A DNA stretch of 64,000 nt, from NCBI GenBank assembly GCA_019244165.1, contig JAFATA010000005.1, forward strand, positions 1-64,000, written 5' to 3'. Under the pieces are notes generated by a model. It was not told where the DNA came from and did no database searches. It saw nothing but the letters and a program-made list of their open reading frames with translations. Each line of letters begins with the position of its first letter. Within the stretch, counting starts at the first letter, position 1. Position numbers and translations under genes: made by a program. Below, one piece after another: positions 1 to 64,000 of the stretch. The stretch is from Pseudonocardiales bacterium. Its GTDB lineage: Bacteria > Actinomycetota > Actinomycetes > Mycobacteriales > Pseudonocardiaceae.

Positions 1-147
1 CATCACCGCATGCAGCATGCGGGAGACCGTTTCGATGTTCCGGACCTGAGCCTGCAACCCCGCGTCCTCGCACCCAACGATCGACTCCCGCCACTGATCC
101 AGGCAAGCGACCATCGCCTGCCGGGGGTCCAGCCGGGTGTCGAGCAC
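1..147 (-). CDS. Partial gene running off the left edge, possibly DUF222/HNH (13E12-type) protein
   Basis: An open minus-strand frame enters from a stop near 210 and runs off the window start. GTG at 147 is the likely start. The visible 49 residues begin VLDTRLDPRQAM and contain an acidic and arginine-rich helix (CEDAGLQAQVRNIETVSRM). This resembles the N-terminal helix region of actinobacterial DUF222/HNH endonuclease repeat proteins, but the catalytic HNH part would lie outside the window. The family call is a guess from a short stretch. Only the open frame and codon pattern are seen directly. Confidence 0.35.
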   Translation of the reverse strand, partial: MLDTRLDPRQAMVACLDQWRESIVGCEDAGLQAQVRNIETVSRMLHAVM

Positions 148-373
148 GCCCCCATCATCGACCCCACCCCTGACAATTTCGGGCGTTCCCCCGACCAGAC
201 AACAAGATCTTTAGTGTCCCTCGGCGACAGCAGAACGCTGACGGTGCCTTCCCCCCCAGCCAGGTTCCCGACAACCCCGACAGACCCCCGACGGACTTAT
301 AGCGCCGACCACTGAGTGACGTGAGGGAGCGAAGGCTCCTCCGTGACCCCTCCGTGACCCCTCAGTGACGCAG

Positions 374-833
374 TTACGCTCGGGCTTTCAGCTCGCCCAG
401 GGTGCGGTCGGTGGCGGCCTGGGAGGACGCTGGGTTCTGGCCGGTGATGAGGTTGCCGTCCACCACGACGTGCGACTGCCAGGATAAACCAGCGCAGAAC
501 AGGCCTCCCCGCTCTCGCAGCGGATCCTCGAGGAGCCACGGGCGCGCTGCGCCAGGCCCGCTAAGCGCTTCTCTTCGTCGGTGAACGCCGTCATTCGCCG
601 GCCTTGGAACAGCCAGCTGCTGTCCTGCCGGTTGGCCGGGAGCAACCCAGCGGGGCCGTGGCACACCGCGGTCACCACATGACCTGCGTCATGGAACTCG
701 GTGATGATCTCGCCGAGCGCCGCACACCGGGAAAGATCCTCCATGGGCCCGTGACCGCCTGGAAGGTAGATGGCGTCGTACCCGCTGTCGCGTCCGGCTG
801 CTGCGAAGCTCGGCGGCTTTGCCCTCGCCGCCT
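374..833 (-). pseudogene. Decayed DJ-1/PfpI (type 1 glutamine amidotransferase-like) gene
   Basis: The minus strand encodes the core of a DJ-1/PfpI protein: YDAIYLPGGHGPMEDL, then the nucleophile elbow AVCHGPAGLL with the conserved Cys-His, then VVVDGNLITGQNP and a natural-looking C-terminus ending LGELKARA. The frame changes once near 545, after KRLAGLAQR. Upstream of about 833 an in-frame TAG removes the N-terminal strand. Members are about 220 residues and act as glyoxalase/chaperone-like or hydrolase enzymes. This copy has lost its N-terminus and its frame, so it should be inactive. Its neighbours are also broken, which fits a degrading accessory region. Confidence 0.7.
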
Positions 834-1049
834 AACTAGGCCGCGCGGTACGGATGTCGGGCGAAAAGTCGACCTGCCAGACCGGGGCGACGCGGACAAT
901 CCCCATTCCTGGACAGCCCAGTTGGTCCAGCAGATGAAAAGTCCCGAGGAGATTTGCACCGCTCAGGCCGAAGTGGGTGCCGCCAGGCGTTGCGAGGCTC
1001 GTCGCATCCCGAGCGGCGGCGAGGGTCGCCCAGGGTGTGGTAGGTTGGC

Positions 1050-1463
1050 GTGCGCGGTGCCATCGGCAACAACCGGCGAGGGGCTGCGGTGTGTCGTCAG
1101 CGCGTCCTGGTGACCCTGGCCACTTTGGTGATCGTGCTGCTGACGGCCCTCGACTGCACCAGCTCGACGACCGATAGCGTCATTCCACAGTTCGGTGATG
1201 CAGGCAGCGCACACGCACTGGAGCAGGACTTCACCCAGGTCGTCCGCGCGACCCTGCCCTCCGTTGTGGAGATCGTCAGTCCCAGTGGGCTGGGATCCGG
1301 GGTGATCCTCGACGACAACGGTGACATCGTCACCAACGCCCACGTGGTCGGCAAGTCCGCCTCCTTCGAGGTCCGCCCAGCAACCGGTACCCGTCAGTTT
1401 CCAGCCACCTTCGTGGGTTCCTACGTTCCGGCACAGCACCAATTCCTTGATCCAGGTTCTTGA
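1050..1463 (+). pseudogene. Truncated HtrA/DegP-like serine protease
   Basis: The frame has an N-terminal hydrophobic segment (VLVTLATLVIVLLTAL) followed by the start of a trypsin-like domain, GSGVILDDNGDIVTNAHVV, which contains the catalytic His. Homology ends near 1425 (ATFVGSY), and the Asp and Ser of the triad are absent. A short junk tail follows and the ribosome site of the next gene starts at 1462. GTG at 1089 is a better start than 1050 because it places the membrane anchor at the N-terminus. HtrA proteins are normally above 300 residues. A deletion appears to have joined the protease fragment directly to the HdeD-like gene. Confidence 0.65.
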
Positions 1464-1473
1464 GGAGCACACC

Positions 1474-2124
1474 ATGTCCAACCGTGAGGGAACACCTCCC
1501 GGAGCGACCGCGAGCGGGATCATCCTGTTTCTCAATCCGCAGAAGATGTGGCCCGTTATGGCGCTGCGAGGCATATTGGCGATCCTGTTCGGAATCGTCG
1601 CCCTGCTGTGGCCGGGTATCACGCTGCTCGTGCTAGCGCTGCTGTTCGGGGCGTGGGCGCTTTTGGACGGAATCTCCCTGCTCGCCAACGCTTTCCGGCA
1701 GGGACGGGCCCATGCGCGCTGGCATGACTGGGTCCCGTCGCTTCTCGCCGGGCTCCTCGGGATCGCCGTCGCAGTGGTCACCGTGTTGGTCCCGGCCATC
1801 ACCGTGCTCGTGCTGACGATCGTGGCGGCTATCCTGCTGATCGGCGTCGGAGTCGCCGAGATCGCCATCGCTGTGGGATTGAGAAGGCTCATCCGTGGAG
1901 AGGTCTTTTTGGTCCTTTCCGGGCTTGCCGGCATCATCGCCGGAATCGTGATCTTGCTGTGGCCACTCTCCGGTGCACTGGTGCTCACGTTCATGCTCGG
2001 TGTCTACGCGCTGGTATCGGGCATCTTGCTGCTGGCTGTGGCATGGCGGGTGCACCACCTGGCCCGGGTGGGAACCGCCTCGATCGCCGCCGGTGGGGAA
2101 CATCGCGGCAGAGCACTTTGTTGA
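1474..2124 (+). CDS. HdeD/DUF308 family membrane protein
   Basis: This 216-residue protein has six hydrophobic segments arranged as two similar halves. Each half contains the family signature of small residues followed by LLWPG (GIVALLWPGITLLVLALLFG and GIVILLWPLSGALVLTFMLG). In Escherichia coli HdeD supports acid resistance; in actinobacteria these proteins are common and of unknown role. ATG at 1474 is preceded by GAGGAG at 1462-1467, a strong ribosome site that decides the start. The gene lies 30 bp upstream of lon in the same direction, so the two may be cotranscribed as a stress pair. Confidence 0.8.
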   Translation: MSNREGTPPGATASGIILFLNPQKMWPVMALRGILAILFGIVALLWPGITLLVLALLFGAWALLDGISLLANAFRQGRAHARWHDWVPSLLAGLLGIAVAVVTVLVPAITVLVLTIVAAILLIGVGVAEIAIAVGLRRLIRGEVFLVLSGLAGIIAGIVILLWPLSGALVLTFMLGVYALVSGILLLAVAWRVHHLARVGTASIAAGGEHRGRALC

Positions 2125-2154
2125 GCCATAAAGACTCAACTGTGAGGAGACTGC

Positions 2155-4482
2155 GTGGCTACACAACTTGCGTTACTGCCGTCGGCCGAGCTGGTGCTGC
2201 TGCCGGGCATGGTGGTGCCGGTCCAGCTCGACGGTGAGGCACAAGCAGCGGTTGATGCTGCTCGCGCCGCGGGAACTGAGCGCCTGCTGGTGGTTCCGCG
2301 CCCCGACGGTCGGTACGCCACGCTCGGCGTCATCGCGGTGATCGATCAGGTAGGGAGGCTACCTGGCGGTGCTCCGGCCGCGGTCTTGCGCGGAGTGACC
2401 CGGGCCCGGGTCGGTGCCGGAGTGACCGGCCCCGGTGCGGCACTGTGGGTCGAGGTGACCGAGGTCGACACACCGGCAGCAACGGAACGGGTGCGCAAGC
2501 TTGCCGGTGAGTACCGGGGTGTCGTTATCTCCATCCTCCAGCAACGCGGTGCCTGGCAGCTAATCGACTCGGTCCAGTCGATCACCGACCCGTCACTGCT
2601 GGCTGACTCCGCCGGTTACGCACCGTACCTGTCGTTGGCACAGAAGGTGGAGCTGCTAGAGACCGTCGACGTCGAGACCCGGTTGGCCCGCCTGGTGGAA
2701 TGGAGCCGGGCGCACCTGGCCGAGCAGGAGGTCGCCGAACGGATCCGCACGGACGTCCGGGAAGGGTTGGACAAGACGCAGCGGGAGTTCCTGCTTCGCC
2801 AGCAGATGGCCGCCATCCGTAAGGAGCTGGGCGAGGACGATACGGACGCCACCGCTGACTACCGGACGCGCCTGGCGGAGGCGGATCTGCCCGAGCCGGT
2901 CCGTCAGGCGGCGTTGCGCGAGGTCAACCGGCTGGAGCGGACCAGCGATCAGTCTCCGGAGGCCGGCTGGATTCGCACCTGGCTGGACACGCTTCTTGAG
3001 CTGCCGTGGGGGGTGCGCACCGAGGACAACGCCGACGTGCACGCCGCGCGCGCCGTTTTGGACGCCGACCACTACGGCCTGGATGAGGTCAAGGACCGGC
3101 TGATCGAGTTCCTCGCGGTGCGGGCCCGCCGCTCCGAGCGCGGGCTGCACGTCGTCGGCGGACGAGGCGCCGGCGCGGTCTTGGCCTTGGTCGGCCCGCC
3201 CGGCGTGGGCAAGACCAGTCTCGGCGAGTCGGTCGCTGCTGCGTTGGGGCGGCGCTTTGTGCGGGTCGCGCTCGGTGGCGTCCGCGACGAGGCCGAGATT
3301 CGTGGGCACCGCCGGACCTACGTCGGCGCGACGGGCGGCCGGATCGTGCGGGCCATCAAGGAGGCCGGATCGATGAACCCGGTCGTGCTGCTCGACGAGG
3401 TCGACAAGCTCGGCGCCGACTGGCGTGGCGACCCCACCTCGGCGCTGCTGGAGGTGTTGGATCCGGCGCAGAACCACACCTTCCGCGACCACTACCTCGA
3501 GGTCGAGCTGGACCTGTCCGACGTGCTGTTCCTGGCCACCGCGAACGTCGCCGACACGATCCCGGCACCGCTGCTGGACCGGATGGAACTCGTCACTCTC
3601 GACGGCTACACCGAGGACGAGAAGGTCGTCATCGGCCGCGACCACCTGCTGCCGCGGCAGCGCGACCGAGCTGGCTTGGCTACCGACGACGTGGTGGTCG
3701 ATGACGAGGCACTGCGGGTGATCGCCGCTGAGCACACCCGGGAGGCTGGCGTCCGCCAGCTCGAACGGGCGATCGCCCGGGTGCTGCGCAAGGTGACCGT
3801 CGCGCTCGCTGACGGCGCCGCCACTCCGGTGCACATCAGCGCCGGCGACCTGACCCGCTACCTTGGCCGGCCACGATTCGTCCCGGAGAGTGCCGAGCGC
3901 ACTGCGGTGCCCGGGGTGGCCACCGGACTCGCGGTCACCGGCACCGGCGGGGACGTGCTCTACGTCGAGGCCACCGCGATGGACGGCGAACCGGGGCTGA
4001 CGCTCACCGGGCAGCTCGGCGACGTGATGAAGGAGTCCGCCCGGATCGCGCTGTCCTACGTCCTCGCGCACGCCGAGCAACTCGGCATCGACCGTGCCGC
4101 CTTGGCCGGCAAGCACATCCACCTGCACGTACCCGCCGGAGCGGTACCCAAGGACGGGCCGTCGGCGGGGGTGACCATGGTCACCGCGCTCACGTCGCTG
4201 GCCCGTCAGCAACCAGTACGCTCCGATGTCGGCATGACCGGTGAGGTCACCCTGAGCGGCCGGGTGCTGCCCATCGGAGGGGTCAAGCAGAAGCTGCTCG
4301 CTGCTCATCGCGCCGGGTTGGCGGAGGTGTTCCTGCCCACCCGGAACGAGCCCGACCTCGACGAGGTGCCGGCCCACGTCCGGGACCAGCTGAACGTACG
4401 GGGGGTGGGCGACGTCAGCGACCTCGTCGCAGCGGCACTGCCCGACGGCACCGCCCCCGCTGGCGAGGCGCACGCCGCGTGA
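2155..4482 (+). CDS. lon: ATP-dependent Lon protease (LonA)
   Basis: The 775-residue product has the full LonA layout. An N-terminal substrate domain (to about 200) is followed by a coiled linker (RQQMAAIRKELGE), an AAA+ module with Walker A GPPGVGKTS at about 347-355 and Walker B VVLLDEVDKL near 410, and a C-terminal protease with the PKDGPSAG serine (about S670) and GGVKQK lysine (about K711). Lon degrades misfolded and short-lived regulatory proteins in the cytoplasm. The start is GTG at 2155, 5 bp after GAGGAGA. The length is typical. It appears intact and is probably expressed with the upstream HdeD-like gene. Confidence 0.95.
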   Translation: MATQLALLPSAELVLLPGMVVPVQLDGEAQAAVDAARAAGTERLLVVPRPDGRYATLGVIAVIDQVGRLPGGAPAAVLRGVTRARVGAGVTGPGAALWVEVTEVDTPAATERVRKLAGEYRGVVISILQQRGAWQLIDSVQSITDPSLLADSAGYAPYLSLAQKVELLETVDVETRLARLVEWSRAHLAEQEVAERIRTDVREGLDKTQREFLLRQQMAAIRKELGEDDTDATADYRTRLAEADLPEPVRQAALREVNRLERTSDQSPEAGWIRTWLDTLLELPWGVRTEDNADVHAARAVLDADHYGLDEVKDRLIEFLAVRARRSERGLHVVGGRGAGAVLALVGPPGVGKTSLGESVAAALGRRFVRVALGGVRDEAEIRGHRRTYVGATGGRIVRAIKEAGSMNPVVLLDEVDKLGADWRGDPTSALLEVLDPAQNHTFRDHYLEVELDLSDVLFLATANVADTIPAPLLDRMELVTLDGYTEDEKVVIGRDHLLPRQRDRAGLATDDVVVDDEALRVIAAEHTREAGVRQLERAIARVLRKVTVALADGAATPVHISAGDLTRYLGRPRFVPESAERTAVPGVATGLAVTGTGGDVLYVEATAMDGEPGLTLTGQLGDVMKESARIALSYVLAHAEQLGIDRAALAGKHIHLHVPAGAVPKDGPSAGVTMVTALTSLARQQPVRSDVGMTGEVTLSGRVLPIGGVKQKLLAAHRAGLAEVFLPTRNEPDLDEVPAHVRDQLNVRGVGDVSDLVAAALPDGTAPAGEAHAA

Positions 4483-4525
4483 CTCCCGGATGGGCCGCAG
4501 GAGCCGAGCCACCGATAGGGCGCGG

Positions 4526-5008
4526 CTACTCCCCCGGCATGTGGAGAGCGAGCACCTCGACGAGCGCCGGTCCCGACGGCGTCACGTACTCGACGACGTC
4601 ACCCACCCTGCTGCCCGCGAGGGCACGACCGAGCGGGCTGTTGAGGGTCACTGCCCCTGCCCCATCGTCCTCGGCGACCTCCTCCGCGATGGCGACCACG
4701 CGCAACGTCGAGACTTCCCCGTCATCGAAGCGGAGCGTGACCTGAGCACCGTGCGGCAGCCGGCCCTCCGCCGGTTCGGGCACTTCAGCGCGGGCTATTA
4801 AGGCCGCCACCTCGGCGATGCGCTCGTCCAGCCACACTATGTCGTCGGCCTGTTCCAGGACGTCAGCCTGGTCGGCGCGGTCTCCGACGGAATCGCGTTC
4901 GCCGAGTTCGGCGGCAAGGGCCCGGCGTCGAGCCCGAAGTTGCGCCAGCTCCTCTTCGAGCCGCTGGCGCGTCCGGTCGATGGCAGCGTTGGTGTCGGTA
5001 TCGGCCAT
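4526..5008 (-). CDS. GreA/GreB-family transcription elongation factor
   Basis: The 160-residue protein has an N-terminal charged coiled-coil hairpin (RQRLEEELAQLRARRRALAAEL, then acidic ADQADVLEQADD) and a C-terminal FKBP-like Gre domain (GAQVTLRFDDGEVSTLRVV, LNSPLGRALAGSRVGDVVEY). Gre factors enter the RNA polymerase secondary channel and stimulate transcript cleavage. The hairpin tip keeps an Asp-rich stretch. It is convergent with lon, ending 43 bp from it. Actinobacteria often have a canonical greA elsewhere as well, so this may be a paralogue; no symbol is given for that reason. Confidence 0.85.
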   Translation of the reverse strand: MADTDTNAAIDRTRQRLEEELAQLRARRRALAAELGERDSVGDRADQADVLEQADDIVWLDERIAEVAALIARAEVPEPAEGRLPHGAQVTLRFDDGEVSTLRVVAIAEEVAEDDGAGAVTLNSPLGRALAGSRVGDVVEYVTPSGPALVEVLALHMPGE

Positions 5009-5272
5009 GAGCTAACTCCACATTCCACGCGGACCGGCCGTCCAATGACGACCATCCTCGCAGACAGCGGAGACCACCGCCTGCTCTTACGGGGAGGAAA
5101 TCGACGCTCTCGTCCGGCTAGACCAACGTCTAGCGCCTAGCGGACCGGGACTGCCCGTGTGAGTTCGACCAGGTGGGTGAGGAGCACCGGATTACCCGGA
5201 TGTCGCTGACCGTCTCGGCGATGGTGACGGGCGGCGAGAACTACTGCGCCGGTGATGTTGCCCGCATTAACC

Positions 5273-6813
5273 CCAAAGCCGTTCAGTTAGGTCTTGGGCG
5301 GCGGGGTCAAGGACCGGTGTCGGCGTGTTTGATGTCGATGTTGATGGTGGTTTTGTGGCTGGGTCCGCGGTGGCGTCTCTTCGCGCTGCTGGCGGCGTAT
5401 TTGGAGATCGCTCGTTTGACGACGCGTGGGTTGGTCCGTGACCGGCGGGCAGGCATGAGTTGATCTAGCACGTGTTGGCCGATCACACCGATCAGGTCGA
5501 TGGTGGTGTCGGCGATGACTCCGGTGGCGGCGATCAGCTGGTCCCGCGCGGCGTGTAGTGCCACGGTGAAGCTGCCGCGGTCGGGATCGAGGTCGGCTCG
5601 TGCGAGGGTGGCGTCGCTGATCGCGATACGCAGCGCCTGGTAGGTGATCAGCAGGGCGTAGATCTCCTGGTTCACTCCGGTCGGGGTGCGGGCGCGCAGC
5701 ACCTGCCCGCCCAGGCTGGTGGACTTGAGCTCGAAGAATGTGGTCTCGATCTCCCATCGCTGGTGATAGAGGGTGAGGATGTCGAGGGGCGAGCAGTCCG
5801 GGTCGAGCACCGTGGTGATCAACCGGTAGTCCTCGGTGCGCCGCCCGGCGCTGGTGGTGATCGTGATCGTGGCGGTGATCACGCGCACCTCCAGTGGGCC
5901 GAGCCGGGACATGGAGGAGCCATCGCGCAGGCGGCGGCACACCGGCAGCCGGCGGCTGGCCTTGACTCCCACCAGCACGTCGGCGCCGGTGTCGGCGAGG
6001 GCGACGATCCAGGCCGCGACGGCGAAGTTGCGGTCCGCGAGCACGATCATCCCGCGATGCAGCGCGCCCACCAGGGCGTGCGCGTAGCTGATCTCCCCGG
6101 TTCGGTCGGTGCCGAACACCGCGTCGATGACGGTGCGGGTACCGCAGGCCAGCAGCGCGAGCAGCCGGACCATCGGGTAGCCGGTGCCGCCCTGGTAACC
6201 GTTGCCGCGACGGTAGAGCGCCAGGTTGGCCGCGGTATCCGCCCAGCACAGGATGGTGCCGTCGATGGCGCACACCAACCGTCCGCGCCAGTACACCCCG
6301 CGCCGGCTCCCCGGCAGCCCCGTACCGGCCTGCGGCCCGCGCAGCAGATCGAACAACGCCCGCAACGGAGCGACGCCGATCCGACGGCGCGCCGCGGCCA
6401 GCGCGCTCGACGTGGGGCAGGCCACCTCCAGCCCGCCCAACCCGGCACACATCCGCGCCCACACCTGGCCGTAACCGAGCTCGGCGAACAACGCGGCCGC
6501 CAGCAGCAGATAGACCACAACCCGCGACGGCAGCGCCCGCAGCCGCTGCTGGACGCTGTTGGTCTCAGCCAGCGCGGCATCGACCATCTCGAACGGGACG
6601 ATCTGGGTCAGCTCACCAATATGGCCCGGCGCGTACCGCCCTCCAGCCACCTTGACCACACGCCTGATGACAGAATCCATGCTCAGCGGAACTCCCGATA
6701 GCGAGGTTGTCTTGGTCGACGCCCTCTCATACCTGGAGTTCCGCTACCTCATGCCGCGACACGCCGAAAACGATCTTGACTGCCGGCAGCCGCCACTAAC
6801 TGAACGGCTTTGG
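5273..6813 (-). mobile_element. Intact IS4-family insertion sequence with 8-bp target duplication
   Basis: Terminal inverted repeats share an identical 18-bp core, CCAAAGCCGTTCAGTTAG at 5273-5290 and its reverse complement at 6796-6813. The 8-bp sequence CATTAACC lies immediately outside both ends (5265-5272 and 6814-6821), a clean target-site duplication. One transposase gene fills the element. Perfect flanks and an intact gene point to recent insertion. It separates the GreA-like gene from the XRE pseudogene. Joining the flanks gives no convincing protein, so the target was probably intergenic. Confidence 0.92.
5307..6680 (-). CDS. IS4-family DDE transposase
   Basis: This 457-residue transposase starts at ATG 6680 and ends 17 bp inside the left inverted repeat. 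An N-terminal domain (MDSVIRRVVKVAGG, typical of actinobacterial IS4 members) precedes the RNase H-like core: AIDGTILCWADT (first Asp), IVLADRNFAV (second Asp), and the YHQRWEIETTFFELK region carrying the catalytic Glu in the Y-(2)-R-(3)-E-(6)-K signature. It cuts and pastes the element. No stop or frame break is seen, so it is probably active. Confidence 0.92.
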   Translation of the reverse strand: MDSVIRRVVKVAGGRYAPGHIGELTQIVPFEMVDAALAETNSVQQRLRALPSRVVVYLLLAAALFAELGYGQVWARMCAGLGGLEVACPTSSALAAARRRIGVAPLRALFDLLRGPQAGTGLPGSRRGVYWRGRLVCAIDGTILCWADTAANLALYRRGNGYQGGTGYPMVRLLALLACGTRTVIDAVFGTDRTGEISYAHALVGALHRGMIVLADRNFAVAAWIVALADTGADVLVGVKASRRLPVCRRLRDGSSMSRLGPLEVRVITATITITTSAGRRTEDYRLITTVLDPDCSPLDILTLYHQRWEIETTFFELKSTSLGGQVLRARTPTGVNQEIYALLITYQALRIAISDATLARADLDPDRGSFTVALHAARDQLIAATGVIADTTIDLIGVIGQHVLDQLMPARRSRTNPRVVKRAISKYAASSAKRRHRGPSHKTTINIDIKHADTGP

Positions 6814-6929
6814 CATTAACCCGGTCGCAGTGTCGTTACGCTGGGAGTACCTCTTCACGGAGGGACGGCCCCGGTTAACGATGGGGTGCACACGAAGGGG
6901 CACCTACTCTGCGAAGAGAGGCGCTAGCG

Positions 6930-7841
6930 ATGGTGGGACGAGACCGGAGGCTCGGCGAACGGCTCGCGCAGCTGCGACGCCGACGCGGGATGACCCAGGA
7001 AGCGCTAGCCGAGCGTTCCGGTGTGAGTGTGTCGGTCATCCGCAAACTCGAACGGGGTGAGCGGGACTCCGCTGGCTTGTCCACCGTGCGAAAACTTGCC
7101 TTCGCACTGGGTGTGCCCACCATGGAACTGTTCGCGCCCACGCCCGCCTTCGCGGGGCCGGTGGTTGCTGATGCGCCAAGGTCGCTTGGACGATGCGATT
7201 GAGGTAGCGTTGAATGCGTCCCAGCGGCTAGAACCCAGCTTTGCACGGCGGACCGGCGGCATTTGTCGTCGTGGGGCTGGCTCAACCTTGGTGTCGCCGG
7301 AGCAGCGGCACGCAACAGTCAGCCTGACTTGATGACCGACGCAATGCGACGCGCGAGCGCGGCGGCAGCCCGCATCGAGGTTGATGGCCCGGGAAACCAG
7401 CAGTGGAGCTCGTTCGGGCCGTCCGTAATCGCCATGCGTCGAACCGAAATGGCGGTTGTGACCGGGGACCCTGTCACGGCTCTGCGGATTGCCCGGCAGG
7501 TGGCCCTGCCACCTCGACCGGCCAACACTCACCACCGATTCCGGCTCGACATGGCGTCCGCACTGTTGGAACTACGCCGACAACACGAAGCGTTAGCCGT
7601 ACTGCTGGCACTTCGGCGCGTTGCACCGAATTGGTTACGGCACCAGCGTTACGCCAAATCCATCACCAGTTCGTTGCTGCGGTCGGCCAAGCGCACCATT
7701 CCGCAGGAACTTCGCGATCTCGCCGACTTCCTCTACGTCGATCTGCGAACTGCCCCACCGCGGGGTAGTTCACAGGTTATCCTCACGCAATCTGACACCA
7801 CCTGTCGCTGGTCTGGACCATGGCGCCGCGTGCATAGTTGA
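6930..7841 (+). pseudogene. Frameshifted XRE-family regulator with TPR-like tail
   Basis: The N-terminal 70 residues form a clear Cro/C1 helix-turn-helix (LAQLRRRRGMTQEALAERSGVSVSVIRKLERGERDSAGLSTVRKLA), followed by MELFAP. The frame then fails near 7165-7200 and helical TPR-type sequence resumes in two other frames (MRQGRLDDAIEVAL; LMTDAMRRASAAAARIEV to LRDLADFLYVDLR). Intact relatives are about 380-400 residues. A good ribosome site (GAGAGGCG) precedes ATG 6930. Such regulators often sit next to small peptide and RiPP genes; here it directly precedes an FxLD-type precursor. It is unlikely to make a functional full-length protein. Confidence 0.75.
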
Positions 7842-8016
7842 CCCGCACCGTGGGTTGGGTCTATCGACTGACTGGAGACTGAGGTAGCAAGCTATGTCGA
7901 AACAGCCACTGCCAGAAGTGGACGGGCCGCATCGCCTGCCGTACGGCGAGCAGGAGCGGCGGTGGAAGGAAATCTCAATTCCGCCCCTTAGGATGGGTTC
8001 CGGTCAAGGAGATCTC

Positions 8017-8211
8017 ATGGCAATCCTCACCGAGGACGCTCCCCGGCCCCACATGGCCATCGACAATATCGCCGTAGACGACACGCCGACCTCCGTCGGC
8101 GCCGACGCCCTCGACCTCGATGTCCGGATTGTCGAGGAAGGCGACGCGATCAACGCGCTGCTGTGTAGCACGGACAACGGGTGTGACACCCGGAAGGACG
8201 GCGACTGCTGA
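8017..8211 (+). CDS. FxLD-family lanthipeptide precursor (probable)
   Basis: The 64-residue product has an N-terminal leader with the conserved block ALDLDVRIVEEGDA, a match to the F/L-x-L-D-V-R-x-V-E motif of FxLD precursors. The short core is rich in Cys/Ser/Thr (LLCSTDNGCDT, ending GDC). ATG 8017 is chosen over the in-frame ATG at 7894 because AAGGAGAT ends just before it and because 60-70 residues is the usual precursor size. The core could form thioether rings between Cys and dehydrated Ser/Thr. It lies 51 bp before a lantibiotic dehydratase relic, which supports the call. No LanC or FxLD methyltransferase is nearby, so maturation is doubtful. Confidence 0.72.
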   Translation: MAILTEDAPRPHMAIDNIAVDDTPTSVGADALDLDVRIVEEGDAINALLCSTDNGCDTRKDGDC

Positions 8212-8262
8212 CCGGGTGGTCATTCTACGGAGGCGGTTCCTGGGTGGGGAGGAAGTATCGGG

Positions 8263-9400
8263 TTGAGCACGGGCAAGCGTTCGCGGTGGTATCGGCATAT
8301 TGATGCGGCGCTGGTGCGCGGCACGGCCTATTCAGGGGAACTCGTTGTTGGGCCCTGGTCTGAGCCGGGGGATGGTGCCGAGGTTGACCGGTGGTGCGCC
8401 TGGTTTGCCGAGGTCTGGCCTCCTGTCGCGGAGGCCGTTACCGTAGCCAGCCCGGTGTTGGCATCTCGCGTCGCGGCGGTGTGCGCAGGGCTGCGGCCCG
8501 GAGCTGGGCAGGCGCGGCGAATGGCGTTGTCGCTGGCTCGCTATCTGGTGCGGATGCGCGGGAGAGCAACACCCTTGTCTTACGGTCATGATGAACGATC
8601 TTGCATTCGTACGGGGTGAACGGCTGGTAGTGCCGTGGCAGCCGCACGCCGGCAACCGGGATCGGAGCACCTCGGCGGAGGTGTCGGTTCGTCACAGCAA
8701 AACAGTACAGACAATCATGCATGGTGCTCGATTACCTATCCGGGTCGGCGATCTGCTCGACAAGCTGACCACCGAGATCCCCGGTGCTGCCGTCTCGGCG
8801 ATTGACGCCATGTTGGCTGAGCTGGTGATGCGCGGTGTCCTGATCACCTGTCTGCGTCCTCCTTCAACCAGCACCGGTGGGCTTGCCCACGTCCTCGAAC
8901 AGCTCGAAGGGGTGCAGGCGGACACGGTCGAGGAGGTGTCCTCGCTGGTGCGAGAGCTGCGCGGGATCCACGCGCAGGCGGGCCGTGTCGGGTGGTGTCG
9001 AGCAGCCGCTGATGGTAGATCTCCGGCTCGGCTGCACCGTGGTATTACCCCCGCAGGTCGCGTCCGAAGCTGAGAAAGCCGCTGGAGCGTTATTGCGGCT
9101 GAGCCCGAATCCAGCTGGCCATCCGGCACTTCGTGACTATCACACCAGCTTCCTCGACCGGTTTGGGGCGGGCTGCCTAGTCTCGGTCGACCAGCTCGTC
9201 GACCCTGTGAGTGGACTCGGGTTTCCCCCGCACTACTGCCAGCCTGGTCGGCCAACCACTCCCGCGGAGATTTCGCGGCGGGACCGTCGCCTGCTGGCAC
9301 TGGCCCAGCAGGCGGCCCTTGACGGCGCGCAAGAAGTCGTGCTGGACGAGACCACCCTGGACGAGCTGGCCGAGGGGAGTTCCGGAATGCGGCCAGCATC
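8263..9400 (+). pseudogene. Fragmented lantibiotic dehydratase (LanB N-terminal type)
   Basis: Three successive frames give one collinear LanB-like protein. The first (TTG start at 8263 after GGGGAGGAAG) gives YRHIDAALVRGTAYSG and ARYLVRMRGRATP, the family motif that normally continues FGLFAG. The second, from 8588, gives LAFVRGERLVVPW and HGARLPIRVGDLLDKL. The third, from about 8950 to 9390, gives GCTVVLPPQVASEAEKAAGALLRL. Dehydratases of this class glutamylate and eliminate Ser/Thr in lanthipeptide precursors. Here a deletion after RATP, at least two frameshifts and loss of everything past roughly residue 400 make it non-functional. The 3' end abuts the MFS gene at about 9400. Confidence 0.75.
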
Positions 9401-10936
9401 TCAGCCCGTCATGTCCTCCAGTTCGCGGCCCTTGGTCTCCCTGACCGAGGTGAGCACAAACCCGAAGGAGATGATGGCGAACGCCGCGTATAGGCCGTAG
9501 GCGAAGGACAGACCGGCATGGGAAAGGATGGGGAAGGTCGTCGTGATGGCGAAGTTGGCCAGCCACTGGGCGGCGGCGGCCACGGCGAGCGCGACCGCCC
9601 GGATCCAGTTGGGGAACATTTCGCCGAGCAGTACCCAGACAACCGGGCCCCAGGTCGCGCCGAAGGAGACGACATAGAGGTTGGCGGCGATCAGCGCGAT
9701 CATTCCCCACGGCTGGGGCAGGCTCACGTTCTTGCCGCTGCCGACTGCCTGGGAGAAGCATGCGGCTATCGTGGCCAGGGTCACCGTCATGCCCAGTGAC
9801 CCGCCGAGCAGCATCGGTTTGCGACCGACCTTATCCACGATGGCAATGGCGACTAGCGTGACGACGACGTTGGTCACTGAGGTGATGACGGTGATCGTGA
9901 GCGAGTCGGATTCGCTGAACCCGACCGAGCGCCACAGGCTGGTCGAGTAGTAGAAGATCACATTGATACCGACGAACTGCTGGAAGATTGACAGGAGGAT
10001 CCCTACCCACACGATCGGGAGCAGCCCGAAACGGGGGCCGCGCAGGTCTGTCAACCGCGGCGCGCGCTGGCTGTCACCTCGCACGCTCGCCACGATGTCT
10101 GCAACCTTGCGCTGCACGGCTTCGGCGCTGCGGGAGCCCAGCACCTCGCGCAGCACCTCCCCAGCTCGGATGAGCTCTCCTTTAGCCACGAGGTGCCGCG
10201 GCGACTCCGGAATCTGCAGCGACAGCACGCCATAGGCCAGGGCAGGGACTAGCCCGGCGAGGAACATCCAGCGCCAGGCCGCCAGCCCGAACCAGAGCTG
10301 CTGGCTTGCCCCGCCGACAAGGTCGGCCAGAAAGGCGTCGGACAGCAATGCGAGGAAGATCCCGGATACGATAGCGAGCTGCTGCAGCGAGCCGAGCCGG
10401 CCACGGATGCGCGAGGGCGCGACCTCGGCAATATAGGCGGGAGCGATCACCGAGGCCATCCCGATGCCAACACCGGCGGCGAACCGCCACCCGATCAAGA
10501 ACCACACCGAGAACGCCAACCCGGCCCCAACCGCACTGATCGCGAAGAGCACCGCGGCCACGAGCATGGCCCGCACGCGACCCAGGTAGTCGGCGGCCCG
10601 GCCGGCATACCAGGCACCCAAGGCCGAGCCGAGTAGCGCGCAGGACACCGCGAAACCGGTAAGGGCGGGACTGAGGTGAAAGGTGCCCTGGATGGAGTCC
10701 ACCGCGCCATTGATCACGGCAGTATCGAAACCGAAGAGCAGCCCGCCGATAGCGGCGACCGCAGAGATCAGGACGACCTTGCCAGTGGCCCGTTGGTCAC
10801 CTTCTCCTGGAGTTGGTGATCGCGGCCTGGGTAATGTCGACTCACTCAGCACCGCAGCTGCGGCCTTCCGGCGATCCGGTTTACGCGACCACACCGCTGA
10901 CAGTGCCACACCAATGACCACCAGCGCCAGCAGCAC
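9401..10936 (-). CDS. Sugar porter of the major facilitator superfamily
   Basis: Twelve membrane segments and sugar-porter signatures are present: GGLLFGFDTAVINGA in helix 1, GRAADYLGRV in loop 2-3, PESPRHL after helix 6, QQFVGINVIFYYS in helix 7 and DKVGRKP in loop 8-9. These proteins are proton-coupled sugar symporters (GlcP/XylE type). The open frame begins at GTG 10936 and adds about 45 residues with an extra hydrophobic stretch (LLALVVIGVALSAVW) that such transporters lack. The family-like N-terminus starts near GKVVLISAVAAIGG (about 10785). The extension reads into the truncated resolvase-like gene and looks like a junction artefact, so the true start is uncertain. Confidence 0.85.
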   Translation of the reverse strand: MLLALVVIGVALSAVWSRKPDRRKAAAAVLSESTLPRPRSPTPGEGDQRATGKVVLISAVAAIGGLLFGFDTAVINGAVDSIQGTFHLSPALTGFAVSCALLGSALGAWYAGRAADYLGRVRAMLVAAVLFAISAVGAGLAFSVWFLIGWRFAAGVGIGMASVIAPAYIAEVAPSRIRGRLGSLQQLAIVSGIFLALLSDAFLADLVGGASQQLWFGLAAWRWMFLAGLVPALAYGVLSLQIPESPRHLVAKGELIRAGEVLREVLGSRSAEAVQRKVADIVASVRGDSQRAPRLTDLRGPRFGLLPIVWVGILLSIFQQFVGINVIFYYSTSLWRSVGFSESDSLTITVITSVTNVVVTLVAIAIVDKVGRKPMLLGGSLGMTVTLATIAACFSQAVGSGKNVSLPQPWGMIALIAANLYVVSFGATWGPVVWVLLGEMFPNWIRAVALAVAAAAQWLANFAITTTFPILSHAGLSFAYGLYAAFAIISFGFVLTSVRETKGRELEDMTG

Positions 10937-10946
10937 TACCGGCGGC

Positions 10947-11162
10947 GACGTCGCGGATCAGGAGGAGGTCGGCTCGACCAGCCGCTACGTCAGCAAGGAG
11001 TTGACGGCAGCGTTTCGAGGCGCGGATGCCGAGCGCGACCTCCGCGACTGTTTCGAGGGGGACCACACCGGCACGATCGCACCAGTCTTGTAGTTCCCGG
11101 ATCTGCCGGGCGAGCTGGTCGTGGCGGTGTGAGCGGGCATAGAGGATCGCGGTGCGGGGCAT
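10947..11162 (-). pseudogene. Truncated resolvase-like protein gene (copy 1)
   Basis: The first 72 codons match the intact copy at 17698-18015 almost residue for residue (MPRTAILYARSHRHDQLARQ, then ASKRCRQLLADVAAGRADLLLIRDVA). At 10946 the match stops and the frame enters unrelated sequence upstream of the MFS transporter. The fold is the N-terminal domain of serine recombinases. The C-terminal 33 residues of the intact copy are missing. Confidence 0.75.
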
Positions 11163-11189
11163 CGCCGGTAGTCTAGTGAGGCGGGGTGG

Positions 11190-11363
11190 TTAATCCGAAG
11201 GTCCCAGGATTTGTCCGGAGCCGTCACACATCAGGCAGATCTCCGTCGTCGGAAGCTCGTACGTCTCAGGGTGGTCGCCCAGCTCCGCCCGTTTCCACTT
11301 CACGATCACCTGGGCGCCGTTGCATTGCGGACAGATGTAGAGACGCCGTTGATCTTTGCTCAC
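11190..11363 (-). CDS. Small zinc-ribbon protein, copy 1
   Basis: The 57-residue product has two CxxC pairs, YICPQCNGAQ near the N-terminus and ICLMCDGSGQ near the C-terminus, as in DnaJ-type zinc modules. The start is GTG 11363, placed by GGAGGAG eight to ten bases upstream; a longer frame reaching 11477 is open but has no such site. It is paralogous to 18041-18214. The function is unknown. It is encoded 27 bp upstream of the resolvase-like gene in the same direction, so the two are probably one transcript. Confidence 0.65.
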   Translation of the reverse strand: MSKDQRRLYICPQCNGAQVIVKWKRAELGDHPETYELPTTEICLMCDGSGQILGPSD

Positions 11364-11674
11364 ACCAAACTTCTCCTCCCGGCTGGGCTGTCTAGGTTGA
11401 TCGTCATCAAGTCTTGAGGATTCAGCCCTTAGCTTTACGTAGGTACGGGGTTCGCTTGGCGTTGGTCCTGATGTCACTTTCAGTAGTTACCCAGAGGTGT
11501 TTTGTGACCTCTCGCTGCGAAAGCGGTGTTGGGGGGTTGGGAGCATACCTGGAGACACTCCCAGAACCCTCGGAAACAGCTGGACCGAAGGAGGTCTACC
11601 CCCTCCCCAAACGATCACGGTTCGGGGTAGCGGAGCCACCATGGTGCCCACCAACCTAGAGCAGGACGGCTACC

Positions 11675-11935
11675 GTGGCGGCCGGGCTGCCCCGGGTTTG
11701 GCTACCCGACCTGCGGCACCTGGCGGCTACGCTGATACTCACCTCGGGTGTCCCGTTGCCCCTGGTGTCCACAACGCTGCGGCACACCACAGCGGGGATC
11801 ACTGCGGACCGCTACAGGCGCCTAACGAGGGAAGCGGCGCTCGCCGCCGACACCCGGGGCGCCGTCTTGGACGCCGTTGCTGCCGAGCGTGCGGCGCGCG
11901 ATGCGACGCCGACCTCAGAACGGCGAGGATCCTGA
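11675..11935 (+). pseudogene. C-terminal fragment of a tyrosine integrase
   Basis: About 86 residues match the end of the integrase at 18711-19971: LPRVWLPDLRHLAATL, GVPLPLVSTTLRHTTAG and TADRYRRLT, including the tyrosine. The box normally reading HDLRH has become PDLRH, so the catalytic His is lost. The N-terminal three quarters are gone. It follows the copy-1 repeat block, just as the full integrase follows copy 2. The 310 bp before it (11364-11674) holds the duplicated leader and no other gene. Confidence 0.8.
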
Positions 11936-12046
11936 AACGCTGGGAGATCGAGGACGTGTCCGGCGAGGATATCGATCAAGCGCTCGACGAGCAGTAATGC
12001 ATGAAGTGGCGGTGTCCGCGCGCCGCTGGTCGGACTGACGGGCGGG

Positions 12047-13150
12047 TCACGCCCAGGGCGCACGGGTGGCCGGCTGAACAGGGCCGGCGGGCACGGCGTG
12101 CGGGACCGGACCGGGCTGACAGGCAATGCAGCCGAGTCGCGTCTTGCTCGCCGACAACGGAGCGGTCGCGCCGCAGTGCGGGCAGCCCTCGTTGGCGTAG
12201 CTGGCCAGCGCGGGGAGCCAGTCGAACGTGGACGGATAGCGCCGTGCCCCCCGCCGGATGTCGACCGGCACCCGCCATCCCGGCACCAGTAGGGCGTGCA
12301 GCCGGAACGGACGGATGTCGTGGCGAGCCTGGTACTTCTCGTCGATCTCCAGCAACCGCCGGGCACGCTCCTCGCGGATGGTCGCGGCGCGAGCCGCGAG
12401 CAGCTCGGCCCGGTCAGGGTGGGCCGTGGCGCGGCGGCACTCCAACGACCGCAACACGTCGTCGTAGTAGGCACGGGCGCGCGTGCGTTCCTGCCCATGA
12501 GCGTCGGCTGCCTGGGCCGAGAGAGTGCGCCGCCGTCGGTTCGCCGCAGCGTCGAGGACGCGGTGCGCGTGCTCCACCGCTGTGCCGGCGGCGGCGAGCA
12601 GCGAGGCGGGCAAGGTGGCGGTGTTGATGGCGCGCGGTGCGCGCTGCAGCCGGGCCACGTCGTCGTCGCCCAGCGACAGCCCCGACAGCGCGTCGACCCA
12701 GCACTCCAGCCGCTCCTGGTAGCACTCCTCGTCTGACACGGTGTACGTGACCAGCGCGCCGACCCGCAGCACCAGGCGGGTGACCCGAGTGGGCAGGCCC
12801 GTGACGTCAATTCGCCCGTGATCTACTGGGAACTGCTCCCGGACCCGGTCCTGCAGGTAGTCGGCACCCGGTGCGGGTGCGTTCGGAGCAGCGAGCGCGA
12901 CCACCCCGGCGTCGCCGCCGGTCAGCGTCGTGTCGGCCGCCCGGACCAGCACCGGATGACCCGTGGTGAGCAGCACCGTGCCGTCCTCGCGAGCGACATC
13001 GGGGTCGGACGTCACCATCAGCTCGTCAGGCAGGTCGAACTCGGCGGCCACCGCGGGCGGCAGCACCACCAGCGTGCCGTCCGTCGCCGGCTCAGTGAGC
13101 CCGCCGTGGTCATCGACGTAGCGCAGCCAGAACTGCAGGCCCGGATCCAT
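12047..13150 (-). CDS. Uncharacterised partner of the SNF2 helicase, with C-terminal zinc ribbon
   Basis: The 367-residue protein has no family I recognise. Its N-terminus (LQFWLRYVDDHGGLTE) is followed by a middle region with an Arg/Ala-rich helix (about 190-260) and a C-terminal CPHCGATAPL...CIACQPG pair at about 320-345 that should bind zinc. ATG 13150 lies 2 bp after the helicase stop, and GGGGGAGG inside the helicase end is its ribosome site, so the two are translationally coupled. It may be the target-recognition or nucleic-acid-binding subunit of a two-protein machine; that is inference from coupling only. Confidence 0.8.
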   Translation of the reverse strand: MDPGLQFWLRYVDDHGGLTEPATDGTLVVLPPAVAAEFDLPDELMVTSDPDVAREDGTVLLTTGHPVLVRAADTTLTGGDAGVVALAAPNAPAPGADYLQDRVREQFPVDHGRIDVTGLPTRVTRLVLRVGALVTYTVSDEECYQERLECWVDALSGLSLGDDDVARLQRAPRAINTATLPASLLAAAGTAVEHAHRVLDAAANRRRRTLSAQAADAHGQERTRARAYYDDVLRSLECRRATAHPDRAELLAARAATIREERARRLLEIDEKYQARHDIRPFRLHALLVPGWRVPVDIRRGARRYPSTFDWLPALASYANEGCPHCGATAPLSASKTRLGCIACQPGPVPHAVPAGPVQPATRAPWA

Positions 13151-13152
13151 GT

Positions 13153-14871
13153 TCAGTCCTCCCCCACCAACTGGTCGACCGCACCCCGGGTGCGCAGGTA
13201 GTCGCTGCGCGCGCGGGCCAGGTCGGCGCCCAGACTCCTCAGCGAGGCAGCAAACGCGGCGTCGTCAGCGGCGGTGACATAAGCGGTGAACACCGAGGAC
13301 TCGAAGTCGAAGTCGTCGGTGACCCGGCCCAGGATCATGTCCAGCTCCCCGACGACCAGCTCGAAGAGGTTGATCTTCGACTCCAGCACATGCAGGATGC
13401 GCTCCTCGATGGTGCCGCGGGAGACCAGGTTGGCGAGCAGCACGTCGTGCTCCTGCCCCACCCGGTGCAGCCGACCCAGGCGCTGCTCGATCTGCATCGG
13501 GTTCCACGGGAGATCAACGTTGATCATGACGTGGCAGAACTGCAGGTTGCGGCCCTCGCCGGCCGACTCAGTGGACAGCAGGACCGGCATGTCGCCCGCG
13601 AACGCCGCGACTGCGGCGTCCTTGTCGCGCCGGGACAGGCTGCCGTGGTAGCAGGCCGCCGGGACGTCGGACGCGGCGAGCGCCGCGGCGAGCGCATCGA
13701 GCGTGTGCCGGAACGCGGTGAACACCAGCACCTTCTCCCCACGCTCGATATGGGCACGTAGCCTGGACATCAGCTCGTCGGTTTTGCGGGGCCGTTCGAT
13801 CGCTCGTGCGCGCTCGGCGAGATCATGCCACCCCACCTTGTCGAGGGTGGGCGCCGCTGCGGCCGGGCTGGAACCGGCCAGCCGCGCCAGGCTGCGCAGC
13901 GTGAGCCGCTGAGTCGGCGCAGCACCGCGAGCCTCGTCGCGGATCCGGGCGGTGAGCTCGGAGTACAGCGAGCGCTCGGCGTCACACGGCGTAACCAGGA
14001 CAGTTTCGGCCAACCGCTGCGGCAGCAGTACCGCCACCTCGCTGCGCCGGTGTCGCACCATGATCTGGCGGGTGCGGGCGCGCAACGCCGCGACGTTGCG
14101 CAGAGCCTCGACCCCCGTGTCAGCCCCGGAGCCAGCAGAGCCGTGCGCGCGACGGAACTGGGCGGCCGTGCCGAGCATGCCCGGCGCGACAAGGTTGATC
14201 AGCTCGTAGAGATCCTGCAACCGGTTCTCCACCGGGGTGGCGGTCAGCAGCAGCAGGTACCGGGTGCGCAACGCGCGGGCCAGCTTCCCCGAGGCGCTGG
14301 CCGGGTTGCGCAAGCGGTGGGCCTCATCGATAATCACCACCTCCCATCGCCCGTCGGTGACCGCCGAGCGCAGCGGGTCACGCCGGGCCGCGGCCAGCGA
14401 CGCCAGCACCACCGGGCGGTCCGCTCTCGTCTCCCAGCCACCACGGGCCGCGATCGTGGTGGGCAGGGCAAACTTGCGCTCCAGCTCCTCACGCCACTGG
14501 CCCACCAACCCGGCCGGAGTGATAACGAGCGCACGGTCGGCCAGCCCCCGCATCCGCAGCTCCGAGAGCACCAGCCCGGCCTCGATCGTCTTGCCAAGAC
14601 CGACCTCGTCGGCCAGGATCGCCCGCCCCCGCATCCGGCGCAGCACCGTCTGCATCGTGGCGAGCTGGTAGTCGAACGGGGTGAAGCCCAAGCGGGACGC
14701 CGAGAGAACCGTGTCGAAACCCGGCCGGCTCCACACCTCGCCCGCCTCGTCGACCAGCGCTGACCGTCGCGGATCCACCTCCGACGAGCAGACCAGCCGT
14801 TCGAGCAGCGGCGCGTACAGCGCACGCACCTCATCACTCACCACCGGGCGTTCCACAACACCGACAGACAT
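13153..14871 (-). CDS. SNF2/RapA-type DEAD-like helicase
   Basis: The 572-residue protein contains both RecA-like lobes. The sequence GFTPFDYQLATMQ precedes Walker A DEVGLGKT (about 87-94). IIDEAHR follows near 180, LLTATPVENRLQDLYELINLV near 210, and lobe 2 motifs TESAGEGRNLQF and QRLGRLHRVGQ near 440-465. This is the swi2/snf2 pattern used to translocate on double-stranded DNA. No nuclease or methylase domain is fused. SNF2 helicases serve in transcription recycling (RapA) and in several antiphage systems (for example DISARM DrmD). Its position among integrative-element fragments, with a coupled unknown partner, favours a defence or element-maintenance role, not demonstrated. Confidence 0.9.
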   Translation of the reverse strand: MSVGVVERPVVSDEVRALYAPLLERLVCSSEVDPRRSALVDEAGEVWSRPGFDTVLSASRLGFTPFDYQLATMQTVLRRMRGRAILADEVGLGKTIEAGLVLSELRMRGLADRALVITPAGLVGQWREELERKFALPTTIAARGGWETRADRPVVLASLAAARRDPLRSAVTDGRWEVVIIDEAHRLRNPASASGKLARALRTRYLLLLTATPVENRLQDLYELINLVAPGMLGTAAQFRRAHGSAGSGADTGVEALRNVAALRARTRQIMVRHRRSEVAVLLPQRLAETVLVTPCDAERSLYSELTARIRDEARGAAPTQRLTLRSLARLAGSSPAAAAPTLDKVGWHDLAERARAIERPRKTDELMSRLRAHIERGEKVLVFTAFRHTLDALAAALAASDVPAACYHGSLSRRDKDAAVAAFAGDMPVLLSTESAGEGRNLQFCHVMINVDLPWNPMQIEQRLGRLHRVGQEHDVLLANLVSRGTIEERILHVLESKINLFELVVGELDMILGRVTDDFDFESSVFTAYVTAADDAAFAASLRSLGADLARARSDYLRTRGAVDQLVGED

Positions 14872-14914
14872 CCGAACCCCTCTCGTTGCTGACGAGGCGC
14901 ACGCTATCGGGGCC

Positions 14915-14954
14915 CACTGACAATCCCGGCCCTGGAGGGCCGGGATTGTCAGTG
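14915..14954. promoter_or_regulatory. 40-bp near-perfect palindrome in the divergent intergenic region
   Basis: Arms of 19 bp (starting CACTGACAATCCCGG) are exact reverse complements around a 2-bp centre. It lies between the SNF2 gene start (14871, minus) and the antitoxin start (14984, plus). It could be an operator shared by both promoters or a strong hairpin insulating them. It has no following T-run on either strand. Confidence 0.6.
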
Positions 14955-14976
14955 CCTGCCAGAATGCCTGCCAGAA
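14953..14976 (+). repeat. Tandem 12-bp direct repeat upstream of the antitoxin gene
   Basis: TGCCTGCCAGAA occurs twice back to back, ending 8 bp before the antitoxin ATG. Autoregulated toxin-antitoxin operons commonly have paired operator sites here, but no binding is shown. Confidence 0.45.
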
Positions 14977-14983
14977 TCAGCCC

Positions 14984-15436
14984 ATGAGCGACCAGGCCGG
15001 TCTGTTCGACCTGCCCGACCCGGTTCCATCGAGGTCACCGACCCGGTCGGGCCGCAGGCGGGCCCGGGAAACCTTCGCGCGCACCGTCACCGCCGACGGG
15101 TCGGTGCACGACGCCAGCGCGCTGCGCGCCGAGGCCGTGACCTCGGCGCCCGCCTACGAGCTTCCTCCGCATACCTCCGCTCCAGCAGAAGCCGTTGATG
15201 AGGCTGAACACGGCCAGGTCGTCTACCTCACCCGCAACGGGGAGCCGATCGCGGCCATCGTGCCCGCCGATGTGGCCACCGCGGGCGCCGCCGCCATCGA
15301 AGCGCTGGAAGACGCCGAAGACGTGCGCGCTGCCCGCGCCGCGCTGGCTGACTCCAGCCCAGACATCCCCATGTCGGAAGTCTGGGCCGACTACGCCGAC
15401 ATCCTCGGTCCCTACCTCGACACCCAGACCCGGTGA
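14984..15436 (+). CDS. Type II antitoxin, Phd/RelB-like
   Basis: The 150-residue protein has a long low-complexity N-terminal half and an antitoxin core from about residue 75: GQVVYLTRNGEPIAAIVPADVA, then an acidic helix ALEDAEDVRAARAAL and a C-terminal toxin-binding-like tail. The VxLTxNGxPxAxIVP motif is the Phd/YefM DNA-binding signature. Its stop overlaps the start of a RelE-like relic (GTGA), the usual coupled order. The N-terminal extension is longer than in most antitoxins (70-90 residues). With the toxin dead it may persist only as a repressor or as protection against related toxins. Confidence 0.75.
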   Translation: MSDQAGLFDLPDPVPSRSPTRSGRRRARETFARTVTADGSVHDASALRAEAVTSAPAYELPPHTSAPAEAVDEAEHGQVVYLTRNGEPIAAIVPADVATAGAAAIEALEDAEDVRAARAALADSSPDIPMSEVWADYADILGPYLDTQTR

Positions 15437-15681
15437 CCGCGCGCTACACCCTGACCTGACGCCCCTCGGCCCGTAAGGACCTCAACCGACTGGATCCGTA
15501 GGTCGCCGCACGCATCCTGCCCGCGATCGCCGCACTGGCAGACGATCCCCGCCCACCGATAACCACACATCCTGCGACCGCGAGGAGCACGCCGCGTAGC
15601 CTGGCCGGGTACTCCTTCGCCGAGGTACACACCCCGGGAGTGGCTCCCTGGGGCATCGGCGAGGGCTTCCAACCTCGGTGA
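15433..15681 (+). pseudogene. RelE/ParE-type toxin with two in-frame stops
   Basis: The GTG at 15433 overlaps the antitoxin stop. The reading frame gives RPSARKDLNRLDP, VAARILPAIAALADDPRPP, a textbook RelE/ParE start, but it is interrupted by TGA after codon 8 and by TAG after LNRLDP. The C-terminal part has diverged and lacks the usual dyrviy core. Everything stays in one frame, so the gene was killed by point mutations. Toxin loss with antitoxin retention is a common decay path. Confidence 0.75.
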
Positions 15682-15696
15682 TGGAGTGATGCCTCG

Positions 15697-16890
15697 GTGG
15701 ATGTTGAGGACGCGCGGACGATTGGCCAGCGGCTACGGCGGGTCCGCAAGGCGCGGCGTAAGTCACTGGTGGTGGTCGCTGGGCTGGCCGGGATGAGCAA
15801 GTCGAAGCTGGACCGAATCGAGCGGGGCGAAGTCGCGCTAGACAGCCTCTCGGACATCGTCGCATTGGCCAACGCGCTACAGGTCGCGCCGAGCGAGCTG
15901 ATCAGGCTGCCACTCCCGGCACCCGCCAATGGACCCACGGACAGCGCCGTGAATGCGGTGCGTCGGGCGCTGATGGCGGCCAACCGAGATCGTCCCGGTG
16001 GGCAGATCGTTCCGGTAGACGCTCTGCGGGAGAGGGTCACGGCGATGCTTGCTGCTCACTACAGCTGCAGGAAGGACAAGGAGGTCGGTGCCGCATTGCC
16101 CGGCCTGATCCGCGACCTGCACACCAGCATCGCGGCTGGTCGGGATGTGGCCCCGCTGCTCGAACTGGCGGTGCTCCTGCACGCGGGAGCTACCCCCGGG
16201 TGGCTGCGGGTCGCAGGCGCCGAGATAGATCTGCGGGAGCAAGCCGTGCTGCTGGCCCGTCAGTCGGCCCAGCACCGGGACTCACCGGCCGCGCTGGGAG
16301 TCGCCGCATGGGGTGGTTTACACGTGATGCTCGCAGCGGGCGAGTTCCACCTCGCGCAGGCGGAGCTGGACTCGGTGACGGTGCCGATGAACACCCCGGA
16401 GTCGATGCAACTCGCGGGTATGCTCGCGCTGTCCCGGTCGCTGGTGGCCGCCGCCGATTCCCGCCCCGGCGACATCACCGCGCCCTTGGAGATGGCCATG
16501 GAGCTGGCCGAGCGCACCGGGGAGGGGAACGCTTATTGGATGGGTTTCGGCCCCACCAACGCCGGGTTCTGGCGCATGAATGTGGCGCTAGAAGCCGGAG
16601 ACCACCAGCACGCCGTCGCCATCGCCGAGGGGCTGCACCCGGAAGCCCACCCGTTCCGGGGATGTCAGGCCATGTACTGGGTGGACTACGGCCGTGCACT
16701 GGCCCGGATACGGGGCCGGCACGACGACGCCGTGAGGGCCTTCCGTAAGGCGGAGCAGATCTCGCCGCGCCGCGTGCACCGCAACCCGTACGCCCGTGAG
16801 GTGATCGCCAAGCTGGTGAGCCGCGCTCGTCACGACGCCGTGGGCGTGGAGCTGCGGGAGATGGCCCGCCGAGCCGGTTTGCCCGGATAG
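15697..16890 (+). CDS. XRE-family regulator with TPR-like sensor domain
   Basis: The 397-residue protein has an N-terminal helix-turn-helix (IGQRLRRVRKARRKSLVVVAGLAGMSKSKLDRIERGE, about 9-45) and a long alpha-helical tail with tetratricopeptide-like pairs (EQAVLLARQSAQHRD, HAVAIAEGLHPE, DDAVRAFRKAEQ). Actinobacteria have many such proteins, some tied to small-peptide or immunity genes. GTG 15697 follows GGAG at a fair distance. It appears intact. It lies 15 bp after the dead toxin and is followed by an integrase fragment, so it is probably element cargo. Confidence 0.82.
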   Translation: MDVEDARTIGQRLRRVRKARRKSLVVVAGLAGMSKSKLDRIERGEVALDSLSDIVALANALQVAPSELIRLPLPAPANGPTDSAVNAVRRALMAANRDRPGGQIVPVDALRERVTAMLAAHYSCRKDKEVGAALPGLIRDLHTSIAAGRDVAPLLELAVLLHAGATPGWLRVAGAEIDLREQAVLLARQSAQHRDSPAALGVAAWGGLHVMLAAGEFHLAQAELDSVTVPMNTPESMQLAGMLALSRSLVAAADSRPGDITAPLEMAMELAERTGEGNAYWMGFGPTNAGFWRMNVALEAGDHQHAVAIAEGLHPEAHPFRGCQAMYWVDYGRALARIRGRHDDAVRAFRKAEQISPRRVHRNPYAREVIAKLVSRARHDAVGVELREMARRAGLPG

Positions 16891-16898
16891 CTCATCCG

Positions 16899-17091
16899 TT
16901 CAGGTGTGCCCTTGGCCCTGGTGTCCAAGACACTGCGCCACGCCACCTCAGGCATCACCGCAGACCTCTACGGGCACCTCACCACAGAGGCACCCCTGGC
17001 CGCCGCAGACTCCCTCGGGAACGTGCTCGATGCCGCAGCCGCAGAGCTGGCGAACAAGCGCGCGACACGCTGTACGACCAAAAGGCCATGA
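16899..17091 (+). pseudogene. C-terminal fragment of a second tyrosine integrase
   Basis: About 62 residues nearly identical to the end of the integrase at 18711-19971 (GVPLALVSKTLRHATSG, TADLYGHLT), here with the active-site Tyr still present. The rest of the gene is missing; sequence before 16899 belongs to the XRE gene. It is the intact-sequence reference showing that TAC has become TGC in the longer copy. Confidence 0.8.
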
Positions 17092-17139
17092 TCTACTCCA
17101 GCTTGGTGGGGGCGTCGATGGTGGTGCCGCGGGCGAGGG

Positions 17140-17357
17140 GTCGATCGACGGGCATTCCGGCTGCGTCAGCTTCGTGTCGCTGTTGTCCGACGACGGCATG
17201 TCCATCGAGCGAATTGCGCGCCTGGTGGGCCACAGCGGAACGTCGGTGACCGAGCTTGGTCTACCGGAAACAGATCCGCCCTGTGGTGGACGATGGGGCG
17301 GTGGCGATGGATCGCCTGTTTCCCACCCGAGACGGTGAGCAGGTCAGTGCCCCGTAG
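17140..17357 (+). pseudogene. C-terminal fragment of a different tyrosine integrase
   Basis: The frame gives FVSLLSDDGMSIERIARLVGHSGTSVTEL. After a one-base slip near 17258 it continues VYRKQIRPVVDDGAVAMDRLF to a TAG at 17355-17357. This is the tail of another actinobacterial integrase subfamily (box GHSGT..TELVYRKQIRP). It ends 66 bp before the worn tRNA end at 17424, the spacing expected between int and its attachment site. Confidence 0.75.
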
Positions 17358-17423
17358 TCACTCAGTTAGTCACTCGCCGGGCCAGCCGAGCCCCGCCCGG
17401 ACCGCGGTGGACGGGGCTTGACC

Positions 17424-17468
17424 TGGAGCCGCCTCGGAGAATCGAACCCCGGACCTGCTCATTACGAG
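17424..17468. other. Degenerate attachment-site copy of the tRNA-Thr 3' end
   Basis: These 45 bp match the 3' half of tRNA-Thr(CGT) (compare 20020-20064 and 46423-46467) except for two mismatches in the T-stem (GGAGAAT instead of GGGGAGT). The 5' half is absent, so it is not a tRNA gene. It marks the far end of an older integration event. The sequence from 17469 to 17697 shows nothing else. Confidence 0.75.
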
Positions 17469-17697
17469 TCAAGTCCTTCACTCACCGACGGTGCCCACGG
17501 TTCCCCGTCCTCGCAGGTCAAAGACGGCGAGGTACGCCACGCTCACCCACCTTCACGCACGGGTAATCGTGCCTCCCGCGACCACAGACGGCCCCCCAAC
17601 CCTGACTATGAGACCGGGAATGCGGAGTGAGCCTGATACGGGGGGCGCTTTCGACGGCGGCCTGTGGTCTGTTGAGATGTTCGAAGCCTCCCGAGCA

Positions 17698-18015
17698 TTA
17701 CCATCGGGAGGGGTCGCGGTCGTCCCAGCTGATGGCGATCTGATGCCGGTACTGGTTGATGATCTGTTGGAGTTGGCGGGGGTCGTGGGACAGTCGAGCG
17801 ACGTCGCGGATCAAGAGGAGGTCGGCTCGGCCAGCCGCCACGTCAGCGAGGAGTTGGCGGCAGCGTTTCGAGGCGCGGATGCCAAGCGCAACCTCCGCCA
17901 CGGTTTCGAGGGGGACCACCCCAGCACGGTCGCACCAGTCCTCCAGTTCTCGGACTTGCCGGGCGAGATTGTCGCGACGGTGGGAGCGGGCGTAGAGGAT
18001 CGCGGTGCGAGGCAC
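17698..18015 (-). CDS. Single-domain resolvase-like protein, copy 2 (complete)
   Basis: The 105-residue product has the serine-recombinase N-terminal fold (AILYARSHRRDNLARQVRELEDWC, LLADVAAGRADLLLIRDVARLSHDPRQLQQII) but no C-terminal DNA-binding domain. The nucleophile motif of active enzymes, YxRxS, reads YARSH, so the serine is shifted or lost and catalysis is doubtful. The RLSHDPRQL segment corresponds to the RLSR helix. The companion zinc-ribbon gene lies 25 bp upstream. A regulatory or accessory role in the element is possible. Confidence 0.65.
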   Translation of the reverse strand: MPRTAILYARSHRRDNLARQVRELEDWCDRAGVVPLETVAEVALGIRASKRCRQLLADVAAGRADLLLIRDVARLSHDPRQLQQIINQYRHQIAISWDDRDPSRW

Positions 18016-18360
18016 CGCAGCAGTCTAGTACGACGGATGGTTAATCAGAAGGCCCCAGGAGCTGGCCCGAGCCATCACACATTGGGCAGAGTTCCGTCGT
18101 CGGAAGCTCGTCTACCTCAGGGTGCTGATCCAGCTTCGCCTGTTTCCACTTCACGATCAGCTGGGCTCCGTTGCAGTGCGGGCAGATGTAAAGCCGCCGT
18201 TGATCTTTGCTCACGCGAACTTCTCCTCCCACGGCTGGGCTGTTTAGGTTAATCGTCATCAAGTCTTGAAGGTTCAGCCTCCAGCTTTACGGAGCCACGA
18301 AAGTTCGCTTGGTGTCGGTCCCCGATGTCACCACCAGTAGCTACCCAGAGGTGTTTTGTA
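17797..18360. repeat. Copy 2 of the 0.56-kb direct repeat
   Basis: This is the same block as 10945-11508: resolvase-like gene, zinc-ribbon gene and their leader with GTCATCAAGTCTTGA. It is followed, as at copy 1, by an integrase on the plus strand. Here the resolvase-like gene is complete. Confidence 0.85.
18041..18214 (-). CDS. Small zinc-ribbon protein, copy 2
   Basis: The 57-residue product has YICPHCNGAQ and LCPMCDGSGQ, two CxxC pairs that should coordinate one zinc. GTG 18214 is set by GGAGGAG eight bases upstream. It is about 80 percent identical by eye to copy 1, with substitutions spread over the protein and both Cys pairs kept, suggesting selection for the metal site. Its role is unknown; the constant partner is the resolvase-like gene downstream. 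Confidence 0.68.
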   Translation of the reverse strand: MSKDQRRLYICPHCNGAQLIVKWKQAKLDQHPEVDELPTTELCPMCDGSGQLLGPSD

Positions 18361-18454
18361 ATCTCTCGTCACTCCTGATCATCGGGGGAGGTAGAGGGGC
18401 CCGGGGGAGTTCTCCCCACCCCCTCCCACCCCTCAGGGGAGAAGGCCCGTAAAT

Positions 18455-18651
18455 GTCGCTCGCAAAAGCGACTGTTTATGCTGCTCAGGGGTGGTGTGGG
18501 GGTGCGAGCGACGCTGCGAGCGTCGCTTGACTGTCGCTCCATGTCGCTCGCATGTCGCTCGCACCGGGGGTTGTCACTCGCACTGTCGCTCGCACCTCCA
18601 CACATATGCTGACCTGGTCTTATACCCCCAGGTGCGAGCGTTGCGAGCGAC
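18455..18651. repeat. Cluster of about ten decamers GTCGCTCGCA in both orientations upstream of int
   Basis: Exact GTCGCTCGCA lies at 18455, 18543, 18554 and 18585. Near copies lie at 18533 and 18573. The inverse TGCGAGCGAC or a one- to two-base variant lies at 18503, 18515, 18633 and 18642. The cluster ends 60 bp before the integrase start. Candidates are arm-type integrase sites, iterons or operators. The 18215-18454 stretch before it holds only the duplicated leader. Confidence 0.75.
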
Positions 18652-18710
18652 ATTTGCGCCTACCCTCCGATCCCGAGGGGTGCCACACCCTGGTCCGACG
18701 GGGTGGAACC

Positions 18711-19971
18711 GTGAGCAGGGGCCGGGTGTACCGCCGTTGCGCCTGTCGCGATGAGGACGGCTGCCAGCTCGGCGCGCGCTGCCCCGCACCGCAGGGTGAT
18801 CGCAAACACGGTACGTGGACTTTCGCGGTAGACGTACCCAGCGCGGACGGGCGCCGGAAGACCATGCGGCGCGGTGGATACCCCACGAAAGGGGCCGCGC
18901 AGCGTGCGCTGTCCACCGTGCTGGCACGCTGTGGGGCCGGCATTAAGGTGGACGATCGGCAAACCGTGAGCGCCTACCTGGCGGGCTGGCTGGACGGCAA
19001 ACAGCATGCGCTCAAACCCAAGACTCTGCACCGGTACACTGAAATCGTCACCAAAGAACTGATACCGGCGCTCGGCGCGCTGCCGCTGGAACAGCTACAC
19101 CACGAGCACGTGACCGCCTTCATCACCGACCTGACGGAAGCGAATCGGGGTTCCCCCACTATTCGGTACATCCACGCCGTGTTGTCCTCGGCGTTGTCGG
19201 ATGCGGTGAAGCACCGGCGACTGGCTCACAATGTTGCGCAGCACACCGCCTTACCGCCGATGAACACTGCCGAGCGGAAACCGTGGACAGTGATGCAGGC
19301 GGTCGCATTCCTGGACTATACCCACCGCACCAATGACCGCCTCGCCGACTTGTTCGAGGTCATCATCGGCACCGGGCTACGCCGGGGTGAGGCATTGGCG
19401 CTGCGCTGGTCGGACGTCGACCTCACGGCCCGAGTCCTGGTCATCCACCCGGAGCGGGGCACACTGTCCGACGTTGCTGGACGGCTGATGTTCACCGCAC
19501 CCAAGACGAAGGGCTCCGCGGCCGGGGTGGGCTTATCGAAACGGGTGGTAGCTGCGTTCCAGCAGCAAGCTACCCGCCAGGCTGTCGAGCGCGCTGAGTG
19601 GGCTGAGTGCTACGAAGATGATGACCTGGTGTTCGCCCGAGTCAATGGGGCACCACTGCGCCCGGACTGGGTGCTGGGGCGCTTCCATGACCTCACTGAG
19701 CGAGCCGGACTGCCCCGAGTCCGGCTGCACGATCTGCGGCACCTGGCCGCCACCATCATGATCACAACTGGTGTGCCCTTGGCCCTGGTGTCCAAGACCC
19801 TGCGCCACGCCACCTCCGGAATCACCGCAGACCTCTGCGGGCACCTCACCATCGGAGGCGGCACTGGCCGCCGCAGACTCCCTCGGTAGCGCACTGGACG
19901 CCGCAGCTACGGATCTTGCGAACCAGCGTGCGGCGCATCATGCGACCACATTGCGACCACACCGGGCATGA
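18711..19971 (+). pseudogene. Tyrosine integrase of the older element, inactivated
   Basis: A GTG start at 18711 gives MSRGRVYRRCACRDEDGC, the typical Cys-rich start of actinomycete element integrases. The SAM-like core-binding domain follows (about 85-190), then the catalytic domain with Arg (GTGLRRGEALALRW), Lys region (TAPKTKGSAAG) and HDLRH. The tyrosine codon of TADLYGHLT is TGC (Cys) here. Three codons later extra bases shift the frame, so translation ends at 19889 and the natural tail (SEAALAAADSLGSALDAA) is in another frame to 19971. Attachment repeat B follows 36 bp later, the normal int-att order. Confidence 0.82.
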
Positions 19972-20006
19972 TCACGCCTGCTCAGCGGTTCCGTATGGGG
20001 TGAAAC

Positions 20007-20064
20007 CGCTGGTCAGGGGTGGAGCCGCCTCGGGGAGTCGAACCCCGGACCTGCTCATTACGAG
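20007..20064. other. Left attachment site of the 26-kb element (58-bp direct repeat)
   Basis: The sequence from CGCTGGTCAGGGGTGG to CTCATTACGAG is identical over 58 bp to 46410-46467 in the same orientation. It contains the 3' half of tRNA-Thr(CGT) plus about 14 bp of downstream sequence. Only the 46-kb copy continues into a full tRNA, so this copy is the att site made by integration. Confidence 0.88.
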
Positions 20065-20124
20065 GCGCCTGCTTCGCGTCTACCGCAGCCGCCACCAGCG
20101 GTCGGACCGATCCCGAACTGGCTA

Positions 20125-20745
20125 GAGACGCTGCAACGCGCCGCCCCCGCCCTGGGTCGTGAACATGTTCGTGAACCGACCTCACACCGCGACGCGCTCA
20201 CCGCCGCGATCAGCCGCCACGCCCCGCGGTTGCGGGTCGTGATCTCCAACGCCGGCGCCTACCCGCGCATCGCCTGGGCCGACACCACCCCGCTGATATT
20301 CGAGCAGCAGGTGCAGCTCAACCTGGTCAGCCACGCCACCCTCGCCCACGCCGCCACCGCAGCACTCACCGCCGCCGGCCCAGCCGGACGGCTGATCACG
20401 ATTTCCTCAGTACTCACCGCCGTCGGCTGCCACGATCTCGCCGGCTACATCGCCGCCAAGGCCGGACTCGAGGGCCTGACCCGCACCCTGGCCCGCGAAC
20501 TCGGGCAGCACGGTGTCACCGTCAACTGCGTCCGCCCCGGGTCAATCGCCGTGGCAGCCGAGCACGCCGTCATCGCCCCGGACGACCACGCAGCCATGAC
20601 CCGCCGCCAGCTCGCCCGCCAGACGATCCAGCGCCGCGGCCAACCCGACGACATCGCCGCGGCCGTGGACTTCCTCGCCTCCCCGGACGCGGGTTTCATC
20701 ACCGGGCAGACCCTCACCGTGGACGGCGGCTGGTGCCTGACCTGA
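20125..20745 (+). pseudogene. N-terminally truncated short-chain dehydrogenase
   Basis: The frame has SDR features from the NAG motif onward: VVISNAGAYPRIAW, LITISSVLTAVG (catalytic Ser), YIAAKAGLEGL (catalytic YxxxK), VNCVRPGSI and the C-terminal FITGQTLTVDGGWCLT. The glycine-rich TGxxxGxG cofactor motif is missing. Reading upstream gives only HRDALTAAISRHAP before att site B at 20064. The gene was probably cut when the element integrated or by deletion at its end. A TTG at 20230 could start a short product, but it cannot bind NAD(P) normally. Confidence 0.75.
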
Positions 20746-21014
20746 CCAGCACCACCAGCACCCGGCCGCACGACGGCGCGGCCCACGCCGGTTCGGTGCT
20801 ATGGATGCGACACGGCACCAGCCACGACGGAGTTCACCACCCCCACGCGCACGTCCGCCCGGACACCCCGCTCGCCGACGTCGGCCACGACCAGGTCCTC
20901 GCCGCAGCCACGCACCTGCACGCCGCCGCGCCCGCGCTCGTGGTGTCCAGTCCGGTATTCGCCGCCGCGTCGTCCTTCACCCTCGCCCCGGCCGGCGTGG
21001 GGCGCTCGCGTTAG
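20733..21014 (+). pseudogene. Truncated histidine phosphatase family gene
   Basis: The N-terminus VLWMRHGTSHDGVHH carries the RHG catalytic motif, followed by DTPLADVGHDQVLAAATHL and ALVVSSP, the usual first third of phosphoglycerate-mutase-like phosphatases. After VVSSPVFAAA the sequence is unrelated and a TAG at 21014 ends it; the C-terminal catalytic His region is missing. It overlaps the SDR relic by 13 bp, so the two were probably cotranscribed. Confidence 0.65.
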
Positions 21015-21322
21015 GGCAGCCTCGCGGCTTCCCAGACCAGCGCGTCAACGTTAGCCATGACGAAATCACGCAGCTGTGGGCCTCAGGTCGATCTCCCCGA
21101 CGCCGGTGATGCCCATGCGCACCACCTCGTAGCCGCCCCGGGACGGATCACTCCACTCCGCGCCGGTCCGGTCTGCGGACCGCAGCGTGCGCAGCCAAGC
21201 CAGGAACACCTCCCGCACGGACACGGTCTCCCCTCGTCCGAGGGCGTGGACACCAGCAACACCCGGCTTCCGATCCAGGCGGTCGCGCCCAGTTCTTCAC
21301 CCAGTTCGCGCTCCAGCGACCA
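21011..21322 (-). pseudogene. Frameshifted NUDIX hydrolase fragment
   Basis: Pieces in three frames line up as one protein. SLERELGEELGATAW contains the NUDIX box RExxEE. ETVSVREVFLAWLRTLRSAD and YEVVRMGITGVGEIDLRPTA follow, and then LRDFVMANVDALVWEAARLP up to TAA at 21011. The N-terminus and the GX5E part are absent. With the SDR and phosphatase relics it makes a short operon-like set of decayed metabolic genes at the element's left end. The 140 bp beyond it (21323-21463) holds nothing recognisable. Confidence 0.6.
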
Positions 21323-21463
21323 AGATCTTTTGAGCTCGACACATGAAGATCGTCGGCAGGGTCATGACCTGCATGAACGTAGATACTCGTTGAAAGTTCA
21401 GCGTTTGCTACCGGGAGGCCCGCACCGAAGCACGAAAAATGATCTTGTTGGAGGTAGGTGTGA

Positions 21464-23989
21464 TCAGCTATGGGAGCGGACCCACTCCTCCAGCTGGTTC
21501 GCCTCGTCCTCACGACCGAGGGCCCGGAGGTCGGCGACGAGGTCGCTGGCCGAGGCCAGAGTGCGGGGGTGGTCCTCGCCGAGCACCCGGCGGCGGCGGG
21601 TGAGGGTGTCTTGTTGGAGCTGGCGGGCCTGCTCGTGTTGGCCCAGCGCATGTAAGTCAAGGGCGAGGTTGCTAGCCGAGGTCAGGGTGTAGGGGTGGTC
21701 GTCGCCGAGCACCCGCCGCCTCCGGGTGAGGATGTCCTGTTGGAGCCTGCGGGCCTGTTCGTACTGGCCCAACGCGTGCAGGTCAAGAGCGAGGTAGCTG
21801 GCCGAGGCCAGGGTGTGGGGATGGTCGTCGCCGAGCACCTGGCGGCAGCGGGTGAGGATGTCTTGTTGGAGCTGGCGGGCCTGCTCGTAGTGGCCCAACG
21901 CGTGCAGGTCAACAGCGAGGTTGCCCGCCGAGACGAGGGTGCTCGGGTGGTCATGGCCGAGTACCCGCCGCTTCCGGGAGAAGGTGTCTTGTTGGAGCTG
22001 GCGGGCCTGTTCGTGGTGGCCTAGCACGCGCAGGGTGCGGGCGAGATTGCTAGCCGAGGCCAGGGTGTGAGGGTGGTCCTCGCCCAGTACCCGGCGGAAG
22101 CGGGTGAAGGTGTCGTCGTCGAGTTGGAGAGCCTGCTCGTACTTGCCCAGCCCGTACAGGTTTAGAGCGAGATCGTTGGCCGAGTCCAGGGTGTCGGGGT
22201 GGTCCTCACCCAGCACCGAGCGACGCAGGCGCAATGCCCGTTCGAGCAACGGCTGAGCGGAGGCAGGTTCCCCTCGCGTCAGCACATACGTCCCGGCCTG
22301 ATCAAGCAGCCAGCCGACGTCGTCCCCGGTCGGATCGAGGGTGTGGCGGGCGTCGGTGGCGGCGAGGACGTGCGGGAGCAGCTCTCGCCAGAGAGACCAG
22401 GTCGGCGGGTTGTCCCAGGGGTCGTCGGCTGGAACTGTGGCACGGAGTAACCGGATCGCGACGGTGGCCATGTCGTGCTGGTTGGAGTGGGCGCGCAGGA
22501 TGGCCTGCAGCAGCCGGTGCAGCTGCAGGCTGCCGGGTTCGACGCGAGCCAGCCCTGCTCGGCGCAGGAGCCGGGTCAGCTCGGTGAAGGCCAGCGGATC
22601 ACGGGCCGTGGTGGCCAGTGGGTCGGGTAACCGATCAGGGTGGGTGGTGAACAGGGCGAGAGGGATCGGCTCGGGGGCCAAATACGCGGCCAGGGTGAGT
22701 AGATCCAGCGCGGCCGGTGCCTGCTTGGCGAGCCAGTCGAAGGCGATCTGGTAGCTGGCGGTCAGCGACACCGGGTAGGTGGCGGGCGTTCCATAAGCCA
22801 GCAGTTCCGCAGTGCGCTCGTTGAGCAAGGACAGATAGTCATTGGTGGACATGCCGGTCTCGGTCAGGTAGGCGGCAGCCTGGCTAAGCGCTAGGGGCAG
22901 GTCGCCCAGGGCGTCGGCGATCCGGGCGGCGTCGTCGGTGGTGAGTCGCGGGACGCGGCGCAGCAGGATGATCGACTCGCTGCGGTCGAAGACGTCTACC
23001 CCGAGCGGGGTGGCGAGATCGCGCCAGGCGGGGTTGCGGGAGGTGATCAGTACCTGCCCGCCACCACCGGTGGCCAGGGTGGGGGCCAACGCGGCGGGGT
23101 CCTCGGCGTTGTCGTAGATCAGCAGCCAGCGGTCCCGTTCCCGCAGCGCCCCCAGCAGCCGCGCCACCGCCGAGGCGATGGGGTCGGTGGCCTCGGCCAG
23201 GCCCAGGGCGTGGGCGAGCTGGGCCAGCTGGTCGGGGATCAGCGTGGGTACCTCGGAACGGATCCACCAGACCACGTCGTAGTCGGTGTCGTGGCGGTGC
23301 GCGTACTCGGTGGCCAGTGCGGTCTTGCCGATCCCGCCCATGCCGTGCAGTGCCTGCACCACCGTCGCCCGGCCGGCTCGCAACGACGTGCGCAACTCGG
23401 TGAGCAGGTCTTCACGTCCGGTAAAGGTGGCGTTGCGCGCGGGCACGTTCCACACTCGCCCGCCCCCAGGCCGCTGCGCTAGCGCCTGGAACAGCTTCTC
23501 GCTTAGCTCCTCCGGGGTGGTGACCGTGGCGGTGGTTAGCCCACTATCCCCGAGCCGGGCGCGAAACGCGTCCTGACGGGCACCGTGGTCCTGGTCGCGG
23601 AACAGATCCTCTGGGCCTTCCGCCTGATCACCCAGCAGGAACACCAGCCGGGGCAGGCCACGCTCACCCGCGACCTCAAACTCCAACTCCGTGTAAGACA
23701 ACTCCGGCCGGTCCCGCACCAGAGATCCGTACCAGAACCCGACGATGGCCACATAGATGTCGGCGACCAGCACCGCTTCCCGGCACACCTGCTCCGGGCA
23801 CTGGTCCCGCGCCGTGAAATACGCCATGTCCCCGATGGCGTCCCCGACCCGGGTGATCGCCTGCTCCGCAGCGTCAACGAACGACCGGCGAGCCGGAAAC
23901 CGCCGCAGCTCCGAGGTATGGCTCAGGAACACTCGCCGTGGCCGTGACGACACGCCTCGTAGCATCGCACTAACCGCTTCCGATGGCAC
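21464..23989 (-). CDS. DUF4062-NB-ARC-TPR protein (STAND NTPase, candidate immune sensor)
   Basis: The 841-residue protein has three parts. Residues about 18-110 are a DUF4062/TIR-like fold ([38 protein letters not shown]). Residues about 190-500 are an NB-ARC ATPase with P-loop [11 protein letters not shown] near 216, Walker [11 protein letters not shown] and the GLPLAL-like [12 protein letters not shown]. The C-terminal 245 residues are six kinesin-light-chain-type TPRs of 42 residues (HPxTLxSAxxLAxxLxxLG). STAND proteins of this plan sense a ligand through the repeats, oligomerise and trigger the N-terminal effector; several are antiphage. The gene is intact and is the largest cargo gene. 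Confidence 0.85.
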
Positions 23990-24052
23990 TGTTGCGTTGA
24001 TGGATGGCGGGTTCGGGCAGGGTGGGCCGATGCGTCGTCGTTCTGCTCGTCG

Positions 24053-24396
24053 GGTAGCAGCATTAGCGAACTAAAAACTACCGTTTCGGGTCGGCAGACC
24101 GGAGTCGTGGCCGGGTTATCAAGGCAAAATCCCAGCATCCGCAGTCCGCGTAGCCACAACGACCAGCCCAGTCGGTCCCATCGCGACGGCGCTGGCGGGC
24201 TTCGGCCACGTCGCGGCGCCGCTGAGCGTGGCGAAGCCGTCTGAGCCTCATCGTTGATCTCTGTTGGAACCCCGACACCTGCTCACCCCGCACATCCGAC
24301 AGGAACCGGACTGGCACCCACCAACCCTACGATCCCCACCATGGGGCCACTCACCCAACATCGCGATGGTTTTTAGTCCGCTAATGCTGTTACCCG
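24053..24396. repeat. 344-bp segment bounded by imperfect 32-bp inverted repeats (MITE-like)
   Basis: The sequence at about 24053-24084 (CGGGTAGCAGCATTAGCG...) is the reverse complement of 24365-24396 with about five mismatches. The shared core is TTTTTAGTYCGCTAATGCTG. The interior codes for no transposase and holds only a possible small minus-strand frame. It may be a non-autonomous transposable element or a large cruciform. No target duplication is evident. Confidence 0.5.
24078..24251 (-). CDS. Possible small Cys-containing protein inside the inverted-repeat segment
   Basis: The 57-residue frame is basic at the N-terminus (MRLRRLRHAQRRRDVAEARQ) and ends with a Cys cluster (GRCGYADCGCWDFALITRPR). 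That composition looks like a coding microprotein more than a random frame. No clear ribosome site is seen before ATG 24251, and a longer frame to 24317 exists. Its function is unknown. Confidence 0.35.
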   Translation of the reverse strand: MRLRRLRHAQRRRDVAEARQRRRDGTDWAGRCGYADCGCWDFALITRPRLRSADPKR

Positions 24397-24511
24397 GACT
24401 TCGCCGTGTTGGCGTTCGCGCTGCGCGGTGGCGATGTCGCGGGCGAGCTTGTCAAGGTCGTCCTTGGCCTTGGCTGAGGCTGGTGTTCTCATCGCGCACC
24501 TCACGCACGAC

Positions 24512-24752
24512 GTGCAGCACGCCCACAAGCCGCGATCGTTCCGACCCGAACCCGACGAGTACACCGCCGCCAAGGCCCAGCTTGACGCCCACGGCCGGGC
24601 ACATGAGCGCCTTCCTGCGCGCCTGCCTGCGCTGGCTGGAGTGCGACCCCGACCAGGCCCTCGCCACCCTGATGCCCCACTGGCCAGACCCCCGCCCATC
24701 CGGACGCCCGGCCCACCGTCCGGGCGCCACCCGTGGCGCAGGCACCCACTAG
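24512..24752 (+). pseudogene. Frameshifted ribbon-helix-helix-like small protein
   Basis: Two frames join into a plausible small DNA-binding protein: KPRSFRPEPDEYTAAKAQLDAHGR, then, one extra base later (near 24598), MSAFLRACLRWLECDPDQ to a stop at 24752. The pattern strand-helix (DEYTAAKAQLDAHG) then helix (MSAFLRACLRWL) is that of Arc/MetJ-type proteins common on actinobacterial elements. The minus strand at 24373-24500 also shows a short coiled-coil-like fragment (DDLDKLARDIATAQRER) that I could not assign. Confidence 0.45.
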
Positions 24753-24964
24753 GCACAGCAGCCACCCACAACGGCCGTTGTGGAGTCTTGAGTCTCCGGC
24801 GAGTGATAGCCAGCGGCTTGGAGTCTTTTGAGATGGGCGGGCTGGCGTTCCAATTCGTAACCGGTTGCGGGATTGACACACAGTTCGTCCACCGGTTTGT
24901 GGCAGTGATCGCATGGGAATCGCAACGCGGCGACACGCATCCGCTGCCAGATCAAACTTCGCAC
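24749..24964 (-). CDS. Small zinc-finger protein of the CxxC type
   Basis: The 71-residue product reads FPCDHCHKPVDELCVNPATGYELERQPAHLKRLQAAG. A CxxC pair, a third Cys and a His provide a zinc site, as in small actinobacterial phage and plasmid proteins with C-x2-C...C-x-N-P-x-T. An ATG at 24964 begins the frame; an internal ATG (MRVAALRF) is possible. Its function is unknown. Between it and 25206 only low-complexity coding noise is seen. Confidence 0.55.
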   Translation of the reverse strand: MRSLIWQRMRVAALRFPCDHCHKPVDELCVNPATGYELERQPAHLKRLQAAGYHSPETQDSTTAVVGGCCA

Positions 24965-25205
24965 TGTGGCGCTCCTTTTTACTCCGCGCGCGCGGTCTGT
25001 GGTTACGTCGACAACGTGAGTTGTGAATCAGCCATGTGCTTGATCAACCCTGTGAAGTTCGGTACGAGTCGGCCTGTGGCCGGCTCGTGTCGGCGGAGCG
25101 CAGCGGAGCCGTTCCGGGGGGCTTGGGGGGGCGAAGCCCCTCCCAAACTCCTTCGGCCTTCAGGCCGAACAAAGGCATTGACAGGCATGCCGAAGCGAGA
25201 CCACC

Positions 25206-25313
25206 CGTAGCTGGGGGTCTCACCCCTCACTACGGGGCAGATCCGGTGTCCGTAGCTGGGGGTCTCACCCCCCACTACGAGTGCTGTAGTGGGGGGTGAG
25301 ACCCCCAGCTACG
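25206..25313. repeat. Three 28-bp repeats (two direct, one inverted) forming a large hairpin
   Basis: CGTAGCTGGGGGTCTCACCCC plus CACTACG occurs at 25206-25234 (one T variant) and 25251-25279. Its reverse complement lies at 25286-25313. Copies two and three form a hairpin with 28-bp arms and a 6-bp loop. The adjoining winged-helix gene ends inside the hairpin. The set could be iterons or an origin of the element, or a strong terminator. Confidence 0.7.
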
Positions 25314-25577
25314 GGAGAGCGCGGACACCGGAAGGCGGTAGGTGCTGGGTGCTCGTCCGGCGCCAGCTGTCCACTCGATGAGTCCTCGGTCTCGCAGCCG
25401 GTCGAGTATTCGGCAGGCGGTCCGGCGGTCGGTATTGGCTTGGTCGGCTATTAGCCGGGTGGGCATCGTGCACATTCCGGAGCCGTCCACCGCAGCAGCC
25501 AGGATGAGGAGCACGGCTTTTTCCGCAGGGCCGCCGGTGCGTTGCTCGCGTGCCCAGTTGACCGCTTTCGACATCAC
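25275..25577 (-). CDS. Winged-helix protein, candidate replication or copy regulator
   Basis: The 100-residue protein contains a winged helix-turn-helix (GPAEKAVLLILAAAVDGSGMCTMPTRLIADQANTDRRTACRILDRLRDRGLIEW). This is the pattern found in actinobacterial plasmid and phage replication-associated proteins (KAVLLALAD...RTVxRaIxxLxxxGLI). Its last 15 residues are encoded by one arm of the repeat hairpin at 25251-25313, so protein end and DNA site overlap. It follows the minus-strand operon. No replication initiator is otherwise seen in the element. Confidence 0.65.
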   Translation of the reverse strand: MMSKAVNWAREQRTGGPAEKAVLLILAAAVDGSGMCTMPTRLIADQANTDRRTACRILDRLRDRGLIEWTAGAGRAPSTYRLPVSALSRSWGSHPPLQHS

Positions 25578-25598
25578 CGGGCCGGCATCCCTTCGGCG

Positions 25599-25850
25599 TC
25601 ACGCGACCCCTCCCTCCTCACCATGAACCCCATTCGGCGCCAGGCCGAGCCGCTCCCGAATCCGGCCGACCACGTAGCTTGTCCACCGCGTGTGCGTAGC
25701 GATTTGCACATCAGTCCAGCCGCGCGCCCACAGCTCCGTGAGCAGCCGTTGCTGGTCAGCCGGCACCAGCGCCTCGGCGGGCGTGTGGCCGTGCAGGGCG
25801 GCGGCATAGAGCTGCGGCGAGGTGGTCACCGGAGCCCGGAGCTCGACCAT
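25599..25850 (-). CDS. Small helix-turn-helix protein
   Basis: The 83-residue product has a C-terminal helix-turn-helix-like segment: LLTELWARGWTDVQIATHTRWTSYVVGRIRERLGL. This resembles small actinobacterial proteins whose WTDxxIAxHT...VxRIR motif follows a short leader. It starts at ATG 25850, 4 bp after the stop of the gene at 25854. It is likely part of the same transcript and of unknown target. Confidence 0.6.
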   Translation of the reverse strand: MVELRAPVTTSPQLYAAALHGHTPAEALVPADQQRLLTELWARGWTDVQIATHTRWTSYVVGRIRERLGLAPNGVHGEEGGVA

Positions 25851-25853
25851 GAG

Positions 25854-26222
25854 TTAGTCCGCCGTCCGGCGAACCCCTAGGGCAGCCACCGCAGACCAAG
25901 CGGACGGATCAGCCCGCGGCAGGCCTGGGTGGTGGTTGTTCACCGCTGCGGCCTGTCGGTAGCCGCGCAGCGAGTGCCGGGCGACTGGCAGTACGTCCTG
26001 CCGGTGCCCGATGTGCCATACCGCCGCATCCGCTGGACACCGGTAGGTGTCCACCGCCTCGCCCGGATGCAGGGCGCACCGTGCCTTGCGGGCCTGCTTC
26101 CGGCTCGGATATCCCCACTTCCCGCACGGCCGGCAAAACCCCCGGCGCACATGCAGGGCACGCTCCAGCCTCTGCCCCCGCACGGGCAGTAGCTGCACCA
26201 CGTCGTCCTCGGCGTCGGTCAT
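25854..26222 (-). CDS. Small zinc-ribbon protein in the element operon
   Basis: The 122-residue product starts at the ATG overlapping the sigma factor stop (ATGA at 26219-26222), which decides the start against a longer frame to 26531. It contains FCRPCGKWGYPSRKQARKA and C-terminal Cys residues (CALHPG, YRCPADAAVWHIGH), a likely four-Cys or Cys/His zinc ribbon. Similar proteins with KxxAxxARxxxxGxxxxxYRCPxxxxxWHxGH are common on actinobacterial elements. The function is unknown. Confidence 0.68.
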   Translation of the reverse strand: MTDAEDDVVQLLPVRGQRLERALHVRRGFCRPCGKWGYPSRKQARKARCALHPGEAVDTYRCPADAAVWHIGHRQDVLPVARHSLRGYRQAAAVNNHHPGLPRADPSAWSAVAALGVRRTAD

Positions 26223-26821
26223 GAGATCATCGCCGTGGTCACCAGTGTGGCCAGCCGCTGCACCGCACGGTGCTGGGTCGCCTTCACCGCGCCCGTGCTG
26301 GGGGCTCCGATGGCGGCAGTGGTCTCGGCGATGGACAAGCCCTGCCAGAAACGCAACCGCAGGACTTCCTGCCAATTGTCGTGAAGTTGCGCCAGGTGTC
26401 GCCCGACCTCGGCTGCTGTGGCGGCGGCCATCGCCCGCGACTCCGGGCCGTCCGTGTCGGAGACCGCGTCGGCGAACTCCGCGACGAGTGTTTCTCGCTG
26501 GCACCGTGACGACTTCACCTGATCCGTCCACAGATTGCGGGCGATGGTGATCAGCCAGGCGCCGACATCACGACCCTGGTAGGCCACGGAGCCAATCGAG
26601 CGCAAGGCCCGGGCGAACGTCTCACTGGTCAGGTCCTCGGCGTCCGCACGGTTGCCAGTTCGGGACATCAGGTAGCGGTAGACGAGATCGCGGTAGCGCC
26701 GGTAAAGAGACCCGAACGCCTCCTTCTCGCCCCGTTGAGCTGCGGCGACCAACTCCCACGAGTCCAGGGCACTCACCACGGGGGCGGTCATCAAACCACC
26801 GCCACTAGTGAGGTTGGTCAT
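26219..26821 (-). CDS. ECF-type sigma-70 family factor
   Basis: The 200-residue protein has region 2 (AFGSLYRRYRDLVYRYLMSRTGNRADAEDLTSETFARAL) with the DAED(L)T motif, then DVGAWLITIARNLWTD, and region 4 (EVLRLRFWQGLSIAETTAAIGAPSTGAVKATQHRAVQRL). It should direct RNA polymerase to a few promoters; no anti-sigma gene is adjacent. ATG 26821 overlaps the preceding stop (ATGA), so the longer frame to 26851 is not used. Its place inside a coupled run of element genes suggests that it switches on element functions. Confidence 0.82.
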   Translation of the reverse strand: MTNLTSGGGLMTAPVVSALDSWELVAAAQRGEKEAFGSLYRRYRDLVYRYLMSRTGNRADAEDLTSETFARALRSIGSVAYQGRDVGAWLITIARNLWTDQVKSSRCQRETLVAEFADAVSDTDGPESRAMAAATAAEVGRHLAQLHDNWQEVLRLRFWQGLSIAETTAAIGAPSTGAVKATQHRAVQRLATLVTTAMIS

Positions 26822-27012
26822 GACGTGACCACCCCGGCCCTCCGGCGCCACCGGGTGATGTCCTCCAGCACGGCGCCGTGATCACTGGCCGGGTCAGCGA
26901 GGACCCGCAGCGTGTAGAGCACCAGGGACTGCTCCCGTTCGCCGACGAGGCCGCGGTGCACCAGCGCCCACTCACCGGTGATCCGCTCGGCGGCGAGCTC
27001 CAGGGTGGTCAT
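26818..27012 (-). CDS. Small protein of unknown function
   Basis: The 64-residue helical protein (LAAERITGEWALVHRGLVGEREQSLVLYTLRVLAD) is joined by ATGA overlaps to both neighbours, which is the main evidence that it is real. No motif is recognised. It lies between a conserved-type element gene and the sigma factor, where a sigma-controlling role could be tested. Confidence 0.6.
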   Translation of the reverse strand: MTTLELAAERITGEWALVHRGLVGEREQSLVLYTLRVLADPASDHGAVLEDITRWRRRAGVVTS

Positions 27013-27458
27013 GGCTGCTCACCACCCCGCCGCGCTGGGCCGGGAAGCTCGACCACGGTGGGGCCGGAGTCGATGTCCGCGAGCGTGGCGGCGTCCCAGC
27101 GCCGCAGGGTTTCCGCCCCAACCGGGCTGACGATCGCCCGCTGCGGACCGGTCCGCGACGCGGCAGCAGCCCACCACTCGACCAACCCAGCCTCGGTGAG
27201 GCAGGAGAGGGCCAAGGCGACGGCGGGTGAGGCGGGAATGCCGTTCACCAGTAAGCGCCAGCACGTGCCACGCCCGTGGTCGGTGTGCTCCCGGGTGATG
27301 GTGCCGGTGTCCACCACCCGCAGCGCGCGGTGGCAGACGTCACGGGACTCAGGCTGAATGGTCACATCAACGCTGGGCGCTCGCCGACCCGGGAGCGCCA
27401 CGAGGCGTCCTGCCGGATCCGCGCGGACACCGCTGGTCTGGGCAGCCAGCTCGCTCAT
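27009..27458 (-). CDS. Uncharacterised element protein, paralogous to the gene at 37880
   Basis: The 149-residue protein shares a pattern with the protein at 37880-38389: HRALRVVDTG, WRLLVNG, ALALSCLTEAGLVEWWAAA and PQRAIVSPVGAETLRRWD against HQVLRVVQDG, WLVMVCG, MALSLLASAGLLEWEAY and ERALLTARGGRLLWRFD. Its start overlaps the stop of the upstream gene (ATGA). The function is unknown. The paralogue pair shows internal duplication within the element. Confidence 0.62.
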   Translation of the reverse strand: MSELAAQTSGVRADPAGRLVALPGRRAPSVDVTIQPESRDVCHRALRVVDTGTITREHTDHGRGTCWRLLVNGIPASPAVALALSCLTEAGLVEWWAAAASRTGPQRAIVSPVGAETLRRWDAATLADIDSGPTVVELPGPARRGGEQP

Positions 27459-27838
27459 GCCGCACCCACCATTTCCCGCTGGCGGATCAGCGCGGCGAGC
27501 TGAGGGTCGGCGGCGATGTACCGGGCAAGGTCGAGGGTGGTTTCCCAGGTGAGGACCGCGCCCCCGCAGCGAGTGTCGGCCACTGCGACGTCATCGTGCT
27601 GGTCAAGCAGGTCGATCACCCGCTCGGTCACCTCATCGAACCCACGCCGGCAGACGGGAAGACGCCACGTGGCCCCGCACAACAGCCACGTGTGCTCGTC
27701 GACGCGCGTGCGGTAGTAGTTGCCGCACTCCAGCCAGCCGCGGCCGAGCAGCCGGTGGGCGCCGGGATAGCCGCATTCGGGGCAGCGGATGTCGGCGCGG
27801 CATTGGGCGACCACGGTTGCAGTAGTCTGGTGCTGCAT
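27455..27838 (-). CDS. Cys-rich zinc-ribbon protein opening the minus-strand operon
   Basis: The 127-residue product has IRCPECGYPGAHRLL, then WLECGNYYRTRVDEHTWLLCGA, a probable four-Cys ribbon, and a helical C-terminus (VTERVIDLLDQHDD, LARYIAADPQLAALI). It heads a run of six genes joined mostly by start/stop overlaps down to 25275. The leader before ATG 27838 is duplicated at 38385-38439. Its first residues (MHHQ-like MQHQTTATV) match the protein encoded there. Confidence 0.65.
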   Translation of the reverse strand: MQHQTTATVVAQCRADIRCPECGYPGAHRLLGRGWLECGNYYRTRVDEHTWLLCGATWRLPVCRRGFDEVTERVIDLLDQHDDVAVADTRCGGAVLTWETTLDLARYIAADPQLAALIRQREMVGAA

Positions 27839-27888
27839 CGGAGGACTCCAATCTCGGTGCGCTGGCCCGGGCCGGGGGTGCCACCCCG
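27834..27888 (-). promoter_or_regulatory. Duplicated 55-bp leader, copy 1
   Basis: These 55 bp covering the start codon and 5' region of the gene at 27455-27838 are identical to 38385-38439. They contain the hairpin-forming GGGGTGGCACCCC next to GGCCCGGGCC. Two operons of the same element with identical leaders suggest shared control at promoter or mRNA level. Confidence 0.6.
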
Positions 27889-27945
27889 ATCGGGCCGTTA
27901 TTCCTATTTTCTTCTTGCTTTCGAAGGACGATCGGGGCTAGAAAG

Positions 27946-28647
27946 TCACCTACGGCGTGTATTCGAGTCCCACCCGAAAACGTGCGACAGCGCACGCTCG
28001 CACTTACGGCAGCCGTAGACCGGGATTCTCAGGGCGACCGAGGCCGCGCGAACCAACGGCGACCACCACCGGTTCCGAACAGCCCCTCTTGTGACCGGGG
28101 TGGCCTCAGCCCCCGCCGCTACTGGGGTAGACACGTCTACCCCAGCACAGGGTGAGGTATCGGGGTCTCGGGCCGGAAAACCCGCCTCCAATGAGTTCCC
28201 TCCGAGGTAGACGTGTCTACCCACCAGTCCCGTCGTTTTCCTGTCTCCGCAGGTCACGACCCTGTCGGGGTAGACGCGTCTAGGTCCTGTCGCCTGGGGT
28301 AGACGGGACCTAGACGCGTCTAGGTCCCGTCGGGTAGACATGTCTACCCCGGCACCAGGCAACGGGGCATCGAGGATGGCATGGATCTCCGCGAGTCGCG
28401 CCGCCTGAGCCGCTAAAGCCTCCTCCCCAAGGCGCGTCCGCTCCGCCTCAACCTGCGCGGCCTGCGCGGCTCGCTGCTCACTCCATTCCCGGATCTGATC
28501 AAGGCACGGACCGACACCAGCCGCGTAGTCGCGACCGGTTTGCTCAATACGCTCTCGCAGCGCCTGCGTACGATGATCCAGTAGCTCCTGGGCACGATCC
28601 CGCTCTTCGCACGCGTCTGCGCCTGGGCCCTCACTGGACTCCGTCAT
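27946..28647 (-). CDS. Coiled-coil protein overlapping the palindrome array
   Basis: The 233-residue product has an N-terminal coiled coil (RDRAQELLDHRTQALRERIEQTGRDYAAG, EWSEQRAAQAAQVEAERTRLGEE) and a C-terminal half rich in short repeated VDVST, RHVYLGG and LDASRS pieces that are encoded by the palindromes at 28127-28347. It ends with GCRKCERALSHVFGW, a CxxC pair. Its start overlaps the TraB stop. Proteins at this place in plasmid transfer operons often help DNA processing; here gene and DNA site may have evolved together. Confidence 0.6.
   Translation of the reverse strand: MTESSEGPGADACEERDRAQELLDHRTQALRERIEQTGRDYAAGVGPCLDQIREWSEQRAAQAAQVEAERTRLGEEALAAQAARLAEIHAILDAPLPGAGVDMSTRRDLDASRSRLPQATGPRRVYPDRVVTCGDRKTTGLVGRHVYLGGNSLEAGFPARDPDTSPCAGVDVSTPVAAGAEATPVTRGAVRNRWWSPLVRAASVALRIPVYGCRKCERALSHVFGWDSNTRRR
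28127..28347. repeat. Array of five 14-bp palindromes, consensus STAGAC-NN-GTCTAS
   Basis: Sites are at 28127-28140, 28207-28220, 28270-28283, 28310-28323 and 28334-28347, with a half site near 28297. Centres are AC, GT, GC, GC and AT. Spacing falls from 80 to 24 bp. The array lies directly downstream of traB. It could be the cis-acting transfer locus bound by TraB, a partition-like site or operators. It lies within a coding frame. Confidence 0.75.
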
Positions 28648-30896
28648 CGGGTTGTGCTCCCTCCGGGGTCGTTGTGTCGTTTTGCTGCCTTACGCAGCTC
28701 ACTGATCGAGTACACCGTTATTCGGGACACACCCCGTCGGCGGGACGTGATCCCGATCGCGCGCAGGGCGGTCGAAACCCGGCGGTCCCCCTCAGGGTTA
28801 TCCGCCCACCTAAGGTCCTTCACGGCGAGAGCACGCACATCAACAGCTGGCACCCACTCCTCACCCGAACCCTGGTACAAGATCCCGGACGCGTGGAGTG
28901 CGGCGAGGATCTGAAGCGTGTCGGGTGGCAACGCCTCAGCGGTGTTCCGGTCGTAGTCTGGGATGGCCGGTTGGGCAAACAGCATCTCCAGCATCGCGGG
29001 GTCCGTTGCGGTGGCCCGATGCTCCGCCCAGTCAGCAATCTGTTGCAGTAGGTCACTCGCGTCGTACCCGTAATCATCAGGGGTGTGTGCCCCATCCTGA
29101 GGCGGTTGAGTGGGCGTCTGTGTCATCCCGCTATTGGTGAGGACACGCAGCAAGCCCTCCGGTAGCGGTCCGCCCGCGATCCGTTGCAGGAACTCGATTT
29201 GGTTAGGGCGGGACCAGCGGCCGGCGTAGTGCTGCATGTGGGAGGCGGTGGCCTCATCCACCCCACCCACGTACGCGGTTGCTTCGATGGCAATGGTGTT
29301 GATTCGGTCGGGGCTGGTCCAGTAGCCCTTAGCGAGCCGGGGTCGCTCATCGCCGATGAGTTCGACGTACCACGCTCCTTTGGGGAGCACGGACAGGTCA
29401 ACGCCGGTGGTGTTGCTGCTGAAGACGGCGTTGACGTCGGTCATGTTGCCAGCAGCCCGGAACCCAACCCGGTAGGCGAGCTGCGACTTGAGGTCACCAC
29501 CGTTAGGGCCTAGCAGGGTGGCGGTGCCACGCTGTGAGCAGAAGATCACGTGGATGGCCTCGGACCCAGCCGTCCGAATGATCGTCAAGAGGAGACTGGA
29601 GAAAGTTTGCTTCGCCCCCTTGTGATCCACCACTTTGACCGTCGATTCCAGTAGGTCAGTGGACTCATCGATCAGGACGGTGATCTGTGGTGCTTCCGGG
29701 GTTGGCTCCCACTCGGTCTTCCCGTTACCCACCATCGCCTGGCGGCCGTCGATTGCCCGGTAGAGATCCAGCAGCGCAAGCAGAGCCTCATCAACCGTCG
29801 AAGTCACCCAGTCGATCGGGGGGACCGCAGCATACCCACGCAGCCACGGCAGCAACCACGGCCGCAGCCACCGGACCGCTTTGTTACCGGCGAGGCACCA
29901 TGTCACGTTGTCGATGCAGCGCACAAGCTGCGCGAGGTGAGTGTTCAGTAGGGCTGTCTTTCCGAAGCGGGTCATCCCGGCGAACATCCCGTGGAACCCG
30001 CGGAGCGTGACCTGCACGTCGTTGCCATCCACGTACTGGCCGGTCAGTAAGGGTTCCGTGATAGACCTTGGGCCAATCCACTCGGGAAGCTCGATCGTCT
30101 CGGCCAGTACGTCCCGCGTCGGTACCACCAGGTAGGCCTGGTGGGCCATCATGTCCTCTCCGCGGAGGAGTTGGATACTCCCGGCCCGGATCGGCAACCC
30201 GGTCGTGCTGGCTGCGATCCGCTCGATGCTGGGGATCATTGTCTGCAGGGTGCGGTAATCCGGTGACGTTGGCCCCAGTACCAGTGGCAGCGTGAACCCT
30301 GCCCGGAATACGGTGCTGGGGCCAACGGTGATGTCCTTCGCGCCGGCCCGCGCCAGGATGGCCTCCCAGGAGTGCCGCTTCGCGTCCTCCCGTGCTTGGG
30401 CGCGGGCCTCGAGGCGTTTGCGGTTGTGGGCGTCGCGGCGCCACCGCAGCAGCCCGTAGATCGGACCCAGCACCGTGTTGATGGCGACGAGAGCACCGAG
30501 CGAGCTAGCAGACCAGGGTGTGGTGTGGGCGACCCATATCAACCATCCCCCCGTTGCCGCTACCGCTGTGGCAGCGAACGTGGCTTCCTTACCGCTCTCG
30601 TCGAAAAGGTGGTGGGTGACGAACGCCGCCGTCAAGGTGGCTGGGCCGGTGACGGCAGCGACCAAGTCCCATGGTGTGTGCAGGGCGTGGAGCCAAGACC
30701 CAGCGGCGAGCTCGGCGGAGGCGACGAGGAGGGGGTGACCAGCATGGGGTGGTGGTGCCGGCAGGTCACGAAGCACACCAGCAGCTCTCAACCGACTGCC
30801 TGGGCGGCGCTGGTGAGGCGCCGCCGCAGACATCCAGGGGCCCTCGAACACGACGTCGGGTACGAGGTCCGGGCTGCTCAGGTTGGCCGTACTCAT
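28644..30896 (-). CDS. FtsK/TraB-type conjugative DNA translocase
   Basis: The 750-residue protein has N-terminal membrane segments (about 60-150, including LVAAVTGPATLTAAFVTHHLF) and a cytoplasmic motor with Walker A GMTRFGKTALL near 305 and Walker B ITVLIDEST near 404, then ELIGDERPRLAKGYW. A C-terminal winged-helix-like segment (STALRAIGITSRRRGVSRITVY) is the likely DNA-recognition gamma domain. TraB hexamers pump double-stranded DNA between mycelial cells and need only short recognition repeats. ATG 30896 overlaps the upstream stop (ATGA). It appears intact, so the element may still transfer. Confidence 0.88.
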   Translation of the reverse strand: MSTANLSSPDLVPDVVFEGPWMSAAAPHQRRPGSRLRAAGVLRDLPAPPPHAGHPLLVASAELAAGSWLHALHTPWDLVAAVTGPATLTAAFVTHHLFDESGKEATFAATAVAATGGWLIWVAHTTPWSASSLGALVAINTVLGPIYGLLRWRRDAHNRKRLEARAQAREDAKRHSWEAILARAGAKDITVGPSTVFRAGFTLPLVLGPTSPDYRTLQTMIPSIERIAASTTGLPIRAGSIQLLRGEDMMAHQAYLVVPTRDVLAETIELPEWIGPRSITEPLLTGQYVDGNDVQVTLRGFHGMFAGMTRFGKTALLNTHLAQLVRCIDNVTWCLAGNKAVRWLRPWLLPWLRGYAAVPPIDWVTSTVDEALLALLDLYRAIDGRQAMVGNGKTEWEPTPEAPQITVLIDESTDLLESTVKVVDHKGAKQTFSSLLLTIIRTAGSEAIHVIFCSQRGTATLLGPNGGDLKSQLAYRVGFRAAGNMTDVNAVFSSNTTGVDLSVLPKGAWYVELIGDERPRLAKGYWTSPDRINTIAIEATAYVGGVDEATASHMQHYAGRWSRPNQIEFLQRIAGGPLPEGLLRVLTNSGMTQTPTQPPQDGAHTPDDYGYDASDLLQQIADWAEHRATATDPAMLEMLFAQPAIPDYDRNTAEALPPDTLQILAALHASGILYQGSGEEWVPAVDVRALAVKDLRWADNPEGDRRVSTALRAIGITSRRRGVSRITVYSISELRKAAKRHNDPGGSTTR

Positions 30897-32002
30897 TCCT
30901 CGTTCACATCCGTGTCCCAAGCACGCTCACCACGCCTGGGCTGGTCGAGTCGTTGTAGCTCCATTTGGTGTGCTTGACGGAAGTAGGACATGAGTTCGGC
31001 CATGTCGTGTTCGAACCGAGCTCCCGAAGACGCCTGCCGGTGGAGCATCTCCGGTACGGCTGGGACGGTCGGGAACTCCTCTTCAAGCCGGGTAGCTAGC
31101 GTCTGCTTGGCGGCGGCTGCGATCCGTTCGAACTCTCCGAGCTCGACAAAGAGGCTCAGGAGCTTGCGGGCGGATGTGATATCTGCTTTCTGGATTCCCG
31201 CCGCCAGGGTTTCGGCGGCGTCGGTGATAGCGCCCATGGTGGCGCCTCCTTCCGTGTTCAGGGGTATTTCGTTGAGGGGTACTCCTGGATTGTGAGGTTG
31301 TGGTCGTGGAGTCGTTTTTGGCAGGTCAGGAGGCGTAGGGGTCTTTAGCCTTTGCTGGTCTTGTGGCACGTGGCCCTTGGGGAACACCTTCTTAAGCAGC
31401 TTCTTGGGAAGCGGGAGTCGACGGGGGAGGAGCTTCTTGAGCAGCGCGCCGCTGCGCTTGTCGATGCGGCGAAGGCCCCTGCTGATGCGACCGAGGTGAC
31501 CCCGACGCCCGGTGGACCCACCACCAGCACGACCCGTCAACCTGCGCAGCAGCCCCCGGCCACCACCAGCGGGGCGGCCACCACTGCTACTACCACCGCT
31601 GCCCGCCCGGCTCCCGGACCCACCACCAGCACGACCCGTCAACCTGCGCAGCAATCCCCGGCCACCACCAGGGCGAGCACCAGTGCCGGTCAACCTGCGG
31701 AGCAGCCCCCGGGACTCACGAGTAGTACGCGAGCCACTCCCCCGGGAACCGCCCCGACGCTGGAAACGACTGGCGCCATACAACAAACCACCGCCAGCCG
31801 CAGTACCGGCTCCGACCAGCAGCGCCGTACCAACCCCGAATGCCGACCAAAGAGCACCCATCCCAGCCAAACCGAGCAACACACCGTGGAGCAGCGCATA
31901 CCGCAGACCACCCCCGCTCGACCTCACTCGCACCACAGCGCGTCTCTGGGGTTCTTCCGCCGCAGCGACCGAGGTGCTAACAGCCTCCATCCCTCCGGAC
32001 AT
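30893..32002 (-). CDS. Membrane protein with repeated Arg/Gly/Leu-rich motif
   Basis: The 369-residue protein has two hydrophobic segments (about 35-75: LLHGVLLGLAGMGALWSAFGVGTALLVGAG). A very basic region follows in which RGLLRRLTG is repeated three times, separated by Gly/Ser/Arg linkers, then KKLLPRRLPLPKKLLKKVFPKG and a Pro-rich spacer. The C-terminal 110 residues are helical (AAETLAAGIQKADITSARKLLSLFVELGEFERI). The repeats are visible as 36- to 48-bp DNA repeats at 31520-31700. Its place upstream of and overlapping traB suggests a spread or membrane-anchoring partner of the translocase. Confidence 0.72.
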   Translation of the reverse strand: MSGGMEAVSTSVAAAEEPQRRAVVRVRSSGGGLRYALLHGVLLGLAGMGALWSAFGVGTALLVGAGTAAGGGLLYGASRFQRRGGSRGSGSRTTRESRGLLRRLTGTGARPGGGRGLLRRLTGRAGGGSGSRAGSGGSSSGGRPAGGGRGLLRRLTGRAGGGSTGRRGHLGRISRGLRRIDKRSGALLKKLLPRRLPLPKKLLKKVFPKGHVPQDQQRLKTPTPPDLPKTTPRPQPHNPGVPLNEIPLNTEGGATMGAITDAAETLAAGIQKADITSARKLLSLFVELGEFERIAAAAKQTLATRLEEEFPTVPAVPEMLHRQASSGARFEHDMAELMSYFRQAHQMELQRLDQPRRGERAWDTDVNEE

Positions 32003-32008
32003 CCCCGA

Positions 32009-32371
32009 TCACCGACTCCCAGCTGACTGCGGATGCTGGTCGTAGCTCGGTAGCACCGCCACCCGCCCCACTGGCACATAGCCCACTGGGGCCGGCTCAG
32101 CCTGGTTGACCTGCTGCGATACCCCCACAGACACCGGGGCCGGCTGGCAGTCAGAACGCACCGTGTAGTGACCCACCAGCGCGTTCGCACCGACAACACA
32201 CGTCGTGATCACTTCGCGCAGGTCGTCCACCATCCCATCGAACTGATCGATACTGGGAGTGGTGGTATCGAGCTGTCCGAGGATAGTGCCGAGCGTGCGT
32301 GCGACCTCCACCCAGTAGCCCAGTGCCTGCTCGATCGTCAGATGCTCCGGACCCGTCTCACCGGTCACCAT
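32009..32371 (-). CDS. Uncharacterised element protein
   Basis: The 120-residue product (HLTIEQALGYWVEVARTLGTILGQLD, DDLREVITTCVVGANALVGHY, then a polar tail) is helical and lacks a recognised motif. ATG 32371 overlaps the stop of the membrane protein upstream, which places it in the transfer operon. The longer frame to 32575 has no support. Confidence 0.6.
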   Translation of the reverse strand: MVTGETGPEHLTIEQALGYWVEVARTLGTILGQLDTTTPSIDQFDGMVDDLREVITTCVVGANALVGHYTVRSDCQPAPVSVGVSQQVNQAEPAPVGYVPVGRVAVLPSYDQHPQSAGSR

Positions 32372-32823
32372 GGTTTCCTGTTCCTTCCTTCTGGACGGGC
32401 CAGCCCCAGTACTGCGAGACCAGCCGCGACGGTGAGGGCCACGGACAGGGCCGTGACACCGTGAGTGAGGACCGCAACAAGTCCCCGAAGCAAGGCGTTG
32501 GAGCAGAACAGGGCCGCCAGGAGGCCGCTGGCGCCGACGAGGACAGCGACCGCGCTGATGTTGTCCGCAGTCCACTGCAAGTTCCGCACCGGAACCGCCG
32601 AATAGGCCGGCAGCGGCTCAGGCGTCGGCTTTGGGGTGGGGGCCACGGTGAGATAGGTCCGGACTGTGACCGTGTGCTGCTCAATGGTCAGATCCGCGCC
32701 AGATCGCACGGCCGCGGCAACAATGCCCGCGAGATCAGAATTCGAGTCCCAATTCACACCAACCGGTGGTTCCTGAACAAGCCACCGCCGCGACTCGTAT
32801 CGGGTCACGCCGCCTTCAGACAT
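32365..32823 (-). CDS. Small membrane protein of the transfer region
   Basis: The 152-residue product has a polar N-terminal half (DLAGIVAAAVRSGADLTIEQHTVTVRTYLTV) and two C-terminal membrane helices (ISAVAVLVGASGLLAALFCSNALL and LTHGVTALSVALTVAAGLAVL). ATG 32823 is set by GGGAGGTG five bases upstream. Streptomyces plasmid transfer operons carry similar small Spd membrane proteins involved in intramycelial spread; this assignment is by position and topology only. Confidence 0.62.
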   Translation of the reverse strand: MSEGGVTRYESRRWLVQEPPVGVNWDSNSDLAGIVAAAVRSGADLTIEQHTVTVRTYLTVAPTPKPTPEPLPAYSAVPVRNLQWTADNISAVAVLVGASGLLAALFCSNALLRGLVAVLTHGVTALSVALTVAAGLAVLGLARPEGRNRKPW

Positions 32824-32857
32824 GTCACCTCCCACCCGTTTATAGACGCTACCGCTG

Positions 32858-33514
32858 TCAAGCACCTGCATCTCCTTGCTGGGTCGGGTTGCTCGCTATT
32901 TCCGCAGCGAACGTGATAGTCCGATCGGCGTCATCGTTGTAGAATTCCCAATAGGGGTCGTGCCCGTGCGCGACCATCAGCGGGACGAGGACCTCAGCCG
33001 CCTGCCCGCCAATCACTGCAGCGACTGCGTGCCACAACAGGTCAAGCGCCTGCCCAACCGATGGAGGCTCACCGGGCACACCGAGGTTCCCCGCGGTGTT
33101 CGCCGCCCGGCCCCGGTAGGACAGCGCTAGGCGTGTGAGCGCCTCGGCGATCTGCTCGGTCTGGAACTCGAACGCCCGGACACCCCGGTACTCGGGCAGG
33201 CCGTCGCTGGGTTCATCACCCGCGCAGTACGCGATCTCCTGGACCAACAGCCCCGACCAACGGCACGACTCCCCCACGGTGAACCCGTCCTCGTCCCAGT
33301 CCGTTCCCCAGCCCACGTGGTTGGTACGGGACATCGCCAGCTCGCACCCCGCGAGACCGGTGAGGATCTCCGCCAGGGTCTGGCGAGAGGCACCCTCAGC
33401 GATGGCACGCTGGTAGTCATCGAGCATGTGGCCGGCGGTGCGGTCCAGAGCGAAATGGTGGTCACGCTCGCAACGGCGGCGCCAGTGTTCTTTGAGCTTG
33501 CCAAGGGCGTTCAT
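32858..33514 (-). CDS. Uncharacterised element protein
   Basis: The 218-residue product (HMLDDYQRAIAEGASRQTLAEILTGLAGCELAM, EFQTEQIAEALTRLAL) is mostly helical and acidic at the C-terminus. No domain is recognised. Its ATG at 33514 overlaps the stop of the DUF2637-like gene (ATGA), so it belongs to the same transcript. Confidence 0.65.
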   Translation of the reverse strand: MNALGKLKEHWRRRCERDHHFALDRTAGHMLDDYQRAIAEGASRQTLAEILTGLAGCELAMSRTNHVGWGTDWDEDGFTVGESCRWSGLLVQEIAYCAGDEPSDGLPEYRGVRAFEFQTEQIAEALTRLALSYRGRAANTAGNLGVPGEPPSVGQALDLLWHAVAAVIGGQAAEVLVPLMVAHGHDPYWEFYNDDADRTITFAAEIASNPTQQGDAGA

Positions 33515-34410
33515 GTGTTGGCTCCTGTGACGATCCTCAGCGGCTGGTCGTCCAGTCGCCGTACCAGCTCACGGGCGGTGCGCTCGGAGACGCCCAGCTC
33601 CTGCCGCAGCACGGCGCGGCCCGCGGTCTTGCCCTGCGCCAGCAGCCGGGTGCGGATCATCCGGGCCTGGCTCAGCAGCTCGTCGGTCACCGCCACGGGA
33701 CTGGGTCTCCGGGCAGGTGAGGCTGGGGCGCCGACTCTGGGACGGCTGGGACGCCCTAGAGTCGAGTCAGGGGTGCTGGGTGCGGGACGCGGCGCCTGGG
33801 ACGCCAGAAAGTCCGTGGGGCGCTCGGCAGCGGCCTCACCCGGTTCCGCGCCGCTGCGAGGCGTGGTCTGGGTGGCGGCCTGCTCGGTGCGGTGGGTGGC
33901 GTGGGCGCGTGCGGCGTGCACGCACTCGGTGAGCTTGTCCTGGATGCCGGTGCGGCATTCCGCGCCGACGAACACCGCCAGCGGCGGCACGGAGTGCAGT
34001 ACCACCCCGGCCCACCATCCAGCGTCCCACGCCTGCCAGGTGTTCATCACGTACGTGGCCGCCAGTAGGGACCATTTCGCCCCCCGCGCCCAGGCACCCA
34101 TGTGGACCTGCCAGCGGGAGGTGACGCCCTCGGCGATGAGGACCCCGAGCAGGATCACCGTGACCGCCGGATCGAGGAACCACGCTCCCCACCACCCCAA
34201 GCTGAACCGCTCGGCGTCCTGCGCCGCGAACACCTGAACATTGATCATCGTGAAGAGCAGGCCGACGGCGATCCCCGACCAGATGAACCGGTCCGCGAGC
34301 AGCCGCACCCGATCCACCCGCAACGCCACCACATCCGGGTGAGTCAGCGCGTCCCGCACCCGGGCCGCCTCGGCGGCCTCCGCGGCGAGCCGCTGAGTAA
34401 GCGTGCTCAT
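33511..34410 (-). CDS. DUF2637-like membrane protein with C-terminal helix-turn-helix
   Basis: The 299-residue product has about four membrane segments (FIWSGIAVGLLFTMINVQVFAA, FLDPAVTVILLGVLIAEG, SLLAATYVMNTWQ, GVVLHSVPPLAVFVGAE) in the arrangement of DUF2637 proteins found on Streptomyces plasmids. A Pro-rich linker and a winged-helix tail follow (TRLLAQGKTAGRAVLRQELGVSERTARELVRRL). It may act as a membrane-bound regulator or spread protein. It ends 4 bp into the next gene and begins at the overlap with the SsgA-like gene. Confidence 0.75.
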   Translation of the reverse strand: MSTLTQRLAAEAAEAARVRDALTHPDVVALRVDRVRLLADRFIWSGIAVGLLFTMINVQVFAAQDAERFSLGWWGAWFLDPAVTVILLGVLIAEGVTSRWQVHMGAWARGAKWSLLAATYVMNTWQAWDAGWWAGVVLHSVPPLAVFVGAECRTGIQDKLTECVHAARAHATHRTEQAATQTTPRSGAEPGEAAAERPTDFLASQAPRPAPSTPDSTLGRPSRPRVGAPASPARRPSPVAVTDELLSQARMIRTRLLAQGKTAGRAVLRQELGVSERTARELVRRLDDQPLRIVTGANT

Positions 34411-34820
34411 CCCGCACCACCCACCAGCCAGGCATCCAGCGCGACGCAGGGGTCCAGGGACTCCTGCGCGACCGTCACGGCCAGAAACGCCGCCAGCACC
34501 CCGCGCTCGACCTGGAAAGCTGCGGTGCAGTCGACGCCCCGCAGCTCCAGTACCAGGCCGCGGGTGCCCGGGTCGGGGAAGAAGCGCACGTCCCCCTCAC
34601 CGACCCGCCCGGAGCCGGCCAGCGCGTCGAACAGCGACTCCCGCGAGAGGATCCACACGAGGTGCTCGTCCGGGAACCCCAGTCGCACCGCCAGCGGGTC
34701 ACGGGGCGACCACAGCAGCTCCACCGGCACCCGTCGCGACCTGCCCACACCGAGCTGGGTGAACGCGGTGCCGCGACGCACCAGGGCACCCATACGGCGG
34801 CTGCTCACGGCGGCGCTCAC
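34407..34820 (-). CDS. SsgA-like (SALP) sporulation/cell-division regulator
   Basis: The 137-residue product matches the SsgA family pattern: DPLAVRLGFPDEHLVWILSRE, a short helix DALAGSG, the GEGDVRFFPDPG signature and a hydrophobic helix VLAAFLAVTVAQ. Length (130-145) is typical. SALPs guide septum and peptidoglycan events in sporulating actinomycetes. Start GTG 34820 lies 2 bp after the upstream stop. Finding one inside a mobile element suggests that the element tunes host septation or hyphal development to favour its spread; this is inference. Confidence 0.75.
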   Translation of the reverse strand: MSAAVSSRRMGALVRRGTAFTQLGVGRSRRVPVELLWSPRDPLAVRLGFPDEHLVWILSRESLFDALAGSGRVGEGDVRFFPDPGTRGLVLELRGVDCTAAFQVERGVLAAFLAVTVAQESLDPCVALDAWLVGGAG

Positions 34821-34821
34821 A

Positions 34822-35274
34822 TCACACCCCCATGCGGTTGCCGAGATGCGCCGACAACTCCAGGGCCGCCACCAACTCCCGGCCGAGCCCGAGAACCGCG
34901 CCGTGCACCCGGCTGAGCCGCGCGACCAACTGCGCGGCGGTGGCCGACCCCGGCCGATCACCCCGGTCGTCATACACGTAAGCGGACTGATCTCGGACCA
35001 CCACGATCAGCTGACGGAGCAGCTGCTCCACGCCACCGACCGCCCCGCCGAGCCCGTCGAGCACCCCATGTACCGACGCCGCATACGGCAGGGTGCGAGA
35101 CGCCTGCCCGGGGCGGGTGGCGTTGCTCAAGTACCGCACCAACGCCGACAGCGCACTCGCGGCCTCGACCACGTGATCAGGGCTGTGCGGCCCGTCGTAA
35201 GGCCAGTGGTACTCCACAACCTCACGCCCCACAGGGACACCTCGGCCGCGCCACCGCTCGTCATTCATATCCAT
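34822..35274 (-). CDS. Uncharacterised element protein
   Basis: The 150-residue helical protein (VVEAASALSALVRYLSNATRP, GGVEQLLRQLIVVVRDQ, AQLVARLSRVHGAVLGLGRELVAAL) has no recognised domain. It resembles short helical proteins encoded next to transfer genes. Its stop lies 2 bp from the SsgA-like start, so coupling is likely. Confidence 0.6.
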   Translation of the reverse strand: MDMNDERWRGRGVPVGREVVEYHWPYDGPHSPDHVVEAASALSALVRYLSNATRPGQASRTLPYAASVHGVLDGLGGAVGGVEQLLRQLIVVVRDQSAYVYDDRGDRPGSATAAQLVARLSRVHGAVLGLGRELVAALELSAHLGNRMGV

Positions 35275-35338
35275 TTAACCCCAGCCCTACCTTTGTCAGT
35301 ACGAACGACTTAAAAAATCTGAGAAGTAGAGCACGCCA

Positions 35339-35533
35339 CTACCCAGTTTTCGACAAAGAGAACCGAACACCACGACACCTACGCAGCTCCGCGAGCTTAT
35401 CGACAAGCCAGCACGGCGCTGCCTGCCCAGTAGCGCCGACATACGCCATCGCATAACGCGCCCAAGCAGCGTAGGCAAGTTCCAGGGGATCCCGGCCACC
35501 AACGGGCGTGGGCTCATCCGGCTTGCTTGACAT
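35339..35533 (-). CDS. Small protein of unknown function
   Basis: The 64-residue product (DPLELAYAAWARYAMAYVGATG, CWLVDKLAELRRCRG) starts at ATG 35533 after AGAGAGGCAG. Codon usage fits the neighbours. The surrounding DNA (35275-35345) is AT-richer and probably holds a terminator or promoter, though none is sharp enough to mark. Confidence 0.45.
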   Translation of the reverse strand: MSSKPDEPTPVGGRDPLELAYAAWARYAMAYVGATGQAAPCWLVDKLAELRRCRGVRFSLSKTG

Positions 35534-35566
35534 TCCACAAACTGCCTCTCTGAATAACTTCAGCTA

Positions 35567-35887
35567 TCACCCGATAAGCCGGTCGACAGCCTTACGGCCG
35601 GCGATGACGCGCTCGGCGGCGGCTCGTATTTTGTCCGTGGCGGTCGCGGCGCAGCCCAGGCACAAGTAGAACAGGGCGTCGCTGTTGACTACCTCAATCG
35701 CACCCCGGCCGGCCAATCGCTCGTGCTGAACCACCAGGGTCACCCACTCCGCGATCTCTCGGCGCACCTCCGCCACCTCACTCTGCCGGCCACAGATCGC
35801 GCAGCAGGCGGTGAAACGCTGGCGGCGAGCACGCCAGCAGGCCAAACCCGGCATGAGGCGATGGACGACGACTGGCTTGAGCTTCAT
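35567..35887 (-). CDS. Small zinc-ribbon protein
   Basis: The 106-residue product has CCAICGRQSEV and YLCLGCAATA, two CxxC pairs separated by about 45 residues, and a helical tail. ATG 35887 overlaps the upstream stop (ATGA), which fixes the start against the longer frame to 35956. It is part of a coupled chain from 37080 down to 35567. Confidence 0.62.
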   Translation of the reverse strand: MKLKPVVVHRLMPGLACWRARRQRFTACCAICGRQSEVAEVRREIAEWVTLVVQHERLAGRGAIEVVNSDALFYLCLGCAATATDKIRAAAERVIAGRKAVDRLIG

Positions 35888-36228
35888 GACGCCGCTCGCT
35901 TTTGCGCCGCGGTGAGCATCTGGGCGCGGTGGTACTGGCGCATCAGCGCCGCGCACACCTCCGGAACCTCATCGACCAGCATGCTGACCTGCACCACGGG
36001 GTGGCTGACCCTCGCATCGGAGAGCACGGCGTGCAGCTCCGCCTCACCCGGCTCCAGGCCCCCGTGCTCAGCGGCCTCATCACACCGCAGCAGACTCAGC
36101 CGCCACACGTAGTCCACCAGCGGCAGCACGGTGGGAGCGGAGCGGTGATGGACGTCGATGTCCGACTCCCGGCAGAACCGCGGGTCACACCAGCCGGGAT
36201 GAGATGAGGAGGTACTAGAATCCGTCAC
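35884..36228 (-). CDS. DUF6907-like protein
   Basis: The 114-residue product begins SSSHPGWCDPRFC, the signature start of DUF6907 proteins on Streptomyces plasmids (HPxWCxxxxC...H). VHHRSAPTVLP follows, with a strand-rich core ending in QMLTAAQKRAAS. GTG 36228 overlaps the preceding stop (GTGA) and has GAGAGGAAAC upstream. The function of the family is unknown. Confidence 0.6.
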   Translation of the reverse strand: MTDSSTSSSHPGWCDPRFCRESDIDVHHRSAPTVLPLVDYVWRLSLLRCDEAAEHGGLEPGEAELHAVLSDARVSHPVVQVSMLVDEVPEVCAALMRQYHRAQMLTAAQKRAAS

Positions 36229-36503
36229 GTTCGGTTTCCTCTCGGATTGCTGGACACCGCCCGAGCCGGCGCGCCACATGCGCCACTCGGACCCCAGCCG
36301 CAGGCAAGCACACCATGCTGTCCCAGCGCCGTGTTGCGGTGTTTCGTCAGATAATCCGTAATCAGGGTGATTTCCCTGGCGGTGGGGTTGGACCACAACC
36401 GTGCAGCCAACTCCACACCAGTAATTGTGGTCCATTCCTGATGGCTCAGTCGAAGATGTGTGGTGGTCAACGTTTCGTCATCTTCGACCATGACACGGAT
36501 CAT
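36225..36503 (-). CDS. Small protein of unknown function
   Basis: The 92-residue product (MIRVMVEDDETLTTTHLRLSHQEW, ELAARLWSNPTAREITLITDYL) starts at ATG 36503 after GGAGG. That site is stronger than for most genes in this chain. No known domain. Its end overlaps the start of the DUF6907-like gene. Confidence 0.58.
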   Translation of the reverse strand: MIRVMVEDDETLTTTHLRLSHQEWTTITGVELAARLWSNPTAREITLITDYLTKHRNTALGQHGVLACGWGPSGACGAPARAVSSNPRGNRT

Positions 36504-36673
36504 GATCTGCCTCCGTTGTAAGGCCAGGAGTGATAAAGCTCGTCGGCACAAGCGCTGCACTTCGTGATGAACCCGTAGGCGTCTTCCCTGTCCACCTGCA
36601 CTGTTCCGGTACGCCTGCACCGCTGGCACAGTCCCTGAGGCTCTCCCCAGGGGGCCCGTTGGCTACCGTTCAC
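36500..36673 (-). CDS. 57-residue zinc-ribbon microprotein
   Basis: This short frame reads GLCQRCRRTGTVQVDRE and FITKCSACADELYHSW, giving two CxxC pairs with a treble-clef-like spacing. GTG 36673 overlaps the WhiB stop (GTGA), and its own TGA overlaps the next ATG, so it is locked into the translation chain on both sides. A run of six G precedes the start as ribosome site. It falls below common length cutoffs and is easily missed. Confidence 0.65.
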   Translation of the reverse strand: MNGSQRAPWGEPQGLCQRCRRTGTVQVDREDAYGFITKCSACADELYHSWPYNGGRS

Positions 36674-37080
36674 CGCAATCCCCCCGCAACGATCACACTG
36701 CGTCGGTGCAGGCGAGAAAGACCAGCCAAACCGACCATCTCGGCTCGTCGAGGGTCGCGGGCGCGGCGATGACGAAGGGTCCGGCGGCTGCGTTCGGTCG
36801 TTCCGCCCTGCACACCCTCCACAGGCTCACCACGCAGGGCCAGCTCTAGGCACTCCTGGCGCACCGGGCACCCCGCGCACAACCGCCGGGCCCGCATCTC
36901 CTCACCCGCCGCCGCCCGACGGTCAGCCAGCTCCGAGGACGCCTGCCGCTGCCACTCCTCGCGGTCCGCACCCACCCGGGTACACGGTTTCAGATCGGCC
37001 GGAGAGCGGGTCAGCACCTCAATCAGCTGCCGGTCCGTCATCGCCCGCACCGTCGCGCCCGGCTCGACGACCACCGGCAT
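36670..37080 (-). CDS. WhiB-family iron-sulfur regulator
   Basis: The 136-residue product has the four-Cys WhiB arrangement: a first Cys in KPCTRVG, then LCAGCPVRQECLELAL (CxxC plus C). The G-V-x-G-G turn follows in VEGVQGGTTERSRRTLRHRR with its basic tail. WhiB proteins bind a 4Fe-4S cluster and contact the housekeeping sigma factor. Element-borne copies are known on actinobacterial phages and plasmids. ATG 37080 is chosen because an upstream extension would run into the preceding gene. Confidence 0.82.
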   Translation of the reverse strand: MPVVVEPGATVRAMTDRQLIEVLTRSPADLKPCTRVGADREEWQRQASSELADRRAAAGEEMRARRLCAGCPVRQECLELALRGEPVEGVQGGTTERSRRTLRHRRARDPRRAEMVGLAGLSRLHRRSVIVAGGLR

Positions 37081-37088
37081 CGCCGAGC

Positions 37089-37415
37089 TCAGCCGGCCCA
37101 CGCCGAGCTCACCTGCTGCCGCTGCTGCTCCAGCCACGCCCCGGTCCACTCCGCGACGTCCACCATCGACCCCGCCGCCAGCGCGTCGGCCTCCAACCGC
37201 TGCAACGCCAGCAACGGCACCACATACCGGTTCCGCAACTTGATCGCCGGGAACTCACCAGACCGAATCAAGTCATAGATCAGGTCATCACTGACCCGCA
37301 TCAACTCCGCCGCCTCACCCGCGGTCAAAAACTGCGGCCGCTGCTGCTTGCGCACCACCAACGGCGACACACCACCACCGGGCTGACCCAGCTCGCGGCT
37401 ATGCTCAACCTGCAT
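37089..37415 (-). CDS. Excisionase-like helix-turn-helix protein
   Basis: The 108-residue product has a MerR/excisionase-type domain: FLTAGEAAELMRVSDDLIYDLIRSGEFPAIKLRNRYVVPLLAL. This is the AlpA/Xis pattern (TxxEAAxxLxVSxxTVYxLIxxGxLPAxKxG). ATG 37415 follows AAAGGAAGG. In AICEs xis is usually beside int; here it heads a regulatory chain, so it may be Xis acting at a distance or a regulator of the operon. Confidence 0.7.
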   Translation of the reverse strand: MQVEHSRELGQPGGGVSPLVVRKQQRPQFLTAGEAAELMRVSDDLIYDLIRSGEFPAIKLRNRYVVPLLALQRLEADALAAGSMVDVAEWTGAWLEQQRQQVSSAWAG

Positions 37416-37487
37416 CGATACCCACCTTCCTTTCAACGCGGTTCGATGTATCCGCTCCGGCCGGTGTTGCCGCACCGCCGGGGCCCC

Positions 37488-37634
37488 TCACGCTTGGCGA
37501 TTTGCTACCCCGTTGTCCATCATTGACTCAGGTGACCATCCGTAGTTCTCAACGTGACACCATCCGTCAGGAGCGTCGGTCCCGCCGCAGGAAGGGCAAC
37601 CCTGTGGGGGAGCCTCCTCACTCTGTGCCGACAT
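37488..37634 (-). CDS. 48-residue Cys-containing microprotein
   Basis: The short frame reads MSAQSEEAPPQGCPSCGGTDAP then WCHVENYGW, a CxxC pair plus Cys-His, probably zinc binding. GGAGGATGAG six bases before ATG 37634 is a strong ribosome site. The 245 bp upstream (37635-37879) shows no other gene and probably carries its promoter. It falls below usual length cutoffs. Confidence 0.55.
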   Translation of the reverse strand: MSAQSEEAPPQGCPSCGGTDAPDGWCHVENYGWSPESMMDNGVANRQA

Positions 37635-37879
37635 GTCTCATCCTCCATTCCTCGTCAGTCGCTAGTCATTCAGCAGACGGGTGTTCGCCGGATCACCGGC
37701 TCTCCGTATCAATCGCCTTGACTGATGACTGTTTGCGAGCCCTGGGTAACACACTCGCAGGGTGGCCACACGCGACCACACCGCCCACACGTGATCTCAG
37801 CATTCTGTCGATCCAAAAACGCATTCCATTTATCCAGAATTGGCTGGAGCGCTTCCGCGTGACCATAACTCACCAGTGA

Positions 37880-38389
37880 TCACCCCACAACACCCGCGGG
37901 GCAAGCAGAATCACCATCGACAGCCCGGTCACCACCACGAGGACGGGGAATCAGCCCCAACTCCCCATCAAACCGCCACAACAACCGCCCACCCCGCGCC
38001 GTGAGAAGCGCCCGCTCCGTACCCCTGAGCGCCCATGCGGCACTGTAGGCCTCCCACTCCAGCAACCCAGCGGACGCCAACAGCGACAAAGCCATCCGCG
38101 TCAGCTCCGTCGCCCGGTACGCATCCCCACACACCATGACCAGCCACCCGCCCGGCTCCCCGCGACGCGGACACCGCAGCACAACCCCGTCCTGCACCAC
38201 CCGCAACACCTGATGAGTGAACTCATCCCGCCCCCAACACAAATCAAGATCCTGGCCAGCGGGAATAACCTCACGCGCCTTCACAAACAAGTTCGATGTA
38301 TCCGCCCCGGCCGTCGCCTCGCCGCACTCGGGGGCAGCGGATACCGACGCCGCATGGGCGCCCACGGTTGCAGTAACCTGGTGGTGCAT
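37880..38389 (-). CDS. Uncharacterised element protein, paralogue of the 27009 and 27455 products
   Basis: The 169-residue product begins MHHQVTATVGAH, matching the start of the 27455 protein. It then follows the pattern of the 27009 protein (HQVLRVVQDGVVLRC, WLVMVCGDAYRATELTRMALSLLASAGLLEWEAYSAAWALRGTERALL). It looks like a deletion fusion of the two tandem genes. The leader before ATG 38389 is the second copy of the 55-bp duplicated region. The function is unknown. Confidence 0.65.
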   Translation of the reverse strand: MHHQVTATVGAHAASVSAAPECGEATAGADTSNLFVKAREVIPAGQDLDLCWGRDEFTHQVLRVVQDGVVLRCPRRGEPGGWLVMVCGDAYRATELTRMALSLLASAGLLEWEAYSAAWALRGTERALLTARGGRLLWRFDGELGLIPRPRGGDRAVDGDSACPAGVVG

Positions 38390-38439
38390 CGGAGGACTCC
38401 AATCTCGGTGCGCTGGCCCGGGCCGGGGGTGCCACCCCG
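38385..38439 (-). promoter_or_regulatory. Duplicated 55-bp leader, copy 2
   Basis: Identical to 27834-27888, covering start codon, ribosome site GGAG and the GGCCCGGGCC / GGGGTGGCACCCC inverted repeats. Flanking similarity continues weakly on both sides. Confidence 0.6.
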
Positions 38440-38856
38440 CCTGGGCCGTCATACTTTTTTGGGCTCTACTGCTCCCCATGTGGGTGTGGCCGGTGACCCT
38501 TCGACATCCCGGTCGGGCGCACGGACGATCGCCGAATCACCGGCCACATGGCGGCTACTCAGCCCTTCGTGGGGTCGGGGAAGCACCACGAGAGCACCCG
38601 AGGCCGCCAGCTCTATGGAGTTGATAGGCGGTGATGATCAGCGCGTGACCGACACGCGACGACCGCCGCTTACCTGGTTCCTCTCGCTCACCTGGCCCAC
38701 CTATCCGGCAGGACCGATCCAACCTTAATGCCTTAAGCGGTATACTGCAAATGGTGGTACATGCGGTAAGGTGCGAATGACCGTCTCGTACCCTGCTGTC
38801 TCCCCCGCGGTGGCGATAAAGTGACCATGTGAGGGAGAACCCCGGGTCCGGCCGCG
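38440..38856. promoter_or_regulatory. Divergent intergenic region before the first GntR gene
   Basis: No gene is seen in these 417 bp. An AT-rich stretch at 38722-38760 (CCTTAAGCGGTATACTGC) contains the half site CTTAAGCG that recurs in the palindromes near the other two GntR genes. It lies about 120 bp before the GntR start and probably holds that gene's promoter and operator. Confidence 0.5.
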
Positions 38857-39579
38857 ATGCGCAGGCGTAACGACCCGCGGGCCCGCTCCGACCAGATAGC
38901 GGCCAGTCTCCGAGCGTTGATCATGTCCGGGGACCTGGCGCCCGGCACGCAGCTCCCCTCGACACTGCAGCTCGTCGAGGAACACCACGTTGCCAACACG
39001 ACAGTCCAGCGCGCGCTCACCCAGCTGAAGGCCGAGGGCTTTGTCATCAGCCAAGTCGGCAGGGGCGTGTTCGTGCGCGACAAACAGCCGTTCGTCGTGC
39101 GCGTCGGCGCCTACACCGCGCCTACACCCGGCGGGTTCTCGTTCAAGATCTTGGGGGTCGACGAAGGCGCCCCGGTTCCCGCGGACGTAGCGAACGGTCT
39201 CGGGATAGCCACAGGAAACACCGCCGTACTGCGGCACCGGCTGAACCTCCACGACGGCGAACCGGTCGCGCTGTCGTGGTCCTACTACCCGGCGGCCATC
39301 GCGGTCGGCAGCCCCCTTGCCAGCCGCGCCAAGATCTCCGGAGGCGCGCCGCGCGTCTTGGAAGATCTTGGCTACCCACAAAGGCGGTTTGTGGACCGAG
39401 TATCCGCCCGGCCGCCGACTACCGAGGAACTCCTGGGACTGGAGCTGCCCGACGGTGTCTCCGTCATCCGCCGCCTCAGGGTCATCTACTCCGATCGTGA
39501 CGTGCCAGTAGAGGCATCCGTGCTGATCAACGGAGCACACCTGTATGAGCTGGAGTACCACGAACTGACCGGAGAGTAG
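38857..39579 (+). CDS. GntR/HutC-family regulator 1
   Basis: The 240-residue product has an N-terminal winged helix (SDQIAASLRALIMSGDLAPGTQLPSTLQLVEEHHVANTTVQRALTQLKAEGFV) and a C-terminal UTRA ligand domain (LRHRLNLHDGEPVALSWSYYP, EVxVIRRLRVIY). Regulators of this type (KorSA in pSAM2-like elements) repress transfer and replication genes. It is the first of two tandem plus-strand copies with a third on the other strand. ATG 38857 is somewhat far from GAGGGAG, so the exact start is unsure. Confidence 0.85.
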   Translation: MRRRNDPRARSDQIAASLRALIMSGDLAPGTQLPSTLQLVEEHHVANTTVQRALTQLKAEGFVISQVGRGVFVRDKQPFVVRVGAYTAPTPGGFSFKILGVDEGAPVPADVANGLGIATGNTAVLRHRLNLHDGEPVALSWSYYPAAIAVGSPLASRAKISGGAPRVLEDLGYPQRRFVDRVSARPPTTEELLGLELPDGVSVIRRLRVIYSDRDVPVEASVLINGAHLYELEYHELTGE

Positions 39580-39627
39580 GTCGAGCTGCCACGAGACGGG
39601 GCGGGTAAGGGAAGGAGGAGACCAGCC

Positions 39628-40398
39628 ATGCGGGTTAACCCCAGCGATCCGACACCCGCCTACATCCAGATCGCCGACGACCTTCGCCGGGCAATCGAGC
39701 GCGACGAGCTGCGGGACGGCGCACCGCTGCCCTCGCTGCGTCAGATGGAAGAGGAGTACGGGGCCTCCGCCGGGACCGTGCGCCAGGCGCTCGACCAGCT
39801 CCGAAGCGAAGGAATCATCATGACCCGCCAAGGCCAGGGAACCTACGTACGGAAACCACGCCGGCTGCGCCGCGAGGGAACCAGCCGCCATCTCAGGTCG
39901 CAGCGCCAGCCCGGCACAGCACCCCTCGAAGCTGAGGCACAGGACCAGAACTTTCAACGCGGGCAAGACCTCCTTGAGGTCACCACCGGGCCGGCACCCG
40001 CCGACATCGCCCACCGCCTGCGACTCCCGCCCGAGTCGTCGGTCGTCATCCGCCGCCACCTGCTCACCCTCGACGGCGAACCAGCCCAAACCGCCGACAG
40101 CTACTTTCCCGCCGAGATCGTGCGGGGCACCCCCATCGCGCAGTCCGAGAAAATCCCGGGCGGGGTCCACGCCGAGCTGGCCCGCATCCTCGGTGTCACC
40201 CTCTCCCATGCAACCGAGGACCTCATCGCCCGCATGCCCACCCCAACCGAGGCACGCACTCTGCGACTTCCCCCCGGAACCCCCATCGTGGACCTCACCC
40301 GCACCATCTACGCCCAGGACCACAACCCGGTCGAGGTCACCCGGTTCATCTTCGACGGGTCCCGCCACCTGTTCACCTATCGCGTACCCATGGACTGA
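39628..40398 (+). CDS. GntR/HutC-family regulator 2
   Basis: The 256-residue product has the winged helix (YIQIADDLRRAIERDELRDGAPLPSLRQMEEEYGASAGTVRQALDQLRSEGII) and UTRA domain (VIRRHLLTLDGEPAQTADSYFP, IVDLTRTIYAQDHNPVEVTRFI). GGAAGGAGGAGA precedes ATG 39628. It lies 48 bp after regulator 1. Its last 50 bp and the following small frame recur at 44985-45082, showing that another copy once existed nearer the integrase. Confidence 0.87.
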   Translation: MRVNPSDPTPAYIQIADDLRRAIERDELRDGAPLPSLRQMEEEYGASAGTVRQALDQLRSEGIIMTRQGQGTYVRKPRRLRREGTSRHLRSQRQPGTAPLEAEAQDQNFQRGQDLLEVTTGPAPADIAHRLRLPPESSVVIRRHLLTLDGEPAQTADSYFPAEIVRGTPIAQSEKIPGGVHAELARILGVTLSHATEDLIARMPTPTEARTLRLPPGTPIVDLTRTIYAQDHNPVEVTRFIFDGSRHLFTYRVPMD

Positions 40399-40404
40399 CC
40401 CACC

Positions 40405-40515
40405 GTGGCTGACCAGTCCCAAGTCCTTCGAGCCGAAGGTCTGGACGCCGCCGTCAAGGGCGGATCTACCTACATCCGCGACCGCCGCCTCGCGCGCCCT
40501 ACCCTCAGCCGCTAG
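40405..40515 (+). CDS. Possible 36-residue protein downstream of GntR 2
   Basis: GTG 40405 opens a short frame (VADQSQVLRAEGLDAAVKGG, ending ARPTLSR) 6 bp after the GntR stop. The same start (MADQSQVLRAE) is present at the duplicated GntR end near 45050, there with ATG, which hints at conserved coding. No ribosome site is clear. It could also be a relic. The rest of 40516-40706 holds the palindrome and no gene. Confidence 0.35.
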   Translation: MADQSQVLRAEGLDAAVKGGSTYIRDRRLARPTLSR

Positions 40516-40635
40516 ACCCGAGCGCCCGAGCAAGAACGGGCGATAATCGCTACCGCCGCCCAACTCGCCCACGCCATCGCTCCTCTCGCTAGGCCGGCCC
40601 GTTCACCGAACCCTGTCGTTGGGTCCGCGACATCG

Positions 40636-40659
40636 ACTTTAAGCGTTTACGCTTAAAGT
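40636..40659. promoter_or_regulatory. 24-bp perfect palindrome, likely GntR operator
   Basis: ACTTTAAGCGT and its exact reverse complement flank a TT centre. It lies between the convergent ends of GntR 2 and GntR 3. The core TTAAGCG recurs at 38733 and, inverted, at 41484-41496 before GntR 3. Palindromes of this kind are typical operators of HutC-type repressors. Confidence 0.65.
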
Positions 40660-40706
40660 GTCAACGCGCACGACCGAGCGGGGTGAAACGCCAGGTCAGC
40701 GACGAT

Positions 40707-41468
40707 TCAGCGCGCTGAGAGCCAGTACCTCAGCGCATGACGGTCGGCGGCAAACAGCATCACGGCTACCTCGTACACCACGTCATCCGCCGTCACGACA
40801 GGTCGGAAGACCTCTAGCAACGGCACACCTTCGTCGAGCCGGAGCAGCCGTGCCTCCTCCGGGGTCGGCATCCGGCCCCGGACTTCCTCCGCGAGCGGAT
40901 CACGGGCAACGAAGCCCTTCTCCGCGAGAAGCCTAATCGCGCCACCCTTGATCTTGCGGGATTCGAGCAGGGCTGTCCCTCGCGCGATGGCCAGCGGGTA
41001 GTACGAGTGCGCTAGCTGATCGGGCTCGTCGTCCAGCAGCAGCAATCGCGATCGGAGCGCCGCTGGCTCTCCAGCGGGTAGACCAAGCGCTTCGGCTTCA
41101 TCGGGCGGCGGTACGACTTCCCCGACGAACAGCAACCGCTGGCTAGGGACCCGACCCTCTCCCGTAGCCCATGTCGTCCAGTGATCCGGCTCTCCCGGCA
41201 CCGGCACGCGCAGGTACTCCGCTGGTCGGGGACGACGCAGAGTCCTCTCGCGGACGAACATCCCTTTCCCCTGCCGACCGGCGATGAGCCCCTCGTGCTT
41301 GAGCAGACCGGTGGCCCGCTGGATAGCCGTGTTCGACGCTCGGAACTCGCGCATCAGCTCGGCAACGGTAGGCAGCTTCGTTCCTGGCCGATATACGCCC
41401 GTGTTGATTCGATCGCGCAGCGTGGACGCGATCTCCTGGTAGGACGAACTTGGGTCGGGGACAGGCAC
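40707..41468 (-). CDS. GntR/HutC-family regulator 3
   Basis: The 253-residue product has a winged helix (YQEIASTLRDRINTGVYRPGTKLPTVAELMREFRASNTAIQRATGLLKHEGLI) and a UTRA domain (LRSRLLLLDDEPDQLAHSYYP, EVRGRMPTPEEARLLRLDEGVPLLEVFR). GTG 41468 is the start. The sequence CTTAGCGCTTAAG at 41484-41496, just upstream, is a probable autoregulatory operator. It is transcribed opposite to GntR 1 and 2. Confidence 0.86.
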   Translation of the reverse strand: MPVPDPSSSYQEIASTLRDRINTGVYRPGTKLPTVAELMREFRASNTAIQRATGLLKHEGLIAGRQGKGMFVRERTLRRPRPAEYLRVPVPGEPDHWTTWATGEGRVPSQRLLFVGEVVPPPDEAEALGLPAGEPAALRSRLLLLDDEPDQLAHSYYPLAIARGTALLESRKIKGGAIRLLAEKGFVARDPLAEEVRGRMPTPEEARLLRLDEGVPLLEVFRPVVTADDVVYEVAVMLFAADRHALRYWLSAR

Positions 41469-41574
41469 AGATCAACTCTACGTCTTAGCGCTTAAGGCTC
41501 CACGGCAACGGGTCAAAGCCGCGCAGTCCGGGGCAACGCCACAGGCGTAGACACCTGCTGTAGAACCGGAGCAT

Positions 41575-42807
41575 TCAATGCAGAGCAACGCCAACAGTGG
41601 TGTTGGTTTCCAGCTGTACCCGCTGCCCGGTGGGGGTGATGGTGAATAACCAACGCTCGACTCCGGGGCTTCCGGCGTCCAGCCACCAGCGGCAGGCCGC
41701 CTCGACCTCATCCCACAGCCGCCGCGGCCCGGCCTGGAGCACCGGGAACTCGTCCTGGTCAGCAGTGGGGCTGGTATGGGTCAGCTTGGCCCAGGACCCC
41801 CAGGGATCTACCAACCACAGCACACCCACCGGCTCACTGGGCTCCCAGGGGTAGTACCGCCACTGGCACCCCGGTACACGCTGGCCGATGGCAATCCGTG
41901 CACCGTGCGGCCCAGTGACGTGGTGGGGATGCAGCGTGGTGACTCGAGCGGCAATGACCCGAGTGGCGATGCGCCGGGGGTTGCTCACAGCATCCATCGC
42001 GGGTTTGACAGCGCCCCGGGTTGCCCGCTGCTCCCGCAACCACATGAAGCTGCTTTCCGCCACGATCCTGCCGCTGGCGGTGCCATCCTCGGCCACCGTG
42101 AGCACTAACAACCCGCCCGCTTAGGTGTCTGCCCACGGCACCACGATCCGCCCACCCGGCCGGGTCTGCTGCACCCAGGCGTACGAGACCCGGTTGCAGG
42201 CCGCAGTGACGATCACCCGGTCATACGGGGCGCCGGGCGGGTAGCCGAGCGCACCCTCACCAGTGGCCACGGTCACCGCCCCGAACCCGGCCTCCGACAG
42301 CGCTTTCCTGGCGTGGGTAGCGATCTCCGGATCAATCTCGATACTGATGACCTGCCCAGCACCGAGGCGATGAGCCAGCAACGCTGCGTTATACCCCGCC
42401 CCGGTACCTACCTCAAGCACCCGATGCCCCTCGCGCACATCAAGTGCCGCCAGCATCACCGCGACAATAACCGGGCCCGACGCCGAGCTGGAGGGCAGCG
42501 AACCCCGACCACCAGGACCAGCCGGGCACCCATCATCGACCTGCGTCACCACACCATCGTCTGCTGCGTAGGCCAACCGCAACCACCGATCCGGGCCCTG
42601 CTCGCGATCCAGCGGCACATAAGCCGGCGAACCACCATCCTCATGGTTGGTCACCCACACCGTGTCGGGAAGAAACTCATGCCGTGGCACCGCCAGCAGC
42701 GACGGCTGCCACGGTGCGACCGCGGCCCGCCACCCCGCCACGAACTCATCGGCCAATACCGCGTCCACCATCTGCCGCCGCAGCTGCCCAGGCTGCTCAC
42801 CGCGCAT
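41575..42807 (-). pseudogene. PCMT-like methyltransferase interrupted by one in-frame stop
   Basis: Start ATG 42807 (or GTG 42810). The first 229 codons give an isoaspartyl-methyltransferase-like protein: LRRQMVDAVLADEF, AVPRHEFLPDTVW, TSS-like PSSSASGP, the SAM motif VLEVGTGAGYNAALLAHRLG and APYDRVIVTAACNRV. A TAA at about 42121 follows PGGRIVVPWADT. The same frame then continues at once AGGLLVLTVAEDGTASGRIV to 41575, the normal C-terminal domain. Relatives of about 400 residues are found with graspetide and FxLD peptide systems and on AICEs. It is either dead by one mutation or translated by readthrough. Confidence 0.72.
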
Positions 42808-42959
42808 CACTTCTTCTCGCGCTCACCTGGCCGTTCCTCGGGCTCGTCTGGCTTCTCATGCTTACCGGGCTGACGATGCGGGAACGGTTGCTCCGGCTTA
42901 TGACCATCGTGAATCGGGTTTGGTTGCGGCGTTGGCTCATCGTGCCTGCCCATACTCAT
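42807..42959 (-). CDS. 50-residue His/Pro/Glu-rich peptide upstream of the methyltransferase
   Basis: The frame starts MSMGRHDEPTPQPNPIHDG and ends in a charged tail EERPGEREKK. It has no hydrophobic core and looks unfolded. GGGGGG lies just before ATG 42959, and its TGA overlaps the methyltransferase start (GTGATG), so translation is coupled. It could be the methyltransferase's peptide substrate or only a coupling leader. It is below common length cutoffs. Confidence 0.5.
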   Translation of the reverse strand: MSMGRHDEPTPQPNPIHDGHKPEQPFPHRQPGKHEKPDEPEERPGEREKK

Positions 42960-43037
42960 CACCCCCCAACCCGCTCAGGTGCACCCGGTATACCGCACAC
43001 CCGACCCCACCGACCAGGCCCCGGCCGTCCGGCGGTA

Positions 43038-43057
43038 GGTAGTGGCGGGCCACTACC
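43038..43057. promoter_or_regulatory. 20-bp inverted repeat in the 42960-43148 intergenic region
   Basis: GGTAGTGG and CCACTACC are exact inverted arms around CGGG. It lies about 80 bp before the 50-residue peptide gene and after the end of the XRE-ImmA/IrrE gene, so it can be that gene's terminator or an operator of the peptide operon. Confidence 0.45.
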
Positions 43058-43148
43058 GGGTAGAACCCCTACAGCGCTGCCCCGCACCTGACCCCGCTAC
43101 AGCGCCCTGGGGACGAGCTGAGGAGCACCGTGCCATTGTCGGGCGCTT

Positions 43149-44297
43149 TTAAAGGAGGATTCGGTTAACAGGTGAACCTGTGGCCTGCTGCTTACGGCGA
43201 ACCGAGGCGAGATCTACCACATTGATCCCTCTCACGTGCCGTATAGGCGCGGACTCATGAGGCAGTTCGTCAATTCGCGCGTGACGATTAAGTACGTCCA
43301 TAACTAGAGTCTCCGACCACGCTGCGGATCGCGCCATAGCCTCCACGTTGGGCCCCGGACCGTGACTGATCTCAGCCAACTTGCGAAATGCGCGCGGCTT
43401 CTCGTAAGAAACAAATCCCGGCTCTTTCTTATTCCAACCCCTAGCGCTCATCTGCTTGTACAGGCTGACCGCTCGATCCTGGTCAATAAATCCCAGCTCG
43501 CGAGATCGTCGAATAAGATTCTTCACTGAGACACCCCATTCGGACTTGATTATTGCCAGCTGACTGAGAGTCGGATTTCGCAACAGAACCACGCCCATCG
43601 CTGCACGTGGAGTAAGCAGCTCAGACGCGAAGCTGTCCGCCTCGGCCTCGACAGTCGGTCTCCTGTTCACGTGACGGTGAAGTACTAGATGCCCGAGTTC
43701 ATGCGCTACACTGAATCTAAGACGGTCAGCCGGCGTCCCTGCCAGAATACCGATGATGGGACGATCACCGCTCCACGCACAAAATGCATCCATATGATCT
43801 TCAGAGCGGGGTATCCCAAGAACTGACACCCCAAGTCGTTCAACAGCCAACACCAAGTACGGGAGAGGCGAAAAATCATCAAAACCAAGTAGCTGACGCA
43901 TACGCCCAGCCGCCTCAGCGGGCCTCGCGTCCTGCATATCCTCCAAACCTGACATGAGTGGACTTGCGGACTGCTCAAGGCGATAATACTCCTCAAGGAT
44001 TGTCTGAGCCCACCGCATCACGGCTGTTTTCGACGCGGTCGTGAGCCGACTTCTCGCGCGTAACTGCGGAGATTGAGGGGCTAGCGCCGGCAGGGCAGGA
44101 CGAGCGAAGAAGTCAGACCTGACTCGTAGGGCCACTGCTAGCAGTTCAATGATCTCAGGATCAGCATCAGCTAAACCGTTTTCTATACGAGAGAGTCGAG
44201 ACTGGTTAAAGCCAGGCAACCCAACCTCGTCGATGAGCGCAGTGTGTGTAAACTGGAACATTTCACGCGCCTGCCTTATACGCTCACCAACGATCAT
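43149..44297 (-). CDS. XRE-ImmA/IrrE family metallopeptidase
   Basis: The 382-residue product joins an N-terminal helix-turn-helix (GERIRQAREMFQFTHTALIDEVGLPGFNQSRLSRIENG, about 4-45) to a zinc peptidase with SVAHELGHLVLHRHV (HExxH near 200) and a downstream Glu in VEAEADSFASELLTPR. Such proteins cleave repressors or antitoxin-like partners on stress signals. ATG 44297 overlaps the stop of its partner gene (ATGA). Base composition is visibly AT-richer than the surrounding element, so the pair is a late acquisition. Confidence 0.85.
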   Translation of the reverse strand: MIVGERIRQAREMFQFTHTALIDEVGLPGFNQSRLSRIENGLADADPEIIELLAVALRVRSDFFARPALPALAPQSPQLRARSRLTTASKTAVMRWAQTILEEYYRLEQSASPLMSGLEDMQDARPAEAAGRMRQLLGFDDFSPLPYLVLAVERLGVSVLGIPRSEDHMDAFCAWSGDRPIIGILAGTPADRLRFSVAHELGHLVLHRHVNRRPTVEAEADSFASELLTPRAAMGVVLLRNPTLSQLAIIKSEWGVSVKNLIRRSRELGFIDQDRAVSLYKQMSARGWNKKEPGFVSYEKPRAFRKLAEISHGPGPNVEAMARSAAWSETLVMDVLNRHARIDELPHESAPIRHVRGINVVDLASVRRKQQATGSPVNRILL

Positions 44298-44908
44298 CCC
44301 GCTCCCTCATCTCCCAACCTTGGGTACTCAATAGTCGGACGAAGCCCGTCGAGGTCGGCGGCACGGAGCGATGCCATGTGCTCGCTCAGCGGCCCCCTCC
44401 AGTCCAGCTGCAAACTATCCCTGCGATGACTTCCCCCGATAGGACGAACCAGCGTCAGAGGATCGACCAGTGTTCCAGCATCGTCCCTCCAAAGCAGGAG
44501 AAGGTTGTCCTGTTCCATCCCGTCGAGGGTCGGATCCTGCTCCTGCCTCCAGAAGCGCTGCTTGCGGCGAGAGCGCCCAGGAATGGGAACGATCACCTGA
44601 CCACTCGGCGTCAGGCTCGTCCTATAGATCCTGATCGCCACGGTCTTAAACCGAACGAGCAGGCCGGACATGGCGTGTAATGGCCGGCCTCCCCTCGGCG
44701 ACTCAACAAGTAACCCACACTCTTTGAGTTCATCTGCCGCCTTTCGCCGGGCCGCGTGGGCATAGAACCAAGGATCACGGGTACGACCCAACCCTTCGCG
44801 CTCGTGAAGACTAGCCGTACCCTCTAGGCCCACCCGCAGAGCCCTGAAGGTCGGCGTAATGATGGGCTGGATAACACGGAGCGTCTCCCGGTACGTCGCC
44901 ATGTGCAT
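44294..44908 (-). CDS. Uncharacterised partner of the XRE-ImmA/IrrE protein
   Basis: The 204-residue product (TPTFRALRVGLEGTASLHERE, ARRKAADELKECGLLVESPRGG, RSRRKQRFWRQEQDPTLDG, LLLLWRDDAGTLVDPLTLV) has no domain I recognise. In many such pairs the partner of an XRE-ImmA/IrrE protein is a toxin or effector held in check by it. The two genes overlap and share low GC. ATG at 44908 or 44902. The insertion of this pair appears to have removed most of a GntR gene on its right. Confidence 0.65.
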   Translation of the reverse strand: MHMATYRETLRVIQPIITPTFRALRVGLEGTASLHEREGLGRTRDPWFYAHAARRKAADELKECGLLVESPRGGRPLHAMSGLLVRFKTVAIRIYRTSLTPSGQVIVPIPGRSRRKQRFWRQEQDPTLDGMEQDNLLLLWRDDAGTLVDPLTLVRPIGGSHRRDSLQLDWRGPLSEHMASLRAADLDGLRPTIEYPRLGDEGAG

Positions 44909-44984
44909 ACGATGCCACCAAAATTCACTACCGTCCAGCGCACCTCATGACTCTCCGTATTGGCCACCTCCACGCAAGACAGCG

Positions 44985-45082
44985 GGTTCATCTTCGACGG
45001 ACCCCGCCACCTGTTCACCTACCGCGTACCCATGGACTGACCACCCACCATGGCCGACCAGTCCCAGGTCCTTCGAGCCGAA
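44985..45082 (+). pseudogene. Remnant 3' end of another GntR-family gene
   Basis: About 98 bp match 40347-40440 with few changes. They encode FIFDGPRHLFTYRVPMD, a stop, then MADQSQVLRAE. Upstream the match ends where AT-richer DNA of the XRE-ImmA/IrrE pair begins. It is a fragment of a paralogue of GntR 2. Confidence 0.75.
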
Positions 45083-45094
45083 GCGTCAAGGCCT

Positions 45095-46363
45095 TCAGGT
45101 TGATCTCACCGTGCGTGGGCGTTTGGGCATCTTGGCGCCCAGCACTTCGGCGGCCCGTTGGTCGGAGGCGGCGACCCAGGCGGCGTAGACGCGCAGGGTG
45201 GTTGCGCCTCCTCCGCCGTGGCCGAGCCGGCCAGAGACGGTGGCGAGGTCGACGCCGGCGGCAAGCAGCTCGGTGGCGCTGTAGTGCCGCAGGGCGTGCA
45301 GGTGGGTGGTGATACCCACCTCGGCGGCCATGGCGGTGTATCGGTGGGTGACCCAGTCGGGGTGCAGCGGCTGGCTGTGGGCGGGGTCGTTGGAGAACAG
45401 GTACCACTCGTCGATGGTGGCCACGCCGAGCAGGGTGGCCCGCTGCCGCGCCCGGTCGCGGTGCTCGGCGAGCACCGTGGTGGTGTCCGGGTCAAGCGCG
45501 ATGCGGCGCATCTGGTGCGTCTTGGTGTCTTTTTCGATCTTGCGGCCTCGGCGTTGGATGTAGCTGCGGCGGATCTCGAGGACCTGGCGGTCGAGGTGCA
45601 CGTGCCGCCAGCGCAGCGCGAGTGCCTCGCCGCGGCGCATCCCGGTGGTCATGACCAGCCAGACCAGGGTGCCCCACGTCTCGTCCTGTGCCCAGGCCGC
45701 GGTGATAAGGCGCCCCGCCTGCTCGGGGGTCGGCGGGTCGGGGTGCGGCGGTGGCGGCTTGGGGCGGCGGGCGGCGCGGGCGGGGTTGACGCTGACCCAC
45801 TCCCACCGCAGGGCCGCCTCGAGTGCGCCGCTGAGGATGGCGTGCAGCACGAGCACCGAGGAGGCCGCCAGGGGCCGGCACTCGTGCGGGCGGCACTGGG
45901 CCTGGGCGCAGTCATGCTCGCCGGGCCGGCGGTGCTCGAGGAAGGGCCGCCCGTCGCAGCGGGCCCGGCAGCGGCGCAGCTCGCCATAGAAGCGCTCGAT
46001 CCCGGGCGGGGTGAGCCTGGTCAGCGGCAGCGCGCCGAGCGCGGGGCGGATGAACCGGTCGATAAGCCCGGCGTAGTTGTCCCGGGTGGTGGCGGAGAGC
46101 TCCGCGCCGGGCAGCCACTCCTCGAGCAGCGCGCCCAGGCTGGCCCGGGTCCGGCTGGCCTTCTTCTCATCGACCTGGCCGAGGAGCTTGGTGCGCAGCT
46201 TCTCGGCCTCCTTCTGGCTCTCGCGGGTGCCGCACAGCCATAGCCGTTTGCCGGTGACCGGGTCGGTACCGGCCGAGACCCGAACCAGCCAGGCGTTGCC
46301 ACGTCGCTGCACGCTTCCCCGCGCACGTCTCTGAGCCACGTGCCGGACGGTACTGGTGAACAT
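45095..46363 (-). CDS. int: Tyrosine site-specific integrase of the 26-kb element
   Basis: The 422-residue protein has the AICE integrase layout. An N-terminal segment (GSVQRRGNAWLVRVSAGTDPVTG) is followed by a SAM-like domain with a Cys-rich insertion (CDGRPFLEHRRPGEHDC...CRPHECRP). The catalytic domain has Arg in TTGMRRGEALALRW (about 240), Lys in DTKTHQMRR (about 285), HALRH (about 355), GRLGHG and the nucleophile Tyr in LRVYAAW (about 390). All catalytic residues are present. It begins 47 bp from the attachment repeat at the tRNA and should drive integration and, with Xis, excision. Confidence 0.92.
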   Translation of the reverse strand: MFTSTVRHVAQRRARGSVQRRGNAWLVRVSAGTDPVTGKRLWLCGTRESQKEAEKLRTKLLGQVDEKKASRTRASLGALLEEWLPGAELSATTRDNYAGLIDRFIRPALGALPLTRLTPPGIERFYGELRRCRARCDGRPFLEHRRPGEHDCAQAQCRPHECRPLAASSVLVLHAILSGALEAALRWEWVSVNPARAARRPKPPPPHPDPPTPEQAGRLITAAWAQDETWGTLVWLVMTTGMRRGEALALRWRHVHLDRQVLEIRRSYIQRRGRKIEKDTKTHQMRRIALDPDTTTVLAEHRDRARQRATLLGVATIDEWYLFSNDPAHSQPLHPDWVTHRYTAMAAEVGITTHLHALRHYSATELLAAGVDLATVSGRLGHGGGGATTLRVYAAWVAASDQRAAEVLGAKMPKRPRTVRST

Positions 46364-46409
46364 CGTGGTGAACAGCCGGCCTGTACCAGCCTCCCACAGG
46401 ACGGGAAAA

Positions 46410-46467
46410 CGCTGGTCAGGGGTGGAGCCGCCTCGGGGAGTCGAACCCCGGACCTGCTCATTACGAG
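46410..46467. other. Right attachment site of the 26-kb element, within tRNA-Thr
   Basis: The same 58 bp as 20007-20064. From 46423 on it is the 3' part of the tRNA (acceptor strand, T-arm, variable loop, anticodon stem); 46410-46422 lies just outside. Because the repeat restores the tRNA 3' end, integration does not destroy the tRNA. Confidence 0.88.
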
Positions 46468-46499
46468 TGAGCCGCTCTGACCGACTGAGCTAAGGCGGC
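46423..46499 (-). tRNA. tRNA-Thr (anticodon CGT)
   Basis: The 74-nt cloverleaf has acceptor GCCGCCT pairing with AGGCGGC, D-arm GCTC/GAGC, anticodon stem GCTCA/TGAGC with loop CTCGTAA (anticodon CGT), T-arm CGGGG-TTCGACT-CCCCG, discriminator T and an encoded CCA (46423-46425). It reads ACG codons. It is the insertion target of the element. Confidence 0.96.
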
Positions 46500-46543
46500 G
46501 ATGCCGCTCGGCGGCAGCCACTAGTGTAGCGAGCGTACGGGCT

Positions 46544-47740
46544 TTACCCCTGGCCGGCCTGGTGGCTGTGCAATGCGCTGGTCAGCGCCTCGATGGCGAT
46601 CCGGGGCTTGACGTTGAGCCCCAGTGCCTCGCGGCAGCGCAGGACTGCCTCCAGCATCCGGAGCAGCGATTCGGGACTACAGCGGGCGGCGAGGGTGGTG
46701 ATGTCGGCGGCATGATCGGGGTGGGTCAGGGCTACCGTGGCGCTCCACCGGGTGACCAGGGTGTCGCGGTAGAAGCCGGCCAGGTCGACCAGGGCGCGGT
46801 CCAGCGCATCGCGCTGGGTGCGGGTGGCCCGGGAGCGCTGCCGGCGTTCCAACTCCCGGAGAGCGCCCTTGGCGCCTCGGGTTGCTGCCGCGGCGCCCTT
46901 CCCGGTTCCGCCGGCCCCCAGGGCCGTCTCCAGTTCCTCGGTCTCGGCCGCATTGCGAGCCGCAGTCAGGCCGCCTGCCTCCGATTCGGCGGCCTCGAGC
47001 AGCTCATCAGCCAGCGCGAACACATCTGCGAGGGAGCGCAGCGTGCTCGGTACCCGCAGCACCGCCTCCCGGCGAGCCCGGGCCTGCGGATCAGTGGCGA
47101 GCCGTCGGGCGCGGCCGACGTGGCCGCCACACACCGAGGCAGCCCAGCGCGCGGTGTCGGCGTCCACCCCGTCCCGCCTCACCAGCACGTCGGCGACCGC
47201 CGTGGTGGGCGGCGTCCGCAGCCGCACCGGCCGGCAGCGTGAGCGCAGTGTCACCGCGATGTCATCGGGGTGATCCGAGGGCGCGCAGAGCAGGAACACG
47301 GTCCGCGGTGGGGGCTCCTCGACGGCCTTGAGCAGGGCGTTGGCCGCGCCCTCGGTGAGCCGGTCGGCGTCCTCGATGAGCAGCACCTGCCACCGGCCTA
47401 TCGAGGGCCGGCGGGAGGCGTCAAGGACCAGCGTGCGCATGTCCGCCACCGAGATGGACAGGCCTTCGGGGACGACGTGACGGACGTCGGGGTGGGTGCC
47501 GGCCAACGTGCTCCGGCAGCCCTGGCAGGCACCGCACCCCGGCCCGGTCTGCGTGTCGGTGCACTGCAGCGCGGCAGCGAAGGCCCGTGCCGCGACCGAC
47601 CGACCGCTGCCGGGGGGGCCGGTGAACAGCCAGGCATGGGTCATCGCCCCCACCGATCCGGTGGCGGCTGCCGACCGGGCCGCCTCGATCAGGACGGCAA
47701 CCGCCGGATCCTGCCCCACCAGCTCGGCCCACACGCTCAT
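46544..47740 (-). CDS. holB: DNA polymerase III, delta' subunit
   Basis: The 398-residue AAA+ clamp-loader subunit starts MSVWAELVGQDPAVAVL. It has a P-loop-like GPPGSGRS in which the catalytic Lys is Arg, as usual for the non-hydrolysing delta'. A zinc module follows (CTDTQTGPGCGACQGC, about 60-76), then VLLIEDADRLTEGAANALLKAVEEPPP and SRCRPVRL (sensor 1). It opens the sliding clamp with the other subunits. An Ala/Gly-rich insertion near 270-300 is of the actinobacterial kind. Its start overlaps the stop of the MFS gene upstream. Confidence 0.92.
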   Translation of the reverse strand: MSVWAELVGQDPAVAVLIEAARSAAATGSVGAMTHAWLFTGPPGSGRSVAARAFAAALQCTDTQTGPGCGACQGCRSTLAGTHPDVRHVVPEGLSISVADMRTLVLDASRRPSIGRWQVLLIEDADRLTEGAANALLKAVEEPPPRTVFLLCAPSDHPDDIAVTLRSRCRPVRLRTPPTTAVADVLVRRDGVDADTARWAASVCGGHVGRARRLATDPQARARREAVLRVPSTLRSLADVFALADELLEAAESEAGGLTAARNAAETEELETALGAGGTGKGAAAATRGAKGALRELERRQRSRATRTQRDALDRALVDLAGFYRDTLVTRWSATVALTHPDHAADITTLAARCSPESLLRMLEAVLRCREALGLNVKPRIAIEALTSALHSHQAGQG

Positions 47741-49152
47741 CGCCGGCCTGCCGGGGAGTCAGACAGCGCCGGGGAGTCAGACCGGGAAGGCCCGCGCAGT
47801 GCGGTGCGCAGGTCGGCCAGCAGCGACCCGTCTAGCCGGTCGTCCATCTGGCGGTGCGCGAGTAGGCCGACGACGGCCGCCAACAGCCCGGCGCACAGCA
47901 GCACGGGGCGGGTGCCATCAATGGTCATCCGCTCGTTGAACAGGGTGATGGTGCGCTGCTGGACCAACCCGACCACGAACGGGACCAGGGCCATCGAAGC
48001 CAGCAGGTCTAGCCGAACCAGCGACTGGACGAACGCGATGGTGCGGCCCCGCATCTCATCGGTGACCTGAGCCCCGATGATGGTCAGACCGGTCAGGAAC
48101 GCCACACCCCCGGCACAGCCCACCAGGATGACGGCGAGCAGGGCGACGATCAGCTGCGGTGCCAGCGCCACGATGACCAGCGCCAGCCCAGCCGCCACGA
48201 TCGCCAGCCCGAACAACCCGCGGTGCCGGACCCGGCGGGCCGCCAGTGGCGTGAGCGCCATACCCAGACCAAGACCGACGAACAGCGACGCGAACAGCAG
48301 CCCGTAGGCGGCGTTGCCACCGCCCAGGCTGGTGGAGTAGAGCTTCGCGCACGCGATGACGGCCCCGCCCGCGGCGAAGGCGCCGAGGATCCCGATGACC
48401 AGGCCGCGGACCAGAGGTGTGCCGCGGACAAAGGCCACCCCGTCGCGCAACATGGCGAGCAGTCCGGGTTGGACATCACGCCGGGTCACAGCCCGGCCCG
48501 AGATCTCCGGGATCCGGGTTCCGACTGTGAGCGCACAGCAGGCGTAGGCGATGCCGTTGAGGCTCAGCGCCAGGTAGGCCGATTCTTCGGCACTATGGAC
48601 CAGTACCGGGCTCAGTTTCGACAGCGCGGTGAATATTCCCGAAGCGACCAGGACGGCCAGACCGTAAGTCATGATCAGGGAGAGTTGGTTGGCGGTCTCG
48701 ACCTGGTCGGGGCGGCGCAGCAGATTGGGGATCGAGGCGTCCTTGGCCGGGATCCAGAACAAGGCGCAGAGCTCGATGAGGAAGGTCGCCGTGAACAGCC
48801 AGGCCAGCGTTGCGACCAGTGGGATAGACAGGAACAGGGCAGCCCGCAGCACGTCACAGACCACCATCACGTGCCGGCGGTCCAGCTTGTCGGCCAGTGC
48901 CCCGGCCAACGGACCGAGCACCATCGCCGGCAGCAGCTTGGTGGCGACCACCCCGCCGAGCGCGAAGCTCTGCGCCTGGTAGCCGCTCGTCAGCTGGGTG
49001 GCCAGCGCGGACAGCGCCAGCAGCGACTGCCACTCCGCGGTCGCGGTGATGGCGGTGACGCCCCAGAGCCGGCGGAAGGCGGGAATGGCCAGTACCCCGC
49101 GCACCCGCTGCGCGGTGGACCCCGCCCGGTCGTGCTCGGCTCGCTGGCCCAT
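47737..49152 (-). CDS. MFS transporter, the membrane half of the MFS-dTMP kinase type
   Basis: The 471-residue protein has about twelve membrane helices (LALSALATQLTSGYQ, ALADKLDRRHVMVV, GVAFVRGTPLVRGLVIGILGAFA). In many actinobacteria this transporter is fused to thymidylate kinase and lies directly upstream of the delta' gene. Here the protein stops after DGSLLADLRTALRG, exactly where the kinase would start, and overlaps holB. ATG 49152 follows GGAG. The long open frame to 49536 has no transporter sequence and is not used. Substrate unknown. Confidence 0.82.
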   Translation of the reverse strand: MGQRAEHDRAGSTAQRVRGVLAIPAFRRLWGVTAITATAEWQSLLALSALATQLTSGYQAQSFALGGVVATKLLPAMVLGPLAGALADKLDRRHVMVVCDVLRAALFLSIPLVATLAWLFTATFLIELCALFWIPAKDASIPNLLRRPDQVETANQLSLIMTYGLAVLVASGIFTALSKLSPVLVHSAEESAYLALSLNGIAYACCALTVGTRIPEISGRAVTRRDVQPGLLAMLRDGVAFVRGTPLVRGLVIGILGAFAAGGAVIACAKLYSTSLGGGNAAYGLLFASLFVGLGLGMALTPLAARRVRHRGLFGLAIVAAGLALVIVALAPQLIVALLAVILVGCAGGVAFLTGLTIIGAQVTDEMRGRTIAFVQSLVRLDLLASMALVPFVVGLVQQRTITLFNERMTIDGTRPVLLCAGLLAAVVGLLAHRQMDDRLDGSLLADLRTALRGPSRSDSPALSDSPAGRR

Positions 49153-49226
49153 GCTGCTCCACGTGGTTAGCGGTGATGGCGCATTACCGTTATATCCGAA
49201 TCGAGTTAAGCAAGTCTGTGTCCTCC

Positions 49227-49793
49227 TCAGCCCTTCAGGGGCGGCAGGTTGTCGATGACGGCCTCGGCGAACTCCCTCGCCGCGCCACAGGGGTCCTCGT
49301 GACCCGGGCGCAGCGACGTGAACCGGACGATCAGTGTCTGCGCGTTGGCCGCGGCGACCCGGTAGTAGCAGCTGGCGCCGTCCACGTCGTCCTTGGTGCG
49401 GATCGCTGGCTGCCCCCCCACCTGGGTGATTTCGAGGACCGGGATCGCGTTTCGCTGGCGATAGACATTGCGCAGCACGTCGTTGCCGATGTCCACGAAC
49501 ACGGCGAACTCGCGGGTGTGTGCCTTGTCGCTCCACTCACATCCGGTGTTGCCAAGGGCATTCTTGGGTTCGCCGGGCTGGTCGATCTGGTTGGCCTCCA
49601 GTTGCGCTGGGGTAAGCAACAAGCATGGCGCAATAGCGGTCAGGTCCTTGGGATTTCGTACCGGCGGGATCGGACCATCCGGCGTGGGGGCCGACGGTCC
49701 CGGCACCGCGTCGGCATCGTTGGGCTGCTCACCGCTCGCCGAGCAACCGGCCAACACAGCGACCGATGCCAGCACAGCCAAGACGGCACGCAT
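49227..49793 (-). CDS. DUF3558-type lipoprotein
   Basis: The 188-residue precursor has a lipoprotein signal (MRAVLAVLASVAVLAGC, lipobox LAGC) and, after a Pro-rich spacer, a DUF3558 domain: NPKDLTAIAPCLLLTPAQL and a second Cys in GNTGCEWSD, with ASCYYRVA and GPDPCGAA-like EDPCGAAREFAEAVI. It should be anchored to the outer face of the membrane. ATG 49793 is chosen because it begins the signal. The family has no known biochemical role. Confidence 0.82.
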   Translation of the reverse strand: MRAVLAVLASVAVLAGCSASGEQPNDADAVPGPSAPTPDGPIPPVRNPKDLTAIAPCLLLTPAQLEANQIDQPGEPKNALGNTGCEWSDKAHTREFAVFVDIGNDVLRNVYRQRNAIPVLEITQVGGQPAIRTKDDVDGASCYYRVAAANAQTLIVRFTSLRPGHEDPCGAAREFAEAVIDNLPPLKG

Positions 49794-49892
49794 CACAGCT
49801 CCCAAGCGCAGGCAACCCCCAAGTACCAGGGCGAGGAGTTTGCCATGCACCCGCACCCTGCCGGTTCAGCGGGGTAGGCCAGTGGCTGGAGG

Positions 49893-50576
49893 TTACGGCA
49901 CCAGCCTGGACAGTGATTCCACGATCCCAGCGATGATGCCGTACGTCAGTGCCCCGGAGAGGATGACCGCGACGAGGAAGAAGAGGGTCGCGCCCCCATT
50001 GGTCCGGGGACGCGCTGGCACACCGGGGCCTCGGCGGCCAGCTCGGCGGCCGGCTCGGCGACGAAGGTCAAGCTGCCGGGGCATGCGGGACCCGAATGCG
50101 AGCGGCGGGCGGTAACGCAGGCCCGGCGTGGGCTGGACGGGTGGGGCCATCATGGGAGCGACCGGTCGCGAGGGGTGACCCGGCGCGCCGGCCGTTGGTG
50201 CCTGCGGAGCAGAGTGGGTAGGCAGCGAGGCTGTGGGAGCGACCGGGGGGGCAGTGATCGGCGGGACGGGAACCGGGGGGGCGCCGATGGAGGAGGCACT
50301 GACCGGAGGGGTGTCGGTCTGGGTGGCACTTGGTGGAGCCGTGCCTCGCTGGGCAGGCGCCGCATCAGGGTCCTGGTTCACCGGCCGGGTGGGATCTTCA
50401 CCAAGCGCAGCGGCAATCTCCTCCCGGGTCATGCGCGAGTCAGGGAGGGCGGGCAGCGTCAACGGCAGCAAGCCCGACGCGCCACGCCCTGACGAGTCAG
50501 ACAGCGGCTCGGGCAACTCGGTGCCGTCAACCCCAAACAAGGCATCCGACAGCTCGCTCATCAGGGGCTCGCTCAT
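49893..50576 (-). CDS. Proline-rich protein with C-terminal membrane anchor
   Basis: The 227-residue product has an acidic N-terminus (MSELSDALFGVDGTELPEPL), a motif RMTREEIAAALGEDP near residue 50, a Pro/Ala/Thr-rich middle (residues 65-160), a basic stretch and one C-terminal membrane helix (GATLFFLVAVILSGALTYGIIAGIV). It is probably tail-anchored. It lies between topA and the lipoprotein on the same strand. No function is recognised. Confidence 0.68.
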   Translation of the reverse strand: MSEPLMSELSDALFGVDGTELPEPLSDSSGRGASGLLPLTLPALPDSRMTREEIAAALGEDPTRPVNQDPDAAPAQRGTAPPSATQTDTPPVSASSIGAPPVPVPPITAPPVAPTASLPTHSAPQAPTAGAPGHPSRPVAPMMAPPVQPTPGLRYRPPLAFGSRMPRQLDLRRRAGRRAGRRGPGVPARPRTNGGATLFFLVAVILSGALTYGIIAGIVESLSRLVP

Positions 50577-50626
50577 GAAGCTATGGTGCCACGCTCGGGC
50601 CACCCCGTGAGCGTGCTCTTTCCCAC

Positions 50627-53461
50627 TTACGAGGGCTGGGCGGCGACGCCTTTGGCGCGCTTGGCGGCCAGCAGCTCAGCGGCGCGCTCATCGGTGAGCG
50701 TCTCCACGCTGTCCCCCTTGCGCAGCGATGCGTTGACGCCCGCTCCGTCGGTGACATAAGGCCCGAAACGGCCCTCCTTGAGGACCATCGGCTTGCCCGT
50801 CACCGGATCCGGGGCCAGTTCGCGCAACGGGGGTTTGGCGGCGGCTTGGCGGCCCCGGCGCTTGGGCTCGGCGTAGACCTTGAGCGCCTCGTCGAGGGTG
50901 ATCGTGAAGATCTGCTCCTCGTTGGCCAACGAACGCGAGTCCGTTCCCCTCTTGAGGTAGGGGCCGTAGCGCCCATTCTGTGCGGTGATCTCCTGGCCGG
51001 TGTCCGAATCGGTTCCGACCACCCGGGGCAGCGAGAGCAGCCGCAGCGCGTCCTCGAGGGTTACCGTCTCCAGGCTCATGGACTTGAACAGCGAGCTGGT
51101 CCGCGGCTTGGGTTTCTTGGCAGCACCCTTTGCTGTGCTCTTTTCTGGGCCGGGGGCGGGGGCCTCCTCGGGCAGTACCTCGGTGACGTAAGGCCCGTAG
51201 CGGCCCTCCTTGGCGAGGATTTCGTGCCCGCTCACCGGGTCGGTGCCCAGCGAGCGGCCCTCCATCGGGGTGGCGAAGAGCTTCTCGGCGACTTCGGCGG
51301 TCAGCTCGTCGGGTGGCAGGTCCTCAGGCAGGTTGGCCCGTTGCTGCTCCTGCCCAACGGTCCTTTCCAAATACGGACCGTAGCGGCCCACCCTGACCAC
51401 CACGTCTCGCCCGGCGTCATCGGTGAACAACGGGATGGAGTTGACCTCCCGCGCGTCGATCTCTTCCAAGTTCACGCCGACCAGCTTCTTGAGCCCACCG
51501 AAGCGGGCCACCGACAGGGCGCCTCCGTGTTCGGAGCCGAAGTAGAAGCCGGTCAGCCAGTCGGTGCGGTGCTGCGCACCGGAGGCGATGGAGTCCAGCT
51601 CGTCTTCCATGGCGGCGGTGAAGTCGTAGTCGACCAGGCAGCCGAAGTGCTGCTCCAGGAGTCCGACCACGGCGAAGGCCACCCAGGAGGGCACCAGCGC
51701 TGAGCCGCGCTTCCACACATACCCGCGCTCCTGAATGGTGTTGATGATCGTGGCGTAGGTGGACGGGCGGCCGATACCCAGGTCTTCGAGGGCTTTGACC
51801 AGGCTCGCCTCGGTGTAGCGCGGCGGTGGGGTGGTGGTGTGCCCCTCGGGTACCAACTCGGTGGCGGTGAGGGGCTGGCCGCGGGTCAGTGCGGGGAGCC
51901 TGCGCTCGGCGTCGTCGGCCTCCCCCCCCGCCTCGTCGTCCACGGTCTCGACATAGGCCTTGAGGAATCCCGCGAAGGTGATGGTGCGACCGGAGGCGGC
52001 AAACGTGCACTCCTCATCCGTCGCGGAGGCGCCGGTGATCCGTACGCTGATGGTGCTGCCACGGGCGTCGGCCATCTGGGAGGCGATGGTGCGCTGCCAG
52101 ATCAGCTCGTAGAGCCGGAACTCGTCGGCGTCCAGTACGCCAGCCAGCTGCCCTGGTGTCGCGAAGGTCTCTCCGGCGGGCCGGATCGCCTCGTGCGCCT
52201 CTTGGGCGTTCTTAACCTTGCGGAGGTACTGCCGCGGCCCGTCGTGCAGGTAACTCTCACCGTAGAGCTCACGGGCTTGGGTTCGGGCCGCCGCGATCGC
52301 CGTCTCCGACAGCGTCGTGGAGTCGGTCCGCATATAGGTGATGTAGCCGTTCTCGTAGAGCCGCTGCGCGGTGCTCATAGCCCGCTCCGCGGAGAAACGC
52401 AGTTTCCGGCCGGCCTCCTGCTGCAGCGTGGAGGTCATGAAGGGCGGGTAGGGGCGCCGCGTGTAGGGCTTCTCCTCGACACTCGACACCGTCAGCGGGA
52501 CATCCGCCAGCGCCTGCGCAAGGCGCCCGGCGTAGTCCTCGTCGATGATCAGCAGATCCCGCCCGGCACGCTTGAGCGCACCGTCCGGACCGAAGTCCCG
52601 CCCGGTGGCCACCCGATGGCCATCGACCTCAACCAGCCGAGCCCCGAACGTGGGCGGCGTGGCGGTATCGTCCGAGGTCGCTAGCGTGGCGGCCAGATCC
52701 CAGTAGGACGCGGACACGAAGGCTATCCGCTCGCGCTCGCGCCGCACAATGATACGGGTCGCCACGGACTGCACCCGCCCGGCGGACAGCTTCGGCATCA
52801 CCTTGCGCCACAGCACCGGGGAGACCTCATACCCGTAGAGCCGGTCCAGGATGCGCCGGGTCTCCTGCGCGTCCACCAAGTCCTGGTCGATGTCGCGGGG
52901 GTTCTCCGCCGCAGTGCGGATGGCCGGCGCGGTGATCTCGTGAAAGACCATCCGGCGCACCGGAACCGTGGGTTTGAGGGTCTGCATCAGGTGCCACGCG
53001 ATGGCCTCGCCCTCGCGGTCGCCGTCGGTGGCCAGATAGAGTTCGTCGGCGCTTTTGAGTGCGTTGCGCAGCTCAGTGACGGTGGAGCGCTTGTCCGGGG
53101 TGATGATGTACAGCGGCTCGAAGGCGCGGTCGACGTCTACTCCCAGCCGTGCCCAGGACTCGCCTTTGTACTTGGCGGGCACATCGGCGGCACCTCGGGG
53201 CAGATCCCGGATGTGCCCCCGCGAGGACTCCACGACGTAGCCCGACCCGAGGTAGGAAGCGATCTTGCGAGCCTTCGCGGGAGATTCCACGATCACCAAA
53301 CGATGCCCAGAACCGTTGGACCGGCGGGAGCGAGCGGCCCCAGCAGAGGACTCGGACGGTGGCCCAGAAACCGACGCAGAAACCGACGCACCCGTGGTAG
53401 TGCGGCGCCTGCCACCGCCGGACGTGCCGCCCGGGCCTGCTGTCGTTTTCGATCGTGCCAC
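50627..53461 (-). CDS. topA: DNA topoisomerase I
   Basis: The 944-residue type IA enzyme has a basic N-terminal tail, a TOPRIM domain (RLVIVESPAKARKIA near 54, ATDGDREGEAIAWHL near 144), and the active-site Tyr in YITYMRTDSTTLS (about 374). The C-terminus has four Topo_C-Rpt units marked by GRYGPY or GRFGPY near 693, 754, 830 and 897. No zinc fingers are present, as usual in actinobacteria. It relaxes negative supercoils. A Lys/Ala/Pro linker (GPEKSTAKGAAKKPKPR) separates the repeats. It is the first gene of a minus-strand group. Confidence 0.95.
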   Translation of the reverse strand: MARSKTTAGPGGTSGGGRRRTTTGASVSASVSGPPSESSAGAARSRRSNGSGHRLVIVESPAKARKIASYLGSGYVVESSRGHIRDLPRGAADVPAKYKGESWARLGVDVDRAFEPLYIITPDKRSTVTELRNALKSADELYLATDGDREGEAIAWHLMQTLKPTVPVRRMVFHEITAPAIRTAAENPRDIDQDLVDAQETRRILDRLYGYEVSPVLWRKVMPKLSAGRVQSVATRIIVRRERERIAFVSASYWDLAATLATSDDTATPPTFGARLVEVDGHRVATGRDFGPDGALKRAGRDLLIIDEDYAGRLAQALADVPLTVSSVEEKPYTRRPYPPFMTSTLQQEAGRKLRFSAERAMSTAQRLYENGYITYMRTDSTTLSETAIAAARTQARELYGESYLHDGPRQYLRKVKNAQEAHEAIRPAGETFATPGQLAGVLDADEFRLYELIWQRTIASQMADARGSTISVRITGASATDEECTFAASGRTITFAGFLKAYVETVDDEAGGEADDAERRLPALTRGQPLTATELVPEGHTTTPPPRYTEASLVKALEDLGIGRPSTYATIINTIQERGYVWKRGSALVPSWVAFAVVGLLEQHFGCLVDYDFTAAMEDELDSIASGAQHRTDWLTGFYFGSEHGGALSVARFGGLKKLVGVNLEEIDAREVNSIPLFTDDAGRDVVVRVGRYGPYLERTVGQEQQRANLPEDLPPDELTAEVAEKLFATPMEGRSLGTDPVSGHEILAKEGRYGPYVTEVLPEEAPAPGPEKSTAKGAAKKPKPRTSSLFKSMSLETVTLEDALRLLSLPRVVGTDSDTGQEITAQNGRYGPYLKRGTDSRSLANEEQIFTITLDEALKVYAEPKRRGRQAAAKPPLRELAPDPVTGKPMVLKEGRFGPYVTDGAGVNASLRKGDSVETLTDERAAELLAAKRAKGVAAQPS

Positions 53462-53649
53462 GCTTAGCTCACCTCAGTATGCGACTGCATCATTCCCCGA
53501 TCCCCGCGCCCCAGTGTGCACAACCTGGCAACCCCGGGGGCAGTCAGCGTCGCACAACCCGTCGCGAACAACCAGGGATCTTGCGCGATGCCACCCCGGT
53601 CGATCGGCCTCAGGTCGATCGGCCCCGGGTCATCGGCACTGCGGTCCCG

Positions 53650-54210
53650 CTATCGGTGACCTCCGGCAGTATTCAGCCGCTGGCAGGCCGGCGCCACCTG
53701 AAACGCGGGTGCGAGCTCCTTATTGCTGATCAACTCCCGGATCTGGCCGCTGGCCGCACCGAGATCGGGGCCAGGAAGATGGCTGGCCTTCTGCGCGAAG
53801 TCCGGGTCCTTGGCGTCCAACGCGGCGAGCCTGGCACGCTGGATGCCGACGGTCCCCGCCGCGCTGGTGAAGAAACCCACTGCAGCGTCCTGCATCCGCT
53901 TGCCCTCGGTGATCCGCGGTTGGCCGAGCCGTTCGAGCTTGAAGGCGGTGTTGGCAAATGCTCGCTGGATGGTGTCAGAGAACGCCAGCAGCCCGTCCTT
54001 CTGGCCCTGCGGGGTCGGCTGTGCCTTCGCGATCGCAGACACTCCGGTGACCACCTCACCGAGACCGCCACACACCACGCTCACCCAGGCGACCGGGTCG
54101 GCGCCCTGGGGCGCGGGCGGCTTCGACGGGACATCGGCGGAGCCGCATCCAGCCAGGGCGAGGCCGAGAGCCACGAGGATGACGCCGGAGGAACGAGCAG
54201 GTGGGGGCAC
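53650..54210 (-). CDS. Putative lipoprotein
   Basis: The 186-residue precursor begins at GTG 54210 with SSGVILVALGLALAGCGSAD, a clear lipobox. The mature part is helical (WVSVVCGGLGEVVTGVSAIAKA, AFSDTIQRAFANTAFKLERLG, QIRELISNKELAPAFQ) with a conserved-looking VCGG. Similar cell-surface proteins occur beside hppA in related genomes. No ribosome site is strong. It is separated from hppA by the 50-bp palindrome. Confidence 0.7.
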   Translation of the reverse strand: MPPPARSSGVILVALGLALAGCGSADVPSKPPAPQGADPVAWVSVVCGGLGEVVTGVSAIAKAQPTPQGQKDGLLAFSDTIQRAFANTAFKLERLGQPRITEGKRMQDAAVGFFTSAAGTVGIQRARLAALDAKDPDFAQKASHLPGPDLGAASGQIRELISNKELAPAFQVAPACQRLNTAGGHR

Positions 54211-54246
54211 GACCGGAGTAACGACGAACTGATGCTGCCCGTGACG

Positions 54247-54296
54247 GTGCTCTTCAAGGCCGGCCAACCCCGGGGTTGGCCGGCCTTGAAGAGCAC
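54247..54296 (-). terminator. 50-bp perfect palindrome downstream of hppA
   Basis: The 25-bp arm beginning GTGCTCTTCAAGGCCGG is followed immediately by its exact reverse complement, with no loop bases. It starts 6 bp after the hppA stop. The hairpin is far more stable than needed and has no T-run, the I-shaped type common in actinobacteria. Confidence 0.75.
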
Positions 54297-54301
54297 CAAA
54301 C

Positions 54302-56599
54302 TTAGGCGGCGAGCCGGGCAGGCGGCGAGGTGTCCACCAACGAGGTGGACCGCCGCTTGGACACCACCACCGCAATCACGATCACCGCCGCGGCGGCCAC
54401 GGCGATACCCGCCCGCAGCGTAAAGGCGTTCGGCAGGGCCGAGACCGTCACGATCGCCGGCGCAATCAACACGGAGACCAGGTTCATCACCTTGATCAGT
54501 GGGTTGATCGCCGGGCCCGCGGTGTCCTTGAACGGATCGCCGACGGTGTCACCGATCACGGTCGCGGCGTGCGCGTCCGAGCCCTTGCCGCCGTGGTTGC
54601 CGTCTTCGACCAGCTTCTTGCCGTTGTCCCAGGCCCCACCGGAGTTGGCCAGGAAGATCGCCATCAGAGTGCCGGTGATGATCGCTCCGGCCAGGTAACC
54701 GGCCAGCGGCCCTACGCCGAGACCGAAGCCCACCGCGATCGGGGCCAGCACCGCGAGCAGACCCGGGGTGGCCAGCTCCCGCAGCGAGTCCCTGGTGCAG
54801 ATATCGACCACCCGGCCGTACTCGGGCCGCACCGAGTAGTCCATGATCCCGGGGTTGTCCCGGAACTGCCGGCGCACCTCGTAGACCACGGCCCCGGCAG
54901 CCCGGGACACGGCGTTGATAGCCAGGCCGGAGAACATGAACACCACAGCGGCGCCGATCGCCAGGCCGACCAGGACGTTGGGCACCGAGACGTTGAACGC
55001 CGCGTTCAGGTCCAGGTTCACGGCCGCGGCCCGGATGGCGTCGCGGTAGGAACCGAACAGCGCCGTGGCGGCGAGCACCGCGGTGGCGATCGCGATGCCC
55101 TTGGTGATCGCCTTGGTGGTGTTGCCCACGGCGTCAAGCTCGGTGAGGATACCTACCCCCGCACCCTGGACGTCGCCGGACATCTCGGCGATTCCCTGGG
55201 CGTTGTCGCTGACCGGGCCGAAGGTGTCCATCGCGACGATGACGCCGACAGTGGTGAGCAGTCCGGTGCCGGCCAGCGCGATCGCGAACAGCGCGACGGT
55301 GACCGATCCGGACAGCAGGAACGCCGCGTACACCGCACCGCCGATCACCAAGGCGGTGTACACCGCCGACTCGAAACCGATCGAGATCCCGGACAGGATC
55401 ACGGTAGCCGCGCCGGTCAGCGAGCTGGTGCCGACGTTGCGAACCGGCCGGTGTTCGGTGCCGGTGAAGTAGCCGGTGAGCCACAGGATGATCCCGGCCA
55501 GCACGATGCCGATAATCACGGCGACCGCCGCGGTGATCGCCGGGCTGCCGGAGAGCTGATCGGTCGGCCGGCCGTCGATCTGGGTAACACCGGCCAGCGC
55601 GCTAAAGCTGCTGGGCAGGTAGAGGAAGGCGGCGGCGGTGCAGGCCACCGCGGAGATCGTCGCCGCGATGTAGAAGGACCGGTTGATCGCGCGCAGCCCC
55701 GGCTCGCCCGCTCTGGCCCGGGTGACATACACCCCGATCACCGCGGTCACCACCCCGATCGCCGGCACGATCAACGGGAACAGCAGGCCCTTGAGCCCGA
55801 ACGCCGCAGTGCCCAGGATCAGCGCCGCCACCAGCGTGACCGCGTACGACTCGAACAGGTCAGCGGCCATGCCGGCGCAGTCGCCGACGTTGTCGCCGAC
55901 GTTGTCGGCGATGGTGGCGGCGTTGCGCGGGTCGTCCTCGGGGATGCCCGCCTCGACCTTGCCAACCAGGTCACCGCCCACGTCGGCGGCTTTGGTGAAG
56001 ATACCGCCGCCGACCCGCATGAACATGGCGAGCAGCGCAGCCCCGAAACCGAAGCCTTCCAGCACCTTCGGGGCGTGACCGGCGTAGACCAACACCACCA
56101 GGGAGGCGCCAAACAGTCCCAGGCCCACGGTGGCCATGCCGACCACCCCGCCGGTGCGAAACGCGATCCGCATCGCCTTCTCCCGGCCACCTTGCTCGTT
56201 GGACGCTGCCGCGACCCGGATGTTCGCTCGGGTGGACAGCCACATGCCCAGATAGCCGATCGACGCCGAGAACACCGCTCCCGCGAGGAAGAAGACCGAG
56301 CGGCCGATCCGCTCGCCGAGGTCCTCGGCAGGCAGCGCGAACAGCAGCAGAAAGACGATGACGGCGAACCCGGAGAGCGTCTTGAACTGGCGGTTCAGGT
56401 ACGCCGAGGCGCCTTCTTGAACCGCTCGCCCGATATCTTGCATCCGTGGGGTGCCCTGGCGTGCGGCCAGGACCTCCCGCATCAGGACGGCACCGACGGC
56501 CAGAGCGCCGAGAGCGACGGCGGCGACCACACCGACGACGGTGTAATCACCCCCGCTCAGCTCGAGCCCTCCGCCCTGGGCAAGAATGAACCCGGACAT
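54302..56599 (-). CDS. hppA: K+-independent H+-translocating pyrophosphatase
   Basis: The 765-residue membrane pump has about sixteen helices and the substrate motifs DVGGDLVGKVEAGIPEDDPRN and DNVGDNVGDCAGMAADLFESY, plus the C-terminal GDTVGDPFKDTAGP. The lysine in GNTTKA marks the potassium-insensitive class. It uses pyrophosphate hydrolysis to export protons. ATG 56599 follows AGGAGGACGG; the longer frame to 56704 lacks support. It is divergent from the helicase gene. Confidence 0.95.
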   Translation of the reverse strand: MSGFILAQGGGLELSGGDYTVVGVVAAVALGALAVGAVLMREVLAARQGTPRMQDIGRAVQEGASAYLNRQFKTLSGFAVIVFLLLFALPAEDLGERIGRSVFFLAGAVFSASIGYLGMWLSTRANIRVAAASNEQGGREKAMRIAFRTGGVVGMATVGLGLFGASLVVLVYAGHAPKVLEGFGFGAALLAMFMRVGGGIFTKAADVGGDLVGKVEAGIPEDDPRNAATIADNVGDNVGDCAGMAADLFESYAVTLVAALILGTAAFGLKGLLFPLIVPAIGVVTAVIGVYVTRARAGEPGLRAINRSFYIAATISAVACTAAAFLYLPSSFSALAGVTQIDGRPTDQLSGSPAITAAVAVIIGIVLAGIILWLTGYFTGTEHRPVRNVGTSSLTGAATVILSGISIGFESAVYTALVIGGAVYAAFLLSGSVTVALFAIALAGTGLLTTVGVIVAMDTFGPVSDNAQGIAEMSGDVQGAGVGILTELDAVGNTTKAITKGIAIATAVLAATALFGSYRDAIRAAAVNLDLNAAFNVSVPNVLVGLAIGAAVVFMFSGLAINAVSRAAGAVVYEVRRQFRDNPGIMDYSVRPEYGRVVDICTRDSLRELATPGLLAVLAPIAVGFGLGVGPLAGYLAGAIITGTLMAIFLANSGGAWDNGKKLVEDGNHGGKGSDAHAATVIGDTVGDPFKDTAGPAINPLIKVMNLVSVLIAPAIVTVSALPNAFTLRAGIAVAAAAVIVIAVVVSKRRSTSLVDTSPPARLAA

Positions 56600-56784
56600 C
56601 CGTCCTCCTGCTGGTTTTCGTGCACTGCCGTGCACTGCACTGACCGAGCCGCCCGTGAAGACAGCGTCACGGCCGGTCAGTGTAGGCCTCACGGCGCTGC
56701 TCACCTCCGCCGGTCTCGCTCACCTGCGCAAGATGCGGGCGTTAGCGTGCGAGTCAGGGACATGCCGGCGATCGGGAGGCGGTA

Positions 56785-59112
56785 GTGCACGGCGACGGGC
56801 AGGGGCAAGCCCTGCTGCAGCGGCTGCTCGCCGGCTATCCCCGCACCACCGGCGGGAACGAGTCACCGTTGCGGCACGTCACGACGATTCCCGGCCGGGT
56901 GGCGACGACGGTGCGCTGGCCCTGCTGGGTGCCGGAGCGGCTGCGCGAATCGCTTGCCGCGGCGGGTGTGGCGGCACCGTGGGCGCACCAAGTCGCCGTT
57001 GCGGAACTGGCTCGGGCGGGCCGCCACGTCGTGATCGCCACCGGGACCGCGTCCGGCAAGTCGCTGGCTTACCAACTGCCAGTGCTCGCCCATCTCTTGG
57101 CCGACCAGCAGGCCACCGCGCTGTATCTCGCGCCCACCAAGGCATTGGGAGCCGACCAGATCCGGGCGGTGACCGCGCTGGGCCTGGACGGGGTGCGGCT
57201 GGCTAGCTACGACGGCGACACCCCGATGGCGCAGCGGGACTGGGCGCGCTCGCACGCCCGGTGGGTGTTCACCAACCCGGACATGGTGCACCACGGCCTG
57301 CTCGCCCGGCACGACCGCTGGGCGCGTCTGCTGCGGCGACTGCGTTTCGTGGTGATCGACGAGTGTCACGCCTACCGCGGGGTGTTCGGCTCGCACGTCG
57401 CTCTGCTGCTGCGCCGGTTGCGCCGTCTCGCCGCGCGCTACGGCGCAGCGCCGGTGTTCGTGCTCGCCTCGGCGACGGTCGCAGACCCCGGTGTCTTGGC
57501 GTCCCGGCTCACCGGCCTGGACGTGGTGGCCGTCACCGAGGACGCCTCCCCGCGGGGTGAGCGCACCGTGGCGCTGTGGGAGCCGCCGCTGCTGGAGGAG
57601 CTGACCGGGGAGAACGGTGCGCCGGTGCGCCGCACTGCGGGTGCCGAGGCCGCTCGGCTGCTCGCCGACCTCGTGATCGAAGGTGCCCGCACCCTGGTGT
57701 TCGTCCGCTCCCGGCGGGGCGCCGAGCTGACCGCGCTGGGGGCACAGCGGGAGCTGACCGCCCTTGCCGCCGGTGAGCTCGCCCCCCGGATCGCTGCCTA
57801 CCGTGCGGGCTATCTCCCGGAGGAGCGCCGGGCGCTGGAGACCGCGCTGGATTCCGGGGAGCTGCTCGGCCTCGCCTCCACCAACGCGCTGGAACTGGGG
57901 GTGGATATCGCCGGGCTCGACGCGGTGGTGCTGGCCGGGTACCCCGGTACCCGGGCGTCGTTCTGGCAGCAGGCCGGGCGAGCCGGGCGGGCCGGGTCGG
58001 GCGCGCTCGTGGTGTTCATCGCCCGGGATGACCCGTTGGACACCTACCTGGTGCACCACAGTGCTGCTCTGCTCGGCACGGCCCTGGAAGCCACCGTGCT
58101 CGATCCGACGAACCCCTACCTGCTGCGACCGCAGCTGGCCTGTGCGGCCGCCGAGTTGCCGTTGACCGACGCCTGCCTCGAGGAGCTGGGTGGCGAGGCG
58201 GCCCGTTCGGTGGTCGCTGAGCTGGTCGCCGACGGGATGTTGCGCCGCCGGACTGGCGGGTGGTTCTGGGCCGGGCCGCGGCAGCGCCCGCACCGTGAGG
58301 TGGATATCCGCGGCTGCGGCGGGCCCCAGGTGGCGGTGGTGGAGGCCGGCACGGGCCGTCTGCTGGGCACGGTCGACCCCGGATCGGCGTGCACCGCGGT
58401 GCACCCGGGGGCGGTGTATCTGCACCGGGGTGATTCCTTCGTGGTCGACGAGCTAGATCTGGACTCCGGTGTCGCGCTGGTGCATCCCGAGGAGCCGCAG
58501 TGGCACACCTCGGCTCGGGCCATCACCGACATCCGCGTGGTCTCGGTGCTCCACCAGCAGCGCTGCGGCGGGGTGTCGGTGGCGCTGGGCGAGGTGGAGG
58601 TGACCTCGCGAGTGGTGGACTACCTGCGGCGGCTGCCCTCAGGCCAGGTGCTCGACGCGGTACCGCTGCAGCTGCCGCCGTCCACGCTGCGCACCAGAGC
58701 GGTCTGGTTCACGGTCGGCGAGGAGACGCTCGAGGCCGCCGGGTTGCCTGCCCCCGCGTGGCCCGGGGCGTTGCATGCCGCTGAGCACGCCGCGATCGGT
58801 CTGCTGCCGCTGGTCGCCACCTGCGATCGGTGGGACATCGGCGGCGTCTCCACCGCGCGGCACCCGGATACCGGAGAGCCGACGGTCTTCGTGCACGACG
58901 GCCATCCCGGTGGCGCCGGGTTCGCCGACCGGGCCCACGCCGCGCTGGCCCCCTGGCTGCGGGCAACCCGAGAGGCCATCGCCGCCTGCGAGTGCCCGGC
59001 GGGCTGCCCCTCCTGCGTGCAGTCGCCCAAATGCGGCAACGGCAATGACCCCCTGGACAAGGCCGGCGCGATCACCGTGCTCGACGCCGTACTCACTGCC
59101 TGGAACCCTTGA
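56785..59112 (+). CDS. DEAD/DEAH-box helicase of the MrfA/Hrq1 type
   Basis: The 775-residue protein has Walker A ATGTASGKS (about 85-93), a DEVH-like VVIDECHAYRG near 190, LASATVADP (motif III), lobe 2 ASTNALELGVDIAGLDAVVLAG and QQAGRAGRAG (motif VI). The C-terminal DUF1998-like domain ends in CECPAGCPSCVQSPKCGNGND, the four-Cys zinc site of MrfA. MrfA of Bacillus repairs mitomycin-type DNA damage. GTG 56785 follows GGGAGGCGG. Mycobacteria carry a homologous helicase close to topA, so this is conserved backbone. Confidence 0.9.
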   Translation: MHGDGQGQALLQRLLAGYPRTTGGNESPLRHVTTIPGRVATTVRWPCWVPERLRESLAAAGVAAPWAHQVAVAELARAGRHVVIATGTASGKSLAYQLPVLAHLLADQQATALYLAPTKALGADQIRAVTALGLDGVRLASYDGDTPMAQRDWARSHARWVFTNPDMVHHGLLARHDRWARLLRRLRFVVIDECHAYRGVFGSHVALLLRRLRRLAARYGAAPVFVLASATVADPGVLASRLTGLDVVAVTEDASPRGERTVALWEPPLLEELTGENGAPVRRTAGAEAARLLADLVIEGARTLVFVRSRRGAELTALGAQRELTALAAGELAPRIAAYRAGYLPEERRALETALDSGELLGLASTNALELGVDIAGLDAVVLAGYPGTRASFWQQAGRAGRAGSGALVVFIARDDPLDTYLVHHSAALLGTALEATVLDPTNPYLLRPQLACAAAELPLTDACLEELGGEAARSVVAELVADGMLRRRTGGWFWAGPRQRPHREVDIRGCGGPQVAVVEAGTGRLLGTVDPGSACTAVHPGAVYLHRGDSFVVDELDLDSGVALVHPEEPQWHTSARAITDIRVVSVLHQQRCGGVSVALGEVEVTSRVVDYLRRLPSGQVLDAVPLQLPPSTLRTRAVWFTVGEETLEAAGLPAPAWPGALHAAEHAAIGLLPLVATCDRWDIGGVSTARHPDTGEPTVFVHDGHPGGAGFADRAHAALAPWLRATREAIAACECPAGCPSCVQSPKCGNGNDPLDKAGAITVLDAVLTAWNP

Positions 59113-59193
59113 AGTACCACCGCTGCTACCGGGCGGCTCGCCACGGTGCGCGCACTGTGGCTGCGGCGGCGCGACACTGACGATCTCGTCGTG

Positions 59194-59550
59194 ATGTCAG
59201 CGGCCAGGGCGGAGCGTGAACGGGAGGTCATCGAACTCACCACCCGCATCCTGAGTTCCCTGGTCCGGCACGCCGACGGTCACGCACTGCTCCAGGAACT
59301 GCTTCCTGAAGTGTTGCCCTGGGTACGGTTCCTCCCCGCTGCCGACCGCCACCTGTTGGTCCAGGAGTTCATCGACGTAACCGAAGCCGCCACATCGGTC
59401 GACAACGTGTCACCGATCGCTCAACTGCTCGTCGAATGGCGCCATACCGCCGAGGTGCATGCCGACCCCGAGCTGCACGCCCTGCTGTCGGCACCCCGCG
59501 GAGAGGACCACGACCCGGTGCTGCCCCCTGATCCCCAGGACGGCGAGTGA
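59194..59550 (+). CDS. Small helical protein upstream of a toxin-like gene (possible antitoxin)
   Basis: The 118-residue product (REREVIELTTRILSSLVRHADGHALLQELL, RHLLVQEFIDVTEAATS, IAQLLVEWRHTAEVHADPELHALL) overlaps the next gene start (GTGA at 59547). The second half resembles the helical pattern of actinobacterial DUF6247-like proteins that precede RelE-type toxins. ATG 59194 is preferred to a frame opening at 59146. The antitoxin role is inferred from gene order. Confidence 0.55.
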   Translation: MSAARAEREREVIELTTRILSSLVRHADGHALLQELLPEVLPWVRFLPAADRHLLVQEFIDVTEAATSVDNVSPIAQLLVEWRHTAEVHADPELHALLSAPRGEDHDPVLPPDPQDGE

Positions 59551-59834
59551 GTCCAAAACGTGGCGATCGCGCCGCTCCGCCACGCGTCGACGGCGAATAC
59601 GACATCCACTTCGATAGCTCCGAAAGCGCCAAGAGCTGGGACGAGCTTGCCCGAGTGGCGCCCGCGAATCTACGACGAGCCTTCGACACCATCCGGTCTA
59701 CACCTCGGCCAACTCCCTCGACCGAACGGCACCATAGACTCTGCGGCAGTCTCTCCACCGCCAGTCGTCGAGGAGCCGACCTGGAGCAGCTGAGCCGTTA
59801 CGGCGGACGGCCCAAAGCCGCCGCAACGAGTTGA
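59547..59834 (+). CDS. RelE-like toxin, C-terminus probably frameshifted
   Basis: The 95-residue product (GEYDIHFDSSESAKSWDELARVAPANLRRAFDTIRSTPRP, RHHRLCGSLSTASRRGADLEQ) follows the pattern of actinobacterial RelE/cytotoxic repressors up to about residue 80. The expected continuation (WxYxVTAxGRIxY) appears in another frame near 59790 as AVTADG and then decays. The product probably lacks the C-terminal active-site strand. Confidence 0.5.
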   Translation: MSPKRGDRAAPPRVDGEYDIHFDSSESAKSWDELARVAPANLRRAFDTIRSTPRPTPSTERHHRLCGSLSTASRRGADLEQLSRYGGRPKAAATS

Positions 59835-60059
59835 TCGACCTGGACGCTGGCAGACCGGTGCCACCGGCCGCGCGGCCACATCACCAGCCACGCGGGCCGC
59901 AGGGTCAACCATGACCCGAACTGAAACAGCGCGGCCGGTAATGACTCCTGTAATCCTGGGTCAGGGCAGAGAGCGATGGTGGTGCTTCGGGACTGCGACC
60001 AGCGAGAGCTACACTAGGTAACCAGTCGTAAACCGGGGACACGCATGGGAGGTAGTGCA

Positions 60060-61359
60060 ATGCCGAGGGTATACCCAGTGCGTACGGTGCTGGTGCAGCG
60101 TATCCGAGAACGCCGACTTAACTTTGAAGAATTCTGCGAGCAGTTGGAAGTATTCGCCCGAGAGAATAACGAAGTCGGTACACTCAGCACTCGACACGTG
60201 CAAAGACTTGCCGCCGGCAGGTCGACATCGGAGCAGTTGCGTCCCGCTACCGCGCGCCTTTTGGAAAGGTTTTTTTGAATCGCCGATTGACGAGTTGTTA
60301 GCGTCACCGGAAAATACTCCACACAAGCAGGCCGAGTCGTCAGTACAGACTAGCGAGTTGTCCACACGGGAGTCTGACCTGCTGATCCAAGTCGACCGAA
60401 CGCGTCACATGATGGATCGGGCCATTGCAGAACGCTCGGTCACTCCATCGCAGGTCGACAAAATTGATCAGATGGTCAGGCTGCACGCGCAAGCTTGCGT
60501 GACAATGCCGCCATTGGTCATGCTTCGTCGGTTGGTCGCAGATTTCGACGAACTCCAACGGCTGGTCTCACAAGTGCAAGCTCCGACGACTCTCGTTCGC
60601 CTCTATGCGTGTAGCGCGCGGGTCGGCGCCCTTGTTGCGGATGAACTGATGGTACTTGGCCAGACGCACCGTGCTTGGTCATGGCACCAATCCGCGATCG
60701 TTGCCGCTGACGAGACCAGACTGCCCGAACTCGGCCTACAGGTTCGTTCGTTGGGAATCTTGATACCCCTGTATTCTGGCGATTCTCGCGAGGCGTTGAG
60801 TATGGCCGTTGAAGCATGCAACCTGAGCGGTTCCGTTGTTAAGAAAAGTTCGCCGGCTTACGCGCTGGCCGCCACCTTGAAAGCGCTTATTCTGGCTCAG
60901 CTCGGTTCCATCGACGAGCGCAGAGCGGCTTTGGATGAGTCCGGAGAATCATTCGTCCGACTCGACCATGCAGGCAAGATTGATTCCGTTTTTGGTTTCT
61001 CAGAACGCCGCTGGCGCTTCTATCGGGCACGGACTTTTGCCGAGCTTGGCAAGTTTGACGAAGCCTGGCAAGCACAAGACTGCGCATTAGAACTGTACCC
61101 GACCGATGTGGTGGGTGATCCCACCATAATCCGACTGGATCGCGCTCTTTGTCTGGTACGAAGGAATGAGATCGACGCGGGATGCGAGTTGGCCGCCGAC
61201 ACCTTGTCAAGCCTGCCACCAGAACACTGCGCTTCGATATTTCTCGGGCACGGCAAAAAGATCCTCACTGCCGTGCCCGAGAAACATTCTAACCGTCGAT
61301 CGGTCAGCCAGTATCGGGCGGCAATAGCTGAGTCCTGCCAAATCATTGGCGCGATGTGA
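60060..61359 (+). pseudogene. XRE-TPR regulator split by a T7 run
   Basis: From ATG 60060 (after GGGAGGT) the frame encodes an XRE-like N-terminus (VLVQRIRERRLNFEEFCEQLEVFARENN, TLSTRHVQRLAAGR) and stops at ERFF. Removing one T from the seven T near 60270-60276 gives ERFFESPIDELLASPEN and a continuous 430-residue protein with TPR-like helices (LVRLYACSARVGALVADELMVLGQTHRAWSWHQSAI, FAELGKFDEAWQAQDCAL) to 61359. The break may be a true mutation, a sequencing slip or a slippage site. The gene is AT-richer than the backbone. Confidence 0.7.
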
Positions 61360-61364
61360 AGTGT

Positions 61365-61661
61365 CTAGCGTTCCGCTAGATACCCCTCAAGATTCTCCAC
61401 CTTCACAGTGAGACCATTGGTGACACCTGCCCTGATATCGGCCTTTAGTACGACGCTGACTCGATTAGTCTTCTGCGCCACGACTTGCACCGCCTCTTTT
61501 ACAACGGCCATTACTTCGTCCCATTCACCTTCAATACTGGTGAACATCGCGTCGGTGTGGTTGGGCAGGCCGCTTGCCCGAACAACTCGCACCGCATCGG
61601 CTACCAGTTCTCCGACATCTTCACCAACGCCAAGCGGGGTAACAGAGAAAGCAACAATCAT
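61365..61661 (-). CDS. MTH1187-family thiamine-binding protein
   Basis: The 98-residue product starts [24 protein letters not shown] and contains [20 protein letters not shown]-like sequence ([15 protein letters not shown]) and a short ferredoxin-like fold ending LKADIRAG. Members of this family (YqgV/MTH1187) bind thiamine. ATG 61661 opens the conserved core; the frame extends to 61691 without support. It is convergent with the XRE gene, with ends 6 bp apart. Confidence 0.82.
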
Positions 61662-61691
61662 GACCGACGCCTTTCCGCCACAGTGACTCAC

Positions 61692-62475
61692 CTAACACCA
61701 TAGAACGCCTACGAACCTGACCGAGCTTCACCTTCTGCAGCCCGTGCTGAGCGCAATACGCGAGGACCGCACTGGTCACGGCGACGAGTTTGGACCTCAC
61801 CGAGGCGATGAGGCGGCGACAACTGTGGGTTGCACGAGGGCACTCCGAGGGGTCAGCCCGCTAGGTCTAAGGACATCCTTCAGCACGTCCGGCCAGCGTG
61901 TCAGCTCACGACGAGAGCACCGAGGCCCTCGCGCGAGCAGTCGGTCAGGCGTGATGTAACGCCACGGGAGGATACGCGTCCAGGGATAAGCGAGTTCGGG
62001 AGACGTGCTGGTTTCGCGTCATCCGCTCATCGGTAGATGAGGATGCCCGGAACGACTCGTTGAACGGGCACGCGACGGGGCTCAAGTACGACGCATCCGG
62101 CTACTTGCCGTGCCTGGCCCACAGTCAGAGAGCCACGCACGAAGCCAACTTCCTCACGCCCCACGCCGACAACCCTCACTAAACAGCAAAACCGCAGCTC
62201 AGCCTCCATACAGGGGGTTCAGATGCTTCAAGGCGGTGGACCTAACGCTTCAGCATACGAGCCACACTGTGCCGGTTGAAGGACTGGAGATCATGATCCG
62301 CCCAGTCGGTACTCGGCGTCTGGTGGGGGGTGGTTCTTGATGAGCCCACTCGATCATCACCGCTGTAGATGATGAGCCAGCACTGCTTGCAATGAGTATA
62401 GAATCGACTTGGCGAAGCCATTGTGGTTCGCGTACTATCTTGTCAGAGCTGTCTGCAACCTTGGGAGATGTTACG
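61692..62475. other. Intergenic region without a recognisable gene
   Basis: Several short frames cross this stretch (for example 62027-62209 minus, GFVRGSLTVGQARQVAGC) but none has a family match, ribosome site or consistent codon bias. Composition falls from GC-rich to AT-rich toward the nuclease gene. It may be remains of decayed genes. Confidence 0.5.
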
Positions 62476-63669
62476 GTGCCAACGGCGTGGGAGAGGGAGC
62501 AAGAGTTTAATGCAACCCATGCAGAGTGGAAGCGCCTTGAAAGAGAACGTAAAAAGCAGATAAAGCAGCTTACTGACCGTGATAAAAAGTATCAACAAGC
62601 GGTCAGTGAGACACAAAGGCAACACCTGCGCATGGATGAGCTTGCGGCAGACGCGGCAACGGGCAAGCAGTACGCAGTAGAGGACTACGTTCGCTATGCG
62701 TTAGAAACAGGAACGCATCCACGAGGCTTTGTAGTCAAGTTTGGACTCAGGTATCTTCCTAGCCGAAAAAATCTGCTCATTGAGTGCAAGTTCCCGCTCG
62801 CACGAGATATTATCCCCCCCGAGGCTAGTTGGCGTTATATCAAGACTCGCGATGCTATCGAGTCAAAACCGAGGAGCGCCGCCGATACGGATAAAATTTA
62901 TAAATCTGCACTCGCACAGGTGACGTTGCGGACGATCTATGAAATATTCACTATCGACGTCTTTGATCATATTGAAGTAGTTAGCTTCAAGGGCGTCGTT
63001 AATGACGTTGATCCATCGACGGGACGCGCCACTGAATATTTACTTACTTCTCTTCGAGCTGATCGAGAAGAGTTCCTTGATCGAGACTTCTCTAGCCCTC
63101 GGTTAAATTCAATCAAAGCCCTACAGAGCCTTCGAGCAAACTTCTCTTCTGCGCCGACCGAACTACAGCCCATACCTGCGGTTGTGGAATTCGATGTAAA
63201 TGACCCTCGCTTCATCGAAGAGCAGGACATCGTTTCTAGCCTTAGTGAAGCCACTAACCTTGTAGACCTAACTCCGGTCGCCTTTGAACACCTGATTACC
63301 AATCTGTTCAATAGAATGGGTTTCGAAGCATATCCTACACAAAGATGGAAGGATGGCGGAATTGACTGTATTGCCTACTACAAAAAAGAGCCTGTCGCTG
63401 GCGGAAAATATGTTATTCAAGCGAAATGTTGGACTCGGCCTGTACAAGTCGATGCAGTCAGGGACCTCTTTGGGGCAATGGATCATGAACGCGCAAACAA
63501 GGGTATCCTGGTCACGACCTCAAGATTTGCTCCAGCCTGCTACAAGTTTGCTGACGGCAAGCCGCTCCAGCTAATTGATGGCAGCAATCTACTTGCCTTG
63601 ATTGAGAAGCACACCGACCTTAAGGTCCGGATCGTGATGCCACCAGGTAAGTCTAGTTCCGCTAAATGA
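62476..63669 (+). CDS. Mrr-type restriction endonuclease (candidate type IV or lone nuclease)
   Basis: The 397-residue product has an N-terminal coiled coil (FNATHAEWKRLERERKKQIKQLTDRDKK), a middle region of unknown fold and a C-terminal Mrr-cat nuclease. LTPVAFEHLITNLFNRMGF is followed by KDGGIDCIAY (Asp near 297) and YVIQAKC (Q-x-K near 315-317), the PD-(D/E)xK core. VDAVRDLFGAMDHERANKGILVTTSRF is the typical Mrr tail. GTG 62476 follows GGGAGATG; ATG 62392 is an alternative. The gene is clearly AT-richer than the window average, a sign of recent transfer. Mrr enzymes cut modified foreign DNA. Confidence 0.85.
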   Translation: MPTAWEREQEFNATHAEWKRLERERKKQIKQLTDRDKKYQQAVSETQRQHLRMDELAADAATGKQYAVEDYVRYALETGTHPRGFVVKFGLRYLPSRKNLLIECKFPLARDIIPPEASWRYIKTRDAIESKPRSAADTDKIYKSALAQVTLRTIYEIFTIDVFDHIEVVSFKGVVNDVDPSTGRATEYLLTSLRADREEFLDRDFSSPRLNSIKALQSLRANFSSAPTELQPIPAVVEFDVNDPRFIEEQDIVSSLSEATNLVDLTPVAFEHLITNLFNRMGFEAYPTQRWKDGGIDCIAYYKKEPVAGGKYVIQAKCWTRPVQVDAVRDLFGAMDHERANKGILVTTSRFAPACYKFADGKPLQLIDGSNLLALIEKHTDLKVRIVMPPGKSSSAK

Positions 63670-63921
63670 GCAATAATTTGCCGGACGTGAAACTACGGCG
63701 TCATGCGCCCCGAGAGAGCGATGTAGTCTTGTTCAACTTTGTCATCAAATGGCGTCGTAAGCCGTAGACGGCAGGCATCATGAACAATCACCGGCTCCCA
63801 TAATCACGCCTTTGGCGTATCGACATGGAAAATGCCTTTCATCTGTACCATCCTGTCAGGGCCAGGTACGACAGGCTTGTGACATATGTGACAGTTTCAG
63901 TCCATGGGAGGTGACGACCCG

Positions 63922-64000
63922 GTGCGGCGACGCCAACTGCTGGCTAACCTGGTCGGCGTTACGGGTGCTGAGGTGCTCAGGGCACCTGACCAGGCATCCA
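63922..64000 (+). CDS. Partial gene leaving the right edge
   Basis: GTG 63922 (after GGGAGGTG) begins RRRQLLANLVGVTGAEVLRAP, a twin-Arg-like or helical N-terminus also found in XRE-TPR regulators of this phylum. ATG 63904 in the same frame is possible. Too little is present to name it. The 250 bp before it hold no gene. Confidence 0.4.
   Translation, partial: MRRRQLLANLVGVTGAEVLRAPDQAS

What the first reader, a model, noticed from the sequence alone, without database searches (positions are those of the whole stretch)
6930..9400. Relic FxLD lanthipeptide locus with an apparently intact precursor
A 64-residue peptide with the LDLDVRIVE block and a Cys/Thr core (CSTDNGC) sits between a frameshifted XRE-TPR regulator and a LanB dehydratase broken into three frames. 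The precursor alone is intact, with a strong ribosome site. That is unusual in a dead cluster. Either decay is very recent, or the peptide is matured by enzymes elsewhere in the genome, or it has another use.
Basis: partly seen in the sequence, partly recalled or inferred. Interest (0 to 1): 0.7.

Follow-up and report, generated by a model that had tools for sequence, protein, structure and literature searches.

The report
Decaying lanthipeptide cluster, precursor still intact
This is the recent wreck of a small peptide-antibiotic-type gene cluster in an actinobacterium; the peptide gene is still readable most likely because it is short and the decay is young, so it is mostly ordinary, although its peptide belongs to a rare and strongly conserved subgroup.

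Summary
Window 8017-8211 encodes a 64-aa FxLD lanthipeptide precursor between a broken XRE-TPR regulator and a LanB that is broken into three frames and cut off at 9397. TIGR04363 matches at 27.7-28.9 bits, just under its cut-off of 30, because the core tail differs. That tail is not decay: nine further precursors from other actinobacteria share TDxxCDTxKxGDC, seven of them followed by intact LanB and methyltransferase genes. The relic LanB falls in the same LanB clade. A same-genus genome has the same locus, also broken but by different lesions, with the precursor deleted. dN/dS between the two relic LanBs (0.34) equals that of an intact orthologous LanB (0.33), so decay came after the species split. 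At the observed lesion density a 195-bp ORF escapes by chance with probability about 0.4-0.7, so an intact precursor in a dead cluster is not unusual. The genome has other LanB, LanC and FxLD methyltransferase genes, but no LanB of the matching clade, so maturation in trans is possible but unsupported. Most likely: a recent relic. New in this report: the CDTxKxGDC subgroup, with two predicted (methyl)lanthionine rings and a conserved Asp for PIMT-type modification.

The parts
8017..8211 (+). FxLD precursor peptide gene (64 aa plus stop), core ALLCSTDNGCDTRKDGDC
   Evidence: TIGR04363 27.7-28.9 bits; 73.5 bits to an HMM of nine relatives; alignment A2
8006..8011 (+). AAGGAG ribosome-binding site, 5 nt before the ATG
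   Evidence: read from sequence
6930..7202 (+). N-terminal XRE (HTH_31/HTH_3) part of the regulator; its frame ends after the deletion junction at 7162-7167
   Evidence: deletion of about 0.4 kb relative to the same-genus locus
7168..7841 (+). TPR-like remainder of the same regulator, frameshifted (1-bp indel near 7248)
   Evidence: 86.8% DNA identity to G003 C28; weak TPR_19 hit; indel
7894..8016 (+). in-frame upstream extension; its start resembles the 5' end of a small gene found elsewhere in the genus (probable fragment)
   Evidence: 62-76 bp matches in G001, G007, G010 and own C26
8263..8577 (+). LanB fragment 1 (PF04738 positions 3-55)
8579..8977 (+). LanB fragment 2 (PF04738 positions 110-248), after a 149-bp deletion
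8976..9397 (+). LanB fragment 3 (PF04738 positions 256-396), after a deletion of about 65 bp; the rest of LanB is missing
5274..6812 (-). neighbouring IS4-family insertion (transposase 5307-6680), 17-bp terminal inverted repeats, 10-bp target duplication GCATTAACCC at 5264-5273 and 6813-6822; absent from G003

Best explanation
The locus is a recently dead class I (FxLD) lanthipeptide cluster of a distinct CDTxKxGDC subgroup. When alive, the regulator would have controlled the cluster, and the precursor would have been bound through its LDLDVRIVE leader motif by LanB. LanB would have dehydrated the core Thr residues, LanC would have closed two (methyl)lanthionine rings (Thr52-Cys56 and Thr58-Cys64 in precursor numbering), and a fused elimination-domain/PIMT methyltransferase (fxlM) would have acted on a core Asp, most likely Asp53. 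In this species deletions broke the regulator and LanB, everything after the first ~45% of LanB was lost, and LanC and fxlM are absent from the locus. The precursor survives as an ORF by chance and because the decay is young. Shown: sequence, subgroup membership, lesions, clade of LanB, relative timing. Inferred: ring pattern, Asp modification, lack of present function.
For: Profile and subgroup membership. Intact clusters with the same precursor type in Catenuloplanes japonicus, G364, G668, G803 and two Streptomyces plasmids; G1044 runs to its contig end. The relic LanB is in the same clade, support 99/100. The same-genus G003 locus carries different lesions and has lost the precursor. dN/dS of the relic LanB pair is 0.343 (95% 0.25-0.48) against 0.330 (0.26-0.42) for the intact C78/C45 LanB pair, so the neutral fraction is 0.02 (-0.18 to 0.24). 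Chance of an undamaged 195 bp is 0.43-0.69 for 9 to 4 lesions per 2070 bp.
Against: No residue that is invariant in the subgroup is lost in the window peptide, and its RBS is good, so a retained function cannot be excluded. Two other precursors of this type are also orphans (G726, S. flavofungini plasmid), which could hint at retention, though the search used the precursor as hook and so favours finding them. The assembly is 88% complete.
Confidence: 0.85

Rival explanations
1. The precursor is still expressed and matured in trans by LanB, LanC and FxLD methyltransferase enzymes of other clusters in the genome.
For: The genome has intact LanB at C10, C67, C78 and C18, LanC at C10, C18 and C40, and FxLD methyltransferases at C67, C18 and C78. 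C67 and C78 pair LanB and methyltransferase with no LanC hit nearby, so sharing of LanC between clusters is plausible.
Against: None of the own intact LanBs falls in the CDTxKxGDC clade; identity to the relic pieces is about 35-55%. No second precursor of this type exists in the assembly. G003 lost the precursor although it has several intact LanBs, one of them of the cognate clade.
Confidence: 0.07
2. The unmodified or partly modified peptide has been co-opted for another use (for example as a signal or decoy).
For: Intact ORF and RBS; two further orphan precursors of the same subgroup.
Against: Core conservation follows the residues expected for (Me)Lan rings in clusters that have the enzymes. 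No selection signal independent of the cluster could be measured. The congener deleted the gene.
Confidence: 0.03
3. The frameshifts are assembly errors and the cluster is alive.
For: The genome is a draft of 85 contigs, and its C40 FxLD cluster also shows frame changes.
Against: The lesions include deletions of about 400, 149 and 65 bp relative to G003 and loss of more than half of LanB; the downstream stretch is a different gene.
Confidence: 0.03

Closest known systems
FxLD family lanthipeptide precursors (TIGR04363) with fxlM methyltransferase (TIGR04364)
   Same: LD leader block, small Cys/Thr core, LanB follows; two of the close relatives on Streptomyces plasmids are annotated with this name, and the third lies before LanB, LanC and fxlM
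   Different: The core ends TDxxCDTxKxGDC in place of the canonical C..C.SAC tail; here the enzymes are broken or missing
Lanthimiditides such as OlvA/OlvSA of Streptomyces olivaceus (PMC13001092; PMC7268733 families I 1-4)
   Same: Class I actinobacterial precursor with conserved core Asp and a PIMT-type methyltransferase in intact relatives
   Different: Different core; Asp is followed by Asn or Asp here; the core strings of this subgroup were not found in the searched paper library
Catenuloplanes japonicus locus NZ_JNXY01000006.1 (L060)
   Same: Same precursor type, then LanB, LanC, fxlM-like and TPR gene in order
   Different: Intact

Membership tests
FxLD lanthipeptide precursor (TIGR04363) | Profile score at or above the curated cut-off of 30 bits | tested here: inconclusive
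   27.7 bits as a protein, 28.9 in the genome scan, both just under the cut-off; all ten subgroup members match TIGR04363, best E 1.2e-11
FxLD lanthipeptide precursor (TIGR04363) | FxLD/LxLD leader motif and Cys plus Ser/Thr core | tested here: met
   LDLDVRIVE and CSTDNGCDTRKDGDC
Class I lanthipeptide cluster | Linked functional LanB | tested here: not met
   LanB present only as three frames ending at PF04738 position 396 of 649
Class I lanthipeptide cluster | Linked LanC | tested here: not met
   No LANC hit on the window's contig C80; copies at C10, C18, C40 and weak hits at C71
FxLD/lanthimiditide system | Linked FxLD methyltransferase | tested here: not met
   The only PIMT-type match in the window is at 42.1-42.8 kb and is nearest to TIGR04188, the ATP-grasp type
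CDTxKxGDC subgroup (defined here) | Invariant T-D-x-x-C-D-T-x-K-x-G-D-C end and cognate LanB clade | tested here: met
CDTxKxGDC subgroup (defined here) | Two (Me)Lan rings and modified Asp in the product | not testable with these tools
   Needs mass spectrometry

The most novel reading that the evidence does not exclude
CDTxKxGDC precursors are retained after loss of their own enzymes because they are matured in trans by other FxLD enzyme sets; three independent orphans (window, G726, S. flavofungini plasmid) would then be examples of split lanthipeptide pathways.
Probability: 0.06. Interest if true: 0.5.

Novelty: new member of a known kind. Interest (0 to 1): 0.27.

Why it matters
It shows how an apparently striking pattern (live peptide, dead enzymes) can arise from recent decay in a genus with several parallel FxLD clusters. 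It also defines a rare precursor subgroup with an invariant 13-residue core end, spread over several actinobacterial families, whose window member falls just below the curated cut-off of the FxLD profile. Intact clusters, for example on Streptomyces plasmids, are ready for expression.

Tried and rejected
Core tail as a decayed or frameshifted remnant of the canonical FxLD tail: rejected, since the same tail is conserved in nine relatives. Assembly error as the whole cause: rejected by the large deletions. Positive evidence for selective retention from orphan relatives: not accepted, because the search hook was the precursor itself and G003 shows the opposite loss. A search for the core strings in the paper library found nothing relevant. 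Solved structures gave no relative and phages none. The window's LanB fragments were put in the tree with X between pieces and the two G003 LanB stretches as read; no base was changed.

Full report
Observation. The window lies on contig C80 of an 85-contig, 3.74-Mb actinobacterial draft genome, about 88% complete. The ORF 8017-8211 encodes a 64-residue peptide with a good ribosome-binding site. It matches the FxLD precursor profile TIGR04363 over positions 4-29 of 37, at 27.7-28.9 bits against a cut-off of 30. Downstream lie three LanB pieces in three frames, covering PF04738 positions 3-55, 110-248 and 256-396 of 649. LanB then stops at 9397, next to a convergent sugar transporter (9401-10936). 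Upstream lie an intact XRE domain and a frameshifted TPR part.

The core tail is real. A scan with the peptide found Catenuloplanes japonicus, with the same unusual tail and a complete cluster: LanB 1020 aa, LanC 399 aa, fused methyltransferase 685 aa, TPR gene. Pattern scans for CDTxKxGDC-stop found G364, G726, G668, G803 and G1044; the hits were 2 of 399, 3 of 395, 1 of 35 and 3 of 343 genomes in four partly overlapping samples, the 3 of 395 including the window's own genome (the first scan used a slightly stricter pattern). Protein search of plasmids found three Streptomyces records. In all ten precursors L34, V39, G42, L48, L49, T52, D53, C56, D57, T58, K60, G62, D63 and C64 are invariant. 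An HMM from the nine others gives the window peptide 73.5 bits; the best of 200 shuffles gives 10.7. The two Cys and two Thr that never vary are spaced as T-D-x-x-C and T-x-K-x-G-D-C. This predicts two methyllanthionine rings, plus an Asp inside the first ring in a position suited to the PIMT-type methyltransferase described for lanthimiditides (PMC13001092). Rings and Asp modification are inferred.

Intact relatives define the missing parts. LanB, LanC and the fused methyltransferase follow the precursor in C. japonicus, G364, G668, G803, Streptomyces sp. NBC_01454 and NBC_01527. G1044 has LanB and part of the methyltransferase up to its contig end, with no LanC hit. The fused protein of G364 holds both thiopep_ocin and methyltran_FxLD domains. 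In a LanB tree the window relic and the G003 relic are sisters (100/99) inside a clade (99/100) made only of LanBs of CDTxKxGDC-type clusters and G003 C192, whose precursor ends in the close variant TDNGCDTVQGSDC. The own intact LanBs C10, C67, C78 and C18, and the frame-changed C40, fall outside.

When did it die? The same-genus genome G003 has the orthologous locus beside the GreA-like gene, at 82-88% DNA identity. Relative to it the window lacks about 400 bp in the regulator, 149 bp and about 65 bp in LanB, and all of LanB after 9397. G003 in turn lacks the precursor (window 7811-8226 is replaced by 58 bp) and the middle of LanB. The lesions differ. The relic LanB pair has dN/dS 0.343 (95% 0.25-0.48). 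An intact FxLD LanB present in both genomes (C78 and C45) has 0.330 (0.26-0.42). The implied neutral share of the divergence is 0.02 (-0.18 to 0.24). Decay is therefore recent compared with the species split.

Is the intact precursor surprising? With 4 to 9 lesions in about 2070 bp of decayed coding sequence, a 195-bp stretch is spared with probability 0.69 to 0.43. This is a simple Poisson estimate with lesions counted against one relative. It means the pattern needs no selection. G003 shows that the precursor can also go first.

Could it still be matured? The genome holds other FxLD sets: LanB at C10, C67, C78 and C18, and at C40 broken by one frame change; LanC at C10, C18, C40 and weak C71 hits; FxLD methyltransferases at C67, C18 and C78, one at C40 in two frames, and one cut by the contig end at C10. 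Their own precursors, where found, have other cores. Leader recognition across clusters is conceivable, but no cognate LanB is present in the assembly. I put this at 7%. Two other orphans exist. In G726 no LanB, LanC or methyltransferase hit lies in the 19.5 kb fetched; the only LanB found in that genome is of the C78 type. On the S. flavofungini plasmid, homology to NBC_01454 ends 3 bp after the precursor stop, and no LanB is on the record (the control rang nowhere, so it is weak by itself, but the tblastn agrees locally). They keep the trans idea open but were found by a precursor hook, so they do not show preferential retention.

Verdict. A recent relic of a known kind of cluster, with a precursor of a rare conserved subgroup. 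Interest is modest; the subgroup in intact hosts is the better target.

Noticed in passing
window 5264-6822: IS4-family element with 17-bp terminal repeats and a 10-bp target duplication (GCATTAACCC), absent from the same-genus locus in G003.
   Followed up: partly
window 42121-42810 (-) and about 50 other places in G000: The TIGR04364 search gave 60 matches in a 3.7-Mb genome, about 50 of them strong; the window one is nearest to TIGR04188 (ATP-grasp peptide system methyltransferase) and appears split from its C-terminal part at 42.1 kb. This looks like a large set of RiPP-type PIMT genes.
   Followed up: partly
L028 (G000 C78) and L111 (G726 C152): The C78-type LanB is 69-81% identical in protein to that of G726, which belongs to another family of the class, suggesting horizontal transfer. 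The G726 copy changes frame at C152:21135.
   Followed up: no
L089 4788-4823 (G003 C154): A stray 36-bp piece, 94% identical to the window precursor's core, without the final Cys and stop; perhaps the last trace of another copy.
   Followed up: no
L029 (G000 C40): A further FxLD cluster with one frame change in LanB and one in the methyltransferase while its precursor is intact: a second, milder case of the same pattern in this genome, or an assembly error.
   Followed up: no
window 7894-7970: The in-frame stretch before the precursor resembles the start of a small gene (LPEQDGPHRLPYGEQER...) found in several congeners and at own C26.
   Followed up: partly
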